Shown one piece after another: positions 1-64,000 of a DNA stretch of 64,000 nt. The first letter of the stretch is position 1. Each line of letters starts with the position of its first letter. The notes under the pieces are model-generated. The model worked only from the letters and a program-made list of their open reading frames with translations. It ran no database searches and was not told the DNA's origin. Where the stretch lies: NCBI RefSeq assembly GCF_000973625.1, contig NZ_CP007501.1, forward strand, positions 1,488,001-1,552,000. Direction: 5' to 3'. A program made the translations under genes and the position numbers. This DNA is from Polynucleobacter duraquae. Lineage in GTDB: Bacteria; Pseudomonadota; Gammaproteobacteria; Burkholderiales; Burkholderiaceae.

Positions 1-464
1 ATAGGCTCACAATCTGCATTTGCACCAAGATCCAACATGGTGGTGCCGCGCCCTTTTTCATTGGGAATCGCAGTAGCAATCGCAGGACGGTCAACACCAT
101 CCAAGGTTTTGAGAATGTAGCGGGAGATGGCCATTAAAGCGCCAGTATTGCCAGAGGAAATGATTGCGTCAGCCAAGCCTTCTCTAACTTGCTCGATGGC
201 AACTCGCATGGAAGAATCTTTTTTACGACGCAACGCCACCTCAATGGGGTCATCCATCAAGACGACTTCACTAGCGGAAATAATTTGAATGCGCTCCATT
301 GGGGCATTTGGAAATTGACTCAAGGCTTGCTTGAGGACTTCCGGATTACCAACCAAGGCAATCTTCACATCAGCATGTTTTTCTAGAAAATCACAACAAG
401 CGGGGACGGTAACAACTGGCCCATGATCTCCGCCCATGGCATCGATGGCAAGTGTGACACTCAT
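1..464 (-). CDS. plsX: Phosphate acyltransferase PlsX, 3' part outside window
   Basis: PlsX converts acyl-ACP to acyl-phosphate, the donor used by PlsY to start membrane phospholipid synthesis; it is a peripheral membrane enzyme. About 154 N-terminal residues are visible. They open with the family signature [16 protein letters not shown] and later show SGNTGA and DLGANADC. The coding frame runs open to the left edge, so the gene is truncated only by the window. It lies downstream of yceD and rpmF on the same strand, the usual order in proteobacteria. A hairpin terminator sits between rpmF and plsX, so plsX may have its own promoter or depend on read-through. Confidence 0.95.
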
Positions 465-500
465 AAAATCAAGTATTGCTGCAAGTGGTTTTTTTCAAAG

Positions 501-527
501 AAAAAAGCGGCTTTTATTGGAGCCGCT
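501..527 (-). terminator. Rho-independent terminator after rpmF
   Basis: Read on the minus strand there is a 7-bp perfect stem (AGCGGCT / AGCCGCT, 521-527 with 506-512) with an 8-nt loop, followed directly by a T-run (501-506). It sits 22 bases past the rpmF stop and 37 bases before the plsX start, so it would end or attenuate yceD-rpmF transcription before plsX. Confidence 0.75.
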
Positions 528-548
528 TCTATCTTTTAGACTAAGTAA

Positions 549-728
549 TTAGTCGTTTTTGGTTTTAACCACTTTACGACCACGGTAGTAACCGTTTGGT
601 GAAATGTGGTGGCGTAAATGCGCCTCACCAGTTGTGGCTTCAACAGCCGTAGCAGGTGCGGTCAAAAAGTCGTGCGCACGGTGCATGCCACGTTTGGATG
701 GGGATTTTTTATTCTGTTGGACGGCCAT
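549..728 (-). CDS. rpmF: 50S ribosomal protein bL32
   Basis: Structural protein of the large ribosomal subunit. The 59-residue product starts [20 protein letters not shown] and ends [11 protein letters not shown], a full-length bL32 of the usual size. It has no cysteines, so it is the zinc-free form. An AGGAG ribosome binding site lies seven bases before the ATG. The gene follows yceD after a gap of about 105 bases and precedes plsX, the conserved arrangement linking ribosome and phospholipid genes. Confidence 0.97.
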
Positions 729-751
729 ATTGAACTCCTAAGCAAGGCGAC

Positions 752-757
752 ATTCTA
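752..757 (-). promoter_or_regulatory. Possible extended -10 promoter element of rpmF
   Basis: On the minus strand the sequence TGCTAGAAT occurs 24 bases before the rpmF ATG; it matches an extended -10 (TGn + TAnAAT). No good -35 is seen 17 bases upstream, as is common for extended -10 promoters. Inferred from sequence pattern only. Confidence 0.35.
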
Positions 758-833
758 GCATGTAAATTGAGCTAAATGCTTGATAAATTGATAAAGCAGA
801 TCTGAAAAACTGCTCTAAGCGGGTGGGACTAAA

Positions 834-1412
834 TTAGTTTTTCTTCATATTTTTCAATATGTTAAAGGGATTCTGGGGCTTTTCAGAGGCATCTTGCGCT
901 TCACCCACCTCACCAAATGAGGAGGCATGCGGCTGGCATGCGCCCTCTGGATGCTTTGGAATTAAGGGCATGGACAGGAGGATCTCATCCTCAATTAGCC
1001 CTAGGAGATCAAAGTGCTGACTTGCTACCAATGGCTCCAGCTGATCATCCTCCATTGGGAAGGCATCCGCCTCCTCCTCGGTGGCTACCAGAACAAACCG
1101 ACTATCTTGAGTCAAATCTAGACCGAAATCCTGCAAACAGCTCTGACAAACCAGATGGATACGGCCTTTTACGGCCAATTCCAGTATTTGCTGGGGCTCA
1201 GAGCCCGGAGAATTCGCAAAATGGGTCTTGACCTCCCAATCAAATGCATCCCCTGGCTCAATGCTAGAAGCTTCCTCAGCCACCCTGGGCAGGGCTGAAA
1301 TCTCCAGAAATCCAGTGCCTTGATAGGACTGTGGGGCACAAAAATCGATCCGGCTCAAAGCCTTGGGATCGGCTGACAGCTCAACTTGAGGTAAAACTTG
1401 ATTACGATTCAT
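834..1412 (-). CDS. yceD: YceD/DUF177 family protein
   Basis: A 192-residue member of the YceD (DUF177) family, which is linked to accumulation of 23S rRNA in bacteria and chloroplasts; the mechanism is not established. The family's CxxC pair is at C89 and C92 (HLVCQSCLQDF), inside the conserved core. The C-terminal 20 residues (after DAS) are polar and probably disordered. It lies upstream of rpmF, the standard neighbour, and its start is 43 bases from the divergent Maf gene, so both promoters must share that short gap or overlap the genes. Confidence 0.9.
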   Translation of the reverse strand: MNRNQVLPQVELSADPKALSRIDFCAPQSYQGTGFLEISALPRVAEEASSIEPGDAFDWEVKTHFANSPGSEPQQILELAVKGRIHLVCQSCLQDFGLDLTQDSRFVLVATEEEADAFPMEDDQLEPLVASQHFDLLGLIEDEILLSMPLIPKHPEGACQPHASSFGEVGEAQDASEKPQNPFNILKNMKKN

Positions 1413-1455
1413 GACATCAGTCTAAATGAAGGCTTTAGCGAAAGTACAAGTAGTG

Positions 1456-2058
1456 ATGAGTAATTCTGCAAAAAAACTAATTCTGGCATCCACCTCAATC
1501 TATCGTCGTGAGCTCTTAGAGCGCCTGCGTATCCCTTTTGATGTGATCTCACCAAAGGTGGATGAAACTCCTCTCCCGGGTGAAAACACTCTGGCCTTAG
1601 CTTTGCGCTTAGCCAAAGCAAAAGCTTCTGCAGTTGCGAAAGATCACCCTGCGGCTTGGGTCATTGGTTCAGATCAAGTGGCCGACCTGTGTGGAGCTGC
1701 CATTGGTAAGCCTGGAAACTTTGAGCGCGCCATGGCACAACTACAACTCATGCGAGGAGCTACGGTAACTTTTCAAACAGCACTATGCCTCATGCATGGC
1801 AGTGAGGAAACAACCATCAATATTCCTACGGAAGTTACCTTTCGCAAACTTGCTGATGACGTTCTAGAGGCATATCTCCATGCCGAAGAACCTTACGACT
1901 GCGCTGGAAGCGCCAAGTCTGAAGGCTTAGGAATTTCACTCCTGGAATCCATCAAGAGCGATGATCCCACCGCATTGATAGGTCTGCCTTTAATTACGTT
2001 GAGCGGTCTCTTGCGTGATGCTGGCTTTCTCATTCCAAACAAAATATCAATTAACTGA
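1456..2058 (+). CDS. Maf-family nucleotide pyrophosphatase (YceF type)
   Basis: Maf proteins hydrolyse non-canonical or modified nucleoside triphosphates to the monophosphate. The 200-residue protein carries LASTSIYRREL near the N-terminus (substrate/phosphate contacts), VDE at 35-37, and GSDQV at 71-75 with the likely catalytic D73. The GSDQV and CAGSAKSEGLGI signatures fit the YceF branch, active on 7-methyl-GTP, rather than the dTTP/UTP branch. An in-frame ATG also exists at 1426, but the homology begins just after the ATG at 1456, which I use; neither has a clear ribosome binding site. Divergent from yceD. Confidence 0.9.
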   Translation: MSNSAKKLILASTSIYRRELLERLRIPFDVISPKVDETPLPGENTLALALRLAKAKASAVAKDHPAAWVIGSDQVADLCGAAIGKPGNFERAMAQLQLMRGATVTFQTALCLMHGSEETTINIPTEVTFRKLADDVLEAYLHAEEPYDCAGSAKSEGLGISLLESIKSDDPTALIGLPLITLSGLLRDAGFLIPNKISIN

Positions 2059-2076
2059 ATGAAACAGAATTAAATC

Positions 2077-2850
2077 ATGAGTTCAACACTAGGCACTCTC
2101 TTTTTGATTCCCAATACCTTGGGTGACGATGCACGTGTAGAGCAATTACCTTGGGTTTTACCAAACGAAACTATTACCCAAACTGCCAAGCTCGTTCACT
2201 GGATTGTGGAGGATGCAAAAACTGCCCGTGCTTTTTTAAAAGCGGTCGATAGTGTTTCACCCTTAGCTTGCACTATTCAAGAAATGCAGATGAGCGAATG
2301 GCGTGGTGTTGCACGCAATGCTAAGTATGCTGATGCTGTCAAACCAATGGATTTACTCAAGCCCCTCATTGCTGGAAAAGACATGGGTCTGATGTCAGAG
2401 GCTGGTGTTCCCGGAGTTGCAGACCCTGGTGCAGAGCTTGTACTGGCAGCGCATAAGCTGGGCGCCAAAGTGAAGCCTTTGGTTGGTCCAAGCTCTATTT
2501 TGCTGGGTCTGATGGCCAGCGGTTTAAATGGTCAACGCTTTGCATTTCAGGGGTATGTTCCGCATGATGCTCAGGACCGTATCGCACGACTCAAACAACT
2601 GGAAGTGGAATCTAGGAAATTACAGCAGACGCAAATTTGGATTGAAACACCGTATCGCAATACTGCAATGCTGATGGCTTGTCTTAATACGCTGTCTCCG
2701 CAATCGATGCTTTGCATTGGAATGGATCTTAGTCTGCCAAGTGAAACCATTACTACGCTCTCGATTACTGACTGGCGTAAACGCTTTCCAAACGAAACAG
2801 CCTGCGCCTTATTACAAAATAGGCCAGCAGTATTTCTATTGCTGGCCTAG
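2077..2850 (+). CDS. RsmI-like SAM-dependent methyltransferase (tetrapyrrole methylase fold)
   Basis: A 257-residue protein of the tetrapyrrole methylase superfamily, related to RsmI, which 2'-O-methylates C1402 of 16S rRNA. Seen: GTLFLIPNTLGD at the start, LMSEAGVPGVADPGAELV (SAM-binding segment) and VKPLVGPSSILLGLMASGLNGQRFAFQGYVP, all close to RsmI. The N-terminus has PNTLGD in place of RsmI's PTPIGNLGD, so this is probably the paralogous betaproteobacterial branch and the target is uncertain. It starts 18 bases after the Maf gene and is likely co-transcribed with it. Its last codons form a transcription terminator. Confidence 0.85.
   Translation: MSSTLGTLFLIPNTLGDDARVEQLPWVLPNETITQTAKLVHWIVEDAKTARAFLKAVDSVSPLACTIQEMQMSEWRGVARNAKYADAVKPMDLLKPLIAGKDMGLMSEAGVPGVADPGAELVLAAHKLGAKVKPLVGPSSILLGLMASGLNGQRFAFQGYVPHDAQDRIARLKQLEVESRKLQQTQIWIETPYRNTAMLMACLNTLSPQSMLCIGMDLSLPSETITTLSITDWRKRFPNETACALLQNRPAVFLLLA
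2820..2849 (+). terminator. Hairpin terminator overlapping the end of the RsmI-like gene
   Basis: A perfect 10-bp stem, TAGGCCAGCA (2820-2829) with TGCTGGCCTA (2840-2849), encloses a 10-nt loop and is followed by the T-rich GTGTTTTGTTTG. It includes two bases of the TAG stop codon and encodes the last residues of the protein. It separates this gene from the convergent sppA. Confidence 0.6.
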
Positions 2851-2885
2851 GTGTTTTGTTTGTTACTGTATTGATCTATCGTTTT

Positions 2886-3845
2886 TTACTTTAGATCGGG
2901 TGTCTTGACTAAGGCCTTACCTGCTGCGGCACCCACTTCGGCACCGAAACGTTTAGCAACGCGTTCTGCGAAATTCTCTTTCATGGTGTAGTCCAGAATA
3001 TCTGGCGCCTTAAAAGTATCACGCGCTACAGTTTCTACTGTTCCATAGCCATCAACTAAGCCATTTTTGATTGCTTGCTCGCCATTCCAAACTCGGCCAG
3101 AAAACATATCTGAAGTTTCTTTTAGGCGATCGCCACGACCTGCTTTCACTACCGCAATAAATTGTTGATGAATCTCATCGATCATGGTTTTAATCATTTC
3201 TACTTGCTGTGGATTTTCTTTGGAGAACGGATCCATCATGCCCTTATTGGAGCCAGCGGTAATCATGCGACGAGTCACACCTAACTTATCCATCAGACCA
3301 GTAAAACCAAAGCCTTCCATGATCACGCCAATAGACCCCACTAAGCTGGCCTTATCCACCAAAATTTGATCACCAGCAACCGCGACGTAGTAACCGCCTG
3401 AAGCGCAGATGTCTTCCACTACGACATAAAACGGCTTGCTTGGATAGAGTTTGCGTAAGCGATGAATCTCATCATTGATCATGCCGGCCTGAACCGGAGA
3501 ACCACCGGGACTATTGATGCGCAAGACCACGCCCGCACTATTTTCATTTTCAAATGCGGCAGTCAGTGATGAATTAATATCCAAAGCATTGGCCATCGAG
3601 CTCGAGGAAATCTCTCCTTCTAGCGTAACTAAGGCCGTGTGCTTCTCCGTTCCCATGCCACGCCCTGGCAGATGAAAATCAAATACCGCCAGTATTACGC
3701 CAACAAAGACAAGAAGGGTGAGGATACGAAACACGGCTCTCCAACGACGTGCCTTGCGAGTCTCTTTTAAATTCTCTAGAAGTAAATGCTCAAGCGCTTG
3801 ACGCTCCCAATTTTGATTCGCGTTCTCAGATTGATTTTGATCCAT
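2886..3845 (-). CDS. sppA: S49 family signal peptide peptidase (SppA type)
   Basis: Membrane-anchored serine protease that degrades cleaved signal peptides. At 319 residues it is the short, single-domain form. A cytoplasmic N-terminus is followed by a transmembrane helix at about 36-55, then the protease domain with ICASGGYYVAV (catalytic S149) and the partner lysine K201 in AGSNKGMMDPF. The RINSPGGSP motif is also present. It begins 21 bases after the stop of the HAD gene on the same strand, and probably forms a unit with rluC and that gene. Confidence 0.93.
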   Translation of the reverse strand: MDQNQSENANQNWERQALEHLLLENLKETRKARRWRAVFRILTLLVFVGVILAVFDFHLPGRGMGTEKHTALVTLEGEISSSSMANALDINSSLTAAFENENSAGVVLRINSPGGSPVQAGMINDEIHRLRKLYPSKPFYVVVEDICASGGYYVAVAGDQILVDKASLVGSIGVIMEGFGFTGLMDKLGVTRRMITAGSNKGMMDPFSKENPQQVEMIKTMIDEIHQQFIAVVKAGRGDRLKETSDMFSGRVWNGEQAIKNGLVDGYGTVETVARDTFKAPDILDYTMKENFAERVAKRFGAEVGAAAGKALVKTPDLK

Positions 3846-3866
3846 CTTTTTAATCCTTTTTACTAA

Positions 3867-4553
3867 CTAGTTTTTAACAGTGAGATTCTGACTGAGCCAA
3901 GTTGCCAACTGCGAGACATCGTCTACATGCGTTAGTGAGGGTGCTTCTTTTAAAGTGCTCGGAGGATGGGCGCCATACGTCACCGCTACTGCATCTACTC
4001 CTGCATTAGCTGCCATATCTAAATCATGGGTTGTATCCCCAATCATCAGCATGCGGCGCATCGGTACTTGCATCACGTCTGAAAGCTCTAAGAGCATTCC
4101 AGGGTGGGGCTTGGAGAAAGATTCATCCGCAGTTCGAGTTTCATGGAACATCTGCTCTAGCTGATGATGTTTTAAAGATCGATCTAATCCAACGCGAGAT
4201 TTGCCAGTAGCAACACCTAAGAGATAACCATCCTCACGTAAGCTGTGTAGCAATTCACGAATACCTGGGAATAAATCGAGTTCGTGATCTTTAGCCAGGT
4301 AGTGGTAACGAAAGCGCTCCGTTAACTTAGGGAAATGCGCCGGCTCAATCCAAGGCACCGCTCTTCTCAGTGAATCCTGAATACCTAAACCGATGACCGA
4401 GCTAGCCAAAGTATCGTCAGGCTCTTTAAAACCCAAATCACGGCAAGCTTGCTGAATACAGTCCACGATTGTCGGCGTGGAATCCATAATAGTTCCATCC
4501 CAATCCCAGATGATGAGGTCGTAGCGTCTATCGGTTTTTTGTTCTTCAGACAT
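3867..4553 (-). CDS. HAD hydrolase, phosphoglycolate phosphatase-like
   Basis: A 228-residue haloacid dehalogenase superfamily phosphatase. DWDGT at 17-21 holds the nucleophile D17 and acid/base D19; ATGKSR (motif II/III region) and MIGDTTHDLDMAANAG (magnesium-binding motif IV) follow. The sequence resembles Gph-type phosphoglycolate phosphatases, but the substrate is inferred. I place the start at the ATG at 4553, overlapping the rluC stop by eight bases; a TTG at 4568 would add five residues. Translational coupling to rluC is likely. Confidence 0.88.
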   Translation of the reverse strand: MSEEQKTDRRYDLIIWDWDGTIMDSTPTIVDCIQQACRDLGFKEPDDTLASSVIGLGIQDSLRRAVPWIEPAHFPKLTERFRYHYLAKDHELDLFPGIRELLHSLREDGYLLGVATGKSRVGLDRSLKHHQLEQMFHETRTADESFSKPHPGMLLELSDVMQVPMRRMLMIGDTTHDLDMAANAGVDAVAVTYGAHPPSTLKEAPSLTHVDDVSQLATWLSQNLTVKN

Positions 4554-5565
4554 GAGTGGGCACTTCAAAAGTTTTCATCATTGCTGCAAATTCAGAGGGT
4601 AATGGGGACTCGATACGCATTTTCTCGCCAGTACGGGGATGAGTAAAGCCTGCTAAGTGGGCATGCAAATACAGGCGTTTGGATTTCAGAATCTTGTCTT
4701 GGTCTTCAAAGCCGTATTTATCGTCACCCAAAATCGAGTGGCCTAATTTTTGAAGGTGTACGCGGATTTGATGAGTACGCCCAGTTTTGAGTTGGGCCTC
4801 AGCCAGAGTGATCGCCACCTCCCCACGTTTCATCACTTTCGTGACCCGCAAAGCGGTATGACTTGGCAGACCATCTGGGTCAACACGAACGCGACGCTCG
4901 CCATTGGCTAATAGGTATTTGTGTAATGCAAACTTCAGTTGCATCGTGCCTGCGCCCTGAGCAATTTCGCCATGGGCTAATAAATAGTAGCGTTTGTCGG
5001 TTTGCCCTTCGCGAATCTGGCGATGCAGTTCTACCAAAGCGCTGCGCTTTTTGGCTAAGAGCAACACGCCGGATGTGTCTCGATCCAAACGGTGAACCAA
5101 TTCTAAGAATTTGAGCTCAGGGCGGGTAATACGCAGGGTTTCAATTACGCCAAGCGCGATTCCTGAACCCCCATGCACTGCCAAACCTGCGGGTTTATTT
5201 ACAATTAATAGCGCCTCATCTTCAAACAAAATCGGCATTTTGTCGGAATACCCCTGCGCCCGAGACTTGGTTTGGGCGGTATTGACTGCTGCCATTTGGG
5301 CAGGTTCGGCAATACGAACAGGCGGGACTCTAACCACATCCCCCTCGATCAGACGCGTAGTTGGTTCAGCCCTTTTCTTATTTACCCGGACCTCGCCAGA
5401 GCGAATAATCCGATAAACGTGGCTTTTAGGAACCCCTTTTGCCCAACGTAGAAGGTAGTTATCCAGCCGCTGACCAGCCTCTTCTGGACCAATGGTCTGA
5501 AAATGAACGGCGGCTGGAGCACTGGTTTTGACCTGCAAGGGCTTGGAAATGGGTTCGGATTTCAT
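4546..5565 (-). CDS. rluC: 23S rRNA pseudouridine synthase RluC
   Basis: Makes pseudouridines in 23S rRNA (positions 955, 2504 and 2580 in E. coli). The 339-residue protein has an N-terminal S4 RNA-binding domain (roughly 27-85, AGQRLDNYLLRW... RSGEVRVNKKRAEP) and a catalytic domain with HRLDRDTSGVLLLAK, where D161 is the catalytic aspartate. RTHQIRVHLQKLGHSILGDDKYG is also typical. The gene faces away from rne, the arrangement seen across beta- and gammaproteobacteria. Confidence 0.93.
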   Translation of the reverse strand: MKSEPISKPLQVKTSAPAAVHFQTIGPEEAGQRLDNYLLRWAKGVPKSHVYRIIRSGEVRVNKKRAEPTTRLIEGDVVRVPPVRIAEPAQMAAVNTAQTKSRAQGYSDKMPILFEDEALLIVNKPAGLAVHGGSGIALGVIETLRITRPELKFLELVHRLDRDTSGVLLLAKKRSALVELHRQIREGQTDKRYYLLAHGEIAQGAGTMQLKFALHKYLLANGERRVRVDPDGLPSHTALRVTKVMKRGEVAITLAEAQLKTGRTHQIRVHLQKLGHSILGDDKYGFEDQDKILKSKRLYLHAHLAGFTHPRTGEKMRIESPLPSEFAAMMKTFEVPTHV

Positions 5566-5641
5566 GATTTATCTCTCTTGCCACCCCGACGAGGGTCGAC
5601 AAGGGACTTAACAATACCCCATTGTCGTTCAACTTGTGCCG

Positions 5642-5647
5642 TATAAT
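5642..5647 (+). promoter_or_regulatory. Candidate -10 of the rne promoter
   Basis: A perfect TATAAT occurs about 380 bases before the rne ATG. No good -35 lies at 16-18 bases; the nearest match, TTGTCG at 5622-5627, is only 14 bases away. If used, the leader would be about 370 nt long. Confidence 0.4.
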
Positions 5648-6004
5648 CAACGCTCTAGCCAATTTATTGGCCCGAGAATGACCTGGTTTAGGTTTGAATC
5701 GTGGAGCTTGGAGTCGCCCTTAATAGACTCCCGGGGTTGCCCCTCCCCCGTTGTAATGAGGCGCAGGGTTGGTGTGCCGTATGCCGCGACCCGCGATTAG
5801 AAGACAGTTTTCAGGCGCGCGCCTGCATTGATGACCTAAAGGAGGTCTCTGCGGCGATCGTCAAGTGTGGCACCGGTTTAACAACATTGAACCTGGTGTA
5901 CCGGGCAGTAAATGCCTGGATTAGTTTGATCCACACTCCAAAGCCGCCAATGGGCTCTGCCCCAAGCGGTATCTAACTTGTCCCTAACGCAGCGCGCAGC
6001 GACG

Positions 6005-6023
6005 CACTCCCAATAGGAGAGTG
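6005..6023 (+). promoter_or_regulatory. Hairpin partly sequestering the rne ribosome binding site
   Basis: CACT (6005-6008) can pair with AGTG (6020-6023) and CC (6009-6010) with GG (6016-6017), leaving AG bulged. The AGGAG ribosome binding site (6015-6019) thus falls in the stem-loop seven bases before the ATG at 6026. This could tune translation of rne. Confidence 0.35.
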
Positions 6024-6025
6024 TT

Positions 6026-8674
6026 ATGAAACGCATGTTATTTAATGCAACTCAACAAGAAGAGTTGCGGGTTGCCATCGTCGATGGTCAAAAACTCATC
6101 GATATCGATATCGAAGCTGCCGGTCGTGAACAACGTAAAGGCAATATTTACAAAGGTGTTATTACTCGCATTGAGCCTTCGCTCGAAGCTTGCTTTGTAA
6201 ATTACGGTGAAGAACGCCATGGCTTCTTGCCATTTAAAGAAGTGGCGCGCACCTACTTTAAAGAGGGTGTTGATGTCCGTAATGCCTCTATTAAAGATGC
6301 CTTACGTGAAGGCCAAGAAATTATTGTTCAGGTAGAAAAAGAAGAGCGTGGCCAAAAAGGTGCCGCCCTGACCTCTTTCGTTTCCTTAGCAGGTCGCTAT
6401 TTAGTATTAATGCCAAACAACCCACGTGGAGGCGGTGTTTCTCGTCGTATTGAAGGCGAAGACCGTCAAGAACTCCGTGAGGCGATGTCTCAATTAGAAG
6501 TACCCGATGGCATGAGTATCATTGCTCGTACAGCCGGTATTGGCCGCGACGCAACTGAATTGCAATGGGATTTAAGTTACCTTATGCAGTTGTGGACAGC
6601 AATTGATGAAGCCGCTAAAGGCAATTCAGCACCACTATTGATTTACCTCGAATCGAGCTTAGTGATTCGTGCGATTCGCGATTACTTCCAACCCGATATT
6701 GGCGAGATTCTCATCGATACCGATGACATCTACGAACAAGCTGCGGCATTTATGTCGGTAGTGATGCCGGATAACTTGCCCAGAGTAAAGCGTTATCAGG
6801 ACGATGTTCCATTGTTCTCTCGTTTCCAAATTGAGCATCAGATTGAAACTGCGTACTCACGTACCGTGCCATTGCCTTCAGGCGGCGCAATTGTGATTGA
6901 CCATACTGAAGCCTTGGTTTCAGTGGACGTCAACTCCGCACGCGCAACCCGCGGCTCTGATATTGAAGAGACTGCAACCCGTACCAATTTAGAGGCTGCC
7001 GATGAAATCGCTCGTCAAGCACGTTTACGTGACTTGGGTGGTTTGATCGTGATCGACTTCATTGATATGGAATCAAGTAAGGCGCAGAAGGATGTGGAGA
7101 ATCGCTTACGCGACGCTCTGCGTCATGACCGTGCTCGCGTTCAGATGGGCAAGATCTCCAAGTTTGGCTTAATGGAAATGTCCCGTCAGCGTTTGCGCCC
7201 TGCTCTCTCTGAAGGTAGCCATGTAACCTGCCCACGTTGTAACGGCACAGGCCATATCCGCGACACTGAATCTTCTGCATTGCAAGTCTTGCGCATCATC
7301 CAAGAAGAAGCAATGAAAGAAAATACTGCCGCTATTCATACGCAAGTTCCAGTCGAAGTGGCTGCATTCTTGCTGAATGAGAAGCGCGCTGAAGTCATCA
7401 AGATCGAGTCACGCTTTAAAGTGAACGTCTTGATGGTTCCAAACAAGCATTTAGAAACACCTCATTACAAGCTTGAGCGTTTACGTCATGATGATCCACG
7501 TCTTGACGATCAAAAGGCTAGCTACGTGATGGCTGAAGAAGCTGCGCGTGAACTCGAAACGGATACTGCTGTCAGTCGCAAAGATGCAGACCTTAAAGTT
7601 CGTCCTGAAGCTGCTGTCAAAGGTATTACGCCTAATGCACCAGCGCCAGTTAGCCAGCCACGTCCTGCACGTACCGAAAAAGCAGTTGCAGAAACTGCTA
7701 GCACTGGTGGATTCTTCGGATTCATTAAGAACCTATTCTCCTCAGCACCTAAACCAGAAGCACAGCCTGCTCCTAGTGCACCTCGTGGTCGCAATCAAAA
7801 CAATCGCAATGGCAATAATCGCAATCGCGGTCGTCGTGGCGAGCGTAACGATCGTGCTGAGCGTCCCGCTGAAGGTGCAGTAAGTGCTGAAGGTGCAAAT
7901 GCACCACGCGAGGCAGGTTCAGGTAGAGGTCGTCAAGATGGTCGTAACCGTAATGGCAATGGCAATAACCGTAACCAGAACAATCCAAAACCAGAAAATC
8001 AAGCTGCGGTAACTCCAGCTACTGAAGCTGCTCCTGGAACCGATACGGCTCCTAGCGCAGATGGGGAAGAGCGTCGTGGTCGTGGTCGTAACCGTCGTGG
8101 TCGTGGTCGTGGTCAACGTGGCGAGCGCACTGAGTCCACTGGTGATGCAGCAATTGCCTCTGTTGTTGCAGTAGCAACTTCATTCTCAGGCCCACCAGTA
8201 GGAATGGCGGGAGCATCTGCTTCAATGCCGATTCAGAATATTGCCCAAAGCTTTGGAAATACGATTGCACCTGTAAGCTCTAACGAAGTAAAGGAGCGTG
8301 CACCACGCGCGCTAAGAGAGCCGAGAGAGCAACGTGCGCCACGTCAAAGTAATCGCACTGATAGCACTGCTGCAACACTCGTCCCACAGGCGGTAGCTAA
8401 GCCGGCACCAGCAATTGAAGTGATCGCAAAGCCAATGCCTGAACTGCCTAAGGTTGCCTTTCAGGCACTTGAAGAGACTCCATTGCATAGCGTAGTTCAG
8501 TCTGCCGGAATGGTCTGGGTAGCAACAGATTCTGGCAAGCACCAAGAAGCGCAATCGCAAATCAAAGCCGAACCAGAAATTTTGCCAACTGGTAGAACTC
8601 CAAAAGCACCTGTTAGTTTGCAAAATGGTCCGATGGTTTTAGTTGAAACCGGCGGCCAAGAAAAAACGGTTTAA
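6026..8674 (+). CDS. rne: Ribonuclease E
   Basis: Essential endoribonuclease for mRNA decay and rRNA/tRNA processing, and scaffold of the degradosome at the inner membrane. The 882-residue protein starts MKRMLFNATQQEELRVAIVDGQ, near-identical to E. coli. It has the S1 domain at about 35-125, catalytic aspartates D301 (DVNSARATRG) and D344 (VIDFIDM), and the zinc-link cysteines C402 and C405 (CPRCNGTG). After residue 520 it becomes low-complexity. GFFGFIKNLFSS at about 560-572 looks like the amphipathic membrane-anchoring helix, and Arg/Asn/Gly-rich RNA-binding tracts span roughly 580-720. Shadow frames over that tract are not genes. Confidence 0.97.
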   Translation: MKRMLFNATQQEELRVAIVDGQKLIDIDIEAAGREQRKGNIYKGVITRIEPSLEACFVNYGEERHGFLPFKEVARTYFKEGVDVRNASIKDALREGQEIIVQVEKEERGQKGAALTSFVSLAGRYLVLMPNNPRGGGVSRRIEGEDRQELREAMSQLEVPDGMSIIARTAGIGRDATELQWDLSYLMQLWTAIDEAAKGNSAPLLIYLESSLVIRAIRDYFQPDIGEILIDTDDIYEQAAAFMSVVMPDNLPRVKRYQDDVPLFSRFQIEHQIETAYSRTVPLPSGGAIVIDHTEALVSVDVNSARATRGSDIEETATRTNLEAADEIARQARLRDLGGLIVIDFIDMESSKAQKDVENRLRDALRHDRARVQMGKISKFGLMEMSRQRLRPALSEGSHVTCPRCNGTGHIRDTESSALQVLRIIQEEAMKENTAAIHTQVPVEVAAFLLNEKRAEVIKIESRFKVNVLMVPNKHLETPHYKLERLRHDDPRLDDQKASYVMAEEAARELETDTAVSRKDADLKVRPEAAVKGITPNAPAPVSQPRPARTEKAVAETASTGGFFGFIKNLFSSAPKPEAQPAPSAPRGRNQNNRNGNNRNRGRRGERNDRAERPAEGAVSAEGANAPREAGSGRGRQDGRNRNGNGNNRNQNNPKPENQAAVTPATEAAPGTDTAPSADGEERRGRGRNRRGRGRGQRGERTESTGDAAIASVVAVATSFSGPPVGMAGASASMPIQNIAQSFGNTIAPVSSNEVKERAPRALREPREQRAPRQSNRTDSTAATLVPQAVAKPAPAIEVIAKPMPELPKVAFQALEETPLHSVVQSAGMVWVATDSGKHQEAQSQIKAEPEILPTGRTPKAPVSLQNGPMVLVETGGQEKTV

Positions 8675-8756
8675 TCTAATTTCTCCAGACTGCTATTTAT
8701 CCCACAAAGATATTTGGCAGTTTGGCAGAAACACGGTTTCACAGCCATAATTACGC

Positions 8757-9866
8757 ATGGTTGAAAAAGTAATCCCCATACGTTTAGATGAAGGTAAAGG
8801 CCTTACGCCGTCCATACCAGGACAGCTCTTGGCTGCGAGTACCTCAACCAAAGATACCCGCGGACGCCCGCTACGAGATTTACGCATCTCGGTCACTGAT
8901 CGCTGTAATTTCCGCTGCACTTATTGCATGCCTAAGGAAATCTTCGACAAAGACTATCCCTATCTCTCTCATAATGAATTGCTCAGCTTTGAAGAGATCA
9001 CTCGTTTAACAACTATATTTGCATCACTGGGTGTAGAAAAAATTCGCCTTACTGGCGGTGAACCTTTACTGCGCAAAAATCTCGAAGTACTAATTGAGAT
9101 GTTAGCCAAGATTCGCACTGCAGCAGATCAACCACTTGATCTCACCTTAACTACTAATGGCAGTATTTTGCGCAAGAAAGCAGCTGCATTAAAAGCGGTA
9201 GGCTTGCATCGCCTTACTATTAGCCTTGATGGTTTGAATGATGACATCTTCAAAAAAATGAATGATGTCGACTTTCCAGTCACGGATGTACTTGATGGAA
9301 TTGCAGCAGCTCAAGAGGCGGGCTTTACCAATCTCAAAGTCAATATGGTGGTGAAGAAGGGAACGAACGACCAAGAAATTATTGGCATGGCCAAGCATTT
9401 CAAAGGTAGCGGTGTAACACTGCGCTTTATTGAATTTATGGATGTAGGTAGCTCTAACGGCTGGGATATGTCTCAAGTACTTCCCTCACAAGAAGTTGCC
9501 AATCGCATTCATGCTGTTTTTCCGATAGAACCAATTGAGGCTAATTACCCTGGTGAAGTGGCTCAGCGCTGGCGCTACCTTGATGGCTCCGGTGAAATTG
9601 GTTTTATTTCGAGCGTCACACAAACTTTTTGTCACGAATGCACGCGTGCGCGCATCTCTACAGATGGTCAGCTCTATCTCTGCTTATTCGCAAATGAAGG
9701 TTTTGATTTCAAAACGCTCTTGCGTTCTGGCAGAAGTGATTTAGAAATTGCTAACGCCATTATGTCTACGTGGTCTGGGCGCAATGATCATTACTCAGAA
9801 ATTCGAGGATCAAATACAGCAGCAGTAAACACTCGAAAAGTAGAGATGTCTTACATCGGCGGCTAA
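8757..9866 (+). CDS. moaA: GTP 3',8-cyclase MoaA
   Basis: Radical-SAM enzyme that, with MoaC, turns GTP into cyclic pyranopterin monophosphate, the first step of molybdenum cofactor synthesis. The 369-residue protein has the N-terminal SAM cluster C50-x3-C54-x2-C57 ([11 protein letters not shown]). The C-terminal substrate cluster has C292, C295 and C309 ([10 protein letters not shown]...YLC), and the protein ends in the expected double glycine (SYIGG). The N-terminus is about 35 residues longer than the radical-SAM core needs. Its TAA overlaps the mobA ATG by one base, so the two are translationally coupled. Confidence 0.96.
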
Positions 9867-10471
9867 TGATTACCTCAGAACACATCACTGGACTCATTTT
9901 GGCAGGGGGCCGCGCCCAAAGAATGGGTGGCATTGATAAGGGCTTAATTCCTTTTCATGGCAAGCCTCTCATTGAATCTGCCATCAGCCGACTCAAACCT
10001 CAAGTCAGCACCATTTTGATTAATGCTAACCGCAGCATTACGAAGTATTCCCACTATGGCTATCCCGTGCTCATGGATGAAACTCCAGATTTTTCTGGTC
10101 CATTGGCCGGCTTCTCAGTTGGACTGAAGCATTGCAAAACACCTTACTTGCTGACATCGCCTTGCGACTCTCCTTTATTGCCAACTGACCTTGCTCAAAA
10201 AATGGCAGCCGAACTTAAGGACAATGATTTGGAGCTCGTCTTCGCTTCCTCAAAAGAAGATGACGGCAAGATTTGGTCGCAACCGGTTTTCTGTTTAATG
10301 AAAAGTGATTTACAAGATTCTTTAGATAGCTTTTTAAGTAAAGGGGATTTAAAAATTGACCGCTGGTTTAAAGAGTTACGTTCTCGCACTGTAGTGTTTG
10401 AAAACCCTCAAGCATTTGCTAATGTGAACACGCCAGAAGAATTAGCCGCCTTAGAAAAAGTATCGTCATGA
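9866..10471 (+). CDS. mobA: Molybdenum cofactor guanylyltransferase MobA
   Basis: Attaches GMP to molybdopterin to form the MGD cofactor of DMSO-reductase-type enzymes. The 201-residue protein opens with the nucleotidyltransferase signature LILAGGRAQRMGGIDKGLI and has PLAGFSVGL and the metal-site TSPCDSP. ATG overlaps the moaA stop (TAATG), and its own stop overlaps moeA by four bases (ATGA), so moaA-mobA-moeA form a tightly coupled operon. This implies the cell makes at least one bis-MGD enzyme, not encoded here. Confidence 0.94.
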   Translation: MITSEHITGLILAGGRAQRMGGIDKGLIPFHGKPLIESAISRLKPQVSTILINANRSITKYSHYGYPVLMDETPDFSGPLAGFSVGLKHCKTPYLLTSPCDSPLLPTDLAQKMAAELKDNDLELVFASSKEDDGKIWSQPVFCLMKSDLQDSLDSFLSKGDLKIDRWFKELRSRTVVFENPQAFANVNTPEELAALEKVSS

Positions 10472-11790
10472 CCGATTCAATCAAGCACTCTCCAAACAGC
10501 CCTATTCTTTTAACTGCCTCACTCCATGTAGATGAAGCACGCAAGGCTATCTCAGGCCTAGTCAATGAATTACTTTTAGAGTCTCGCAAGCTGAACAATG
10601 TGAGTGATATTGAATTAGTCAATTTGGATCAAGCGATTAATCGCATTTTGGCGGAAGATTTGCTTTCCCCGATTAATGTCCCTGCTGCTGATAACTCCGC
10701 CATGGATGGCTTTGCCTTTCATGGCGATTGCCTAGGAAACAACGAAGCGATAGTCAGCCTGAAGATTATTGGCACGGCCTTTGCTGGCAAACCTTATGGG
10801 GGTCTTGTTGGCCAAGGTGAATGCCTCAAGATCACGACTGGCGCGCTCATGCCCAATGGCTGCGATACCGTCATTCCTCAAGAATTTACAGAATCCGCAA
10901 GTGAGTCAACCGTCAGTTTTAAACAAAACCAAGTGAAGCGTGGAGAGAATCGCCGCCTACGTGGCGAAGATTTACAAAGTGGTAAGGCCGCGATTGCATC
11001 TGGTCGCCTACTGAGACCGTCGGACCTTGGTCTAGCTGCATCCTTAGGGATTGCTAGTCTGAAGGTGCATCGCAAGCTCAAGGTAGCTATTCTTTCCTCT
11101 GGAGATGAGTTGCGTCCCCTTGGACAACCTCTTGATGTGGGTAGCATTTATGACAGCAACCGCTACAGCCTGACAGGTCTACTCAATCGACTTAATATAG
11201 AGATCATTGATTGTGGGATTGTCCGCGATGATCCCGCCTCACTTAAGGCCGCTTTTGTGGCTGCCGCTTCAAAAGCAGATGTCCTGATTTCATCTGGCGG
11301 AGTCTCTGTTGGTGAAGCAGACTTTACTAAGCAAATCATGCAAGAGTTAGGCGATGTGGGCTTTTGGAAAATCGCTATGCGCCCAGGTCGCCCTATGGCC
11401 TTTGGAATGCTCAAGCCAGTGAATGGGTCAAGCCGCAAAACCCTCTTCTTTGGTCTGCCCGGCAATCCCGTTGCAGTGATGGTGACCTTCTATCAATTTG
11501 TTCGCTCGGCTTTGTTGCAACTGAATGGCGCAAGCCAGACTGAGCAGCTATTGACTCAAGCTATTGCCGAGGCACCGATCCGGAAAAAACCAGGTAGGAC
11601 AGAATTTCAACGTGCCATTGTGGGCCGCGACCCAGACGGAAAGCCAACAGTCAAACTCACCGGTAGCCAAGGTGCTGGAATTTTGCGCTCGATGAGCGAG
11701 GCAAATTGTTTTGTCATTCTGCCTCATAACCAAGGAAATGTAGCGGCTGGTGACTGGGTAGATGTGGCGCTTTTCGACGGACTGCTTTAA
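10468..11790 (+). CDS. moeA: Molybdopterin molybdenumtransferase MoeA
   Basis: Inserts molybdate into adenylated molybdopterin. The 440-residue length is normal once the ~35-residue N-terminal extension is allowed for. Motifs include PAADNSAMDGFAF (domain I), TGALMPNGCDTVIPQE, the MogA-like domain with SSGDELRPLGQPLDVGSIYDSN and ISSGGVSVGEADF, and the C-terminal GLPGNPVAVMVTF. It follows mobA with a four-base overlap. The partner adenylyltransferase gene is at 26007. Confidence 0.95.
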   Translation: MTDSIKHSPNSPILLTASLHVDEARKAISGLVNELLLESRKLNNVSDIELVNLDQAINRILAEDLLSPINVPAADNSAMDGFAFHGDCLGNNEAIVSLKIIGTAFAGKPYGGLVGQGECLKITTGALMPNGCDTVIPQEFTESASESTVSFKQNQVKRGENRRLRGEDLQSGKAAIASGRLLRPSDLGLAASLGIASLKVHRKLKVAILSSGDELRPLGQPLDVGSIYDSNRYSLTGLLNRLNIEIIDCGIVRDDPASLKAAFVAAASKADVLISSGGVSVGEADFTKQIMQELGDVGFWKIAMRPGRPMAFGMLKPVNGSSRKTLFFGLPGNPVAVMVTFYQFVRSALLQLNGASQTEQLLTQAIAEAPIRKKPGRTEFQRAIVGRDPDGKPTVKLTGSQGAGILRSMSEANCFVILPHNQGNVAAGDWVDVALFDGLL

Positions 11791-11801
11791 GATTGCACCT
11801 C

Positions 11802-12095
11802 ATGAAACTCACCAAAAAAGAAATTGCCTTCGTAGATCCAATGCATACCGCCAAAACCCTGGTTTTGGTTTATCTCTGCTTCTCTGTACCGATTGTGTTG
11901 TTAGCCTTGTTTGTAGCCTTCATTCGTGACGGTGCCATTCCTGGGTTTACCGTTCTCTCTGCATTGATTCTGAATGCCCTACTTGGTTTTGCTTTACTGT
12001 GGATTGCTTGCAAGGTCTACAACTGGGTCGCAGGTAAATTTGGTGGAATTGAACTTGCTCTTCGCGAGCTCCCAGAAGAAATTGAAGCAGATTAA
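11802..12095 (+). CDS. Small two-helix membrane protein, unknown function
   Basis: A 97-residue protein with two predicted transmembrane helices (about 21-43 and 50-73), a short polar N-terminus and an acidic C-terminal tail. The segment YNWVAGKFGGIELAL just after helix 2 resembles the end of a widespread family of small bacterial membrane proteins, but I cannot assign a function. I chose the ATG at 11802 over the TTG at 11793. It starts 11 bases after moeA and may be read from the same transcript. Confidence 0.7.
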   Translation: MKLTKKEIAFVDPMHTAKTLVLVYLCFSVPIVLLALFVAFIRDGAIPGFTVLSALILNALLGFALLWIACKVYNWVAGKFGGIELALRELPEEIEAD

Positions 12096-12103
12096 GTTTT
12101 CAG

Positions 12104-13090
12104 CTAGGCTTTAAATACCTCTGTATTAATTAAGCTTGGTGGTTTCTTCCCATCAAGCGCAGCTCGCAAATTCTCCACTGCGAGATCCACCATCGCTCTA
12201 CGCGTTTTTTCTGTAGCACTAGCAATGTGCGGAGCCAACACAATATTGTTGCACTTGAGCAACTCTGGATGCACTTGAGGCTCGCCTTCAAAAACATCTA
12301 AGCCCGCTGCAAAAATCTTGCCGCTTTGTAACGCTTTTGCTAAAGCCGCATCATCCACAATACCGCCACGGGCAATATTGATTAGAGTAGCGGTGGGTTT
12401 CATCAGGGCAATTTCTGATGCGCCAATCGTATGATGATTTTGAGGCGTGTAAGGCAGAACAAGTACAACATGATCCGCGGTTCGAAGTAGCTCTTCTTTG
12501 GAGACATAACTCGCTCCACACGCTTTTTCATTCGCCTCAGATAAACGGCTTCGATTGTGATAAATCACTTTCATGCCAAAACCGAGTGCGCGCTTTGCAA
12601 TGCCTTGGCCAATACGACCCATGCCAATAATGCCAATGGTGCTGTGATGCAAATCCATACCAAGCGGGTTATGAACAATAGACCATTTATCCCACTGACC
12701 ATTTCTGATCCAATGCTCAGATTCTGAAATACGCCTTGCAGTTGCCATTAACAGAGCAAAACCAAAATCAGCGGTGGTATCGGTTAATACATCCGGAGTA
12801 TTCGTGGCCATCACAGCTGCTGCACTCATCGCAGGGACATCAAAATTGTTGTAGCCAACCGCAATATTGGCGACTATTTTTAGATCCTTCACGTTGAGTA
12901 AAGCGCTTGCATCTATGCGCTCGCTACCAGTAACTAAGGCCCCAACTACACTGGATAGCTCTTTTTGTAACTCTACTGGTGTCAGAACTTGATCAGCCTG
13001 ATTGAACCGAACCTCAAAAGATTTCTCCAGCTGCGCCAGTTGATCAGGAAAGATTGCTCTACTTACTAAAATCTTCGGTTTATTGCTCAT
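12104..13090 (-). CDS. D-isomer-specific 2-hydroxyacid dehydrogenase (glyoxylate/hydroxypyruvate reductase-like)
   Basis: NAD(P)-dependent oxidoreductase that interconverts 2-oxo and D-2-hydroxy acids such as glyoxylate or hydroxypyruvate. The 328-residue protein has the Rossmann motif GMGRIGQG, the substrate/catalytic segment INIARGGIVDDAAL and the catalytic histidine in LAPHIASATE. Overall it looks like the GhrB/GyaR branch; exact substrate inferred. It is divergent from a TRAP transporter operon that may import a related organic acid, and its stop lies only eight bases from the convergent membrane-protein gene. Confidence 0.9.
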   Translation of the reverse strand: MSNKPKILVSRAIFPDQLAQLEKSFEVRFNQADQVLTPVELQKELSSVVGALVTGSERIDASALLNVKDLKIVANIAVGYNNFDVPAMSAAAVMATNTPDVLTDTTADFGFALLMATARRISESEHWIRNGQWDKWSIVHNPLGMDLHHSTIGIIGMGRIGQGIAKRALGFGMKVIYHNRSRLSEANEKACGASYVSKEELLRTADHVVLVLPYTPQNHHTIGASEIALMKPTATLINIARGGIVDDAALAKALQSGKIFAAGLDVFEGEPQVHPELLKCNNIVLAPHIASATEKTRRAMVDLAVENLRAALDGKKPPSLINTEVFKA

Positions 13091-13160
13091 TGATATCCTT
13101 TTATCTGGCTACTTACGCAATCCCATGCATATTTATTCAGTTTAATGAAATTTAGTCAGT

Positions 13161-13252
13161 TTAATATTGAGGCATAGGACGAAATTTAATGCAATGCAAC
13201 ATAAATATCGTCCTAATATCTATAGATTTTTAACTCATTTCCTCAATATTAA
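13161..13252. repeat. Nested inverted repeats upstream of the TRAP operon
   Basis: An outer perfect 12-bp inverted repeat, TTAATATTGAGG (13161-13172) with CCTCAATATTAA (13241-13252), encloses an inner imperfect one, AGGACGAAATTTAA (13176-13189) with ATAAATATCGTCCT (13201-13214). A 10-bp direct repeat TCAGTTTAAT also occurs at 13137-13146 and 13156-13165. All lie between divergent start codons, so operator sites or a small element remnant are both possible. Confidence 0.5.
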
Positions 13253-13303
13253 GGGGAAACCCCCAATCTCACTCGCACCAATTTGAAGAAACTTTGTTTA
13301 AGA

Positions 13304-13331
13304 TTGTGCGGTTAAGAAGTGCTTTCATAAT
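13304..13331 (+). promoter_or_regulatory. Weak candidate promoter for the TRAP operon
   Basis: TTGTGC (13304-13309) and CATAAT (13326-13331) are spaced 16 bases apart and lie just upstream of the AGGAGA ribosome binding site of dctP (13341-13346). Pattern match only. Confidence 0.3.
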
Positions 13332-13351
13332 AACGACCACAGGAGATTTAG

Positions 13352-14467
13352 ATGTCAGAAACTAATAACACTAGCCCACGCCGTAAGTTTCTTAAGAGCG
13401 CTGCTGTAGGAACTGCCGGTGCAGCTGCAATGGGTTTCCCAATGATTTCAAGTGCGCAAACTGTGAACCTGCGCTTTCAGTCCACTTGGCCCGCCAAAGA
13501 TATTTTCCACGAGTACGCCAACGATTACGCAACCAAAGTAAATGCCATGTCAGGTGGTCGACTGAAGATTGAGGTGTTGCCAGCTGGCTCAGTAGTTAAA
13601 GCTTTTGATATGTTAGACGCTGTATCCAGCGGTACTTTAGACGGTGGCCACGGCGTTTTGGCTTACTGGTACGGCAAAAGCCCAGCCTTAGCTCTGTGGG
13701 GATCAGGCCCAGCCTTCGGTATGGATGCCAACACACTCCTATCTTGGAACCAATATGGTGGTGGTCAGCAACTCTTGAATGAAATCTACAACGACCTCAA
13801 ACTCGATGTGGTCTCCTTCCCATATGGCCCAATGCCAACCCAGCCATTAGGTTGGTTTAAGAAGCCAATTGCAAAAGCAGATGACTTAAAAGGCTTGAAA
13901 TATCGTACCGTTGGTCTCTCTATTGAGATCTTTACAGATATGGGCGCATCAGTTCAGGCTCTACCTGGCGGCGAAATCATTCCAGCAATGGACCGCGGTG
14001 TTTTAGATGCTGCTGAATTTAATAATGCCTCTTCAGATCGTCTCCTTGGATTCCCTGACGTATCTAAAGTCAATATGCTTCAAAGCTTCCATCAGAGCTC
14101 AGAGCAATTTGAAATTATCTTCAATAAGAAGAAATTCAACTCCTTACCTGCAGATCTTCAGGCTATCCTGTCATACGGAACCCAAGCAGCTTCTGCAGAT
14201 ATGTCATGGAAAGCAATCGATCGCTACTCCAAAGACTTTGTTGAACTACAAACCAAAGACAAGGTTAAGTTCTACGCTACACCGAAGTCTATTCTGGTGG
14301 CCCAATTGAACGCTTGGGATAAGATTATTGCGAAGAAAGCCTCTGAACTCCCAATGTTCAAAAAGGTGCTGGATTCACAAAAAGCCTTTGCCCAACGCGC
14401 AGTTCGCTGGGATTTGCTCACCAACGTCGATATGAAGATTGCTTACGACCATTACTTCAAGGGCTAA
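13352..14467 (+). CDS. TRAP transporter solute-binding protein (DctP type)
   Basis: Periplasmic receptor of a tripartite ATP-independent transporter, which imports organic acids driven by ion gradients. The 371-residue precursor has a twin-arginine-style signal (SPRRKFLKSAAVGTAGAA, cleavage near SSAQT), so export may be Tat-dependent. The mature part has the DctP fold signatures: LRFQSTWPAKD, LKGLKYRTVGLSIEIF (with the arginine that usually binds the substrate carboxylate), and LPGGEIIPAMDRGVLDAAEF. dctQ and dctM follow. A strong terminator after this gene would make the receptor more abundant than the permease. Confidence 0.93.
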   Translation: MSETNNTSPRRKFLKSAAVGTAGAAAMGFPMISSAQTVNLRFQSTWPAKDIFHEYANDYATKVNAMSGGRLKIEVLPAGSVVKAFDMLDAVSSGTLDGGHGVLAYWYGKSPALALWGSGPAFGMDANTLLSWNQYGGGQQLLNEIYNDLKLDVVSFPYGPMPTQPLGWFKKPIAKADDLKGLKYRTVGLSIEIFTDMGASVQALPGGEIIPAMDRGVLDAAEFNNASSDRLLGFPDVSKVNMLQSFHQSSEQFEIIFNKKKFNSLPADLQAILSYGTQAASADMSWKAIDRYSKDFVELQTKDKVKFYATPKSILVAQLNAWDKIIAKKASELPMFKKVLDSQKAFAQRAVRWDLLTNVDMKIAYDHYFKG

Positions 14468-14509
14468 TAAGGCAAATTTGCCTTTATAATCCTGTTTTAC
14501 GTGTATCTC

Positions 14510-14538
14510 AACCGGACGGTACCCCCGTCCGGTTTTTT
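14510..14538 (+). terminator. Terminator between dctP and dctQ
   Basis: AACCGGACGG (14510-14519) pairs with CCGTCCGGTT (14525-14534) around a 5-nt loop, and six Ts (14533-14538) follow. It lies inside the TRAP operon, so it likely acts as a partial terminator that lowers permease expression relative to the binding protein. Confidence 0.8.
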
Positions 14539-14582
14539 ACATCTGCCCAAAGAAATAGATTGTTGTTTTAGGAGAGTAGTTT

Positions 14583-15251
14583 ATGGATAAATTCATGCTG
14601 AGAGTCGACGAGATCAGCACCTTCGTTGGCAAAGCTGCTGCTTGGCTAGTCGTCCTTTTGATGCTCATGGTCTTTACGGATGTTGTCAGACGCTATGCAT
14701 TTAATTCCCCATCAGCATGGATTGGCGAGTTATCTGTCATGGCCTACGGGACTATGTTTATGTTGTGCGGCGCCTATACATTGGCACAAAATGGACACGT
14801 TCGTGGTGACTTCCTTTATGGATCGATGAAGCCCCGAACACAGGCAACTCTAGATTTGATTTTGTACATCGCTTTTTTCCTACCCGGAATTACTGCTTTG
14901 GTTTATGCCGGCTATACCTATGCCGCAGAATCTTGGCGCATTGGTGAGCACACCACCCAAATTGCAAATGGTCCCCCACTCTACCCTTTTAAGACCATCA
15001 TTCCAGTTGCAGGAGCATTTGTACTGCTGCAAGGTTTTGTTGAGATTATGCGTTGCATTATTTGTATTAAATCCGGCGAATGGCCAGCACGCTTAAAAGA
15101 TGCCGCAGAAATCGACGTAGTTGAACAGCAATTGGCTGCTTCTACTCACGTTGATGAAGAGGCCCGTCAACAAGCAATTAAAAATGCTAAATCCATCGAT
15201 GAAGCAGCTCATCATCGCATTGGTCAAACTAAAGAGATAAATCATGAGTGA
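14583..15251 (+). CDS. TRAP transporter small permease (DctQ type)
   Basis: Four-helix membrane subunit of the TRAP transporter. The 222-residue protein has helices at roughly 17-35, 55-75, 95-115 and 140-160, and a charged cytoplasmic tail after about 170 that is longer than in most DctQ proteins. An AGGAG site precedes the ATG. Its last eight bases overlap the dctM start, so the two permease subunits are translationally coupled. Confidence 0.9.
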   Translation: MDKFMLRVDEISTFVGKAAAWLVVLLMLMVFTDVVRRYAFNSPSAWIGELSVMAYGTMFMLCGAYTLAQNGHVRGDFLYGSMKPRTQATLDLILYIAFFLPGITALVYAGYTYAAESWRIGEHTTQIANGPPLYPFKTIIPVAGAFVLLQGFVEIMRCIICIKSGEWPARLKDAAEIDVVEQQLAASTHVDEEARQQAIKNAKSIDEAAHHRIGQTKEINHE

Positions 15252-17118
15252 TCCGATTCTTGGCTTAGTTATGCTCAGCTTGATTATTGTTGTAATCATG
15301 CTGGGCTTCCCAACCGCCTTTACCCTAATGGGTCTGGGCATGATGTTTGGTTTTGCAGCTTTTTACGATCCGGCGCAAAGCTGGACTGCAAATAAAGTAT
15401 TTACTCTGATGGTACAAAGAACTTTCGGAGGTATGACGAATGATGTCCTCTTATCTATTCCGCTCTTTGTATTAATGGGATATGTGATGGAACGAGGGGC
15501 GCTGGTAGACAAGATGTTCTACAGCATCCAGCTAGCATTCCGTCGACTGCCAGCTTCTTTGGCTGTAGCCACTCTCATTGTTTGTACCTTTTGGGGCATT
15601 GCAAGCGGCCTTGTTGGTGCTGTTGTTGTTCTCATGGGTGTGATTGCCATGAAACCGATGCTAAATGCTGGTTACGATACGCGACTAGCGGCTGGTGTTA
15701 TTACAGCTGGTGGCACCTTAGGTATTTTGATTCCGCCTTCGGTCATGATTATTGTGTATGCAGCAGTTGCTGGTCAATCTGTTGTCAAACTCTATGCTGC
15801 TGCCATGGTGCCAGGATTTTTCCTTGCCTTTTTGTATTTGGTTTACATCATTGGTTGGGCCTTAATCAATCCCAAAGTTGCGCCTAAGCTACCACCAGAA
15901 CAACTCGTCGTTCCAATTCCGCCGACGATTCGTTTTCTGCGTGATAACTATGCCCACAATATGCTGGTTGCCTCATTTAAGGCGCTGTTCTCTCCAGCTA
16001 AATTGATGAATGCACCGGCTGACACAAGACTCTCTTTTGCAAAAATTTTCAAAAATGTGCTCGCAGCGCTTACCCCATTAGCCTTGGTTGCAGTCACCAT
16101 GTGGGGAGTATGGTGGTATGTCATCATTCATCAGCAAAATGAAAGAGATGCGCTGAATGTTCCAGTGGTGACTGAGCTTGCTCAAGCTGCAACAAGCGTT
16201 GCGGAACCGGTTGAAGAAGGCCTAGTATCTCTTGATGCCACCTCCAATAACATCAAATCTAAAGAGCCCGAAGTAGATGCTCCATTGGTTGCCTTAGATG
16301 CTGCTGCTGGAGATGCTCCATCGGCAGATGCCGCTCCAGAGGCAGCTGTAGGGCCGCCAGAGAACTTCGAGCTGTATTTTGGCTTGACCTGTATCCTCTT
16401 CGGCCTATTACTCATTTATTACTACATTAAGTTAGATGAGGAGCAATTTGAGATTCTCAAGCTACTGATTGAATCTGTGATGCCATTAGGCGTTCTGACG
16501 CTCTTAGTACTGGCTGTCATCCTATTAGGCATTACTACCGCCACTGAATCTGCTGCAGTAGGTGCATTAGGTGCTTTCGTACTGGCATTTCAAGCTGGCA
16601 CCTTAAACTTTGAGCGCACCAAGCAAGCAGTTTTCTTGACAGCTAAAACAACATCGATGGTGTGCTGGCTGTTCGTAGGCTCAGCGCTCTTCTCTGCTGT
16701 ATTTACTATTTTGGGCGGTCAAACACTCATTGAGAAATGGGTGCTGATGCTTGATCTAACGCCAATCCAATTTATGCTGCTCTCTCAAGCGATCATCTTC
16801 TTCCTAGGATGGCCTCTAGAGTGGACAGAAATTATTGTGATTTTCGTGCCGATCTTCTTGCCTTTGTTGGCTCACTTCAACATCGATCCACTCTTGTGGG
16901 GTACCTTGGTCTTTGTGAATTTGCAAGCGGCCTTCTTGTCACCACCCGTTGCGATGTCTGCCTTCTATCTCAAGGGAGTTTCGCCACCAGGCGTCACGCT
17001 CAACCAGATTTTCGCAGGCATGATGCCTTACATGTTTATCGTGATTGCATGCATGGCCTTTATGTATGTTTGGCCAGGCATGACATTGTGGCTACCGAAG
17101 TTCCTCTACGGAGGTTAA
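15244..17118 (+). CDS. TRAP transporter large permease (DctM type) with an inserted segment
   Basis: Main translocation subunit of the TRAP transporter. The 624-residue protein is about 200 residues longer than a typical ~425-residue DctM. The N-terminal part (GFPTAFTLMGLGMMFG, SIPLFVLMGYVMERGALVDK, GTLGILIPPSVMIIVY) and the C-terminal part (GITTATESAAVGALGAF, FLGWPLEWTEIIVIFVP) are canonical. The extra stretch, about 215-400, contains an additional helix pair and an Ala/Pro/Asp-rich linker (roughly 310-375). A good terminator follows the gene. Confidence 0.92.
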   Translation: MSDPILGLVMLSLIIVVIMLGFPTAFTLMGLGMMFGFAAFYDPAQSWTANKVFTLMVQRTFGGMTNDVLLSIPLFVLMGYVMERGALVDKMFYSIQLAFRRLPASLAVATLIVCTFWGIASGLVGAVVVLMGVIAMKPMLNAGYDTRLAAGVITAGGTLGILIPPSVMIIVYAAVAGQSVVKLYAAAMVPGFFLAFLYLVYIIGWALINPKVAPKLPPEQLVVPIPPTIRFLRDNYAHNMLVASFKALFSPAKLMNAPADTRLSFAKIFKNVLAALTPLALVAVTMWGVWWYVIIHQQNERDALNVPVVTELAQAATSVAEPVEEGLVSLDATSNNIKSKEPEVDAPLVALDAAAGDAPSADAAPEAAVGPPENFELYFGLTCILFGLLLIYYYIKLDEEQFEILKLLIESVMPLGVLTLLVLAVILLGITTATESAAVGALGAFVLAFQAGTLNFERTKQAVFLTAKTTSMVCWLFVGSALFSAVFTILGGQTLIEKWVLMLDLTPIQFMLLSQAIIFFLGWPLEWTEIIVIFVPIFLPLLAHFNIDPLLWGTLVFVNLQAAFLSPPVAMSAFYLKGVSPPGVTLNQIFAGMMPYMFIVIACMAFMYVWPGMTLWLPKFLYGG

Positions 17119-17143
17119 TAAGACTGGGTAGTTTTGCTAGAAG

Positions 17144-17173
17144 AAAAAGCGCTCTTAACGGAGCGCTTTTTTT
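17144..17173. terminator. Bidirectional terminator after the TRAP operon
   Basis: AAAAAGCGCTC (17144-17154) and GAGCGCTTTTTTT (17161-17173) form a stem with a 6-nt loop. The A-run on one side and T-run on the other let it stop transcription from both convergent genes. Confidence 0.85.
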
Positions 17174-17190
17174 ATCCCACTACAACTGCT

Positions 17191-17814
17191 TCAAGTCATC
17201 TGATTTAGTAGCTCACTATTCGTCTTACCCAAAGCAACCGTAAATAAACCTTGCCAGTAGTTGAATGATGCCAACTCCTCCTCATCTAACTCCATTTCAA
17301 TAAAGGCAGGATGACGAATTAAAGAAAGCCAGATACGGCAAAACATCTTATCTTCTAGGCGAGAGGGCTTGCTCACAAAAGGGATTTCCTCTAGATTGGG
17401 AATAATGTCGTAAACGCCCTCTTGATTGACCATTTCTTGTCTATCCCTACTTAAGCGCATCATTTCAAGCATCACCCTACCAAGCTGATCATAGTGACCT
17501 TGCCAGCAAATAGGGGTTGCTGCAATCTCTTTTGTTTTCTCCAGATACTTGCGTGCAAAATCGCTCCACGCGTAAGCCAAATCAAACTCAGTCTTTACCT
17601 TGGCATTTTGCAAGGCAGTAGGTAAGTTTGTTGATTTCATTAATTCCAGATTGCGGTCTCCCCCAAAGGTGTAATCAATGATCAATAATGGTTTTTCTGT
17701 TTTATCGATCTTCAGCCGATACTCTTCCATGGTCCGTTCTTTCTTAGTGGATTTAATTAATGACGATTCTTGAAGTGTAATCAATTCGGCTTCTCTATGA
17801 AAAAGTAAAGCCAT
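17191..17814 (-). CDS. Hypothetical protein, no recognised family
   Basis: A 207-residue soluble protein that I do not recognise. It has no signal peptide or membrane helix. It is rich in charged and aromatic residues, with a helical middle (about 75-130) and a conserved-looking aromatic end (SFNYWQGLFTVAL). An alternative ATG at 17730 would remove the first 28 residues; neither start has a strong ribosome binding site. It sits 15 bases after the panE-like gene on the same strand and may be co-transcribed. Codon use does not look foreign by eye. Confidence 0.6.
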   Translation of the reverse strand: MALLFHREAELITLQESSLIKSTKKERTMEEYRLKIDKTEKPLLIIDYTFGGDRNLELMKSTNLPTALQNAKVKTEFDLAYAWSDFARKYLEKTKEIAATPICWQGHYDQLGRVMLEMMRLSRDRQEMVNQEGVYDIIPNLEEIPFVSKPSRLEDKMFCRIWLSLIRHPAFIEMELDEEELASFNYWQGLFTVALGKTNSELLNQMT

Positions 17815-17829
17815 AGGGAAATCCCCTGC

Positions 17830-18744
17830 TCAAATCCTTCCTTTGCCCTCCACCGCCATATGGGTATAAGCAATTTTTAATAGAGGGCAGTCTATTGAGC
17901 TCAAATTAGCAAAACTAATCAGATCGCCCAAGATATGCTCGTGCTCATCCCTCTTGCCTGCAAGCAAGTCCCTCAACATTGAAGCCGTGAAAGGCGACCC
18001 CTCCTTAACGAGAATATCTTTAGAGCTTGATTGCGTAGACCCATCAATTGGTCGCCCTTGGCTTGCAGCGATGGCGCAGCATTCAGCAAACATTTTCCCG
18101 CTGAGATCCTTACCGTAATGAGTTGCTGCAATATCTCCAATCGAACCACGACAGATTGTTGTCATGCCTGCGAGCGCTGCTAGGAAAGTCCATTTGTCCC
18201 ATAGGGCTTGCTCAATATTTTCCTTATAAAAAGAATCAAAATCTGCCTTTTTGCATAAGGCAAACAATGCCTGACACAATGCTTCTTGCCCCGGTGTTCT
18301 GGGGCCAACCGTTAGTGAATTTAATTCCGTTAATTGTTTGATAGCGCCTGATTCGGAAATGGTGGCGGCAATGTGGGCAACACCGCCCATGACCCGCTCC
18401 CTGCCAAATTGGCGATCTAAGGTATCAAGATGGGTAAAACCATTTAAAAAAGGGAGTATGACCCCTTTAGAGCTTGCTTTGCTGATTGCATCAGTTGCAT
18501 CCTTTAAATCAAAGGCTTTGCAAGCCAAAATAATCAGATCATAAATAGGCTCTAATTGCTTAGCTAGAACTGTTTTTGGGCGGATAGTAAAGCTCCCCCT
18601 CGGGGTCTCTACCGTCAAACCTTGTTTCTGAATAAGCTGTTGGCGCTGCTCTCGCAGTAGATAGGTAACATCCGCGCCCGACTGGTGAAGTTTGGCACCA
18701 AAAAAGCCACCAATACCCCCAGCACCAACAATTAATATTTTCAT
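17830..18744 (-). CDS. 2-dehydropantoate 2-reductase family protein (PanE/ApbA)
   Basis: NADPH-dependent reductase family whose best-known member makes pantoate for coenzyme A. The 304-residue protein starts with the nucleotide-binding motif MKILIVGAGGIGGFFGAKL and has the family's LPFLNG, catalytic-lysine region LWDKWTFLAALAG, and TASMLRDLLAGKRDEHEHILGDLI near the C-terminus. Several paralogues of this family exist in Burkholderiales with other 2-oxo-acid substrates, so I do not give a symbol. Two palindromes lie upstream. Confidence 0.88.
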   Translation of the reverse strand: MKILIVGAGGIGGFFGAKLHQSGADVTYLLREQRQQLIQKQGLTVETPRGSFTIRPKTVLAKQLEPIYDLIILACKAFDLKDATDAISKASSKGVILPFLNGFTHLDTLDRQFGRERVMGGVAHIAATISESGAIKQLTELNSLTVGPRTPGQEALCQALFALCKKADFDSFYKENIEQALWDKWTFLAALAGMTTICRGSIGDIAATHYGKDLSGKMFAECCAIAASQGRPIDGSTQSSSKDILVKEGSPFTASMLRDLLAGKRDEHEHILGDLISFANLSSIDCPLLKIAYTHMAVEGKGRI

Positions 18745-18760
18745 GAAGAAACGCTTTTTT

Positions 18761-18780
18761 TATGATTTATAGAAATCATA
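18761..18780. repeat. Palindrome upstream of the panE-like gene
   Basis: TATGATTT (18761-18768) and AAATCATA (18773-18780) are perfect 8-bp arms around a 4-base spacer, 16 bases before the panE-like ATG. Its position and symmetry suit a regulator binding site. Confidence 0.4.
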
Positions 18781-18790
18781 GAATATATCG

Positions 18791-18818
18791 AACCCTCAAA
18801 AATTAACTAAAGAGGGTT
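18791..18818. repeat. Inverted repeat between panE-like gene and fdxA
   Basis: AACCCTC (18791-18797) and GAGGGTT (18812-18818) flank a 14-base A/T-rich spacer. It lies in the 181-base divergent region and may be an operator. Confidence 0.35.
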
Positions 18819-18925
18819 AGCCTAATGGAAAAAATGAGGTTTGCTTAAAATATAGGCCATTTCAGCTAAAATGAATTTTTATAACTTGGCAGTCCATTCA
18901 CCCGGACTCTTACCTAAAAACCATC

Positions 18926-19249
18926 ATGACTTACGTTGTTACCGAAGCCTGTATCCGCTGCAAATACACTGATTGCGTTGATGTCTGCCCAGTCGATTGT
19001 TTTCGCGAAGGTCCTAACTTTTTAGTGATCGATCCAGATGAATGTATCGATTGCGCTGTCTGCGTACCAGAGTGTCCAGTCAATGCGATTTATGCTGAAG
19101 ATGATGTACCAGGAGATCAACAATCTTTCATTAAATTAAATGCAGATCTTTCTCCAGGATGGACATCTATCACCAAATCCAAAGCAGCCCTTCCAGACGC
19201 GGATGAGTGGAAAGAAGTTAAAAATAAAATTGATCAGCTGGTAAAGTAA
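18926..19249 (+). CDS. fdxA: Ferredoxin FdxA, 3Fe-4S/4Fe-4S type
   Basis: Small electron carrier of 107 residues. The cysteine pattern ([18 protein letters not shown] then [16 protein letters not shown]) matches the seven-iron ferredoxins with one [3Fe-4S] and one [4Fe-4S] cluster. The C-terminal extension (about 60-107) is usual for FdxA of proteobacteria. The adjacent reductase gene starts two bases after the stop, so the pair is probably an NADPH-to-ferredoxin electron-transfer unit. Confidence 0.95.
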
Positions 19250-19250
19250 A

Positions 19251-20294
19251 TTGCACCCTCCCATTGAAACCGATGCAGTCATTATTGGCGCCGGTCCGGT
19301 GGGACTCTTCCAAGTCTTTGAGCTTGGTCTCTTAGAAATTAAAGCGCATGTCATTGACTCCCTACCTGAAGTGGGAGGTCAATGTATCGAGCTCTACCCA
19401 GATAAACCCATCTATGACATCCCAGCAATTCCGGTTTGCACTGGTCGTGAGCTAGTTAGTAATCTACTCAAACAAATTGAGCCATTCAAACCACAGTTTC
19501 ACTTAAATCAAGAGGTCTCTACCCTTGAGAAACAGGCTGATGGTCGTTTTCTGATTTGCACATCACAAGATCAGCAATTTTTGAGTAGAGCGATTTTTAT
19601 AGCTGCAGGTGTTGGTGCATTTCAACCGCGCACGCTCAACCTAGATGGCATTGAAGCTTTTGTCGATAAACAAGTTTTCTATCACGTCAGAAATCCTGAG
19701 CAATTTATAGGCAAGCGCATAGTGATTTGTGGTGGCGGAGATTCCGCACTGGATTGGGCATTGCATTTTGCCGATCAAGCTGCCAGTGTGACACTCATAC
19801 ATCGCCGAGATGAATTTAAAGCAGCCCCTCAGTCAGTTGCTAAGATGCGAGCTCTTTGTGCTGCCGGCAAGATGCAACTCATCATTGGACAAATTACGGG
19901 CATTGAATCGTCTAATGACAAACTTACTGAAATTGCCGTCACTAATATTGATGGCGAGATTCAGATAATTGCATTAGATGCACTCTTACTGTTTTATGGT
20001 CTTTCCCCTAAATTAGGCCCTATCGCCGACTGGGGCTTAGATATCGACCGTAAGCAAATTGCTGTGGATACTGCCTGCTTTCAGACTAGCACTCCCGGCA
20101 TATACGCTGTTGGGGATATTAATATCTACCCAGGCAAGAAAAAACTGATTTTGTCAGGCTTTCATGAAGCAGCATTGGCGGCCTTTGCAGCAGCCGCCTA
20201 TCTGGCCCCAGAAAAGCAGATTCAACTCCAATACACCACCACATCCCCAAGGCTTCATAAGGCGCTTGGGGTAAGCCCATCGACATTCGAGTAA
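19251..20294 (+). CDS. Ferredoxin--NADP reductase, thioredoxin-reductase-like type
   Basis: FAD enzyme moving electrons between NADPH and ferredoxin. The 347-residue protein has the FAD motif [28 protein letters not shown], the NADPH motif [14 protein letters not shown], and the C-terminal FAD motif [18 protein letters not shown]. The CxxC of true thioredoxin reductases is absent, which fits the TrxR-like FNR class. The only start giving the full FAD fold is a TTG at 19251, one base after the fdxA stop and without a clear ribosome binding site, so translation is probably coupled to fdxA. Confidence 0.9.
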
Positions 20295-20332
20295 GCTCTT
20301 AACATCACTGAATTATTTGACTGAATAAACCT

Positions 20333-21127
20333 ATGCGTCAATATCACAATCTCATGAAGGAAGTCCTAGAAAAGGGCGTCCAAAAATCCGATAGAACCGG
20401 TACCGGCACGATCTCCATCTTTGGTCATCAGATGCGCTTTAATCTGGCTGAAGGCTTTCCGATGGTGACGACGAAGAAGTTGCATCTGAAGTCCATTATT
20501 CTGGAATTACTCTGGTTTCTCAAAGGCAGTACGGATAACAACTGGCTTAAAGAGCGTGGTGTTTCCATTTGGAATGAATGGGCAGCTCCAGATGGTGACC
20601 TTGGCCCGATTTACGGCTATCAGTGGCGCTCATGGCCAGCACCGAATGGTGGGCATATTGACCAGATCGCTGAAGTGGTAGAAACTCTGAAAAAGAATCC
20701 AGACTCTCGTCGCATGATTGTTTCTGCTTGGAACGTGGCTGATATTCCTCGCATGGCTTTGGCACCTTGCCACGCTTTCTTTCAGTTTTACGTTGCTGAT
20801 GGCAAGCTATCTTGCCAACTCTATCAACGTAGTGCGGATATCTTCTTGGGTGTACCCTTTAATATTGCTAGCTATGCCCTACTGACCCACATGATGGCGC
20901 AGCAGTGCAATTTAGAAGTTGGTGACTTTGTGTGGACTGGTGGTGACTGTCATCTTTATAGCAATCATTTGGAACAAGTTGATCTTCAACTCTCGAGAGA
21001 CTTCTTCCCGCTCCCTAAGCTCAATATTTTGCGTAAGCCTGACTCTATCTTTGATTACGAATTCGAAGATTTTGAAATCGCCGGCTATGAATCCCATCCT
21101 GCCATTAAGGCCCCTGTAGCTGTTTAA
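20333..21127 (+). CDS. thyA: Thymidylate synthase
   Basis: Methylates dUMP to dTMP using methylene-tetrahydrofolate, which it oxidises to dihydrofolate. The 264 residues equal the E. coli length. Seen: [29 protein letters not shown], the nucleophile C146 in [11 protein letters not shown], and [22 protein letters not shown]. folA follows after 14 bases, so the enzyme that recycles its dihydrofolate product is made from the same transcript. Confidence 0.97.
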
Positions 21128-21141
21128 GAAATTAGATCCTC

Positions 21142-21639
21142 ATGACCGTAGCTAAAAACCCTGCCATTTCCATGATTGTTGCCCGCTCACGTAATTACGT
21201 GATTGGTAAAGACAATCAAATGCCTTGGAAGATTTCTGCTGATCTGCAGTTCTTCAAAAAAGTAACAATGGGTCACCCTGTCATCATGGGTCGCAAGACT
21301 TGGGAGTCTATTGGTCGCCCTCTTCCGGGACGTCGCAATATCGTGGTCAGTCGTAATGCTGATCTCAAGTTGGCTGGTGCGGAAGTAGTCAACTCACTTG
21401 ATGAAGCACTTGCAACCTTGAATGAATTCCCGCGGGTCTTTGTGATTGGTGGAGAGCAGCTCTTTACTCAAGCCTTTTCCAAAGCAGATCGCCTTTTCAT
21501 AACCGAAATTGATATCGATGTAGAGGGTGGCGATACTTTCTTTGAAGTTCCCAATCCATCCGATTGGAAAGAGGTGGAACGCACTCCAGCATCTGAAGGT
21601 GAAATTACATTTAATTTTATTACGCTTGAGCGTAGATAA
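21142..21639 (+). CDS. folA: Dihydrofolate reductase
   Basis: Reduces dihydrofolate to tetrahydrofolate with NADPH. The 165-residue protein has MIVARSRNYVIGKDNQMPW (active-site loop), the acidic catalytic residue in AD-LQFFKKVT, VIMGRKTWESIGRPLPGRRNIVVSRN and the cofactor motif VFVIGGEQLF. Pairing with thyA is the common arrangement. Confidence 0.96.
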   Translation: MTVAKNPAISMIVARSRNYVIGKDNQMPWKISADLQFFKKVTMGHPVIMGRKTWESIGRPLPGRRNIVVSRNADLKLAGAEVVNSLDEALATLNEFPRVFVIGGEQLFTQAFSKADRLFITEIDIDVEGGDTFFEVPNPSDWKEVERTPASEGEITFNFITLERR

Positions 21640-21694
21640 AGATACCACCCAAGCTGTTACCTGTCTTTAAATCAGTTTCTAAAAGGAAGTGTCC

Positions 21695-23392
21695 ATGAAA
21701 TTTTCATCAAAATTACTTTCTGCCATATTGATAGTCCAATGCGCGTTTGTTTTTGCAAAAAGCGAGGCAGACATGATTTTTTATGGTGGCGATATTGTCA
21801 CGATGAATAAATCACAAGCTACTGCAGAGGCTGTAGCGGTTCAAGGTGGAAAAATCATCAAGGTTGGCTCTCTGACTAAGCTTAAGGCCTTACAAGGGCA
21901 AAGTACAAAGTTGATTAACTTGAATGGGCAAACTTTGATGCCAGGTTTAGTTGAACCACATGTACACATCATAGGCACCGCATTTTCAGAAGAGATCTTC
22001 CTCAATCTCTCCAACTTCACAATGCCCCATGACACATTAGATAGTTTGGTGGCGAAGCTCACTGCATATAGTAAAAACTTTAAAGATGGTGAATGGATTA
22101 ATGCCTTTGGCGTTGACCCATCCAGAACAGAACCATTTATGTCTGAATTAACCGCGGACATACTAGATAAGGTATCCACCACTAAGCCTATCTTTGTTAT
22201 GAATCAAAGTATGCATATTGCTTACGTAAATCACAAGGCCCTAGAAATGGCAGGATTAACTGATTCCAGCCCCGATCCCAAGGGTGGTAAGTTACTTAGA
22301 GATAGCAAGGGGCGTTTAACTGGTGTGGTTTATGAATCACCTGCTTTTTATTTATTCCTCGATAAGATGCCTCAGCCCACACAAGAGGTGGTCGAACAGG
22401 CGGTGGCCAAGGTTGGCCAAAGGCTCGTTAGCAAGGGCGTCACCACTTCAGCAGAAATTACGGTTGGCGGGTACCTTGGGGTTGATAAGGAATATGCCCT
22501 GTTTAATGCCATGACCCAAAGTGGCAAGCTTCCAGTTCGGGTGAGAGGTTATATGTATTCAAATGCATATCCAACTACAAACAATAAGTACAAACCAGGG
22601 CAAGGTGATGACACCTTTAAATTAATCGGCGTCAAAATTGTGGCTGATGGCTCCAATCAAGGCCTTACTGGTGCAATGATTAAGCCGTACGACTATCCAG
22701 CAGGTACAAGCAATACGGGCACCCTCAACTTCACTGAGCAAGAACTTTATGATCTTGCTAAACCCAGATTTGATGAGGGTTGGCAACTTTCCGTTCACTC
22801 AAATGGTGATAGATCAATTGAGCAAACTTTGAATGTTTTTGCGAGGTTAGTTACAAAACCAAGCGATGCTAAAACAAGATTAAGAATTGAGCACTTCACT
22901 GTAGCAACTGAAACGCAGATTGCTAAAGCGGCAAAGCTTGGAGTTGTTCCTGGCTTTACTATTGGGCACACCGACTATTGGGGTGAAGCGTTTCATAATC
23001 ATCTCATTGGGCCAGAAAGAGCTGATCGAATTGACCCTAGCGCGAGCTTGATTAAAAAGGGTATGCATTTTGCATACCATAGTGACTCTCCTGTCTCACC
23101 AATTCATCCGCTTAAGTACGCCTCCGAAGGTGCTGCTCGCTTATGGCAAGTCACACCCCAAAAAGTGCTAAATCCAAGTCAGAAGATTTCCATCAATAAT
23201 TCGCTAAAAGCCATCACGATTGATGCCGCCTATCAGTTAAAGATGGATGACAAAATTGGATCGATTCAGGAAGGCAAATACGCTGACTTCGCTATCGTGA
23301 ATCAGAATCCAATGAAAACGGATGCCTACAAAATTAGAGATATTGAAGTGAATGAAACCTGGGTTAATGGAAAACAGGTATTTAAGAAGTAG
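21695..23392 (+). CDS. Secreted amidohydrolase family protein (YtcJ-like)
   Basis: A metal-dependent amidohydrolase of the amidohydrolase-3 branch, 565 residues. The N-terminus MKFSSKLLSAILIVQCAFVFAKS is a likely Sec signal peptide, so the enzyme should act in the periplasm. Motifs: MPGLVEPHVHI (metal HxH), SVHSNGDRSIEQT, LRIEHFTV and HSDSPVSPI, then the C-terminal composite beta domain (GSIQEGKYADFAIV). The ATG at 21695 is chosen because AAGGAAG (21683-21689) lies properly before it; a GTG at 21689 is also in frame. Substrate unknown. Confidence 0.88.
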   Translation: MKFSSKLLSAILIVQCAFVFAKSEADMIFYGGDIVTMNKSQATAEAVAVQGGKIIKVGSLTKLKALQGQSTKLINLNGQTLMPGLVEPHVHIIGTAFSEEIFLNLSNFTMPHDTLDSLVAKLTAYSKNFKDGEWINAFGVDPSRTEPFMSELTADILDKVSTTKPIFVMNQSMHIAYVNHKALEMAGLTDSSPDPKGGKLLRDSKGRLTGVVYESPAFYLFLDKMPQPTQEVVEQAVAKVGQRLVSKGVTTSAEITVGGYLGVDKEYALFNAMTQSGKLPVRVRGYMYSNAYPTTNNKYKPGQGDDTFKLIGVKIVADGSNQGLTGAMIKPYDYPAGTSNTGTLNFTEQELYDLAKPRFDEGWQLSVHSNGDRSIEQTLNVFARLVTKPSDAKTRLRIEHFTVATETQIAKAAKLGVVPGFTIGHTDYWGEAFHNHLIGPERADRIDPSASLIKKGMHFAYHSDSPVSPIHPLKYASEGAARLWQVTPQKVLNPSQKISINNSLKAITIDAAYQLKMDDKIGSIQEGKYADFAIVNQNPMKTDAYKIRDIEVNETWVNGKQVFKK

Positions 23393-23420
23393 TAAAAAAT
23401 ACTTTCATTTACCTTATAAG

Positions 23421-23444
23421 AAAAACCACCCGAGGGTGGTTTTT
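23421..23444. terminator. Bidirectional terminator between amidohydrolase and TRAP receptor genes
   Basis: AAAAACCACC (23421-23430) and GGTGGTTTTT (23435-23444) form a 10-bp stem around a CGAG tetraloop. A-run and T-run arms make it effective in both directions for the convergent genes. Confidence 0.85.
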
Positions 23445-23484
23445 CTATAACTACAGCTAAAGTTTTGCGCTTATAACTTGGGTC

Positions 23485-24567
23485 TTACAGCTTCTTAGCA
23501 AAGCTATATTGAGAGAATGCTTGCTCTGCTAAGTTAAACCACTGCGCTTCCATGTTTCTGAAAACGCGATAGTCCTCGAAAATCTTCTTGAATTGGGGAT
23601 TCTTAGCAGACTCTTCTGCATAGGTTTCTTGGCTTGCCTTAAAGCAGGCATCCATGACAGAGGTATTGAACTTACGCAATACCGCACCACCTTGAACTAA
23701 GCGCTGTAGCGCTGGTGGATTTAAGGCATCGTACTTAGCGCACATATCCACATGCGCCTCAAAGCAAGCGGCTTCCCATGCCGCTTGGTATGAGGGTGGC
23801 AATGAATCCCACTGCTTCTTATTCACCAAGAATGAGAGTCCAGCCGCACCCTCCCAAAATGCAGGGTAGTAATAATTTTTCGCAACCTTAGCTAAACCTA
23901 ATTTCTCATCATCATAAGGGCCAACAAATTCAGCGGCATCAATCGTGCCTTTTTCTAGTGCTGAGTAAATTTCACCAGCAGGTAACTGTTGTGGCACTAC
24001 ACCTAACTTTGCAAGCGCTTGCCCTGCAAAACCAGCGATACGAAATTTAAGTCCTTTTAGATCTTCCGGAGATTTAATTTCTTTACGAAACCAACCGCCC
24101 ATCTGGGTACCAGTTTGTCCGCCTAAGAAATTAACAATGTTGTAGCTGGCGTAGAGCTCACGCATCAGCTTCATGCCATTGCCATGCAACATCCAAGCAG
24201 TTTGCTGGCGTGCCGTCATACCAAAAGGTGCCGCCGTATCAAAAATAAATGCGCTGTTCTTGCCTAGGTAGTAATAGCTGGCGGTATGGCCACACTCCAC
24301 CGTACCGTTTTGAACCGCATCCAATACCTGTAGCGCTGGAACCACTTCACCAGCAGCAAATACTTTGACATTGAACTTACCATCTGTTGCTTTGCGCAAA
24401 GCGCTGGCAAATAGTTCTGGGGTACCAAATAAAGTATCTAAAGATTTAGGAAAGCTAGAGACCAAACGCCAATTAAGCGTTGGCAAACTCTGCGCAATCG
24501 TTGGCGCAGCTAATGCTGCTGCACCCGCACCGATAGTGGCTTTCTTTAAAAAGGAACGTCTTTGCAT
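23485..24567 (-). CDS. Orphan TRAP transporter solute-binding protein (DctP type)
   Basis: A 360-residue periplasmic binding protein precursor. MQRRSFLKKATIGAGAAALAA is a twin-arginine-like signal, followed by DctP motifs: WRLVSSFPKSLDTLFGTPELF, LKGLKFRIAGFAGQAL and LPAGEIYSALEKGTIDAAEFVGPYDDEKLGL, the last typical of the receptors that bind 2-oxo acids or related monocarboxylates as dimers. The ATG at 24567 has a GGAGGAG site six bases upstream (24574-24580), so the longer TTG-started frame is not needed. No permease genes are adjacent; it may share a permease elsewhere. Confidence 0.9.
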   Translation of the reverse strand: MQRRSFLKKATIGAGAAALAAPTIAQSLPTLNWRLVSSFPKSLDTLFGTPELFASALRKATDGKFNVKVFAAGEVVPALQVLDAVQNGTVECGHTASYYYLGKNSAFIFDTAAPFGMTARQQTAWMLHGNGMKLMRELYASYNIVNFLGGQTGTQMGGWFRKEIKSPEDLKGLKFRIAGFAGQALAKLGVVPQQLPAGEIYSALEKGTIDAAEFVGPYDDEKLGLAKVAKNYYYPAFWEGAAGLSFLVNKKQWDSLPPSYQAAWEAACFEAHVDMCAKYDALNPPALQRLVQGGAVLRKFNTSVMDACFKASQETYAEESAKNPQFKKIFEDYRVFRNMEAQWFNLAEQAFSQYSFAKKL

Positions 24568-24633
24568 TGTCTTCTCCTCCAAAATAGTTTTTTCTTATTG
24601 ATGTTCTCTGTATTTTTATGATGTTGATTTACT

Positions 24634-25980
24634 TTACTTACCACCAATAGTCATTGACCCAATTAAGATGGAACCTGTTTCTTTGGTACCCCGAATCAGT
24701 GTGTCACTACCAATCATCTGAATATCCATCAACATATCTCGCAGGTTACTGGCAATCGTAATACCCTCAACCGGATATTGAATCTCGCCATTCTCTACCC
24801 AGTAACCAAAGGCACCACGAGAATAATCACCAGTGACGTAGTTCACGCCCTGCCCCATAAGCTCGGTAACTAGTAAACCCGTACCCATCGCCTGTAAGAG
24901 CGCTGGCAATCCTCCCTTTGGCGTCTTGCGGCTCTGCAATGTCAGATGATGAGAACCTCCTGCATTACCAGTGGTCTTCATTCCGAGTTTTCTGGCGGAA
25001 TAAGTGGATAAGAAATAACCTTGCAAAATCCCTTTATCAACCACGGTTCTCGCCGAAGTCTTCACACCTTCTTCATCAAAAGGGACGCTTCCTGTCATTG
25101 CCTTAAGGTGAGGATTTTCAAAAAGGCTGACATGCTTTGGTAATACTTGTTTACCTAAACTATCCAATAGAAAACTAGACCGACGATAGAGAGCACCGCC
25201 AGATACCGCTTGCACTAATCCGCCCAATAGGCCAGCAGCCAAGGGGGCTTCGAAAATGACTGGGCAACGGCGAGTACTGAGCGATCTTGCCTTTAGACGT
25301 GAAAGTGCACGCTCTGCTGCGTATTTACCAATGGCAGCCGGATCGGCCAACTCCCCTGGAATACGCGAGCTGGAATACCAATCATCTCGCTGCATTAGTG
25401 ACTTTTTACCGCCCTCATTTGCGATAGGTGCACAAGAAATATAGTGGCGTGAGAATGGGTAGCCACCCATAAACCCATGACTAGTTCCCATCATAAAATG
25501 CGCATGATGCGCAGATACCGAAGCGCCGTCGCTATTTTGAATTTGCTTACTAACAGCAAAGGCGGCGCCTTCTGCAGTACGCGCAATATCGATTGCTGTT
25601 GCCGAATCTAAATCCCACGGATGAAATAAATCTAGATCCAGTGGATGTTTTTCGAGCAGCTCTTTTTCAGCGGGACCAGCGCACAGGTCTTCGGCTGTAT
25701 GTTGGGCAATATGGTACGCAGCCTCGACGGTCGCCTTTAAAGAATCCTTGGAGAAATCACTAGTACTGGCATTGCCTCGACGATGACCTAAAAATACTGT
25801 TACGCCAACCTGCTTGTCCAAGCTTTGCTCAATCGTCTCGACCTCGCCTTTGCGAACGGTAACCGAGAGACCTTGGCCTTCAGAAACCTCGGAAACAGCA
25901 TCCGAGGCGCCCCGTCTCTTGGCTTCTGTGAGCATGAAATCGATGATTTCTTGAAACTGATTTGATGAGTGTGTAAACAT
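24634..25980 (-). CDS. pmbA: Metalloprotease PmbA/TldE
   Basis: Partner of TldD in a heterodimeric zinc protease that processes small peptides such as microcin B17 and degrades CcdA in E. coli. The 448-residue protein shows KRGASDAVSEVSEGQGLSVTVRKGEVETIEQS, PVIFEAPLAAGLLGGLVQAVSGGALYRRSSFL, and GVNYVTGDYSRGAFGYWVENGEIQYPVEG, all family hallmarks. TldE lacks the zinc ligands carried by TldD, and no HExxxH is seen here, as expected. Its start is 26 bases from the divergent mog gene. Confidence 0.93.
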   Translation of the reverse strand: MFTHSSNQFQEIIDFMLTEAKRRGASDAVSEVSEGQGLSVTVRKGEVETIEQSLDKQVGVTVFLGHRRGNASTSDFSKDSLKATVEAAYHIAQHTAEDLCAGPAEKELLEKHPLDLDLFHPWDLDSATAIDIARTAEGAAFAVSKQIQNSDGASVSAHHAHFMMGTSHGFMGGYPFSRHYISCAPIANEGGKKSLMQRDDWYSSSRIPGELADPAAIGKYAAERALSRLKARSLSTRRCPVIFEAPLAAGLLGGLVQAVSGGALYRRSSFLLDSLGKQVLPKHVSLFENPHLKAMTGSVPFDEEGVKTSARTVVDKGILQGYFLSTYSARKLGMKTTGNAGGSHHLTLQSRKTPKGGLPALLQAMGTGLLVTELMGQGVNYVTGDYSRGAFGYWVENGEIQYPVEGITIASNLRDMLMDIQMIGSDTLIRGTKETGSILIGSMTIGGK

Positions 25981-26006
25981 GCCCTAATAATAGCTAGAAT
26001 AGAAAC

Positions 26007-26630
26007 ATGAAGCATACCGAAGCTTGGAAAAGATCCTCCCCTAACGAAATTAAAATTGGCTTAATTTCGATATCCGATAGAGCGAGCAAGGGCATTTATA
26101 CCGATGAGGGCATCCCTGCCCTCCAATTGTGGCTACAAACGGCCATCATTACCCCCTGCGTCTTTCATGAACGCCTCATTGCGGATGAGCAGGAGGTTAT
26201 TACCGAAACGATCGTAGAGCTGACCGATGATCTTGGATGCGATTTAGTCCTCACTACAGGCGGCACAGGCCCCTCCCGAAGAGACGTCACCCCTGAGGCC
26301 ACAATTGATGCTGGAACCCGGGAAATGCCCGGATTTGGCGAGCAAATGCGCCAAATTAGCCTGCGCTTTGTACCGACTGCTATTTTGTCTCGTCAAACTG
26401 CCGTTCTTCGAGAAATTGAGGGGCACACTGCCCTAGTCATTAACCTGCCGGGTCAACCCAAATCCATCAAAGAAACCCTTGAAGGTTTAAAGGATGCCGA
26501 GGGTAAATCAGTTGCTCCGGGTATCTTTGCTGCCGTCCCATACTGTATCGACCTGATCGGTGGCCCTTATATCGAGACCGATGAAACCATCGTGAAAGCT
26601 TTTAGACCCAAGAGCGCAATCAAGAAATAA
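26007..26630 (+). CDS. mog: Molybdopterin adenylyltransferase (MogA)
   Basis: Adenylates molybdopterin before MoeA inserts molybdenum. The 207-residue protein has ISISDRASKGIYTDEGIPAL, the phosphate-binding TTGGTGPSRRDVTPEAT, and INLPGQPKSIKETLEGL, which define MogA. A short N-terminal extension of about 17 residues precedes the usual start. It completes the window's molybdopterin genes but lies 14 kb from moaA-mobA-moeA. A terminator follows. Confidence 0.93.
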   Translation: MKHTEAWKRSSPNEIKIGLISISDRASKGIYTDEGIPALQLWLQTAIITPCVFHERLIADEQEVITETIVELTDDLGCDLVLTTGGTGPSRRDVTPEATIDAGTREMPGFGEQMRQISLRFVPTAILSRQTAVLREIEGHTALVINLPGQPKSIKETLEGLKDAEGKSVAPGIFAAVPYCIDLIGGPYIETDETIVKAFRPKSAIKK

Positions 26631-26654
26631 GCTGCCAATCATTTTGGGGGAAAC

Positions 26655-26682
26655 AAAAGGGTCTATCGCTAGACCCTTTTTT
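26655..26682. terminator. Bidirectional terminator between mog and orn
   Basis: AAAAGGGTCTA (26655-26665) pairs with TAGACCCTTTT (26670-26680) around TCGC, with Ts running to 26682. Functions for the plus-strand mog; the A-run also gives a T-run for the convergent orn transcript. Confidence 0.85.
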
Positions 26683-26706
26683 CATCACTCAATATTGAAT
26701 GCAAAA

Positions 26707-27306
26707 TTACTCTGGCAAAGGCACGATAAACTTTTCCCGATAGTACTTAAGCTCTTCAATAGACTCCTCAATATCAGCCAAGGCGGTATGCGCCTGCTTT
26801 TTAGTGAAACCCTTCACCAATTCAGGATGCCAACGCTTGCAGAGCTCTTTGAGTGTTGAAACGTCAATATTTCGATAATGAAAGAAGGTCTCTAGCTTTG
26901 GCATGTACTTCGCCATAAAGCGTCTATCCTGACCAATCGTATTGCCACACATTGGCGCAATACCGGGCTTAATATATTTTTTCAAAAAGGCAATACATTC
27001 AGCTTCAGCAGTAGCCTCATCCGTTGTTGAGGCCTTGACCTTGTCAATTAGGCCAGAGCGGCCGTGAGTGCCCTTATTCCAGGCATCCATCGCATCTAGT
27101 AAGGCATCCTCCTGGCGGATCACCCAAACAGGAGCAGTGGCAATGGTATTCAGATGCGCATCGGTCACGATCACAGCAATTTCCAAAATGCGCTCTTTTT
27201 CAGGATCTAGACCAGACATCTCCATATCCACCCAAATTAGGTGCTCATTGGCTGGCGCAGCCTTTGGCGGCGGTGTACTTGTTTTTTCACTCATATCTAT
27301 AATCAT
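26707..27306 (-). CDS. orn: Oligoribonuclease
   Basis: 3'-to-5' exonuclease that degrades two- to five-nucleotide RNAs and pGpG to mononucleotides; usually essential. The DEDDh active site is visible: [23 protein letters not shown] (first D and E), [14 protein letters not shown] (third acidic) and [21 protein letters not shown] (H and final D). The 199-residue form includes about 20 extra N-terminal residues (a Pro/Ala stretch). An ATG at 27294 would remove four residues. Only three bases separate this start from the divergent M48 protease. Confidence 0.94.
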
Positions 27307-27309
27307 CTC

Positions 27310-28560
27310 ATGACATTCACAATTGTTTTTCTAATCGCCTTCATCGCCAGCTTTGGTTTACGCCACTGGTTATCCCAACGCCAAATTCGGCACGTCGCTA
27401 TCAACCGCGATGTGGTGCCTGCTGAGTTTGCATCTCAGATCTCTTTGGCCGAACATCAAAAGGCTGCCGACTATACGATTGCCAAATTGCGCCTAGGTAT
27501 TTTAGAGAATGGCGTCAGTGCAATTATCTTGATCGGCTTCACGCTCTTGGGTGGATTGCAGATTTTAAATCTATCACTTCTGCAGCTATTAGGCGAAGGC
27601 ATTGCTCAGCAAATGGCCTTGCTAATATCCATTGTCTTGATCTCCGGAATTCTGGATCTGCCTTTCTCTTGGTACAAACAGTTTTACTTAGAAGAGCGCT
27701 TTGGTTTTAATCGCATGAACGGCAAACTCTTTTTTAGCGATATGTTCAAGGGCTTAGGTGTTGGTGGCGCAATTGGCGTTCCACTTCTCTGGGTCATTCT
27801 CAGTCTGATGGCTCAAGCAGGTGACTTTTGGTGGCTGTGGGCTTGGGGTGTACTCACTGTATTTAGTCTATTAATGCAGTGGATATTTCCGACCTTCATC
27901 GCACCGATCTTTAATAAGTTTCAAGCGCTAGAAGAGGGGCCACTGAAGACGCAAATCGAAGCCCTATTAAGCCGCTGTGATTTTGCTAGCCAAGGTCTGT
28001 TCGTCATGGATGGTAGCAAGCGCAGTGCGCACGGTAATGCATTTTTTGCGGGCATGGGCAAAGCGAAGCGTATTGTCTTTTTTGATACCTTGATTGAGAA
28101 GCTCAACCCCGGCGAAGTAGAGGCAGTTTTGGCTCATGAGCTTGGTCACTACAAGTGCAACCATATCCGCAAGCGTTTGCTAGTTTCCTTTGCTATCAGC
28201 TTTTTGACATTTGCACTCTTGGGGTGGATTAGCACCCAGCCGTGGTTCTATACCGATCTGGGTGTAATGCCTAATCTGAATGGCTATAACGGTGGTTTGG
28301 CTTTAGCACTCTTCATGCTTGTTGCACCAGTATTTAGCTTCTTCCTGACGCCGCTGTCTAGCTTGGCATCACGCAAACATGAATATGAGGCGGATGGTTT
28401 TGCTGCAGATAAATCTTCTGCGAGTGACTTAATTTCTGCCTTAGTGAAGCTCTATCAAGACAATGCGTCAACCCTAACGCCAGATCCGATCTATACCGCT
28501 TTTTATAGTTCGCATCCACCAGCTCCATTACGCATTGCCAATCTCAAGCGCTTTAACTAA
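27310..28560 (+). CDS. M48 family (Ste24-like) membrane metallopeptidase
   Basis: A 416-residue integral membrane zinc protease resembling CAAX prenyl protease 1. Zinc ligands are in HELGH at 276-280 ([13 protein letters not shown]) and E358 of the ExxxD motif ([11 protein letters not shown]). About six or seven hydrophobic helices span the protein, and [21 protein letters not shown] is the family's conserved N-terminal signature. I place the start at the ATG 27310, since the upstream frame is antisense to orn. rsgA follows 22 bases after the stop. Confidence 0.9.
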
Positions 28561-28582
28561 GTAGTTAGGAATTGTTTAATTA

Positions 28583-29596
28583 ATGGAACAATTTCATGCG
28601 CTACTGACTGCCTCTTATGGAAGGCATTATTTAGCGCAGCGTTTACTGAAAGATGAGCACGGAAATGAATCTCCTGCCGGTGATTTAATTCAAGTCAGCA
28701 CTCCAGCAAAGCAGCATATTGGCGCTGTGGGTGACCGTATGTTGTTGGAAATGACTTCGGTTGATCAAGCCCGAATTATTCGCATCGAACCACGAGAAAA
28801 TTTACTCTATCGATCTGATGCTTTTAAAAGCAAACTCATTGCTTCCAATGTCGATCAAATATTAGTCGTACTAGCTACGCAACCAGCCTTCTCTCCCGAT
28901 CTTTTGGGAAGAGCGGTTGTTGCCGCAGAGACAAATCAAATTGGTTTGCATATCTTGCTGAACAAGTGCGATCTCAAGGATAACTTGGAGCATGCTCGCA
29001 AGATTATTGCACCTTATGCTCGTATGGGCTATCCCGTTACTGAGGTATCAGCCAAATTTGATCAAGCCTCTATCGAAGCATTGCGCCCTGCCATTTGCGG
29101 CAAAGTATCTGTGTTCGTAGGTCAATCTGGCATGGGCAAATCTAGCCTACTCAATGCCTGGGTTCCTAATGCAGCAGCGATTACTCAAGAGTACTCAGTA
29201 CGCCTAGATACTGGTAAACACACCACAACCGCTTGCCGCTACTTTGAGCTACCAGAGGCTTGGGGGCGAGATGCTAAAGGCAAATTGGGTGCTTTAATCG
29301 ATTCCCCAGGCTTTCAGGAGTTTGGCTTGGCACACATGTCGGTTAGCGAGCTAGAGCATGCTTTTAGGGAGTTTCATGAGCTACTAGGCAAGTGTCGCTT
29401 TCATAACTGTGCGCACCAATCAGAGCCAGATTGCGCAATACGAGAAGCTGTCGACAAAAATGAAATTGCGCCAGAAAGATTAGCGCTCTTTAGGCAATTG
29501 CGTTCAGACTCAAAAACTGCCGATACGCAGATTCAGGGAATCAGCCAAGCCAAAGAGCGATGGTCAGCATTAGCAATAAAGCCATCCAAGCGATAA
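28583..29596 (+). CDS. rsgA: Ribosome small subunit-dependent GTPase RsgA
   Basis: Late 30S assembly GTPase that releases RbfA. The 337-residue protein has an N-terminal OB fold (about 20-85), then circularly permuted GTPase motifs: G4 LNKCDLKDN, G1 VFVGQSGMGKSSLLN and G3 DSPGFQEFG. A C-terminal zinc site follows (CRFHNCAHQSEPDCAI). Its final 56 bases overlap, tail to tail, the CobD-like gene on the other strand. Confidence 0.94.
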   Translation: MEQFHALLTASYGRHYLAQRLLKDEHGNESPAGDLIQVSTPAKQHIGAVGDRMLLEMTSVDQARIIRIEPRENLLYRSDAFKSKLIASNVDQILVVLATQPAFSPDLLGRAVVAAETNQIGLHILLNKCDLKDNLEHARKIIAPYARMGYPVTEVSAKFDQASIEALRPAICGKVSVFVGQSGMGKSSLLNAWVPNAAAITQEYSVRLDTGKHTTTACRYFELPEAWGRDAKGKLGALIDSPGFQEFGLAHMSVSELEHAFREFHELLGKCRFHNCAHQSEPDCAIREAVDKNEIAPERLALFRQLRSDSKTADTQIQGISQAKERWSALAIKPSKR

Positions 29597-30500
29597 CTAA
29601 ACGCCACACTAAGCCTACGGCGGAACGCATGGTGCGCTCGTTTGGCTCCAGACCCACTTCGTAAAAAACAGGCTCTCCAGCTTCAGCCATACGCAAAGCT
29701 TCATCGCTATCAGGCTCACTCATAGGCTCGCCCAAGCGAACACCTAAGGCACCACTTCCGGATGCCAAGATCACAGCTGACAGAGAATCAGACCATTTAC
29801 CAGTTAGGTGACGCCATGCATAGACAGCGCCTTCAAAGTTACCCACAATCGCAAAGCCCATTGCAGTGATGCGTGCAGGCACCCAATCTAATACGTAGAA
29901 GAAATGGCGTGCTGATTCACTTAAATTAAAGTCGCCTTTTTCTGACCAGCGCTGAGCAGCAGTATCCGCCAAGCGATACAACACTACGCCTGCAGGACCC
30001 ATCGGCATTAAGAACCAGAACAGCACACCAAATACATGATGGTGAGAACCGATGATGGCACGCTCTAATGCAAGTGAAATCACTTCAGTCTCAGTGAGAT
30101 TGGAAGCATCTAATTCAGGGCCATACCACTGCGCCAGTGCCAAACGAGCTGCAGGCAAATCATGGTTTGCAATGGCCTCATGCACTAGTGTGAAAGAGTG
30201 GCTAAATTGGCGGAAACCAAAAAATAGATAGGCGATCAATACGTTCCATAGGAATCCCAGAATTGGGAAGGTCACCATAAAGACGACATACAGCACGAAG
30301 ACTAGGAATGTGGGCAGAATGAACGCGACCAAACAGGCCATGCGCGCACCTACAGGACTTGCACCTTGTTCAGTCTTGCCGCCGAATTCTCCAGCAACCC
30401 AATCAAGCCAGCGAGCACTCATGCGCGCGATCCAATGATTTGACGTTACTGGGCGATATTGCTCAGCAATGAGTGCGAAGAGAATAGAAAAGAAAGTCAT
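29541..30500 (-). CDS. CobD/CbiB family membrane protein
   Basis: A 319-residue multi-spanning membrane protein of the CobD/CbiB family. True CobD makes adenosylcobinamide phosphate in cobalamin synthesis; many Burkholderiales carry a relative of unknown role next to Nudix and rsgA genes, and none of the cobalamin genes is seen here. Helices lie near 58-100, 155-180 and at the C-terminus (LVWRLVIAWMALLLMLTIALWL). The N-terminus MTFFSILFALIAEQYRPV also recalls AmpE. It overlaps the Nudix gene by four bases and rsgA by 56. Confidence 0.75.
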   Translation of the reverse strand: MTFFSILFALIAEQYRPVTSNHWIARMSARWLDWVAGEFGGKTEQGASPVGARMACLVAFILPTFLVFVLYVVFMVTFPILGFLWNVLIAYLFFGFRQFSHSFTLVHEAIANHDLPAARLALAQWYGPELDASNLTETEVISLALERAIIGSHHHVFGVLFWFLMPMGPAGVVLYRLADTAAQRWSEKGDFNLSESARHFFYVLDWVPARITAMGFAIVGNFEGAVYAWRHLTGKWSDSLSAVILASGSGALGVRLGEPMSEPDSDEALRMAEAGEPVFYEVGLEPNERTMRSAVGLVWRLVIAWMALLLMLTIALWLG

Positions 30501-31234
30501 ACTTTTAATAAATGATAAAGGTTACGCAACATTCCAGCAGTAGCGCCCCAGATAAAACGATTTTCATAGGGCATTGAATAAAACCGACGACTACCCTGAT
30601 CACTCTCCCAGACCCGCACTTGATGATTTGCAGGATCCATTAAAAAATGTAAAGGCACTTCAAAAACATCCGCCACTTCAAATACGTCTAATGCATATTC
30701 TGCCTGAGGTTTTACCAAGCCTACAACCGGCGTCACACTATATCCCGAAACCGTTAAATATTGAGGTAAATGACCAATGATCTCGACCCCCTGCGGATTC
30801 AAACCGATTTCCTCTTCACTTTCTCGCAAAGCGGTGTGATTGGGATCGAAATCACTCGGATCCATTCGTCCACCTGGGAAGCTGATCTGACCGGCATGGT
30901 CGTGCAAATGGTCGGTTCTTTGGGTTAGCAACACAGACAGTCCATCACTCTTCAGGAGCAAGGGTATTAATACAGCCGCCCGGGTCACTTTTCCAGCAGC
31001 CTGCCGCTTGGAAATAATATCCGCGGCGATGATGTGCCGGCTCTCATCAGTAATCTCTGGCCGCCAAACAGGAGGATTCAGAAAGCGTTGCTTTAGGCTG
31101 GATGGGTCCAAATGATGAGCAGTCACTTTGGGCTGATCCGAACAAACCTCATGAACTGGAATCGCCCGCGCATCAAAATTCAATGGCGTAGCATTACTCA
31201 ATTTTGGCTCTTGGGGTTTGAAATTCTTTGGCAT
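30497..31234 (-). CDS. Nudix hydrolase, CoA pyrophosphatase-like
   Basis: Hydrolyses a nucleoside diphosphate linked to another moiety, most likely coenzyme A or derivatives (NudL type). The 245-residue protein has the Nudix box from GGRMDPSD to RESEEEIGL, preceded by VLLTQRTDHLHDHAGQISFPGG, the UPF0035 signature of CoA pyrophosphatases. FIWGATAGML near the end is also typical. Its stop overlaps the start of the CobD-like gene (ATGA), showing co-transcription. Confidence 0.9.
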   Translation of the reverse strand: MPKNFKPQEPKLSNATPLNFDARAIPVHEVCSDQPKVTAHHLDPSSLKQRFLNPPVWRPEITDESRHIIAADIISKRQAAGKVTRAAVLIPLLLKSDGLSVLLTQRTDHLHDHAGQISFPGGRMDPSDFDPNHTALRESEEEIGLNPQGVEIIGHLPQYLTVSGYSVTPVVGLVKPQAEYALDVFEVADVFEVPLHFLMDPANHQVRVWESDQGSRRFYSMPYENRFIWGATAGMLRNLYHLLKV

Positions 31235-31255
31235 CTGCTTTTATTTTAGGGCAAT

Positions 31256-31280
31256 AAAAAAGGCAGCCTAGGCCGCCTTC
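31256..31280 (-). terminator. Terminator of the rpsP-rimM-trmD-rplS operon
   Basis: On the minus strand an AAGGCGGCC / GGCTGCCTT stem, with one G-T mismatch, is followed by TTTTTTA (31256-31261). It lies 20 bases past the rplS stop. Confidence 0.75.
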
Positions 31281-31299
31281 TTTTGGATTAAAGCAGACC

Positions 31300-31698
31300 T
31301 TATTCCGCTGCTGTCTCAGCAACTGCCTTGACTTTGCGAGCAGGAAGCTTTTCTTTAATACGTGCAGACTTACCTGAACGATCACGCAAGTAGTACAACT
31401 TCGCGCGACGTACATCACCTCGACGCTTCACTTCAATGCTAGCGATCAACGGTGAGTAAGTTTGGAACGTACGCTCTACACCTTCGCCAGATGAAATCTT
31501 GCGAACGATGAAGCTAGAATTCAGTCCGCGATTGCGCTTAGCAATCACAACGCCTTCAAAGGCCTGGGTACGCTTACGTGTACCCTCAACTACGTTTACA
31601 CCAACAACTACTGTATCACCAGGAGCGAAAGCAGGAAGCACTTTGTTAGCACTTAAGCGAGCAATTTCTTCTTGCTCAATTTTTTCGATCAAATTCAT
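31300..31698 (-). CDS. rplS: 50S ribosomal protein bL19
   Basis: Large-subunit protein at the 30S-50S interface. The 132-residue protein begins [15 protein letters not shown], and has [36 protein letters not shown] and [27 protein letters not shown], with a short Ala/Val/Lys-rich tail. Last gene of the rpsP operon; a gap of 126 bases separates it from trmD. Confidence 0.97.
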
Positions 31699-31824
31699 TA
31701 TTAATCCTTAAACATCTTGTCAGCGTTTAATCCCGAGATTTTCATCAACGGACCAGACAGAGGATGCAGTTAAAACCATTTCACTAAATCAAAACACAAA
31801 CACTTCATTCAAAAGCATAATTAC

Positions 31825-32571
31825 TTATAGCGTTCGAAGAAATTGCTCATCTTCTTTACTTAGCAACCCATTAGCTCTTGCCGACTTAATTAAATCAGGT
31901 CTGAGCCTTAGCGTCAGCTCTAAAGACTTTTGCCGACGCCAATCCGCTATTTTAGCGTGATGTCCGCCTAAAAGCACGTCCGGAACGGATAAATTTTCAT
32001 ATATTTCAGGGCGGGTGTAGTGCGGATAGTCCAAAAGACCATTCATGAAACTATCCTGAATGGCAGAATCCCCATCGCCTAAGGCGCCTGGAATGAGGCG
32101 AATAACCGCATCCATCATGGTCATGGCAGGCAATTCACCACCAGAAACCACAAAATCACCCATCGAAAGCTGTAAATCAACGTTGCGATCAATAAAACGC
32201 TGGTCAACAGCCTCATAACGACCACAAATAAAGGTTAAATTACCGTAATTGAGGATATCTTTCGCTATCTTCTGAGAAAAGATCTCTCCTTGAGGGGCGA
32301 GGAGGCAAATTGGACCAGAAGCAACATTTTGAGATTGATGAGCTGCCTTAATAGCAAATAAGGTATCTTCCAAAGGTTTTGCCATCATGACCATGCCAGG
32401 GCCACCACCATATGCTCGATCATCCACAGTCTTACGGGGATCAGAGCAGTAATCCCGAGGATTCCAAAGATTGATATTGGCAAGACCTTGTTCGTAGGCA
32501 CGCCCAGTAATACCCCACTGCGTTAAAGCAGAGAACATTTCAGGGAATAAGGTGACTACATCAAAGCGCAT
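31825..32571 (-). CDS. trmD: tRNA (guanine-N1-)-methyltransferase TrmD
   Basis: Makes m1G37 in tRNAs to prevent frameshifting, using SAM bound in a trefoil knot. The 248-residue protein starts MRFDVVTLFPEMFSAL at 32571, and has DDRAYGGGPGMVMMAKPLE, ICGRYEAVDQRFID and GDFVVSGGELPAM (knot). The upstream TTG at 32583 is a less likely start. 24 bases separate it from rimM. Confidence 0.96.
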   Translation of the reverse strand: MRFDVVTLFPEMFSALTQWGITGRAYEQGLANINLWNPRDYCSDPRKTVDDRAYGGGPGMVMMAKPLEDTLFAIKAAHQSQNVASGPICLLAPQGEIFSQKIAKDILNYGNLTFICGRYEAVDQRFIDRNVDLQLSMGDFVVSGGELPAMTMMDAVIRLIPGALGDGDSAIQDSFMNGLLDYPHYTRPEIYENLSVPDVLLGGHHAKIADWRRQKSLELTLRLRPDLIKSARANGLLSKEDEQFLRTL

Positions 32572-32595
32572 ATTAGAGATCAATGACTTTTCTGA

Positions 32596-33159
32596 TTACC
32601 AGTCGGGTTGCCAGTCTAAGGTAATCAGCCTATTAGGCAAGTCAACATTTTGCACTGCTTCTTTTACAAAAGGCACTAACTGTTTTACTGTTTTGGTTTT
32701 TGCATCGCCAAGAGAAATGATTCCATGAGCGCCGTTATCGTTAACTTCAATCACCTCACCCAGACTCTCTCCCTGGAGATTGATTGCCTTACAACCGATC
32801 AGGTCAACCCAGTAGTAACTATCGTCATCCGTCTTGGGAAACACCTCACGCGCAACTAAGATGCGAGCACCTTTTAAGGCTTCGGCATGATCGCGATCAG
32901 AAATACCATCCAAGGCAATCACTACCGTACCGCTATGCATCTTGGCCTGCTTCACCTTGTAAAGCTTTAATGAAGCCTGCTCATGAGAAACAGCAACACC
33001 AGCACTCCGACGAGGAATGAGAGATAACCAAAGTTCTTTGCTAGATAAGAGGGCTACCGGATCGGAAGAATGAGGGCGAACCTTAATCTGGCCCTGTAAG
33101 CCTTGAGCGTCTTGAACTGCACCGAGCTCGATCAAATCATTTAGGGAAGGTGTATTCAT
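32596..33159 (-). CDS. rimM: 16S rRNA processing protein RimM
   Basis: 30S maturation factor that binds uS19. The 187-residue protein has an N-terminal beta-barrel domain (ELGAVQDAQGLQGQIKVRPHSSDP) and a C-terminal PRC-barrel (YYWVDLIGCKAINLQGESLGEVIEV... LVPFVKEAVQNVDL). The ATG at 33159 is preceded by a near-perfect GGAGGTGA site (33167-33174), which decides against the TTG at 33183. Between rpsP and trmD, as in most bacteria. Confidence 0.95.
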   Translation of the reverse strand: MNTPSLNDLIELGAVQDAQGLQGQIKVRPHSSDPVALLSSKELWLSLIPRRSAGVAVSHEQASLKLYKVKQAKMHSGTVVIALDGISDRDHAEALKGARILVAREVFPKTDDDSYYWVDLIGCKAINLQGESLGEVIEVNDNGAHGIISLGDAKTKTVKQLVPFVKEAVQNVDLPNRLITLDWQPDW

Positions 33160-33166
33160 ATTGAAA

Positions 33167-33174
33167 TCACCTCC
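33167..33174 (-). promoter_or_regulatory. Strong ribosome binding site of rimM
   Basis: GGAGGTGA on the minus strand, seven bases before the ATG at 33159. It fixes the rimM start. Confidence 0.7.
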
Positions 33175-33252
33175 ACTCCCCAAATGACACTACTAGTAAA
33201 TTCTGCTACCAAAGACTTTATCGAGATGAGAAGGTCTTTGGATTTGAAGGCT

Positions 33253-33498
33253 TTAAACCGCAGGATTGTTTTTGATTAAACGAACTACAGTTGGAGAAAT
33301 CTGCGCGCCAACACCAGTCCAATAGGTCAGACGATCTTGAGCAATACGCATTGCTTGCTCTGTCGCCGCTGCCTGTGGATTGAAGTAACCAATACGCTCG
33401 ATAAAGTTCGAGTCGCGACGATTGCGCTTGTCTGTAGCCACGATGCTATAAAAAGGGCGCTTCTTTGAACCGCCGCGTGCCAGTCGAATGACGACCAT
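33253..33498 (-). CDS. rpsP: 30S ribosomal protein bS16
   Basis: Small-subunit assembly protein of 81 residues, with [41 protein letters not shown] and the end [20 protein letters not shown], full length. First gene of the rpsP-rimM-trmD-rplS operon. The 252-base gap upstream holds its promoter and that of the divergent lipoprotein gene; TAGAAT at 33625-33630 on the minus strand is a possible -10. Confidence 0.97.
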
Positions 33499-33750
33499 AC
33501 TTATTCCTTAAAATCTAAAATGAAAACAGGTTGATTACAACCCAATGAAATTACTACAAAATCTTGGGCTCCAACTAAAGCGCAAATTATCGAAACAAAT
33601 GCACGGTATAGCGGAAAGCCTCATATTCTAGACGAAAACCCCTACTTGATCCACCTATTTAAGCGAACGCCTCTTTGGCTTCAACAGTAGAATGGTATCC
33701 GGTGAAACATAAAATTATTATAAAAAACAATAGCTTACAGAAATTTTGTC

Positions 33751-34275
33751 ATGAAAATAGCCACTTTTAGACCATCCAAAGGCCCTATAGAGCGCTTTTT
33801 TCTCATTCTTTCTTGCTGTGGTTTGGGTTTTTTGACGGCCTGCGCCAATGTCATTCCACCCTGCTCCGCCAAAACTAGCCCTCCGAGCAGTGAGTTTCGC
33901 AACACCAAATGGGAGCTTGTTCGATGGAATCTCGCACCGAACAGCAAAGGGGAGGTGCGTGCCCGACAAATTCCCCAAGGTGACAATAGCAACCCTATCC
34001 AAATCATTTTTGATGCCAATGGTGAGCGTGTGAGTGGATCAACTGGGTGCAATCGCTTTACTGCACGCATCACCGAAGATGCCAGGGGCTTTACGCTAGA
34101 TCAAATCGCCAGTACAAAAATGGCCTGCGCACCCCAACGCATGGAATTAGAAAATGATTTCCTCTATGAATTAAATGATTACCGCTCGATTGTGCGCAAT
34201 GGCGATCAACTACTCATGATTGGTGCAGATCGAGAAGTCTTAAGTTTTATGCAAAAAAGCAATTCATCCAAATAA
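33751..34275 (+). CDS. META domain-containing lipoprotein
   Basis: A 174-residue predicted lipoprotein. Hydrophobic residues 15-30 end in a lipobox (GFLTAC), so the protein should be lipid-anchored after signal peptidase II cleavage. The rest resembles the META/HslJ domain: NTKWELVRW, then VSGSTGCNRFTA and TKMACAPQRMELENDFL, which are the domain's core motifs. HslJ proteins are linked to heat and novobiocin tolerance in E. coli, but the role here is unknown. Followed after 42 bases by a small membrane protein. Confidence 0.8.
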   Translation: MKIATFRPSKGPIERFFLILSCCGLGFLTACANVIPPCSAKTSPPSSEFRNTKWELVRWNLAPNSKGEVRARQIPQGDNSNPIQIIFDANGERVSGSTGCNRFTARITEDARGFTLDQIASTKMACAPQRMELENDFLYELNDYRSIVRNGDQLLMIGADREVLSFMQKSNSSK

Positions 34276-34317
34276 AAAATGGCTCACTATTGCATTAGCC
34301 TATCACTGAAAGTCTGA

Positions 34318-34764
34318 ATGAAAAAATACAAACTCCTATTCTGCTCACTTGGATTATTTTTTCCCGGAACTGGCTTGAACTGTTTTTATTTACAAGGATT
34401 GAAATCCTTTTGGGGCTGGGCACAATTATTTTCTTTTATCGGCGGAATCGCTGGTTGGTTGATTCTCAAAGATACGCACTTTCATTCTGCACCGGGTTGG
34501 GTACTCATCACCTTCGGCTTCATCACCCTTGAAGCTAGTTGGTTAACCACCATCACTTATGGCTTACGTGCCGATGAAAAGTGGGATGCCCAATTTAATC
34601 CAGGCCTTGAGTCTAGTAAAGCTACTCAGTCTGGATGGCCAGTTGTGCTGACCGTGATTTTTTCTTTGGTCCTTGGTGCTGGTGTAATGATGACCTTCTT
34701 AGCAATTGCATTCGAACAATTTTTCATCTCCCAACTTCAAGAAGCAAGAAAGCTATCTCAGTAA
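34318..34764 (+). CDS. Small membrane protein, TM2-like N-terminus
   Basis: A 148-residue integral membrane protein with four predicted helices (about 5-22, 33-50, 59-78 and 110-135). The beginning (LFFPGTGLNCFYLQGLKSFWGWAQL) resembles the TM2 domain, whose usual signature is G-x-HRFYLG and a following amphipathic helix. I cannot say what it does. It sits downstream of the META lipoprotein and ends in a terminator that overlaps its stop codon. Confidence 0.65.
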   Translation: MKKYKLLFCSLGLFFPGTGLNCFYLQGLKSFWGWAQLFSFIGGIAGWLILKDTHFHSAPGWVLITFGFITLEASWLTTITYGLRADEKWDAQFNPGLESSKATQSGWPVVLTVIFSLVLGAGVMMTFLAIAFEQFFISQLQEARKLSQ

Positions 34765-34780
34765 TGCGGATAGCTTTTTT
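34750..34780 (+). terminator. Terminator overlapping the end of the TM2-like gene
   Basis: AAGCTATC (34750-34757) pairs with GATAGCTT (34769-34776), and Ts run to 34780. The TAA stop (34762-34764) lies in the loop. Confidence 0.75.
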
Positions 34781-34820
34781 GGTCGATAACTTGTGATAGA
34801 CAGCATCAGTTATTTAAATC

Positions 34821-36608
34821 TTAAAACTGCTCCGTTGTCAGTGCATTAGTAGATTGACCGCTCTCTAAGATTGAAGTTGCGAGAGCTTGAGATTGCGGCA
34901 ATAGATTTTCCGCAAAGAAGCGTGCCGTAGCAATCTTGGCGTCATAGAAATTTGGGTCTCCTGCACGCAACTCTTGTGCAGCCAGTAAAGCACGTGCCAT
35001 TTGCCACGCGCCCAATACTAGACCACATAAACGCAAGTAAGCAAAACTCCCGGCATACACTGCCTTGATATCTGTTTTTGCATTTGCCACAATGTAAGCT
35101 ACTGAAGCTTCAAACGCTTCACGCGCTGGTGTTAACTGCTTCAATACTGCTTTTGCATCTGCGCTGCCGCTACTTGCTAAGTCTTTTTCAGTTTGTTGGA
35201 TTCTGGTCGAGAACAGCTTCGCAGTTGCGCCACCATCACGCACTGTCTTTCTGCCAATCAAATCATTCGCCTGAATTGCCGTAGTGCCCTCATAGATGGT
35301 CAGAATGCGAGCATCACGATAGTGTTGCGCTGCGCCTGTCTCCTCAATAAAGCCCATACCACCGTGTACTTGAATACCCAAACTCGCAACGTCGATCGAC
35401 ATTTCAGTTGAAAAGCCTTTCACAATCGGTACCAAGAATTCATATACGGATTGATTCTGCTTACGCGCTTCTTCATCAGGCGAGGCATGCTGTGCATCGT
35501 AAGCAGCTGCCGCGTAATACGCTAAGGCTCTAGAAGCTTCAATGTAGCCGCGCATAGTCATCAACATCCGCTTCACATCAGGCTGATGAATAATTGCTAC
35601 AGGACCTAGAGAACCCTCTAGATCACGACTCTGAACTCGGTCTTTGGCATATTGCACTGCTTTTTGATATGCACGCTCTGCAACTGAAATACCCTGCATA
35701 CCCACCGCAAAGCGAGCTGCATTCATCATGACGAACATGTATTCCAGGCCACGATTTTCCTCGCCAACCAAGTAGCCGGTAGCGCCACCATGATCGCCAA
35801 ACTGTAAGACTGCAGTTGGGCTGGCCTTAATGCCCAGCTTGTGCTCAATTGAGACGCAATGCACATCATTACGCTCACCTAGCGAACCATCGGTGTTTAC
35901 CAAAAACTTCGGCACTACAAATAAGGAAATGCCCTTCACACCTTCTGGTGCATCCGCAGTTCTAGCTAGTACAAGATGGACAATATTTTTCGCCATGTCG
36001 TGCTCACCGTAGGTGATATAAATCTTGGTGCCAAAAATTTTGTATATGCCATCTGCCTCAGGAACGGCGCGAGAACGCACCATGGATAGGTCTGAGCCTG
36101 CTTGGGGCTCAGTGAGGCACATGGATCCAGTCCAGTCTCCAGAGATCATCTTAGGCACATAGCGCTCTTGCAACTCAGGACTCGCTGCAGTCAATAAAGC
36201 CTCAATCGCACCATCCGTCAGCATCGGGCATAAAGCAAAAGACAGGCTTGCCGAGTGGACCATCTCAAAACATGCTGTAGCAATGAGTTTTGGCAAACCT
36301 TGACCACCAAACTCTACGGGGTGCACAACACCCTGCCAACCTGCTGCAGCAAATTGCTCAAAAGCCTCTTTAAAGCCAGGAGAAGTAGTGACGACACCAG
36401 CCTTTAGTGAGCTAGGTTTTTGATCGCTCGGCCAATTGAGAGGTGCTACAACATCTTGATTAAATTTGGCAGACTCTTCCAAAATCGCAGGGGCTAAATC
36501 TACATCGGCACCCGCCTCAGCATAAGAAGGATAAGAAACAACTTCAGTTAGCCCTGCTAATTCGTTCATCACAAATAGCATGTCTTTTACTGGGGCTACA
36601 TACGGCAT
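34821..36608 (-). CDS. Acyl-CoA dehydrogenase, long (C-terminal domain) form
   Basis: FAD enzyme that desaturates an acyl-CoA and passes electrons to ETF. At 595 residues it is the extended type with an extra C-terminal domain, like DmdC (methylmercaptopropionyl-CoA dehydrogenase) and related enzymes. Seen: SMCLTEPQAGSDLSMVRSRA (FAD/substrate contacts), KLGIKASPTAVLQFGDHGGATGYLVGEENRGLEYMF, and QVHGGMGFIEETGAAQHYRDARILTIYEGTTAIQANDLIGRK with the catalytic-glutamate region. Substrate chain unknown. etfA and etfB lie directly upstream. Confidence 0.92.
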   Translation of the reverse strand: MPYVAPVKDMLFVMNELAGLTEVVSYPSYAEAGADVDLAPAILEESAKFNQDVVAPLNWPSDQKPSSLKAGVVTTSPGFKEAFEQFAAAGWQGVVHPVEFGGQGLPKLIATACFEMVHSASLSFALCPMLTDGAIEALLTAASPELQERYVPKMISGDWTGSMCLTEPQAGSDLSMVRSRAVPEADGIYKIFGTKIYITYGEHDMAKNIVHLVLARTADAPEGVKGISLFVVPKFLVNTDGSLGERNDVHCVSIEHKLGIKASPTAVLQFGDHGGATGYLVGEENRGLEYMFVMMNAARFAVGMQGISVAERAYQKAVQYAKDRVQSRDLEGSLGPVAIIHQPDVKRMLMTMRGYIEASRALAYYAAAAYDAQHASPDEEARKQNQSVYEFLVPIVKGFSTEMSIDVASLGIQVHGGMGFIEETGAAQHYRDARILTIYEGTTAIQANDLIGRKTVRDGGATAKLFSTRIQQTEKDLASSGSADAKAVLKQLTPAREAFEASVAYIVANAKTDIKAVYAGSFAYLRLCGLVLGAWQMARALLAAQELRAGDPNFYDAKIATARFFAENLLPQSQALATSILESGQSTNALTTEQF

Positions 36609-36661
36609 AGATGTTCCTATAGATCGGAGGTAAAGAAAGTTAAAGAGATCTCTTAAATGCC

Positions 36662-37597
36662 TTAACCAAGTAAGTTAGTTAATTCTGGAACGGCAGTATT
36701 CAGATCGGCAACTAAACCATAATCAGCAACACTAAAGATTGGCGCCTCAGGATCTTTATTAATCGCGACGATCACCTTAGAGTCCTTCATACCCGCTAAA
36801 TGCTGGATAGCACCAGAGATGCCAACGGCAACATATAGCTGCGGGGCAACAATCTTGCCGGTCTGACCTACCTGGTAATCATTTGGAACATAACCTGCAT
36901 CTACTGCAGCTCGTGATGCACCAAGTGCAGCACCGAGCTTGTCAGCCAAAGGCACAACAATCTCTTGATACTTTTCACCAGAACCCAAACCACGACCACC
37001 AGAAACAATAATCTTGGCAGCAGTGAGCTCAGGACGATCAGATTTAGTCAGCTCACGACCCACAAAAGAGGATTGAACTTTACTGTCGGCTAACGTTGCT
37101 TTTTCAATGGCGGCAGAACCACCACTGGCAGCGACCGGATCAAAGCCGGTTGTACGAACGGTAATCACTTTTACTGGATCAGCTGATTGCACAGTAGCAA
37201 TCGCATTACCCGCATAGATAGGACGCTCAAAGGTATCCGGTGAGACAACCTTAGTGACATCAGATAATTGCGCTACATCTAGTTTGGCAGCAACGCGTGG
37301 CAAGACATTCTTACCGTTGGCAGTTGCTGGTGCCAGGATGTGGCTATAAGTACTTGCAATTGATAAAATTTGCGCAGCCAAAGGCTCAGCTAATTGATCT
37401 ACCAATGCAGGTGCGTCAATTTGAATCACCTTACGTACACCAGTAATTTTCGCTGCAGCGGCGGCAGCAACATCCGTCTGATTACCGGCAACCAAAACAT
37501 CCACCTCAGGGGAACACAGCAAAGCAGCTGCAACGGCGTTGAGCGTTGCAGCCTTTAAGGATTGATTATCGTGTTCAGCAATAACGAGTGCGGCCAT
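36662..37597 (-). CDS. etfA: Electron transfer flavoprotein alpha subunit
   Basis: FAD-binding half of ETF, accepting electrons from acyl-CoA dehydrogenases and passing them to ETF:quinone oxidoreductase. The 311-residue protein has the C-terminal FAD domain with [66 protein letters not shown] and [21 protein letters not shown]. It begins at the base after the etfB stop, so the two subunits are made together. Confidence 0.96.
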
Positions 37598-38347
37598 TTA
37601 AATTACCTTCGCTTCATTTTTAAGTTTATCTACTAACGCCGCTACATCAGCCACCATTACACCGGCAGAGCGCTTTGGTGGCTCTTCTACTTTGAGGGTT
37701 TTGAGGCGTGGAGCAATATCAACACCCAGTTCTTCCGGCTTCATGATTTCCAAGGTCTTCTTTTTGGCTTTCATGATATTTGGTAAAGTCACATAGCGCG
37801 GCTCATTCAAACGCAAGTCAGTAGTGATGACTGCGGGCAAGGTAATCGCAATGGTTTCCAAGCCGCCATCCACCTCACGAGTCACGTTCGCTTTACCATC
37901 GGTAACTACCACTTTGGAAGCAAAAGTTGCTTGAGGAATATCCATTAAGCTAGCTAGCATCTGTCCCGTCTGATTACTGTCGTCATCGATTGCCTGCTTA
38001 CCCAAAATAATGATCTGAGCCTGCTCTTTCTCAGAAAGCGCTTTGAGAATTTTTGCCACAGCTAGGGGTTGTAATTCAGTATCGGTCTCTACCAAGATCG
38101 CGCGATCTGCGCCAATTGCTAAGGCAGTACGCAAAGTTTCTTGACATTGAGTGGCGCCAGCAGAAACCACTACTATCTCAGTAGCAACACCAGCCTCTTT
38201 TAATCGAACCGCTTCTTCTACTGCAATCTCATCAAATGGATTCATACTCATTTTGACGTTTGCCAGATCCACACCGGAGTTATCTGATTTCACCCGAATT
38301 TTGACGTTGTAATCAACAACACGCTTTACTGCCACTAAGATTTTCAT
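37598..38347 (-). CDS. etfB: Electron transfer flavoprotein beta subunit
   Basis: AMP-binding structural subunit of ETF. The 249-residue protein has [19 protein letters not shown] at the start, [21 protein letters not shown], the recognition-loop/AMP motif [17 protein letters not shown] and [21 protein letters not shown]. Directly followed by etfA, then the acyl-CoA dehydrogenase, on the same strand. Confidence 0.96.
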
Positions 38348-38404
38348 GCTTGATCTCTATTTTTGAGTAACTGCTCTATTTTATCCGCCCGGCCGGGGCT
38401 GGTG

Positions 38405-40057
38405 TTAGACATCAATGGCTGAAGCCGAGCCAGCCTGCTTGCGAAGTTCAAACTTCTGAATCTTGCCAGTAGAGGTCTTGGGCAACTCGCAGAACACGAT
38501 GGCTTTTGGCACCTTAAAACCAGCTAAATGCTGCTTGCAATGGGCAATGATGTCAGCTGGCGTAACTTCCATTCCCGGCTTAATTTCTAGGAAGGCACAA
38601 GGAGTTTCCCCCCACTTGGGGTCTGGCTTCGCAACTACTGCAGCAGCCATGACAGCTGGGTGGCGATAAAGGACATCTTCAACCTCCACAGAGGAAATAT
38701 TTTCGCCACCAGAGATGATGATGTCTTTACTACGGTCCTTCATCTTCACATAGCCATCGGGGTTCATCACCGCTAAGTCACCAGAATGAAACCAGCCGCC
38801 CTCAAAAGCCTCTTTGCTTGCCTTCTCATTTTTAAGATACCCCTTCATGGCGATATTACCCTTGAACATAATCTCGCCCATCGTTTCGCCATCGGGAGGG
38901 ACTGGCTCAAGAGTTTCAGGATCAAGAACAGCTATCGCCTGCTGCAGGTGGTAGCGAACACCTTGGCGAGCATTGAGGCGAGCCCTCTCTCCAATATCAA
39001 GATCATTCCACTCATCTTGTTTGACGCATACCGCTGCTGGTCCGTAGGTCTCCGTTAATCCATAGACATGGGTTAAATCAAACCCTAGCTTTTCCATCCC
39101 TTCAATGATGGATGCAGGAGGTGCGGCGCCTGCGATTAAGCCTTTTACACCTGCAGACACCCCTTGTTTTAATTCGTCAGGGGCGTTGACTAGAAGGTTA
39201 TGCACAATCGGAGCGGCGCAGTAATGGGTGACGCCATGATCTTTAATGGCGGCAAAAATATGCTGTGCATCTACGCGACGGAGGCAAACATTAATGCCAG
39301 CGCGTGCAGCGACCGTCCATGGAAAGCACCAGCCATTGCAATGGAACATCGGGAGGGTCCACAGATAGGTGGGGTGCTTGCTGATATCCCAGTCCAAAAT
39401 ATTCGAGATGGCATTGATCGCTGCGCCGCGATGGTGATACACCACCCCCTTTGGGTTGCCGGTAGTGCCTGAGGTGTAATTTAAACAAATGGCTTGCCAC
39501 TCATCTGCAGGTACTTGCCAGTCGAATTGAGGGTCGCCGTCAGACAGGAATTTTTCATAAGTGAGTTTCCCGAGCTTTTCACCAGGAACATCAAACTCTG
39601 TTTCCTCGACATCAATCACCAAAAACTCACGACCACTTTCTTTCCTGGCTATCTCAAGGGCTTTTTTCATCACCCCCGAAAACTCAGGATCTACGATCAC
39701 GACTTTTGCTTCGCCATGATTGAGCATAAAAGCGATTGACTCGGGATCAAGGCGTGTATTTAACGCATTCAATACCGCACCAGACATCGGAATTCCAAAA
39801 TGTGCCTCAACCATTGGTGGCGTATTGGGCAACATTACGGCTACCGTGTCACCTAAGCCAATGCCCTGCTTTTGCAAGGCGCTTGCTAAGCGACAGCAAC
39901 GCTCATAAGTTTGAGCCCAAGTTTGACGAAGCTTGCCATGAATCACCGCCAAACGATCAGGGTAGACTTGGGCGGATCGCTCCAGAAATAATAAAGGAGT
40001 AATCGGAGTAAAGTTTGCAGGATTACGCTCTAAGCCCTGCTCAAAAATATTAGCCAT
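38405..40057 (-). CDS. Acyl-CoA synthetase (AMP-forming), DmdB-like
   Basis: Activates a carboxylic acid to its CoA thioester through an acyl-adenylate. The 550-residue protein has the P-loop-like ICLNYTSGTTGNPKGVVYHHRGA, GLTETYGPA, GWFHSGDLAVMNPDGYVKMKDRSKDIIISGGENISS and the C-terminal catalytic lysine in KTSTGKIQKFELR. Similarity is to the medium-chain/DmdB-type ligases; substrate unknown. The ATG at 40057 follows AAGGAG, which supports it over a start 18 residues upstream. It lies upstream of etfBA and probably supplies substrate to the dehydrogenase. Confidence 0.92.
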   Translation of the reverse strand: MANIFEQGLERNPANFTPITPLLFLERSAQVYPDRLAVIHGKLRQTWAQTYERCCRLASALQKQGIGLGDTVAVMLPNTPPMVEAHFGIPMSGAVLNALNTRLDPESIAFMLNHGEAKVVIVDPEFSGVMKKALEIARKESGREFLVIDVEETEFDVPGEKLGKLTYEKFLSDGDPQFDWQVPADEWQAICLNYTSGTTGNPKGVVYHHRGAAINAISNILDWDISKHPTYLWTLPMFHCNGWCFPWTVAARAGINVCLRRVDAQHIFAAIKDHGVTHYCAAPIVHNLLVNAPDELKQGVSAGVKGLIAGAAPPASIIEGMEKLGFDLTHVYGLTETYGPAAVCVKQDEWNDLDIGERARLNARQGVRYHLQQAIAVLDPETLEPVPPDGETMGEIMFKGNIAMKGYLKNEKASKEAFEGGWFHSGDLAVMNPDGYVKMKDRSKDIIISGGENISSVEVEDVLYRHPAVMAAAVVAKPDPKWGETPCAFLEIKPGMEVTPADIIAHCKQHLAGFKVPKAIVFCELPKTSTGKIQKFELRKQAGSASAIDV

Positions 40058-40111
40058 GCGCTCCTTAGATATTGATCTTCTCGTTTCTAAATTTCTGGAA
40101 TCTGACTTCAA

Positions 40112-41032
40112 TTAAATATCAGCAAGTGCTTTGACGTGCGCCACCACGCTACGACCCAAAGCAGAAAGGTTGTAACCACCCTCCAGACAGCTGACGATAC
40201 GACCCTGAGCATATTGGTTAGCAACGCCTTTCAACTGCTTAGTAATCCAAGCATAGTCATCTTCCACTAAACCCATCTGACCCAAGTCATCTTCACGATG
40301 AGCATCAAAACCTGCAGAAATGATGATCAGTTCAGGCTCAAAATCCCGTAGGCGTGGTAGCCATTGTTCTTCCACTATTGAGCGCACTACATCACCACGC
40401 GTAGAGGCTGGAAGCGGTACATTCACCATATTACTTGCTCTATCTAAGCCGCTATATGGATAAAACGGATGCTGGAAGAAACTACACATGAGCACATTGG
40501 GATCATTAAAAAATGCCGCCTCGGTCCCATTACCATGATGAACATCAAAATCAATGATGGCCACCCGTTCGATACCGTATGCTTCCATCGCATATCGCGC
40601 TGCTACGGCAACGTTGTCAAAAACACAAAATCCCATTGAGCGAGTTGGCTCTGCATGATGCCCAGGCGGGCGAACCGCACAAAATACATTTTCAACCTCA
40701 CCCTTCATGACCGCATCAACACCCGCAATGGCAGCACCAGCTGCACGTAGCGCAGCGCTCCAAGTGTGGGGGTTCATGATGGTGTCACCATCGAGCATGA
40801 AGTAACCACTCGCTGGTGAGCGCTCTTTAACAAAGGCAATGTGGTCTGGGCTATGAACTAACTCTAGCTGCTCTTCAGTTGCTAAGGGGGCATCGAGATG
40901 CTGCAGAAAGCGATCGATGCCACTACGAATTAACTGATCATTGATTGCCTGAATCCGCTCCGGGCACTCAGGATGATGGCTACCCATCTCATGTTTTAGA
41001 AAATCTGGATGAGTTATGTATCCTGTTGTCAT
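40112..41032 (-). CDS. Histone deacetylase superfamily amidohydrolase
   Basis: Zinc-dependent deacetylase of the HDAC/AcuC/acetylpolyamine amidohydrolase superfamily, 306 residues. Active-site motifs are complete: AVRPPGHHAEP with the tandem histidines, IIDFDVHHGNGTEAAFF (zinc D and H), and IISAGFDAHREDDLG (second zinc aspartate). Natural substrates may be acetylated proteins, polyamines or small amides. Its stop is 54 bases before the acyl-CoA synthetase start, on the same strand; pairing an AcuC-like deacetylase with an acyl-CoA synthetase recalls acetyl-lysine control of such enzymes. Divergent from mltB. Confidence 0.9.
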   Translation of the reverse strand: MTTGYITHPDFLKHEMGSHHPECPERIQAINDQLIRSGIDRFLQHLDAPLATEEQLELVHSPDHIAFVKERSPASGYFMLDGDTIMNPHTWSAALRAAGAAIAGVDAVMKGEVENVFCAVRPPGHHAEPTRSMGFCVFDNVAVAARYAMEAYGIERVAIIDFDVHHGNGTEAAFFNDPNVLMCSFFQHPFYPYSGLDRASNMVNVPLPASTRGDVVRSIVEEQWLPRLRDFEPELIIISAGFDAHREDDLGQMGLVEDDYAWITKQLKGVANQYAQGRIVSCLEGGYNLSALGRSVVAHVKALADI

Positions 41033-41116
41033 TACTAGAAATCCTCAATAGCAAAACTGTAGTTTTTTATAATCTAATTAAACCCACCAACTTTTCAAAA
41101 ACCCATCCTCATATCC

Positions 41117-42373
41117 ATGAATTTTCGCGTCTCCCATCTTGCTTCAACACTACTAGTAGCACTGCTACTTGGCGCCTGCTCCAGTACCCGTGTTCAGCAA
41201 GTTAGCCCTGCAGAGACTATCGTAAACCAGTCTGAAGATGTTGCAACAGAAGTCCGTTTTAGCCAAAGTCTCAACCAGCTCTTGACTCAAATTGCTCAAA
41301 CTCAGGGAATCCCTCAATCAAGCCTTGAATCAGGCTTCTCAGATGCTAAAACGATTCCCTCTATTCGCAAATTGGTACTACCCCCATCGGGCAGCTTTAA
41401 AAAGAATTGGGTGGCCTATCGCAAGCGCTTTATTGAGCCAGTTCGCCTGAAGGCTGGCAAGGCTTTTTGGGAGCAAAACCAAGCATTCCTCAGTAAAGTT
41501 GAACAAGAGTCTGGTGTCCCAGCAGAAGTCATTGTGTCGATTATTGGCATTGAAACCATTTATGGTCGTCAAACTGGAAATTTTCGAGTAAAGGATGTAC
41601 TTTCTACGCTAGCCTTCAGCTATCCAGATACCCCCAATAAAGCGAGTAGAGAGCAGCTCTTCAAAGATCAGCTTCAAGAACTCATACTCATGTGCTGGAC
41701 TGAGGGTGGCGGCAGCTTACCAGCAAACAATAGCAATCAAGGATTGAGCCCATCTCGCTTTAATAACTGTCTCAGTCAAAATAGTTCCTATGCAGGAGCT
41801 ATTGGCTTACCGCAATTTATGCCTGGCAGCATCCGTAACTTTGCAGTGGATGGTGATGGAGACGGTCGGATTGACCTTAAGCAAAGCCCCAAAGATGCCA
41901 TTGCCAGCGTTGCCAACTTTATGAGAAAGCATGGCTGGCAGCCAGGGATGCCGATTTACTTCCCCATACAAGAAGCGGCGATCAGCGAAGCAATAGCACT
42001 AGCTGATGGTGAGCCTCAGCTCAAATACACTATTGAAGAACTCATCACCAAAGGAATCCTAAATAAAGAGCAAGGTGATCTTCAGCTGGGTGGCGTTGAG
42101 CCGCAAAGCAAAGCGCTCATTGTTGACCTTCCCTATCCCGATCAAGATGGTAATGATCAAGTGCGCTATGTAGTTGGCTTAAATAACTTTCTGACAATTG
42201 TGCAATACAACCGCAGTTACTTTTATGCACAAAGTGTTGCAGAATTTGCAGAGGCCCTAGGGTACAAGAATCAAAGCGTAGTGCCGGTCAGCAAGCCTAA
42301 AACAAAGGCAAACGAATCCACTAAAGCCAAATCCAAGAAGAGTCCCAATAAGAAAAAGCCTAAGCAGACTTAA
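41117..42373 (+). CDS. mltB: Lytic murein transglycosylase B-like lipoprotein
   Basis: Cleaves peptidoglycan glycan strands to 1,6-anhydro-MurNAc ends. The 418-residue precursor has a lipobox (LLLGACSS) for outer-membrane anchoring. VIVSIIGIETIYGRQTGNFRVKDVL contains the catalytic glutamate of family 3 transglycosylases, and AIGLPQFMPGSIRNFAVDGDGDGRIDL is the classic MltB segment. The Lys/Ser-rich C-terminal tail (about 390-418) is a basic, probably disordered extension. No terminator is visible in the 18 bases before the convergent cysM. Confidence 0.93.
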   Translation: MNFRVSHLASTLLVALLLGACSSTRVQQVSPAETIVNQSEDVATEVRFSQSLNQLLTQIAQTQGIPQSSLESGFSDAKTIPSIRKLVLPPSGSFKKNWVAYRKRFIEPVRLKAGKAFWEQNQAFLSKVEQESGVPAEVIVSIIGIETIYGRQTGNFRVKDVLSTLAFSYPDTPNKASREQLFKDQLQELILMCWTEGGGSLPANNSNQGLSPSRFNNCLSQNSSYAGAIGLPQFMPGSIRNFAVDGDGDGRIDLKQSPKDAIASVANFMRKHGWQPGMPIYFPIQEAAISEAIALADGEPQLKYTIEELITKGILNKEQGDLQLGGVEPQSKALIVDLPYPDQDGNDQVRYVVGLNNFLTIVQYNRSYFYAQSVAEFAEALGYKNQSVVPVSKPKTKANESTKAKSKKSPNKKKPKQT

Positions 42374-42391
42374 TGCTGAAGCTTGAATGCC

Positions 42392-43303
42392 TTACGCCGG
42401 AAAGACACCAGTAGATAGATAGCGATCACCACGGTCGCAAACGATAAAGACAATCGTAGCGTTTTCTACCTGGCGAGCAATTCGCAAGGCAACTACTAAA
42501 GCTCCACCAGCTGAGATGCCACAGAAGATACCCTCTTCAGCCGCAAGTCGGCGAGCCATTTCTTCCGCATCTGCTTGGCTCACATACTCAATACGATCAA
42601 CCTTATCACCCTGATAAATCTTAGGCAGATATTCAGGAGCCCATTTACGAATACCTGGAATCTGCGAACCTTCCTCTGGTTGCGCGCCAATAATCTGAAC
42701 ATTGGGGTTCATGGTTTTTAAATAAGTAGAGACTCCGGTAATGGTTCCAGTAGTACCCATTGATGAGACAAAGTGCGTCACTTGACCATCGGTATCGCGC
42801 CAGATTTCTGGGCCAGTGGTCTCGATATGAGCACGTGGATTATCCGGATTCGCAAATTGGTCTAACAATCTACCGCGACCCTCTTTCTGCAACTGCAATG
42901 CATAATCACGCGCAAATTCCATGCCGCCAGAAGCTGCTGTCAAAATGAGTTCTGCACCGTAAGCAGCCATACTTTGACGGCGTTCAATACTTTGATTTTC
43001 AGGCATCACCAAAACCATCTTGTAACCCAACATTGCGGCAGTCATTGCCAAAGCAATACCAGTATTACCGCTAGTAGCTTCAATCAGGGTGTCGCCAGGT
43101 TTAATTTCTCCACGCTCTTGTGCGCGCAGAATCATCGACAGCGCAGGTCGGTCTTTTACCGACCCCGCTGGATTATTGCCCTCTAACTTTCCTAAGATCA
43201 GATTATTTTTGGAATCATTTTCAGCGCCGGGGATGCGTTGCAAACGAACCAAGGGCGTATTACCCACGGTCTGTGAAATAGTTAAGTAAGAAGGTGTGTT
43301 CAT
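42392..43303 (-). CDS. cysM: Cysteine synthase B
   Basis: PLP enzyme that makes cysteine from O-acetylserine and sulfide or thiosulfate. The 303-residue protein has TVGNTPLVRL, the PLP lysine in GNNPAGSVKDRPALSMI, SGNTGIALAM and VSSMGTTGTITGVS. The NNPAGSVKDRPA form and length fit CysM rather than CysK. Next gene on the strand upstream-to-downstream is the stop-facing mltB; comEA-like gene follows on the 5' side about 40 bases away. Confidence 0.94.
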   Translation of the reverse strand: MNTPSYLTISQTVGNTPLVRLQRIPGAENDSKNNLILGKLEGNNPAGSVKDRPALSMILRAQERGEIKPGDTLIEATSGNTGIALAMTAAMLGYKMVLVMPENQSIERRQSMAAYGAELILTAASGGMEFARDYALQLQKEGRGRLLDQFANPDNPRAHIETTGPEIWRDTDGQVTHFVSSMGTTGTITGVSTYLKTMNPNVQIIGAQPEEGSQIPGIRKWAPEYLPKIYQGDKVDRIEYVSQADAEEMARRLAAEEGIFCGISAGGALVVALRIARQVENATIVFIVCDRGDRYLSTGVFPA

Positions 43304-43344
43304 GAAACCATTTTAGCCATAAGCTAGGCTAGACGTAAAACGGT

Positions 43345-43740
43345 TTAATTTCGGCGACTTGGTTCCGAACGATCCGAATGATTGCGCGCACCACTTTGAC
43401 CGCGTGAGCCACGTCTGCCAGTCTTGGAGCCCTCTTTATTGGTACGGCCATGCGGTTCACGAAAAGAACTCGGTGCCTCAATAGTTAAGCCGTTATCCAC
43501 CATCTTTTCCACAGATTTAATACCAATTCCACGAACACGCTTTTGCAGGTCATTGGCATCTTGAAAGTGTCCACCGTCCAAGCGCTCGGAAATAATTGTC
43601 TTCGCTTTAGAGGGGCCAATCCCCTTAATACTCTCGAGCTCAGACTGAGTAGCAGTATTGACATTGATGGGCGAGGCGGCAGCCAAACCTAAGGTAGCTA
43701 TAAATACTGAAAATACTAAAGACTTTAATAATTGATTCAT
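43345..43740 (-). CDS. ComEA-like helix-hairpin-helix protein
   Basis: A 131-residue exported protein: signal peptide to about residue 22, then a ComEA-type helix-hairpin-helix pair (INVNTATQSELESIKGIGPSKAKTIISER and LQKRVRGIGIKSVEKMVDNG). The C-terminal 40 residues are Arg/Gly/Ser-rich and basic. In transformable bacteria ComEA binds incoming DNA in the periplasm; this suggests DNA uptake ability, though no other competence gene is near. Confidence 0.88.
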   Translation of the reverse strand: MNQLLKSLVFSVFIATLGLAAASPINVNTATQSELESIKGIGPSKAKTIISERLDGGHFQDANDLQKRVRGIGIKSVEKMVDNGLTIEAPSSFREPHGRTNKEGSKTGRRGSRGQSGARNHSDRSEPSRRN

Positions 43741-43759
43741 CTAATCTCCATCAGTTAAT

Positions 43760-43791
43760 AAAAAATCCACTCACACAAAGCGCAAGTGGAT
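43760..43791 (-). terminator. Terminator of the TPR-CHAT cassette
   Basis: On the minus strand ATCCACT pairs with AGTGGAT (43785-43791 with 43765-43771) around a 13-nt loop and is followed by TTTTTTA. It lies 72 bases after the last cassette gene and just before the comEA-like gene. Confidence 0.75.
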
Positions 43792-43863
43792 CAATTACAA
43801 CGAATGAAAATTACGAATGTTGACGAAATTATGCAGACGACATCTAAATCAGGAGAAACCTAC

Positions 43864-44655
43864 TCAGCCAATAATACCTTTTAAACCGGTGTAAATAGAT
43901 ACCGCAGTAGTTCCAAGTGCCACAATAGTACCGCCGTATTCTTGCAACTTCTTCATGAGGCCATGAAGGCTTGTTGGCGAGATTCGCCCCTCCCCCAAGC
44001 CGGCAACAACCGCCTTAAGAAAGGGGTTGATCGCTGCTTTTCGTAAATGCCTTTGTTTGCTCGCATAGGCTACCCCACCGAGAAGCATCCCAGTTAGGAA
44101 ACTAAAGGCGATACTTGCGGAATATTCCAGAACTTCCCGCCATTCAAATGTATTTTGAGGCCAAATTGGAGAACCATCCACTAAGGAAGTCATCCAGCTC
44201 ATGCCAATAACAGAAGCAATGGCTAAAAAAACGACGCCCATAAACCAAGGAAATAATTTGCGAGTAGTACTTTTAAATAGGAAGTACCCGAAAGGTAAAG
44301 GTAGGATCATAGAGATCAGCCTTAAGTAGAGCGGCTTAGTATCGTAAACAATCGAGATTAAGCCATGCGCAGCTAATAAGAGCGCAAGAGGAATGCCGAT
44401 GTATATAACAATATCCAGCATGGATAAAGCAAGGCCTCTTGGCTCAACCTGCTTTTGAACTTGTTCATCTAACAATAATTGCAATTCTGCAATGCGATGC
44501 TCATAGGCATCTTGATTCGGAATCTCTTCAAGGCGCTTTTCGAGCTCTGCTACCTTGGCCATCATGGGCTTGAATAAATAGAGATCCCGCGTACAAATCT
44601 TGCAGACTGATGCCTCTTCAGAAACTTCAGAGAGGCAGTATGGGCAATTCATCAT
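43864..44655 (-). CDS. Zinc-ribbon multi-spanning membrane protein, unknown function
   Basis: A 263-residue protein. The N-terminus is a zinc ribbon with C4-x2-C7 and C18-x2-C21 (NCPYC...CKIC). A short charged coiled coil follows at about 33-70, then four predicted helices between about 78 and 195 (near 78-98, 107-122, 130-150 and 172-192). The soluble C-terminus ends in a further hydrophobic stretch. I do not recognise the family. It overlaps the Ig-like gene by four bases (ATGA), so it is translated with it as part of the TPR-CHAT cassette. Confidence 0.75.
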   Translation of the reverse strand: MMNCPYCLSEVSEEASVCKICTRDLYLFKPMMAKVAELEKRLEEIPNQDAYEHRIAELQLLLDEQVQKQVEPRGLALSMLDIVIYIGIPLALLLAAHGLISIVYDTKPLYLRLISMILPLPFGYFLFKSTTRKLFPWFMGVVFLAIASVIGMSWMTSLVDGSPIWPQNTFEWREVLEYSASIAFSFLTGMLLGGVAYASKQRHLRKAAINPFLKAVVAGLGEGRISPTSLHGLMKKLQEYGGTIVALGTTAVSIYTGLKGIIG

Positions 44656-45092
44656 TTAACGACTAGAGTGAAAACGGTATTTGTTTCTCGACCATCAGTA
44701 TCTTTTGCCGTTACGCGGATTGTGTGAGAGCCGGAAGGTACATCTGCTTTTGAAAAATCAATACCAGATGCGCTAATAGAATTTTTTAATCTGGGTGTTA
44801 AATCCACAAAGGGGGATTTCATATAAACAACCTTGATTGAAGATGGATCAATCTTTCCTTCTCCGCGAGCTTCAAAGTTAACCTTAAAGTCAAGCGGAGA
44901 GCTGACTGGAGTGTCAGCTTCTGGGGAAACTAGCTTCACCGATGGACCCCGTGAAATCCCACGGGTAGCTAATGCTCCAGATGCCGCTGGCAAAGCAGCT
45001 TCTTTGGCGCTAATTAAAGGTGCCGCACTGACCCATGAAGTTGCGGTCATGAGACTAGTTAAAAATAAGATTTGAGTAAGCTTCATCATCAT
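44652..45092 (-). CDS. Secreted Ig-like domain protein
   Basis: A 146-residue exported protein: signal peptide to about 23 (ISWV-SAA type end), a short linker, then one beta-sandwich domain of about 95 residues. The pattern (PSVKLVSPEADTPVSSPLDFKVNFE ... SGSHTIRVTAKDTDGRETNTVFTLVV) is that of bacterial Ig-like/cadherin-like folds. No catalytic motif is visible; a binding or structural role is likely. Second gene of the cassette, 45 bases after the CHAT gene. Confidence 0.75.
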   Translation of the reverse strand: MMMKLTQILFLTSLMTATSWVSAAPLISAKEAALPAASGALATRGISRGPSVKLVSPEADTPVSSPLDFKVNFEARGEGKIDPSSIKVVYMKSPFVDLTPRLKNSISASGIDFSKADVPSGSHTIRVTAKDTDGRETNTVFTLVVK

Positions 45093-45137
45093 TCCAAAAT
45101 AAGAAAATTAGTTAAAAGTGATTTGATAGATATTAAA

Positions 45138-48100
45138 TCAATCGCCAACCACTACAAAAGGAGCCCAAAACAAGGGGTGCGCATAGGAGTATTTCATCGT
45201 ATTACCTTCTTTCATACCGCCTTGATCTACTTGATTTAGCATGGCCTGACGTAATAACTCAGCCTTGCTGGTACCTTGAGCTTTTTGCTGGCTTTTAAAT
45301 AGATCAGTCATCATGGTTCTAGACGCCGCAGAATCAACCGGCCAGTTAGATACTAAGAGTGCTTTAGCACCAGCAAAAAAGAAGGCTCTACCCAAGCCTG
45401 AGACTGCTTCAGAACCAGCACCCTCTCCAGCAGCAGTGTTACATGCAGATAGCACTACCCAATCAGCATCGAGCTTTAAGGTGAGTACCTTATCCATAGT
45501 CAGAAGTCCGTCATCTTTATCGCCTGTCACATCCGGGGAAGATAGTGCCAATGCGGGCTGAGTAAGGCCATTGAGCTCTCCCGGAACTAAACCATGAGTA
45601 GCAAACATGACTACCTTGCGATCAGAGAGATCAGTAGACATGACTTGCTTCACAGAAGCTTGACGATGCAAGAAGATATCGCCATCTCCAGCACCAATCG
45701 CCTTACCAATCTCTTCAAGCTCAAGACTGGTATCTGGTAAGCGAGGAAGCAAGGCCAGCTCCGCAGAACTTACCCCAGAGGTCTTAGGCGCACTACGCAA
45801 TGACAGTGGAATACCTCTAGTCGCAAGTTGAGTAGCCTTTACTTGTTTTTGCGCAGACTTTTCTTGTTCACTACTAAAGTAAGGATCACCAAAACCAATA
45901 AAGTTTTTGCGATTTGGATTACCGGCTGGTAATGCACGTAAGGCTGTTAAAGCAGTAACAGAGGGGACCTGCGCAACGGCAATGTCCCGTGTTAGCCAAG
46001 GAACAGTTTTATATCCACTAAATGGTGTGGCACCACCTTTGGCAGGTTGAGATGTTGGCTTGGTAACTAATAAGGATAAGGGTAGTTGGCCAAGCTCTGC
46101 ATGCGGTACGGTCAACATCACCTTTTTACCAATAAATGCACTCTGCACTGGGGCAAGAACTTGTTGATAAAGTTGATTTGCTAACGCCACATCGAACGGC
46201 GGAATCTCGTCGATCGTAGCAACGCCTGGATCTAAAGACTTACGTAGTTGCGCTACCTCTTTTGCAATTTGGGCACGACCAACAGCAAGCTGAAAAAACT
46301 GTACAGGTTTATCTTTGCTAATTGCCCAAACATAACCCACGCTATCTGTGAAATACCATGAGACCAAAACTTCATCAGGCTTTAACGCTTTTTGAGTTCG
46401 TTCTACAGAGGCCGGTTTTGGCTCAACAAGTTCAGCATAGTCCGGAAACTTTTTCTCAATCTCTTTTTTCAGATCCTCACGCTGGGATTTAAAGGTAGCG
46501 ATGTCAGTACGAATCTTGGCTTGAGCAGCAGGGAGTTGTTGCGCAGTCGGGGCAGATAATAATCCAGTCAAAAGTTCCGTCAAAGTATTGATACGTTGTT
46601 GCAAATCTTGTTCACGGCGCGCTAAAGATGCTAATTGCGGATCGGAAATAGTCGCACGAGCTGCACTTGAAGTAAGGGCACGCTGTACACCGCTCCCACG
46701 AGCAAGATCGGCAATTTGGAAGGCTTCAGCCGCCGCCGCTCCAGATGAATCTGTTTTTGCTTGCTGGGCTAAAGAGGCCAAATACTCCTCTAAAACAAAG
46801 ATCATTCTTTGGGTTTGCCGTATTGTTGCGGTGGAGTTTTCCGAATCATTTCGCGCCTGATCAACCAGAATCGGAATAGATTGCTTGAACTCAGATAGTG
46901 CTTGAGAACCTTGTCCTGACACTTGAAGCGCAGATGCATTAAATGCTCTGATTGCGGCAAGACGTGGGGAGCTCTTTTCCATTCGAGCGCCCGCCCTAGA
47001 AAGCATATCTGTAGTCATGGCCACAGCCTGGGATGCTTTACCTGTTTTAACTAAAGCAATAGCCCAATCGAGATCGCCAGATTGATAACTGGAGGCAAGC
47101 TCAGGATCGCTCTTAATACCATCCAACATTTCATTGAATATTTTATCTGCCTGTACATATTTACCATCCGCAGCCAATGATGTACCTAAGGCTTTTCTTG
47201 CTGCCGCAATTAATGGAGATGCAGAATAATTTGTTGATTGCATTGCAACCTTGAGAGCTGCCTGAGATAACATTACTGCCTCAGCCTGACGCCCTTGCTC
47301 GCTAATAATTTTTGACAAGGTTAATAATGCAAAACAAGTGCTAGCAGAATTCACCCCCTCGCGATTAATCGCCAGTACAACCGACTCTCTCGCCCAATAT
47401 TCAGCATCAATTAAACGTCGCTGACCTAGAAAAGCATTTGCTAGTTGGTTATATAAACCAACTCTTTGCCCATAGGCATATCTGGGCGTACTTGAAATAT
47501 CCTGCAATACTCTGACCTCATTATCCAAGGCATCTTTATTACTATCTTTGACGTTGTCAAGAATAGTTTTATTTAAGCTCAGAGCAGTTCTAAAGCTCCT
47601 CTCGGCTTCAATAAATTTACCTTCCGACATAAATACTCTGCCACGAGCCCGCTCATAACCCAATTGCCAGTTAGTTTTATATATAAAGTTTGGATTTCTA
47701 GCTACGCTAATTAGATTAGAGTAGTCATTTTCAAGGGTGGCCAAGGCTTTATTGGCACATTCAAAATCTCCCATTCGCAAACATATATTGACAATATTTT
47801 GCCCAGTACTAATCTTCCAACCGCCAAGATTATTAGGAATCATTGCTTTTGTTTCTTCAGCTATTTTTTTAGCAAGAATTAGGTGGCCCCTTAGTGCCTC
47901 CTGCTGGGCATACTGCATTCTTTCATCTAACTGCATTGCAATATCGAAGCTGGGATGGTCAATTGCAGCTTTTTTAAAATTCTCTAAAGCTTCTTTGGAG
48001 TTTTCCAGCGTATTTTCAGCAACAGCGCGCTGATAGTAGTAATTATTTAGGTCGCGAGGGTCATTTGTCGATGGCAGAGGTTTAGTAAGTACTTTTTTTG

Positions 48101-48290
48101 CCTTTTCTATTAGGGCCTGATCCTGTCGAGTCTGACTCAATATCTGCAAAATATCCTTCACATCTCTAGGTGGAGCCTTCACATTCTCAATATCTACTTC
48201 ATCTTTATTGGGGACAGCAAATGAAAAATTAGACAGCACTGTTATGCTGCAGCATAACAATAGTGATTGAATTAGCGAGTGCTTACGCAT
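45138..48290 (-). CDS. Secreted TPR-CHAT domain protein
   Basis: A 1050-residue exported protein. The N-terminus (SLIQSLLLCCSITVLSNFSFA) is a Sec signal peptide. Residues about 60-540 are a helical repeat array of TPR type, 550-615 look like a coiled coil, and about 640-1050 form a CHAT domain, a caspase-fold peptidase. The catalytic pair is intact: H899 in MFATHGLVPGEL and C950 in WVVLSACNTAAGEG. Many CHAT proteins are cytoplasmic; this one should be periplasmic or surface-exposed. Substrate unknown. First gene of a three-gene operon. Confidence 0.9.
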   Translation of the reverse strand: MRKHSLIQSLLLCCSITVLSNFSFAVPNKDEVDIENVKAPPRDVKDILQILSQTRQDQALIEKAKKVLTKPLPSTNDPRDLNNYYYQRAVAENTLENSKEALENFKKAAIDHPSFDIAMQLDERMQYAQQEALRGHLILAKKIAEETKAMIPNNLGGWKISTGQNIVNICLRMGDFECANKALATLENDYSNLISVARNPNFIYKTNWQLGYERARGRVFMSEGKFIEAERSFRTALSLNKTILDNVKDSNKDALDNEVRVLQDISSTPRYAYGQRVGLYNQLANAFLGQRRLIDAEYWARESVVLAINREGVNSASTCFALLTLSKIISEQGRQAEAVMLSQAALKVAMQSTNYSASPLIAAARKALGTSLAADGKYVQADKIFNEMLDGIKSDPELASSYQSGDLDWAIALVKTGKASQAVAMTTDMLSRAGARMEKSSPRLAAIRAFNASALQVSGQGSQALSEFKQSIPILVDQARNDSENSTATIRQTQRMIFVLEEYLASLAQQAKTDSSGAAAAEAFQIADLARGSGVQRALTSSAARATISDPQLASLARREQDLQQRINTLTELLTGLLSAPTAQQLPAAQAKIRTDIATFKSQREDLKKEIEKKFPDYAELVEPKPASVERTQKALKPDEVLVSWYFTDSVGYVWAISKDKPVQFFQLAVGRAQIAKEVAQLRKSLDPGVATIDEIPPFDVALANQLYQQVLAPVQSAFIGKKVMLTVPHAELGQLPLSLLVTKPTSQPAKGGATPFSGYKTVPWLTRDIAVAQVPSVTALTALRALPAGNPNRKNFIGFGDPYFSSEQEKSAQKQVKATQLATRGIPLSLRSAPKTSGVSSAELALLPRLPDTSLELEEIGKAIGAGDGDIFLHRQASVKQVMSTDLSDRKVVMFATHGLVPGELNGLTQPALALSSPDVTGDKDDGLLTMDKVLTLKLDADWVVLSACNTAAGEGAGSEAVSGLGRAFFFAGAKALLVSNWPVDSAASRTMMTDLFKSQQKAQGTSKAELLRQAMLNQVDQGGMKEGNTMKYSYAHPLFWAPFVVVGD

Positions 48291-48407
48291 AGAAAACTCC
48301 TAGTTTTTATAAGCAATATATTAGCCTAAAATAAGGTGAGAGTCTCCCAAGTAGAGGCTCTCTTAAGCCTTCAGAGTTACTAACTCACAAGAGGGTTGGC
48401 GCTTGAC

Positions 48408-49427
48408 CTAAAGGGGGCTCGCCAAAAAGCCTGAGTTGGCCTCAAGCCACTCAACATAGCGACCGACACCCTGCTCCACATTGAGGAAGGGTTCTGAATA
48501 TCCTGCAGCACGCAGTTTGGTTAAATCCGCTTGCGTAAAGCACTGGTACTTACCTTTGAGCGCATCTGGGAATGGGATGTACTCAATTGCCCTTTCTTTG
48601 ACCAACTCTTCTAAGCTAGCAGGATTGGCGTTATCGATTTTGCGCATCGCATTGGCTACCGCATGAGCAACATCATTAAATGGTTGTGCACGGCCACTAC
48701 CGAGATTAAAGATGCCACTGATTTCTGGATGATCTAAGAAATAGAGATTTACCTTCACTACATCTTCTACTGATACAAAGTCACGACTTTGTTCACCAGC
48801 AGCATAACCACCATATTCACCAAAAAGCTTTACCTTGCCATTAGCCTTGTATTGGTGATATTGGTGGAATGCCACTGAAGCCATACGACCTTTGTGCGAT
48901 TCACGTGGACCGTAGACATTGAAGTAACGGAAGCCAACCACTTGTGCAGCATGGGCTTTTTCAGCAAAGCGCTTACGCATTACTTGATCAAATAGGAACT
49001 TGGAGTAGCCATAAATATTCAATGGCTTCTCATGCTCGCGACTCTCTATAAATACATCAGAGCCACCATAGGTTGCAGCTGAAGAGGCATAGAGTAATTG
49101 CACTTTTTGCTCTGTACAGATATCGAGCAAATCCATGGTGTAACGGAAATTATTTGCCATCATGAAGATGCCATCGGTTTCCATCGTATCGGAACAAGCT
49201 CCTTCATGGAACACCGCCCTTACCTTGCCAAATCGACCACTTCTAAATGCCTGCAGAAACTCGTCTTTATCAAGGAAATCAATGATGTCTAGATCCGCTA
49301 AATTGCGGTACTTATCAGCGGGACGTAAATCATCGACCGCAATAATATTTTTCTCGCCACGGGTATTGAGCGCCTGAACAATATTGGCGCCAATAAAGCC
49401 AGCCGCGCCGGTCACGATAATGGTCAT
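48408..49427 (-). CDS. hldD: ADP-L-glycero-D-manno-heptose-6-epimerase
   Basis: Last step in making the L,D-heptose donor for the LPS inner core. The 339-residue SDR protein has [18 protein letters not shown] (NAD(P) site), ASSAATYGG with the catalytic serine region, [10 protein letters not shown] with YxxxK, and [19 protein letters not shown], the HldD signature. It overlaps the kinase gene by four bases, so both heptose steps are coupled. Confidence 0.95.
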
Positions 49428-50353
49428 TGCAATTCCTCAGAAGTAACGGTAGCTGTACCCAACTTACCAACCACAATACCACCAGCCCGATTAGCTAAAG
49501 CCATCGCTCTTTCGAGTGGCCAACCTGCCGCCATTGCCACTGCGAGAGTGCCAATGACCGTATCACCAGCGCCCGATACATCAAATACTTCACGTGCTTG
49601 CGCCTTAACGTGGCTAACGCCCGTCTCAGTGAATAAGCTCATACCCTCTTCTGAGCGGGTCAGCAATAAGGCTTCTAGGTTCAATGACTTTCTAAGATCT
49701 TGCGCTCTCTTGGTCAAGTCTTCTTCGCTAGTCCACTTACCCACGACTTGGCGGAGCTCGCTACGGTTTGGAGTAAGTACTGTGGCGCCACGATATTTAG
49801 CGTAATCGTCACCTTTAGGGTCAACGAGAATCATTTTCTTTTGAGCGCGCGCCTGTTCAATCATCAAGGCGACCTGACCTAAGGCGCCTTTACCGTAGTC
49901 AGACAAAATCACCACATCAGCATCGCCTACAAGCTTTTCATAGCGCTCTAACTTATGAGCGAGCGCTGACTCACTAGGAGCCTCTTCAAAGTCCAAACGT
50001 ATCAACTGCTGCTGTCTTGCGATAACTCGTAACTTCACAGTTGTTGGCACTTTGCCGTCAACTTCTAATTGACTATCAACGCCACTGGATTTCAAAAGAT
50101 CTGTAACGTGTCGTCCTGGCTCATCATCGCCAATTACACCCAAGATCGTTGTCTTAGCACCAAGAGCTGCAACGTTACGAGCCACGTTGGCAGCGCCACC
50201 TAAACGCTCATCAATCTTACCTACTTGAACAACGGGTACTGGCGCCTCAGGAGAGATCCGATTCGTATCACCAAACCAATAGCGATCAAGCATGACGTCA
50301 CCCACTACCAATAAGCGGGCTTTAGAAAATTGTTCTCGGTTAGCTTTTTCCAC
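49424..50353 (-). CDS. hldA: D-glycero-beta-D-manno-heptose-7-phosphate kinase
   Basis: PfkB-type sugar kinase for heptose bisphosphate. The 309-residue protein has [18 protein letters not shown] and [20 protein letters not shown] (the PfkB catalytic GAGD). It is the kinase domain alone; the adenylyltransferase domain that follows it in E. coli HldE is missing, so a separate HldC is expected elsewhere. Between ugd and hldD in an envelope-sugar operon. Confidence 0.94.
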
Positions 50354-50401
50354 GATGTAACTAATCTCTCTAATCTCTCTTATGGATTTCTGTACTTACT
50401 A

Positions 50402-51766
50402 TTAATTATGACGACCAATACCTTGGTACTCAATACCTAATTCTTGCATAGCTTGTGGCTCATACAGATTACGGCCATCAAAGATGATGGGGTTCTTCAG
50501 TTTGGCTTTGAGCAGGTCAAAGTCAGGGCTTCGGAAGGCTTTCCACTCAGTCACGATCACGAGAGCGTCAGCCCCTTGGGTAGCAACCATCGGATCATCC
50601 ACCAAAGTGACCTGTTTAAGACCTTCTGGATTACCTTTAAAGTCCACCTCAAGGCAATGCCGAGTTTCCGGCATCGCTACGGGGTCATGGGCCACTATTT
50701 GGGCGCCGCGTTTAACTAACTCCTGGATGATGACTCGACTAGGGGCTTCGCGCATATCGTCGGTATTTGGTTTAAATGCTAAACCCCACATCGCAAACTT
50801 CTTACCCTTAAGGTCAGCACCAAATCGTTTTTCAATCTTCTCTACGAGAATGTACTTTTGAGCTTCGTTTACTGCTTCAACAGCATCTAGAATCTTTAGA
50901 TCACGTCCATGCTCAATAGCAGTCTTTGATAAGGCAGAAACGTCTTTTGGAAAGCAGGAGCCGCCATAGCCAGTACCGGAATATAAAAAGCCATAACCAA
51001 TGCGGGAGTCTGAACCAATGCCTTGGCGAACTGCTTCAATATCGGCGCCAACTAAGTCAGCCAGATTGGCTAACTCGTTCATAAAAGAGATGCGAGTTGC
51101 CAACATCGCATTAGCTGCATATTTAGTGAGCTCAGCACTCTTTACATCCATGTAATAGGTGCGCTCATGGTGGCGATTAAATGGGGCATAGAGTTTGCGC
51201 ATTTGCTCTTTAGCACGCAAACCTGCTGGGGTATTTTGCGTACCGATCACAATGCGATCCGGGCGCATGAAGTCCTCTACTGCAGCGCCCTCTTTGAGGA
51301 ACTCTGGATTAGAAACTACTGAACAAAGCTCTGGTGAGAGCCCTCTGTTATTGAGCTCCTCGGTAATCGCTGCTAAAACTTTATCTGCCGTACCTACTGG
51401 CACAGTCGACTTGTCGACGATCACTTTAGGAGTGCTCATATGACGACCAATGTTGCGAGCGGCTGCTACAACGTATTGCAAATCAGCAGAACCATCTTCA
51501 TCTGGCGGAGTGCCAACTGCAATAAATTGAATGTCACCATGGGCAACCGAGGCGGCAATATCAGTAGAGAATTGCAGGCGGCCCGCCGCGCGGTTGCGCT
51601 CAATCATCTCTTTTAAGCCTGGCTCGTAAATAGGGACGCCGCCAGAATTGAGAATCTCAATCTTCTTGGAATCTACGTCTACGCAAAAAACGTTATTACC
51701 CTGCTCTGCTAAGCAAGCGCCAGTAACAAGACCAACGTAACCGCTGCCAATGATGGTGACTTTCAA
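50402..51766 (-). CDS. ugd: UDP-glucose 6-dehydrogenase
   Basis: Oxidises UDP-glucose to UDP-glucuronate for capsule, LPS modification or exopolysaccharide. The 454-residue protein has [23 protein letters not shown] (NAD site), the active cysteine in [16 protein letters not shown], and the [26 protein letters not shown] helix. Position next to lapB and the heptose genes fits a cell-surface role. Confidence 0.96.
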
Positions 51767-51812
51767 GATAGCTCCAAATAATTCAATATTTAATTAGTAA
51801 TTGCCACTCAGA

Positions 51813-53024
51813 TTACATCGAAGGGCCGCTAGGAACAGCTCCCTCACTGCGTCTTGGTGAGTATGCCTCCCAATGATTACAGCCTGGGCACTGCCAGTAA
51901 AAACGACGCGCACGGAAACCACAGTTACCACAGGTATAGCGAGCCAAACTGGTCGTACGCTGCTTCAATAAACTCAATGTTGCCTGTAAATCAGAAACTC
52001 GCTCTGGGGTGCCATTACTCTCAGCTAATGCCAAACGTGTTTGCGCCAATTTTGAAAGGGCGCTCAAACTTGGTGAATGCTGCATCACCTCAACTAGCAT
52101 CACCTCAGTAGCTTGTGCCCCACGAATTTGGGTCATATGTTTTTGCACAATGTCGAGCAACTCACCAGAGGCTTGGGTTTGCAGCAACTCGCAAAGCGCG
52201 CCCAAACCTAAATCAGCCTTATCAAGCGCTGTATGCGCGGCCATCCAGCGATCCGCAAGCAAATGCATGTAAGCAGGGTGAGTCTTCGCAATTACAGCCC
52301 ATACATCGATTGCCTGAGCTGGGCGATCCATGGCTATCAAATAGTCACCTTGCAAAATGAGTGCACGTGCATGATGCGGGACCGCTTGTAATGCCAATTG
52401 AATAGATTGCTCAACCTCTGGTAAATCTTTGCGACGCAATGCTTCTTGACCCAGCTCACAATGAAACTGTGCAATCTCGGTGTGATGTGATTTTCCTTGT
52501 AAGGCCTCGAGCTCACTAGCAGCAATGATGGCTTTTTTCCAGTCCCGCTCAATTTGATACATCTCGAGCAGACTCTCTTTTGCAGGGGCAGCAAACTTGC
52601 CTTCACCCACACGATTTAATGATGCTTCAGCGCGATCTAACAGACCAGCACGTAAAAAATCACGGCCTAATTCATAGGCAGCGTGGTCTCGATCGCGTGG
52701 CTTTAAGTCATCGCGATTAGCTAGGTGTTGATGCACTCGAATTGCACGCTCAGTTTCGCCACGGCGACGGAATAAATTACCTAAAGCAAAGTGAAGATCG
52801 ATTGTTTCAGGATCAAGCTGAGCGATCTTCACCAAGGTTTCAATTGCCTGATCAGGCTGCTCATTTAATAAGAGGCTTAAGCCTTTAAAGGTTGAACGCT
52901 GCTGACGCATACGCTCACGCTCATCCATGCGATTTTCAAGGCGCAAATCCCAGCGACTAGCCAACCAGCCAATCCCAAACATGACTGGTATTAACAGTAG
53001 CCAGGAGGTAGCAATCTGAATCAT
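51813..53024 (-). CDS. lapB: LPS assembly protein LapB
   Basis: Inner-membrane TPR protein that, with FtsH, controls LpxC turnover and thus LPS amount. The 403-residue protein has a short N-terminal transmembrane helix (about 5-21), TPR-like repeats through about 360, and the C-terminal rubredoxin-type metal site CGNCGFRARRFYWQCPGC. The usual companion lapA is not between it and ihfB here. Confidence 0.93.
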   Translation of the reverse strand: MIQIATSWLLLIPVMFGIGWLASRWDLRLENRMDERERMRQQRSTFKGLSLLLNEQPDQAIETLVKIAQLDPETIDLHFALGNLFRRRGETERAIRVHQHLANRDDLKPRDRDHAAYELGRDFLRAGLLDRAEASLNRVGEGKFAAPAKESLLEMYQIERDWKKAIIAASELEALQGKSHHTEIAQFHCELGQEALRRKDLPEVEQSIQLALQAVPHHARALILQGDYLIAMDRPAQAIDVWAVIAKTHPAYMHLLADRWMAAHTALDKADLGLGALCELLQTQASGELLDIVQKHMTQIRGAQATEVMLVEVMQHSPSLSALSKLAQTRLALAESNGTPERVSDLQATLSLLKQRTTSLARYTCGNCGFRARRFYWQCPGCNHWEAYSPRRSEGAVPSGPSM

Positions 53025-53042
53025 GCTATGCAGAACTTAAAT

Positions 53043-53065
53043 AAAAAAATGGTCCGAATGGACCA
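53043..53065 (-). terminator. Terminator after ihfB
   Basis: On the minus strand TGGTCC and GGACCA (53060-53065 with 53050-53055) form a stem with an ATTC loop (read CGAAT on plus), then TTTTTTTA. It separates ihfB from lapB. Confidence 0.8.
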
Positions 53066-53084
53066 CTGGATATGCGCTATGTGA

Positions 53085-53429
53085 CTAGGCACCAGAACCC
53101 TCTTTAGGGCTCACCTGCTTCAGAGGATTGTAATCAACACGTTCACGTAATTCTTTACCCGGCTTGAAATGGGGCACACGCTTTTCTGGGATCAACACCT
53201 TCTCACCAGATTTTGGGTTACGACCTGTACGTGCAGGACGGTGATGCAAAACGAAACTACCAACACCGCGCAACTCAATCCGCTTACCTTCAGCCAAAGC
53301 GTGAGTCATTGTGTCTAGCAAAGTTTTTACTGCCAACTCTACGTCTCTTGGTAGTAGCTGGGGAAACTGCTCCGCCAAACTCTCCACGAGCTCGGAACGG
53401 GTAATTGCTTGTTGCTCTTGATCTGACAT
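53085..53429 (-). CDS. ihfB: Integration host factor beta subunit
   Basis: DNA-bending HU/IHF protein, heterodimer with IhfA, acting in transcription and recombination. The 114-residue protein has [35 protein letters not shown] and the DNA-arm motif [32 protein letters not shown]. Compared with E. coli it has a short N-terminal extension and about 15 extra C-terminal residues. ATG at 53429 is chosen over TTG at 53438; no ribosome binding site is visible, and a terminator lies just upstream. Confidence 0.94.
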
Positions 53430-53439
53430 ATCTATCAAT

Positions 53440-53472
53440 AAAAAACCGCCGCTCTCCTACCGGAAAGCGGCG
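53440..53472 (-). terminator. Terminator between rpsA and ihfB
   Basis: On the minus strand CGCCGCTTTCC pairs with GGAGAGCGGCG (53462-53472 with 53447-53457; one internal mismatch) around GGTA, followed by GTTTTTT (to 53440). Ends only about 11 bases before the ihfB ATG. Confidence 0.85.
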
Positions 53473-53480
53473 ATATTGAT

Positions 53481-55154
53481 TTAGCCTTGATTGTCCATTT
53501 TTGCTTTTAACAAAGCGCCCAAATTGGTTGTGCCAGACTGCGCATCACCTTGGAGCTTGCTAATAGCATCTTGTTGGTCAGAGCTGTCTTTTGCTTTGAT
53601 TGAAAGATTGATTACACGTGACTTGCGATCAATATTGATGATCATTGCAGTTACGCTATCGCCTTCTTTCAATACATTGCGTGCATCTTCAACGCGGTCT
53701 GTTGAGATCTCAGAGGCACGTAAGTAAGCTTCAACTTCATCAGCCAAGTGAATAGTTGCACCCTTAGCATCAACAGCCTTCACAGTACCAGTTACAAGGC
53801 TACCCTTGTCGCTTACGGATGTGTAGTTGTTGAATGGGTCACCAGACAACTGCTTAATACCAAGAGAGATGCGCTCTTTCTCAACATCAATAGCCAATAC
53901 AGTAGCTTCAACTTCATCGCCTTTTTTGTATTTCTTAACAGTTTCTTCTCCTGGCTCATTCCAAGAAATGTCTGAGAGGTGAACCAAACCGTCAATACCG
54001 CCAGGCAAGCCAATGAATACACCAAAGTCAGTAATAGACTTGATTGCGCCAGTCAACTTGTCGCCTTTTTGTTGGCCACGTGAGAACTCTTCCCATGGAT
54101 TTGCTTTGCACTGCTTGATGCCCAAGCTAATACGACGCTTGTCTTCATCAATATCCAGAACCATCACTTCCACTTCGGTTCCTAATGCAGTAGCTTTGCT
54201 TGGAGCAACGTTCTTGTTAGTCCAGTCCATTTCAGAAACGTGTACCAAACCTTCGATACCAGATTCGATTTCTACGAACGCGCCGTAGTCAGTCAGGTTG
54301 GTTACCTTACCGAATAAACGGGTGTTTGGTGGGTAACGACGAGCGATACCAACCCATGGATCATCGCCAAGTTGTTTCACGCCGAGTGAAACACGGTTTT
54401 TCTCTTGATCGAACTTCAAAATCTTCGCGGTCACTTCTTGACCAACAGTCAACATCTCGCTTGGGTGACGCACACGACGCCATGCCAAATCGGTAATGTG
54501 CAAGAGGCCATCAATACCACCGAGGTCCACGAACGCGCCGTAGTCAGTAATATTTTTAACGATACCTTGAACAACGCTACCTTCTTTGAGGTTAGACATC
54601 AACTTCGCGCGCTCTTCACCTTGACTAGCTTCAACAACTGCGCGACGTGACAACACTACGTTGTTACGCTTGCGGTCAAGCTTGATAACCTTAAACTCCA
54701 TCGTCTTACCTTCGTAAGGGCTGGTGTCCTTGATTGGGCGTGTATCAACGAGTGATCCAGGCAAGAATGCGCGGATACCGTTAACCATGACAGTCAAGCC
54801 GCCTTTAACCTTACCGGTAACAGTACCAGTAACGATCTCAGCTTGCTCAAGCGCTTTTTCCAAATTCATCCATGATGCCAAGCGTTTTGCTTTGTCACGG
54901 GAGAGGATTGTGTCGCCATAGCCATTCTCAAGAGCGTCAATAGCAACAGAAACGAAATCGCCAGGAGCTACTTCAATCTCGCCAGCGTCGTTATGGAATT
55001 CTTCAACAGGAATAAACGCTTCGGATTTCAATCCAGCGTTAACAACGACGAAGTTATGGTCGATGCGAAGTACTTCAGCCGAAATAACTTGGCCGGTCTT
55101 CATATTCGATCGGGTTAATGATTCTTCAAATAGTTCTGCAAATGATTCAGACAT
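53481..55154 (-). CDS. rpsA: 30S ribosomal protein bS1
   Basis: Large RNA-binding protein that brings mRNA to the 30S subunit. The 557 residues contain six S1 repeats; each of the later ones shows the Ix[14 protein letters not shown] core, for example [25 protein letters not shown] and [26 protein letters not shown]. Typical length. The start has no clear Shine-Dalgarno sequence and follows a hairpin, as expected for a gene that S1 itself controls. Followed by a strong terminator. Confidence 0.97.
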
Positions 55155-55172
55155 TTATATATTCACTTTGTG

Positions 55173-55191
55173 CCGCCAGAAGGCCTGACGG
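55173..55191 (-). promoter_or_regulatory. Hairpin in the rpsA leader
   Basis: CCGTCAG / CTGGCGG (minus strand) form a 7-bp stem with a GU pair and a 5-nt loop, 18 bases before the rpsA ATG. The following AU-rich GTGAATATATAAATG has no Shine-Dalgarno. Similar features serve S1 autoregulation in E. coli; here it is an inference. Confidence 0.4.
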
Positions 55192-55266
55192 GTTAGGTTA
55201 AAAAAGCCCCAAGAAACACGCTAAATTAGATAATCGCGTTGTAGAGTTTCTTAAGACGCCAAAACA

Positions 55267-55290
55267 ACTTCTACTTCTACTTCCACTTCT
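55267..55290 (-). repeat. Four imperfect 6-bp tandem repeats upstream of rpsA
   Basis: Plus-strand ACTTCT ACTTCT ACTTCC ACTTCT; on the transcribed strand a purine-rich AGAAGT-type array about 115-135 bases before the rpsA start, just after the cmk stop. Confidence 0.5.
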
Positions 55291-55309
55291 GTTAACTGCC
55301 CACCAAAAA

Positions 55310-55972
55310 TTAAGCAACTTTTGATTGATACCAATCTAAAACCGTCTTAACTGCTTGATCTATCGATAATTCCGATGTTTCTAGCACTTCGGCGCCGTCT
55401 GCGACTAACAAAGGGGCTGTACCTCGACTACTGTCTCTGGCATCGCGCTCTTGTAAATCATGCAGCAAGTGCTCTAGTTTAGCAGAAATTCCCTTAGCTA
55501 TCAATTGCTTATACCGACGTTCTGCTCTAGCCTCAGCTGTTGCCGTGAGGAAAATCTTCAGAACAGCATCCGGGAAAATCACGCTTGCCATATCGCGACC
55601 ATCAGCAACCAAGCCTGGAGCCACCCTAAAACCATGCTGAACACCCACTAAAGCCTGCCTAACCTCTGGATGTACTGCTATTGCGGACGCGCGCAAACCA
55701 ATGCTTTCGGTACGAATAGCATCTGTCACATCTTCCGAATTGAGCAAAATTTGGCCATTTTTGAACGAAATCACTAGTTTTTTAGCCAAAATACCCAGTT
55801 CTGGGCCATTTTGAGGCTCAATGGACGCTTTTTGACTACCCAAGGCAACCAGTCGATATAGCGCCCCACTATCCAGATAATGAAAGCCTAACTTTTTAGC
55901 CACTAAGGAGGCGACAGTCCCTTTGCCAGAGGCTGTAGGTCCATCAATGGCGATGACTGGCGGCAAATTCAT
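55310..55972 (-). CDS. cmk: Cytidylate kinase
   Basis: Phosphorylates CMP and dCMP. The 220-residue protein begins [24 protein letters not shown] (P-loop), then [43 protein letters not shown] and the [12 protein letters not shown] substrate site. 12 bases after aroA; the pair upstream of rpsA is widely conserved. Confidence 0.95.
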
Positions 55973-55984
55973 TAAAAAGGACTT

Positions 55985-57313
55985 TTAGGAAACGATCTTT
56001 GCAAATTCAGCAAAGTAAGTAGGGAAGGTTTTGGCAACGCAATTAGGGTCATTGATCTGGAGAGCATTGGGGCCAAAAGCAGCTAATGAGAAACACATTG
56101 CCATGCGATGGTCGTCATAAGTATCGATACCCTGAGCAGGAAATTTCCAGTCGGCGAATGATTTGGGGGCTTGCACCACGATGTAATCGGCGCCCTCCTC
56201 GACAATAGCGCCCACCTTCTTTAATTCCTTAGCCATGGCCGCAATACGATCAGTTTCCTTCACGCGCCAGCTCGCAATATTGTTTAAGCGAGTGGGACCC
56301 TCAGCAAATAAAGCCGCAGCAGCCAAAGTCATCGCCGCATCCGGAATCTCCGTGCAATCGATCGTGATGCCATTGAGCTTGCCGTTGGCATTCCGAACGC
56401 CAGCAACTTCAATCCAATCTTCGCCCGATGAAATCTTCGCACCCATTAAAGCGAGCGCATCAGCAAAAGCCACATCACCCTGGATACTTTCGCTTCCAAC
56501 ACCTAATACACGCACTGGTCCACCACCAATCGCGCCAAGCGCCAAGAAGTAAGAAGCAGAAGATGCATCACCCTCCACAGAAAGCGCTCCAGGACTTTGG
56601 TATACCGCATCAGAAGTCTTAGCAGGAATCACAAACGACTGCGCATCAGGGCAAGCTACTTTGACGCCAAAGCGCGCCATCAGCTTAAGCGTGATATCGA
56701 TATAAGGACGAGAAATCAATTCGCCGATAACTTCAATCTTGACAGGCTCTTTTGCAACTAAAGGCAGGGCCATCAACAAGGCAGTCAGGAATTGGCTAGA
56801 GACATCGCCGCGTACCCTCACCACATCTTGAATTGCAATATCCGCAGCAAGAATTTTAATTGGCGGATAACCTTCTTGTAATTCGTAATCAATCTTTGCG
56901 CCCACTTGGCGCAGACCATCTACTAAATCTCGAATAGGTCTTTCGTGCATACGGGGCACACCAGATAGACGGTAGTTACCACCTTGCATTGCTAGAGCTG
57001 CTGTTAGCGGACGAATTGCCGTACCAGCATTACCCATAAAGAGATCTGCGTTTTGCACTGGGAACTTACCACCACAACCTTCAACCACGCAGACATTGTC
57101 AGCTAGATCAATCACCGATAAACCCAGCTGGCGAAGCGCATTACGCATCACCTGGGTATCGTCAGCATCTAGAAGATTTTTAAGGGTTGTTGTGCCTGAA
57201 GATAGGGCGGCTAGTAACAAGGCGCGATTTGAAATACTTTTTGATCCAGGCAAGACAATTGAGCCTTGTGCTCGCTTGAATGGTCCAATTTTGATATTCG
57301 GTAAGCCACTCAT
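55985..57313 (-). CDS. aroA: 3-phosphoshikimate 1-carboxyvinyltransferase (EPSP synthase)
   Basis: Sixth step of the shikimate pathway. The 442-residue protein has [56 protein letters not shown] and [20 protein letters not shown], all diagnostic. [17 protein letters not shown] and NAGTAIRPL show a class I (glyphosate-sensitive type) pattern. The ATG at 57313 overlaps the tyrA stop by one base (TGATG). Confidence 0.96.
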
Positions 57314-58194
57314 CAAAGCCCATCCAAATCTTGGCGTGCTTTGCTAGCCTTGTTGAACAACTTCTCCAAGCCAGAACCATCATTCTCAGCAATCAATTTA
57401 CGCATGTGGTTCACGATGAGCAAATATTGATCAAGCTCTTTAAGAACTGCCGTTCGATTACCCAAACAAATATCTCGCCACATCTCGGGACTCGAGGCAG
57501 CGATGCGGGTGAAATCTTTGAAGCCTGCGCCCACATGACTGAGCTTTTGGTCGGCATCTTCTGAGTTCACAACACTGGCCATTAATGCGTAAGACAAGAG
57601 GTGTGGCAGATGAGAGACTGCCGCATAAATCGCATCATGCTGGACACAGGAAATCTTTTTAACAACGGAGCCAGCTGACTGCCAAAAGCCTTCGATTAAA
57701 TCTATATCTTGCGGGGAGTTTTCTTGTAGCGGACACAGGATGGTTTGCTTGCCTTCAAATAAATCCGCTTTTGCTGCACTTGCACCATGTTGCGCACCAC
57801 CTGCAATCGGATGCGCCGGCACAAACTGACAAGCTTTTTTACCCAAGACTTCTTTAGCAGCCAAAATCACGTCACCCTTAGTGCTGCCCGCATCGGTAAT
57901 CATTGTTCTGGGCTCAAGATGAGGTTCGATGGCTTCAAAGGCTGCGCGCATCTGCGCCACTGGCATGCACAATACAATCACATCAGCTTGCTGAGCCGCC
58001 TTAGCTAGGTCAACTACAGCATCTATAGCACCGATCTTAAGAGCTTGATCTAGATTAGGAGCGCTACGGCCAACACCCAAGACCTCATTGACCACTCCCG
58101 CTTTTTTTAATGCTAGACCCAAGGAGGCACCAATTAAACCAACACCAACAATCGCGACGGTTCCGTAATTACTGGATGGATTAATGATGGCCAT
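57313..58194 (-). CDS. tyrA: Prephenate dehydrogenase
   Basis: Converts prephenate to 4-hydroxyphenylpyruvate (or arogenate to tyrosine) with NAD(P). The 293-residue protein has [56 protein letters not shown] and [15 protein letters not shown] with the catalytic histidine region. Dehydrogenase domain alone, no chorismate mutase fusion. Coupled to aroA. Confidence 0.94.
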
Positions 58195-58226
58195 TGTCTT
58201 ATGAAATTTATCTAATAGACCTTGAA

Positions 58227-59357
58227 TTACTGCTGCGCCAAGATATCTTTAAGGGCGTCAATAAAGACTGCATTCTCTTGGGGCAAGCCGATGGAAATAC
58301 GCAACCATTGTGGCAAGCCGTAGTTGCCAACAGGACGAACAATAATGCCGCGCTTGAGTAGCTCTAAATTAATGCGAGCGCCTGCGCCATCATCCTCACC
58401 CACTCTCACCAATACAAAGTTGCCAGCCGACGGAAGGTAAGTTAAGCCAAGCGCATCAAATGCTTGCGTTAGCTGAACTAAACCCGCGCGATTCAATTCA
58501 AAGCCCTGCTGCAAGAAAGCAGAATCTTGGAACGCTGCGATCGCCGCGGCTTGTGCAAGACTATTCACATTAAATGGCTGACGAATGCGGTTGAGCAAAT
58601 CAGTCAAAGCAGGCTGCGCTACCCCATAGCCAATACGAAGACCTGCTAAGCCGTAAGCCTTTGAGAAGCTACGAGACAAAATCATATTGGGGAAACGCTT
58701 CACCCATGCAATAGCGTCATAGCGCTGCTCTGGGTTAAGGTACTCGTTATAAGCCTCATCCAATACGACCACCACATGAGTGGGTACAGCCATTAAGAAA
58801 TCTTCGATCTCTTTAGCAGTTAAGTAGCTACCGGTCGGATTATTCGGGTTGGCCACAAACACTAACTTCGCTTTATCACCTGAGGCTTTAACTGCTTGCA
58901 ACATGGCAGGCAGGTCATGGCCATACATTGCAGTTGCAGCCACTTCAATCGCCTTAGCACCAACAGCTTGTGTCGCTAATGGATAAACCGCAAAGGCGTG
59001 TTTAGAGAAAATCACCTCATCGCCAGCTTGAGCTACTGCGCGTGCAGCTAATTCCAAAATGTCGTTACTGCCATTGCCCAAGGTAATCCAATCCGCTGGG
59101 ACACCTAAGCGCGCTGATAAAACATTCTTTAATTCAAAGCCATTCGAATCTGGATAGCGACCTAAGTCACTCGCAGCCTTGAGCATCGCATCTTGCGCGG
59201 ACTTTGGCATACCCAATGGGTTCTCATTGGATGCGAGTTTCACGATCTTATTTTCATCAAGGCCGTACTCACGTGCAACCTCACTGATAGGTCGCCCGCC
59301 GACATAGGGGGCTATCGCATGGATATGCTTTAAGCCAATATTAGATTTTGATGTCAT
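58227..59357 (-). CDS. hisC: Histidinol-phosphate/aromatic aminotransferase
   Basis: PLP aminotransferase. The 376-residue protein has KLASNENPLGMPKSA, NPNNPTGSYL, VVLDEAYNEY and the PLP lysine in SRSFSKAYGLAGLRIGYG. In this aromatic operon it probably transaminates phenylpyruvate and 4-hydroxyphenylpyruvate as well as histidinol phosphate. It overlaps pheA by four bases. Confidence 0.93.
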   Translation of the reverse strand: MTSKSNIGLKHIHAIAPYVGGRPISEVAREYGLDENKIVKLASNENPLGMPKSAQDAMLKAASDLGRYPDSNGFELKNVLSARLGVPADWITLGNGSNDILELAARAVAQAGDEVIFSKHAFAVYPLATQAVGAKAIEVAATAMYGHDLPAMLQAVKASGDKAKLVFVANPNNPTGSYLTAKEIEDFLMAVPTHVVVVLDEAYNEYLNPEQRYDAIAWVKRFPNMILSRSFSKAYGLAGLRIGYGVAQPALTDLLNRIRQPFNVNSLAQAAAIAAFQDSAFLQQGFELNRAGLVQLTQAFDALGLTYLPSAGNFVLVRVGEDDGAGARINLELLKRGIIVRPVGNYGLPQWLRISIGLPQENAVFIDALKDILAQQ

Positions 59358-60448
59358 GCTGAATGAGGATATGAGCCAAGGTTTTTATAAAAAGCAGCTG
59401 TAGTTTTTAACTCTTCCAAAGCTTTAGCTACTTTTGCATCTTCAGCGTGTCCCGATACATCGATATAAAAGTGGTACTCCCAAGTTCCTTTGCGAGCAGG
59501 GCGAGACTCAAAGCGATTCATGGAAACACCATGTTTAGCCAAGGGCTCCAATAAACGATGCACAGCACCTGGCTGGTTATCCACCGATAGCACTAGAGAG
59601 GTTTGATCTTTGCCGGTAGGCTGACATTCGTAAGTACCGACCACGACAAAACGTGTACGGTTATGCGGATCATCTTGAATCTGTGCAGCGACCGCCTGCA
59701 ATCCATAAGCTTCTTGTGCAGGATCACCAGCAATCGCCGCCAAAGTAGGATCGTTGGCAGCCAGACGAGCAGCCTCTGCATTACTACTCACTGCCTGACG
59801 CTTTAAGTGGGGTGCATGCAAACTCAACCATTGCTGACATTGCGCCAACGCTTGGGCGTGAGCACAAACCGTAGTTACGCCATCTAAGCTACCGCTCTTC
59901 GTTAAAAGATGGTGGCGAATAGGCAGTACCACTTCACCACTAATTCGCATCGGAGAATCTAGAAGCAAATCTAAGGTTCTTGAAATCGCACCTTCACTGG
60001 AATTTTCTACAGGCACAACACCAAACTGCGCCGCGCCCTTCTCTACCGCTTTAAATACTTCATCCAAACTATTACAAGGAAGACCCGCAATCGAGTGGCC
60101 AAAATAGGTTTGGGCTGCTTGCTCTGAAAATGTTCCTACTGGTCCAAGATAGGCAATGGTCTGACGAGCCTCTAAGGCACGGCAAGCCGACATTACCTCA
60201 CGCCAAATGGCAGCAATACCATCAGGCAATAACGGGCCCTTACTAAGCTCCTGTATGCGCGCAACAACTTGACGCTCACGCTCCGGCCTAAATACTGGCG
60301 ATGAAAATCCACCTTTAATATGGCCAACCTCTTGGGCAGCTTTTGCACGCTGTGACAACAAATCTAAAATCTGCGCATCTAGTGCATCAATCTTGTCGCG
60401 GATGGGCGCTAGGCGCTGTTCTTCTGTACTTTGGTCTTTGGAGCTCAT
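59354..60448 (-). CDS. pheA: Bifunctional chorismate mutase/prephenate dehydratase
   Basis: Two steps to phenylpyruvate. The 364-residue protein has an N-terminal AroQ-type mutase (about 10-95, IRDKIDALDAQILDLLSQRAKAAQEV), the dehydratase (YLGPVGTFSEQAA, VVPVENSSEGAISRTLDLL, TRFVVVG) and a C-terminal ACT domain (TSLVLSVDNQPGAVHRLLEPLAKHGVSMNRFESRPA) with the ESRP motif for phenylalanine feedback. It starts on the last base region of serC (TAATG). Confidence 0.96.
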   Translation of the reverse strand: MSSKDQSTEEQRLAPIRDKIDALDAQILDLLSQRAKAAQEVGHIKGGFSSPVFRPERERQVVARIQELSKGPLLPDGIAAIWREVMSACRALEARQTIAYLGPVGTFSEQAAQTYFGHSIAGLPCNSLDEVFKAVEKGAAQFGVVPVENSSEGAISRTLDLLLDSPMRISGEVVLPIRHHLLTKSGSLDGVTTVCAHAQALAQCQQWLSLHAPHLKRQAVSSNAEAARLAANDPTLAAIAGDPAQEAYGLQAVAAQIQDDPHNRTRFVVVGTYECQPTGKDQTSLVLSVDNQPGAVHRLLEPLAKHGVSMNRFESRPARKGTWEYHFYIDVSGHAEDAKVAKALEELKTTAAFYKNLGSYPHSA

Positions 60449-61545
60449 TAAGCACGCCTTTCAAAGTCACGCATAAATTCCACTAAGGCCTTGACGCCTT
60501 CTAATGGCATTGCGTTGTAAATACTCGCGCGCATACCGCCTGCCGCCTTATGGCCACGCAAGGCAACCAAGCCTGCTGCATTAGATTGCTCAAGAAACTG
60601 GGCATTTAAATTTTCATTCTTTAGGAAAAAGGTGACGTTCATTCTGGAGCGATATTCTTTGGTAACGCGATTCTCATACAAACTACTCTGATCCAAGAAG
60701 TTATATAGCAAATCTGCTTTTTCTAGATTGCGTTTCTCAATCGCTTTTACACCGCCCTGCTTGAGTAACCACTTAAAGCCTAGTCCCGCCATATAAATCG
60801 AGAAAGTGGGCGGCGTATTTAACATGGAGTCAGTTGCTGCTTGTTTAGACCAATCCCAAATCGATGGCGTAATTTTCATACTGTGTCCCATCAAGTCTTT
60901 GCGAACGATCACAATCGTTACGCCAGATGGGCCAATGTTTTTTTGTGCGCCGCCAAACCAAACCCCACATTTTGTGATGTCGATTTCTCTGGAAAGGATA
61001 TTGCTAGAAATATCGGCAACCAAAAGCTTGCCATTGACATCAGGTACATCTGGAAACTCTACGCCACCAATGGTTTCGTTCGCACAGTAATGAACGTAAG
61101 CAGCATCATCTGATAGTTGCCAAGTAGATCTCGCAGGAATCGTATTGAATTTTTCAGCCGCAGAAGAGGCTGCTAAATGAGCAACACCATACTTCTCCGC
61201 TTCTTTATACGACTTTTCCGACCAAACGCCAGTTACTAAAAAATCTGCCTTTGGGCCATTTTTGGCTAAGGGCATCAGGTTCATGGGAATGGCAGCATTC
61301 TGACCTAATCCACCACCTTGAAGCATCAATATTTCATAGGAATCCGGGATTTCCATGAGGGTGCGTAAGTCTTGCAATACTTCCTCATACAAGGCCATGA
61401 ACTCTTTGCCTCGATGACTCACTTCCATGACGCTTGCACCCAAGCCTTGCCAATTCAACATCTCTGCAGCAGCCTGCTTCAATACCTCTTCAGGCAAGGT
61501 AGCCGGCCCCGCAGCGAAATTGAAAATGCGGCGGTCAAACGTCAT
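60448..61545 (-). CDS. serC: Phosphoserine aminotransferase
   Basis: PLP enzyme of serine (and pyridoxine) synthesis. The 365-residue protein has FNFAAGPATLPEEVLKQAA, MEVSHRGKEF, LMLQGGGLGQNAAIPMNL, YVHYCANETIGGVEF and the PLP lysine in VWFGGAQKNIGPSGVTIV. Sits between gyrA (31 bases upstream) and pheA (one-base overlap), the standard betaproteobacterial order. Confidence 0.96.
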   Translation of the reverse strand: MTFDRRIFNFAAGPATLPEEVLKQAAAEMLNWQGLGASVMEVSHRGKEFMALYEEVLQDLRTLMEIPDSYEILMLQGGGLGQNAAIPMNLMPLAKNGPKADFLVTGVWSEKSYKEAEKYGVAHLAASSAAEKFNTIPARSTWQLSDDAAYVHYCANETIGGVEFPDVPDVNGKLLVADISSNILSREIDITKCGVWFGGAQKNIGPSGVTIVIVRKDLMGHSMKITPSIWDWSKQAATDSMLNTPPTFSIYMAGLGFKWLLKQGGVKAIEKRNLEKADLLYNFLDQSSLYENRVTKEYRSRMNVTFFLKNENLNAQFLEQSNAAGLVALRGHKAAGGMRASIYNAMPLEGVKALVEFMRDFERRA

Positions 61546-61576
61546 GATGAGCTAATTAACCTTTAATGAATGCCAA

Positions 61577-64000
61577 TTAGGCATCACCAGCTTCATCAGG
61601 ATTGGAATCAAGCGCTGGATCGCCGTCTTCACCATCTTCAAGATCGCTCTCATCATCAGAATCGCTTTCAGCAATCCGCTGCAAGCCAGACAAACGGGTA
61701 CCTTCATCCACGTTGATCAAAGTAACGCCTTGTGTTGCGCGCCCCATCTCACGAATCTCTGAAACACGAGTGCGCACCAAAATACCGCCAGTAGTAATCA
61801 ACATAATTTGATCTTCTGGAGATACCAAAGCAGCGGCAACTACTTTTCCGTTTCGCTCAGTTGTTTGAATTGCAATCATGCCTTTAGTGCCACGACCATG
61901 ACGGGTATATTCACCAATCGGAGTACGCTTACCAAAACCATTTTCTGTTGCAGTTAATACGCTATTAGGAATTGCGAGACCATTTGGATCAACGACAGCT
62001 GCTTCAGCGCCTTCAGCAGCTTCAGCTGGGGCAACCAGCATGGCAATTACTTGATGACCTTCACCTAAGTTCATGCCACGCACACCGCGCGCTGTACGAC
62101 CCATTGGACGCACGTCGTTCTCATCAAAGCGTACAGCTTTGCCAGCGTCGGAGAACAGCATCACATCATGCTGACCATCCGTAATTGCTGCACCAACCAA
62201 GAAGTCGTTTTCATTTAAGTCGACAGCAATAATTCCGGCCTTACGCGGATTAGAGAAGTCAGACAAACGCGTCTTCTTCACTGTACCCAAGCTCGTCGCC
62301 ATAAAGACGTAATGATCATCTTGATATCCCTTGATCGGGAGAATCACAGTAATCTTTTCGCCCTCAATCAGCGGGAACATATTCACGATTGGCTTACCGC
62401 GTGAATTTCGGCTACCTTGTGGAACTTCCCACACTTTGAGCCAGTACATACGTCCACGATCAGAGAAGCACAGGATGATGTCATGTGTGTTGGCAACGAA
62501 AAGTGTCTCAATCCAGTCTTCATTCTTGGTAGCTGCAGCTTGTTTGCCACGACCACCTCGTTTTTGGGCACGGTATTCACTTAGAGGCTGACTCTTCATG
62601 TAGCCCGTGTTCGAGAGCGTAACCACCATATCTTGTGGAGTGATCAGATCTTCTGTAAACAACTCGGTTGCATTCATTTCAATAAATGAACGACGTCCAG
62701 AGTCACCACCAGCAATACCAAATTCCGCTTGAACTTCTTTCAATTCAGACTCAATGACTTGAGTGACACGCTCTGGCTTGGCGAGTAAGTCGAGCAAATC
62801 CGAAATCTCTGCCATTACATCTTTGTACTCATTGACGATCTTGTCTTGCTCAAGACCAGTCAAGCGCTGCAAACGCATCTGCAAAATTTCTTGTGCTTGA
62901 CTATCAGACAAACGATAGAGACCAGTAGTTTGCATACCGTACTCTGGCAACAAACCTTCGGGACGGTAAGCATTGCGACCGCCTGGAGTATCAGTCTCGG
63001 CACGAGCCAACATCTCGCGCACCATGGAAGAGTCCCAAGCCTTACTCATCAATTCTTGCTTAGCAACTACGGGGTTTGCTGCAGCTTTAATAATGGCAAT
63101 AAATTCATCAATATTTGCCAACGCAACTGCCAAACCTTCTAAGACATGGCCACGCTCGCGTGCTTTGCGTAATTCAAAAATCGTACGACGTGTCACCACT
63201 TCGCGACGGTGTTGCAAGAAGTACTCCAGCATTTGCTTCAGATTCAACAGACGTGGCTGGTTGTCTACTAGGGCCACCATGTTCATACCGAAGTTATCTT
63301 GCAGTTGAGTGCTCTTATATAAATTATTAAGAACCACTTCAGGTACTTCACCGCGCTTGAGCTCGATGACTACGCGCATACCTGACTTATCAGACTCATC
63401 ACGCAGATCAGAGATGCCTTCTACTTTTTTCTCATTGACTAACTCGGCAATCCGCTCGAGCAAGTTCTTTTTGTTTACCTGATAAGGCAACTCATCAACT
63501 ATGATCGCCTGACGAGCACCCTTGTCAAGGTCTTCAAAATGGGTCTTTGCACGCATCACTACGCGGCCGCGGCCGGTGCGATAGCCCTCACGAACCCCTT
63601 GAACACCATAAATAATGCCGGCGGTCGGAAAATCCGGCGCTGGGATGATCTCAATTAACTCGTCGATCGTGCATTCTGGGTTGTGCAAGACGTGTAAACA
63701 GGCCGTAACCACCTCATCCAGGTTATGGGGAGGGATATTGGTCGCCATACCCACGGCAATGCCTGAGCTACCGTTAATCAGCAAATTAGGCACTTTTGCA
63801 GGAAGAATCAGGGGCTCTTTCTCGCTACCGTCGTAATTTGGCCCAAAATCTACGGTTTCCTTGTCTAAATCAGCCAATAACTCATGGGCAATCTTACGAA
63901 GGCGGATCTCGGTATAGCGCATTGCAGCAGCGTTGTCACCGTCTACGGAGCCAAAGTTGCCCTGCCCGTCAACCAGCATATAGCGCAGAGAGAAGTCCTG
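61577..64000 (-). CDS. gyrA: DNA gyrase subunit A, 5' end outside window
   Basis: ATP-driven negative supercoiling of DNA with GyrB. Coding runs open through base 64000, so the N-terminus is cut off; about 807 residues are visible. The catalytic tyrosine is in AAMRYTEIRLRKIA (codon 63914-63916). The tower and coiled-coil domains follow, then the beta-pinwheel C-terminal domain with a GyrA box QKRGGRG at 62546-62566, and an acidic tail (SDSDDESDLEDGEDGD...). Ends 31 bases before serC. Confidence 0.96.
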   Translation of the reverse strand, partial: QDFSLRYMLVDGQGNFGSVDGDNAAAMRYTEIRLRKIAHELLADLDKETVDFGPNYDGSEKEPLILPAKVPNLLINGSSGIAVGMATNIPPHNLDEVVTACLHVLHNPECTIDELIEIIPAPDFPTAGIIYGVQGVREGYRTGRGRVVMRAKTHFEDLDKGARQAIIVDELPYQVNKKNLLERIAELVNEKKVEGISDLRDESDKSGMRVVIELKRGEVPEVVLNNLYKSTQLQDNFGMNMVALVDNQPRLLNLKQMLEYFLQHRREVVTRRTIFELRKARERGHVLEGLAVALANIDEFIAIIKAAANPVVAKQELMSKAWDSSMVREMLARAETDTPGGRNAYRPEGLLPEYGMQTTGLYRLSDSQAQEILQMRLQRLTGLEQDKIVNEYKDVMAEISDLLDLLAKPERVTQVIESELKEVQAEFGIAGGDSGRRSFIEMNATELFTEDLITPQDMVVTLSNTGYMKSQPLSEYRAQKRGGRGKQAAATKNEDWIETLFVANTHDIILCFSDRGRMYWLKVWEVPQGSRNSRGKPIVNMFPLIEGEKITVILPIKGYQDDHYVFMATSLGTVKKTRLSDFSNPRKAGIIAVDLNENDFLVGAAITDGQHDVMLFSDAGKAVRFDENDVRPMGRTARGVRGMNLGEGHQVIAMLVAPAEAAEGAEAAVVDPNGLAIPNSVLTATENGFGKRTPIGEYTRHGRGTKGMIAIQTTERNGKVVAAALVSPEDQIMLITTGGILVRTRVSEIREMGRATQGVTLINVDEGTRLSGLQRIAESDSDDESDLEDGEDGDPALDSNPDEAGDA

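Follow-up and report, generated by a model that had tools for sequence, protein, structure and literature searches.

The window analysed here is a 64,000-nucleotide stretch of the Polynucleobacter duraquae genome, which comprises 2.03 Mb in one contig. On its minus strand lie three genes in the order CHAT, Ig, ZnR. They encode a 1050-residue TPR-CHAT protease of the caspase fold that is predicted to be exported (45138..48290), a 146-residue Ig-like protein that is predicted to be secreted (44652..45092) and a 263-residue zinc-ribbon membrane protein, ZnR (43864..44655). The CHAT and Ig genes are spaced by 45 bp, Ig and ZnR overlap by 4 bp, and a hairpin with a T-run 3' of ZnR (43760..43791, minus strand; fold energy -16.5 to -18.4 kcal/mol) constitutes an intrinsic terminator. 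The three genes form one operon closed by this terminator. An earlier note on this DNA had listed the same reading frames, gap, overlap and terminator, and every coordinate that we checked was correct. Just past the terminator lies a small helix-hairpin-helix (HHH) protein (43345-43740), which we take to be ComEA-like and whose position is conserved whether the trio is present or absent. Family searches of the source genome revealed no second CHAT gene, the window copy being the only one there, and no Peptidase_C14. No CRISPR genes, gRAMP/Cas7-11 included, were recognised by eye among the open reading frames at 36-54 kb, and PADLOC component models gave only partial matches to BovA (E 0.009) and LmuB (E 0.0016).

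The CHAT catalytic domain (PF12770) spans residues 702-1050 (45141..46187, minus strand) with an E value of 1.4e-47 and 163 bits against a cut-off of 24, and two TPR families also score above their Pfam cut-offs in the protein. H899 and C950 are in place by position and invariant across 26 aligned CHATs. By domain score and His-Cys pair the protein is a member of the CHAT protease family, and proteolysis is predicted. A candidate signal peptide covers approximately residues 1-25 (48216..48290, minus strand), with a hydrophobic segment at 5-24 and an SFA cleavage site placed by inspection; pLDDT in the AF2 model is low here (19-41). Signal peptides were called by inspection together with a crude n/h/AxA scan (threshold 1.8), which the window CHAT passed with a score of 2.42; across the sets scanned, 47 of 50 CHATs passed, and among Ig proteins 58 of 61. 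The earlier description of a 1050-residue TPR and CHAT protein with a signal peptide and an intact H899/C950 pair was thus borne out by reading frame, domain matches, position, invariance and scan.

The AF2 model of the window CHAT (pLDDT 82.6) aligns with separase (5fc2_B, rmsd 3.2 over 307 residues), and also with Craspase TPR-CHAT chains and with DdvA. In contrast to separase, the protein is bacterial, predicted to be exported and accompanied by other partners. The TPR-CHAT protein of type III-E Craspase is cytoplasmic and is not known to carry a signal peptide. Unlike that system (Csx29 TPR-CHAT with Csx30), the window CHAT and 47 of the 50 CHATs in the crude scan have a signal-peptide-like N-terminus. 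DdvA (PDB 8rot), which its title calls a transmembrane anti-sigma factor, aligns along the CHAT model, so an extracytoplasmic TPR-CHAT protein is probably not wholly without precedent. Going by that title, DdvA is an anti-sigma factor in one protein, whereas here a soluble exported protease is predicted beside two partner genes. The earlier note had been unable to match the topology or the partners to a described system. We likewise found no published description of the cassette in a search whose scope lay outside preprints and most subscription papers; for the exported TPR-CHAT protein alone, the title of DdvA probably supplies a precedent.

The Ig-like protein has 993 homologues, and its fold label is weak. 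PKD, He_PIG and Big_7 all scored under the Pfam cut-off, and the PDB profile match was a KIAA0319-like protein (E 0.004), which we take to be of PKD type. An Ig-like identity is plausible but weak, and the window protein scored 1.77 in the signal scan, slightly below threshold; of the secreted Ig-like protein in the earlier note, the reading frame stood and both attributes became less firm. ZnR consists of an N-terminal zinc ribbon, whose four cysteines are invariant in 25 aligned sequences, followed by coiled-coil-like helices, four membrane helices and a hydrophobic C-terminal helix. In its AF2 model (pLDDT 83), the coiled-coil-like helices are accompanied by four long helices of membrane type and one at the C-terminus. 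Loop charges point to an N-in topology. For the putative cytoplasmic zinc sensor of the earlier note, the analysis covered the four invariant cysteines and this topology. Neither the Ig-like nor the ZnR family has a Pfam family above cut-off, ZnR has no close sequence relative in the PDB, and fold matches to its helical model are near noise. This helical model appears unlike a gasdermin. One ZnR relative (P0116) is automatically named 'positive regulator of sigma E activity', which would fit a signalling role.

We examined the recurrence of the module in 186 genomes of the genus. CHAT relatives occurred in 55 and ZnR relatives in 56, with both in 47, CHAT only in eight, ZnR only in nine and neither in 122 (Fisher p 1.7e-26, relatedness ignored). 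Among the nine ZnR-only genomes, a Peptidase_C14 (C14) gene adjoins the Ig-ZnR pair in six, CHAT was lost at the same site in one, and two were limited by contig ends. Scanning GTDB species with a ZnR profile yielded 67 loci, six of which (L195-L200) match the zinc ribbon only and were excluded from all counts. Ig adjoins ZnR in 60 of the remaining 61, the last contig beginning at ZnR, and a caspase-fold gene is present in 55 of the 61 fetched stretches. For 42 loci at least 4.5 kb was available on each side of ZnR. Here a caspase-fold gene lies within 1.6 kb in 40 (38 within 1.5 kb, two at 1565 bp), and in 37 of the 42 the protease is within 200 bp on the same strand; the two loci without one are L192 from Sulfuritalea and L154, which has lost CHAT at the same site. 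The earlier note had staked the cassette on the small genes not being rarely beside CHAT homologues, and both the co-occurrence in 47 of 186 genomes and the protease near 40 of 42 ZnR loci show that they are not rare neighbours. Most ZnR loci are from Polynucleobacter and are therefore not independent; Curvibacter and Hylemonella are also represented.

In an order-wide sample, ZnR was matched in 14 of 399 genomes, two of them by the zinc ribbon only. Setting aside our own genome leaves 11 loci (L215 is the same stretch as L179), and a caspase-fold gene is on the same fragment in 10 of these, counting L218, where just the N-terminal part of a CHAT-like gene remains at the contig edge. At L223 the contig begins 0.9 kb from ZnR, and a C14 gene lies on another contig of that genome (L229). 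On a 2.5-Mb replicon of Variovorax, CHAT stands head to head with Ig and ZnR, and ZnR identity is 31%. A 258-genome class sample contained no full-length ZnR relatives except in our own genome.

Many Polynucleobacter loci have the module between hldD and the HHH gene, as would be expected if chance neighbours had merely gathered at one conserved site. Among the best 30 hldD matches from 80 genomes, part of the trio occupies this site in 10; among the remaining 20, the site is no more than a gap of 28-97 bp in 17. Presence of the module is patchy, with clean empty sites. The module also occurs at other sites, in other orders and orientations and in other genera, and its protease has switched about seven times. 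This recurrence rules out a chance neighbourhood, to which we assign a negligible probability.

CHAT genes also occur in other arrangements. One genome (G166) carries two in tandem. Extra CHAT paralogues without adjoining Ig or ZnR were seen at L104, L106, L131 and in G103 (C1), and the G103 assembly is broken within two CHAT copies, perhaps at a common repeat. A separate CHAT cluster without the loop tag described below was found in metagenome-assembled genomes of the Polynucleobacter group (L122, L123, L125-L129); at L122 the CHAT gene lies beside a PATR-repeat passenger protein, a ShlB/FhaC transporter and a CHASE2-cyclase, a two-partner-secretion setting.

The N-terminal half of the CHAT protein, by contrast with its catalytic half, is variable. 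The variable region, helical in the AF2 model and predicted to be the TPR input, covers approximately residues 45-511 (46758..48158, minus strand). In 15 of the 20 relatives shown, residues 121-300 are only 28-53% identical to the window CHAT, whereas residues 801-1050 of the same 15 are 68-95% identical. Over 703 pairs of 38 loop-tagged CHATs, median identity is 41% for residues 30-480 against 81% for residues 600-1050, and clustering at 60% separates the TPR halves into 11 groups. Comparison with a sister genome (G165) locates the change. Flanking DNA aligns at 84% and 91% and ZnR and Ig are 96% identical, while no DNA alignment was obtained from approximately 46494 to 48451, a stretch that takes in approximately the first 599 codons and the DNA immediately before them. 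Recombination that replaced the putative sensor half as a block, at least once, would be consistent with this.

The protease itself can also be exchanged. Ig and ZnR are the constant core, and the protease slot is filled by either CHAT or Peptidase_C14. The recurrence that the earlier note had proposed for the trio holds, with the constant unit being Ig and ZnR rather than all three genes. Pfam recognised C14 beside the pair in L094, L095, L096, L097 and L124. The gene adjoining the pair in L099 is similar to that of L095, and the one in L100 to that of L096; a C14 profile built for this analysis matches in L158 and L182. The C14 proteins replacing CHAT have DAC motifs, and those that were read begin, by eye, with a signal peptide, a twin-arginine-like leader or a membrane helix. 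On a quickly built tree of 70 ZnR proteins there were eight CHAT/C14 changes over the 63 rows with a known protease, or seven over 61 rows once the doubtful labels L141 and L218 were dropped; these counts are approximate because branches are long and several of the forks are weak, and the labels of L218 and L220 were assigned by hand. The nearest rows to the window ZnR are Polynucleobacter species.

The DAC motifs are shared with the prokaryotic orthocaspases and metacaspases of family C14; orthocaspases, in the available part of the source, cleave after positively charged residues (PMC6426788). An extracellular location and cell-surface operons have been noted before (PMC3501461), and the Ig-ZnR pair with a common tag was not found in the accounts consulted, as far as the available text of these extends. 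Bacterial gasdermin operons, as described in the accessible portion of one report, place a constant partner beside a C14- or CHAT-type caspase-like protease, and some add lysozyme, amidase or phospholipase genes (PMC9612521). An exchangeable protease type beside a constant membrane partner, the putative effector ZnR, is found here as well, so the logic of the pairing is known and its compartment and partners are not. The present operons differ in that no gasdermin was recognised, the protease and one partner are predicted to be exported, the partners are ZnR and an Ig-like protein, and a short tag is common to enzyme and partner. The likeness raises the possibility of a self-limited death or lysis system that works like a gasdermin operon with its trigger on the periplasmic side, in which Ig cleavage would unlock ZnR and the hydrophobic C-terminal helix of ZnR would break the inner membrane. 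The constant membrane partner with a swappable C14 or CHAT protease (compare PMC9612521, in the part available), the variable sensor half and the patchy presence with clean empty sites all agree with this. So does an alpha/beta-hydrolase-like gene that follows ZnR in 11 loci, a label for which three of the 11 clustered members were tested by Pfam and scored near or under cut-off, together with a different hydrolase family in three loci. We consider such a lytic outcome unlikely, both in its gasdermin-like working and in the membrane-breaking step.

A short tag links the protease to its partner. Outside the CHAT N-terminus, only residues 817-837 and 953-960 have pLDDT below 50 in the AF2 model. 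The first of these is a conserved, predicted-disordered loop (45780..45842, minus strand) containing LATRG (822-826), and a conserved loop without predicted structure is what one would expect at a cut or docking site. The window CHAT and window Ig proteins have no longer string in common than LATRGI, a modest match when taken alone since a shared 6-mer or longer arose in 24 of 2000 shuffles. In the Ig protein the tag reads TRGISRGP (44943..44966, minus strand) and sits in the linker that joins the signal peptide to the Ig-like domain; among 96 distinct Ig proteins TRGI.RGP was present in 88 and RGP in 94. The CHAT loop carried [TS]RG in 39 of 53 proteins of a first set, which includes a truncated copy of the window gene (L001), and in 21 of 23 of a second, the exceptions being L194 and L146; four CHATs are common to both sets. 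For the 14 CHATs of the first set without it, no Ig or ZnR was seen in the fetched stretch. The tag is present in L104, L106 and L131, yet these are not beside Ig and ZnR, and the contig of L055 ends too early to show whether it is. The loop of the L219 CHAT has no [TS]RG, and that of L305 has just KRG. DACRD-type C14 proteins (L094-L097, L124) have no TRG in the loop past the catalytic cysteine, where only RGL- or KGL-like strings were seen by eye.

The tag might instead be where an unrelated housekeeping protease matures exported proteins, with neighbours co-located for regulation only. Those tagged neighbours that we read seem to be exported, the tag of Ig and of the OmpA-like proteins described next stands after the signal peptide and before the folded domain, and in G180, where CHAT has decayed, the Ig motif persists intact. 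Against this, [ST]RG[ILVMF] occurred only in CHAT and Ig among greedy-picked window reading frames of at least 80 aa, the 14 CHATs without a loop tag were not seen beside Ig or ZnR, and the tag is found within the proteases too. We regard a housekeeping role as quite improbable.

Extended operons carry the motif further. They encode a C14-DUF4384-type protease with two TR[small] sites past the catalytic Cys and an OmpA-like protein with one TR[small] site that follows the signal peptide and precedes the domain. OmpA-like proteins were labelled by pattern; DUF4384 was recognised by Pfam in L105 only, and the other C14-DUF4384 proteins by similarity to L105. The OmpA-like tags are of G type (KTRGFRNL in L105, ATRGLRNL in L222 and L224, VTRGLRNL in L264, TTRGLRNL in L257), of S type (RTRSLRNL in L194, KTRSLG in L220 and L267, KTRSLRNL in L258) or short (RTRN in L263, KTRN in L265, RTRS in L266). 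A pattern search recognised no C14 beside the L265 and L266 genes, whose neighbours look, by eye, like forkhead-associated, phosphatase, kinase and type VI secretion proteins. OmpA and C14 site 1 carry the same residue after Arg in six of eight loci (G in L105, L222, L224 and L264; S in L194 and L220). They differ at L257, with G in OmpA and S in C14, and at L258, with S in OmpA and A in C14. At L263 OmpA has TRN, yet the sole C14 site has TRS. Between Ig and C14 site 1 agreement is six of seven (G in L105, L221, L222, L224 and L225; S in L194), with L220 the mismatch (A against S). L194 is non-G throughout (Ig RTRSI, OmpA RTRSL, C14 site 1 STRSI, CHAT AVRSL), apart from its second C14 site, which retains G. 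A concerted G-to-S change across each operon was considered and is weakened by the count of six in eight (Fisher G against non-G approximately 0.07, calculated by hand), and operon-wide agreement of the residue after Arg is suggestive only. L194 (8094-8540) and L220 also have a second, diverged Ig paralogue without TRG beside the tagged Ig. At L116 (6680-10644) a CHAT gene lacking the loop tag precedes one for an OmpA-like protein whose linker contains TTRG and VRGF, so OmpA tags are not confined to the neighbourhood of one CHAT subfamily.

These tags bear on whether the motif is cut or bound. Securin restrains separase. In the same manner, the tag could be a docking or inhibitory peptide, the Ig linker and CHAT loop competing for one groove at the active site or on ZnR, and Ig would then restrain the protease. 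TR[small] in OmpA-like linkers, and twice in C14-DUF4384 past the Cys, is better fitted by processing sites, and the residue after Arg is small wherever it was read (G, S, A, N), as a P1' residue might be. Both the groove competition and the restraint by Ig seem to us fairly unlikely.

Tentatively, and as a nearly balanced call, our best reading is an extracytoplasmic caspase-type signalling or effector module whose tags are cut. From its recurrence, protease swapping, common TRG tag and sensor-half variation, as read in the sequences, we infer cleavage, Ig-ZnR contact and outcome as follows. The variable periplasmic TPR domain would bind an envelope or foreign ligand and so activate the CHAT domain. 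The active protease, specific for Arg at P1, would cut after the arginine of LATRG in its own disordered loop and after the first arginine of TRGI.RGP in the Ig linker. The cut would free or reshape the Ig domain, which could then bind ZnR at its two conserved loops on the periplasmic side (near D105 and at D160-P166) and switch it. ZnR in turn may relay the change to the other side of the inner membrane by means of its zinc ribbon and coiled coil in the cytoplasm, or alter the membrane, and some species would add the alpha/beta hydrolase to the module.

The preference of orthocaspases for a basic P1 residue, as given in the available part of PMC6426788, counts in favour of Arg at P1. Also in favour is G181, where CHAT is broken and the Ig motif (L056) has lost its P. 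Against the tag being a cut site are the linked CHATs L146 and L219, which have no loop [TS]RG, L305 with KRG only, the DACRD-type C14 proteins, and G180, whose CHAT is broken too and whose Ig motif is intact. The two fully flanked loci without a protease (L154, L192) count against the module reading. The second Ig arginine, in RGP (94 of 96), is the more constant one and is not explained by a cut-site model. By analogy, and as far as the accessible text of each source goes, possible exosite use by bacterial gasdermin proteases (PMC9612521) may also weigh against a short tag as cut site, and cutting of a non-conserved Csx30 site by Craspase orthologues (PMC11106740) against a conserved one.

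A wider version, which we think rather doubtful, would make the module a polymorphic extracytoplasmic receptor in which TPR cassettes sense, the caspase cuts an Ig latch and ZnR is the effector, with TR[small] as a general periplasmic caspase code. It would serve immunity or self-recognition, with sensor halves exchanged among species and the caspase output kept constant, and the code would be common to several exported substrates (Ig, OmpA-like proteins and the proteases themselves). If this holds, there would be caspase cascades in the bacterial envelope that follow gasdermin-like logic with unrelated effectors.

New beyond the earlier note are the LATRG tag common to enzyme and partner, the variation of the TPR half and the protease swapping. 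Few substrates have been defined for the bacterial relatives of caspases, and here one operon of culturable, small-genome freshwater Burkholderiales holds a candidate enzyme, a candidate cut site and a candidate substrate, along with two partner families that no Pfam family matches above cut-off. If the predicted cut between Arg and Gly of TRG is real, it would offer a rule, read from sequence, by which more exported substrates of caspases could be found. That CHAT and C14 trade places before the same partners raises the question of what output they have in common.
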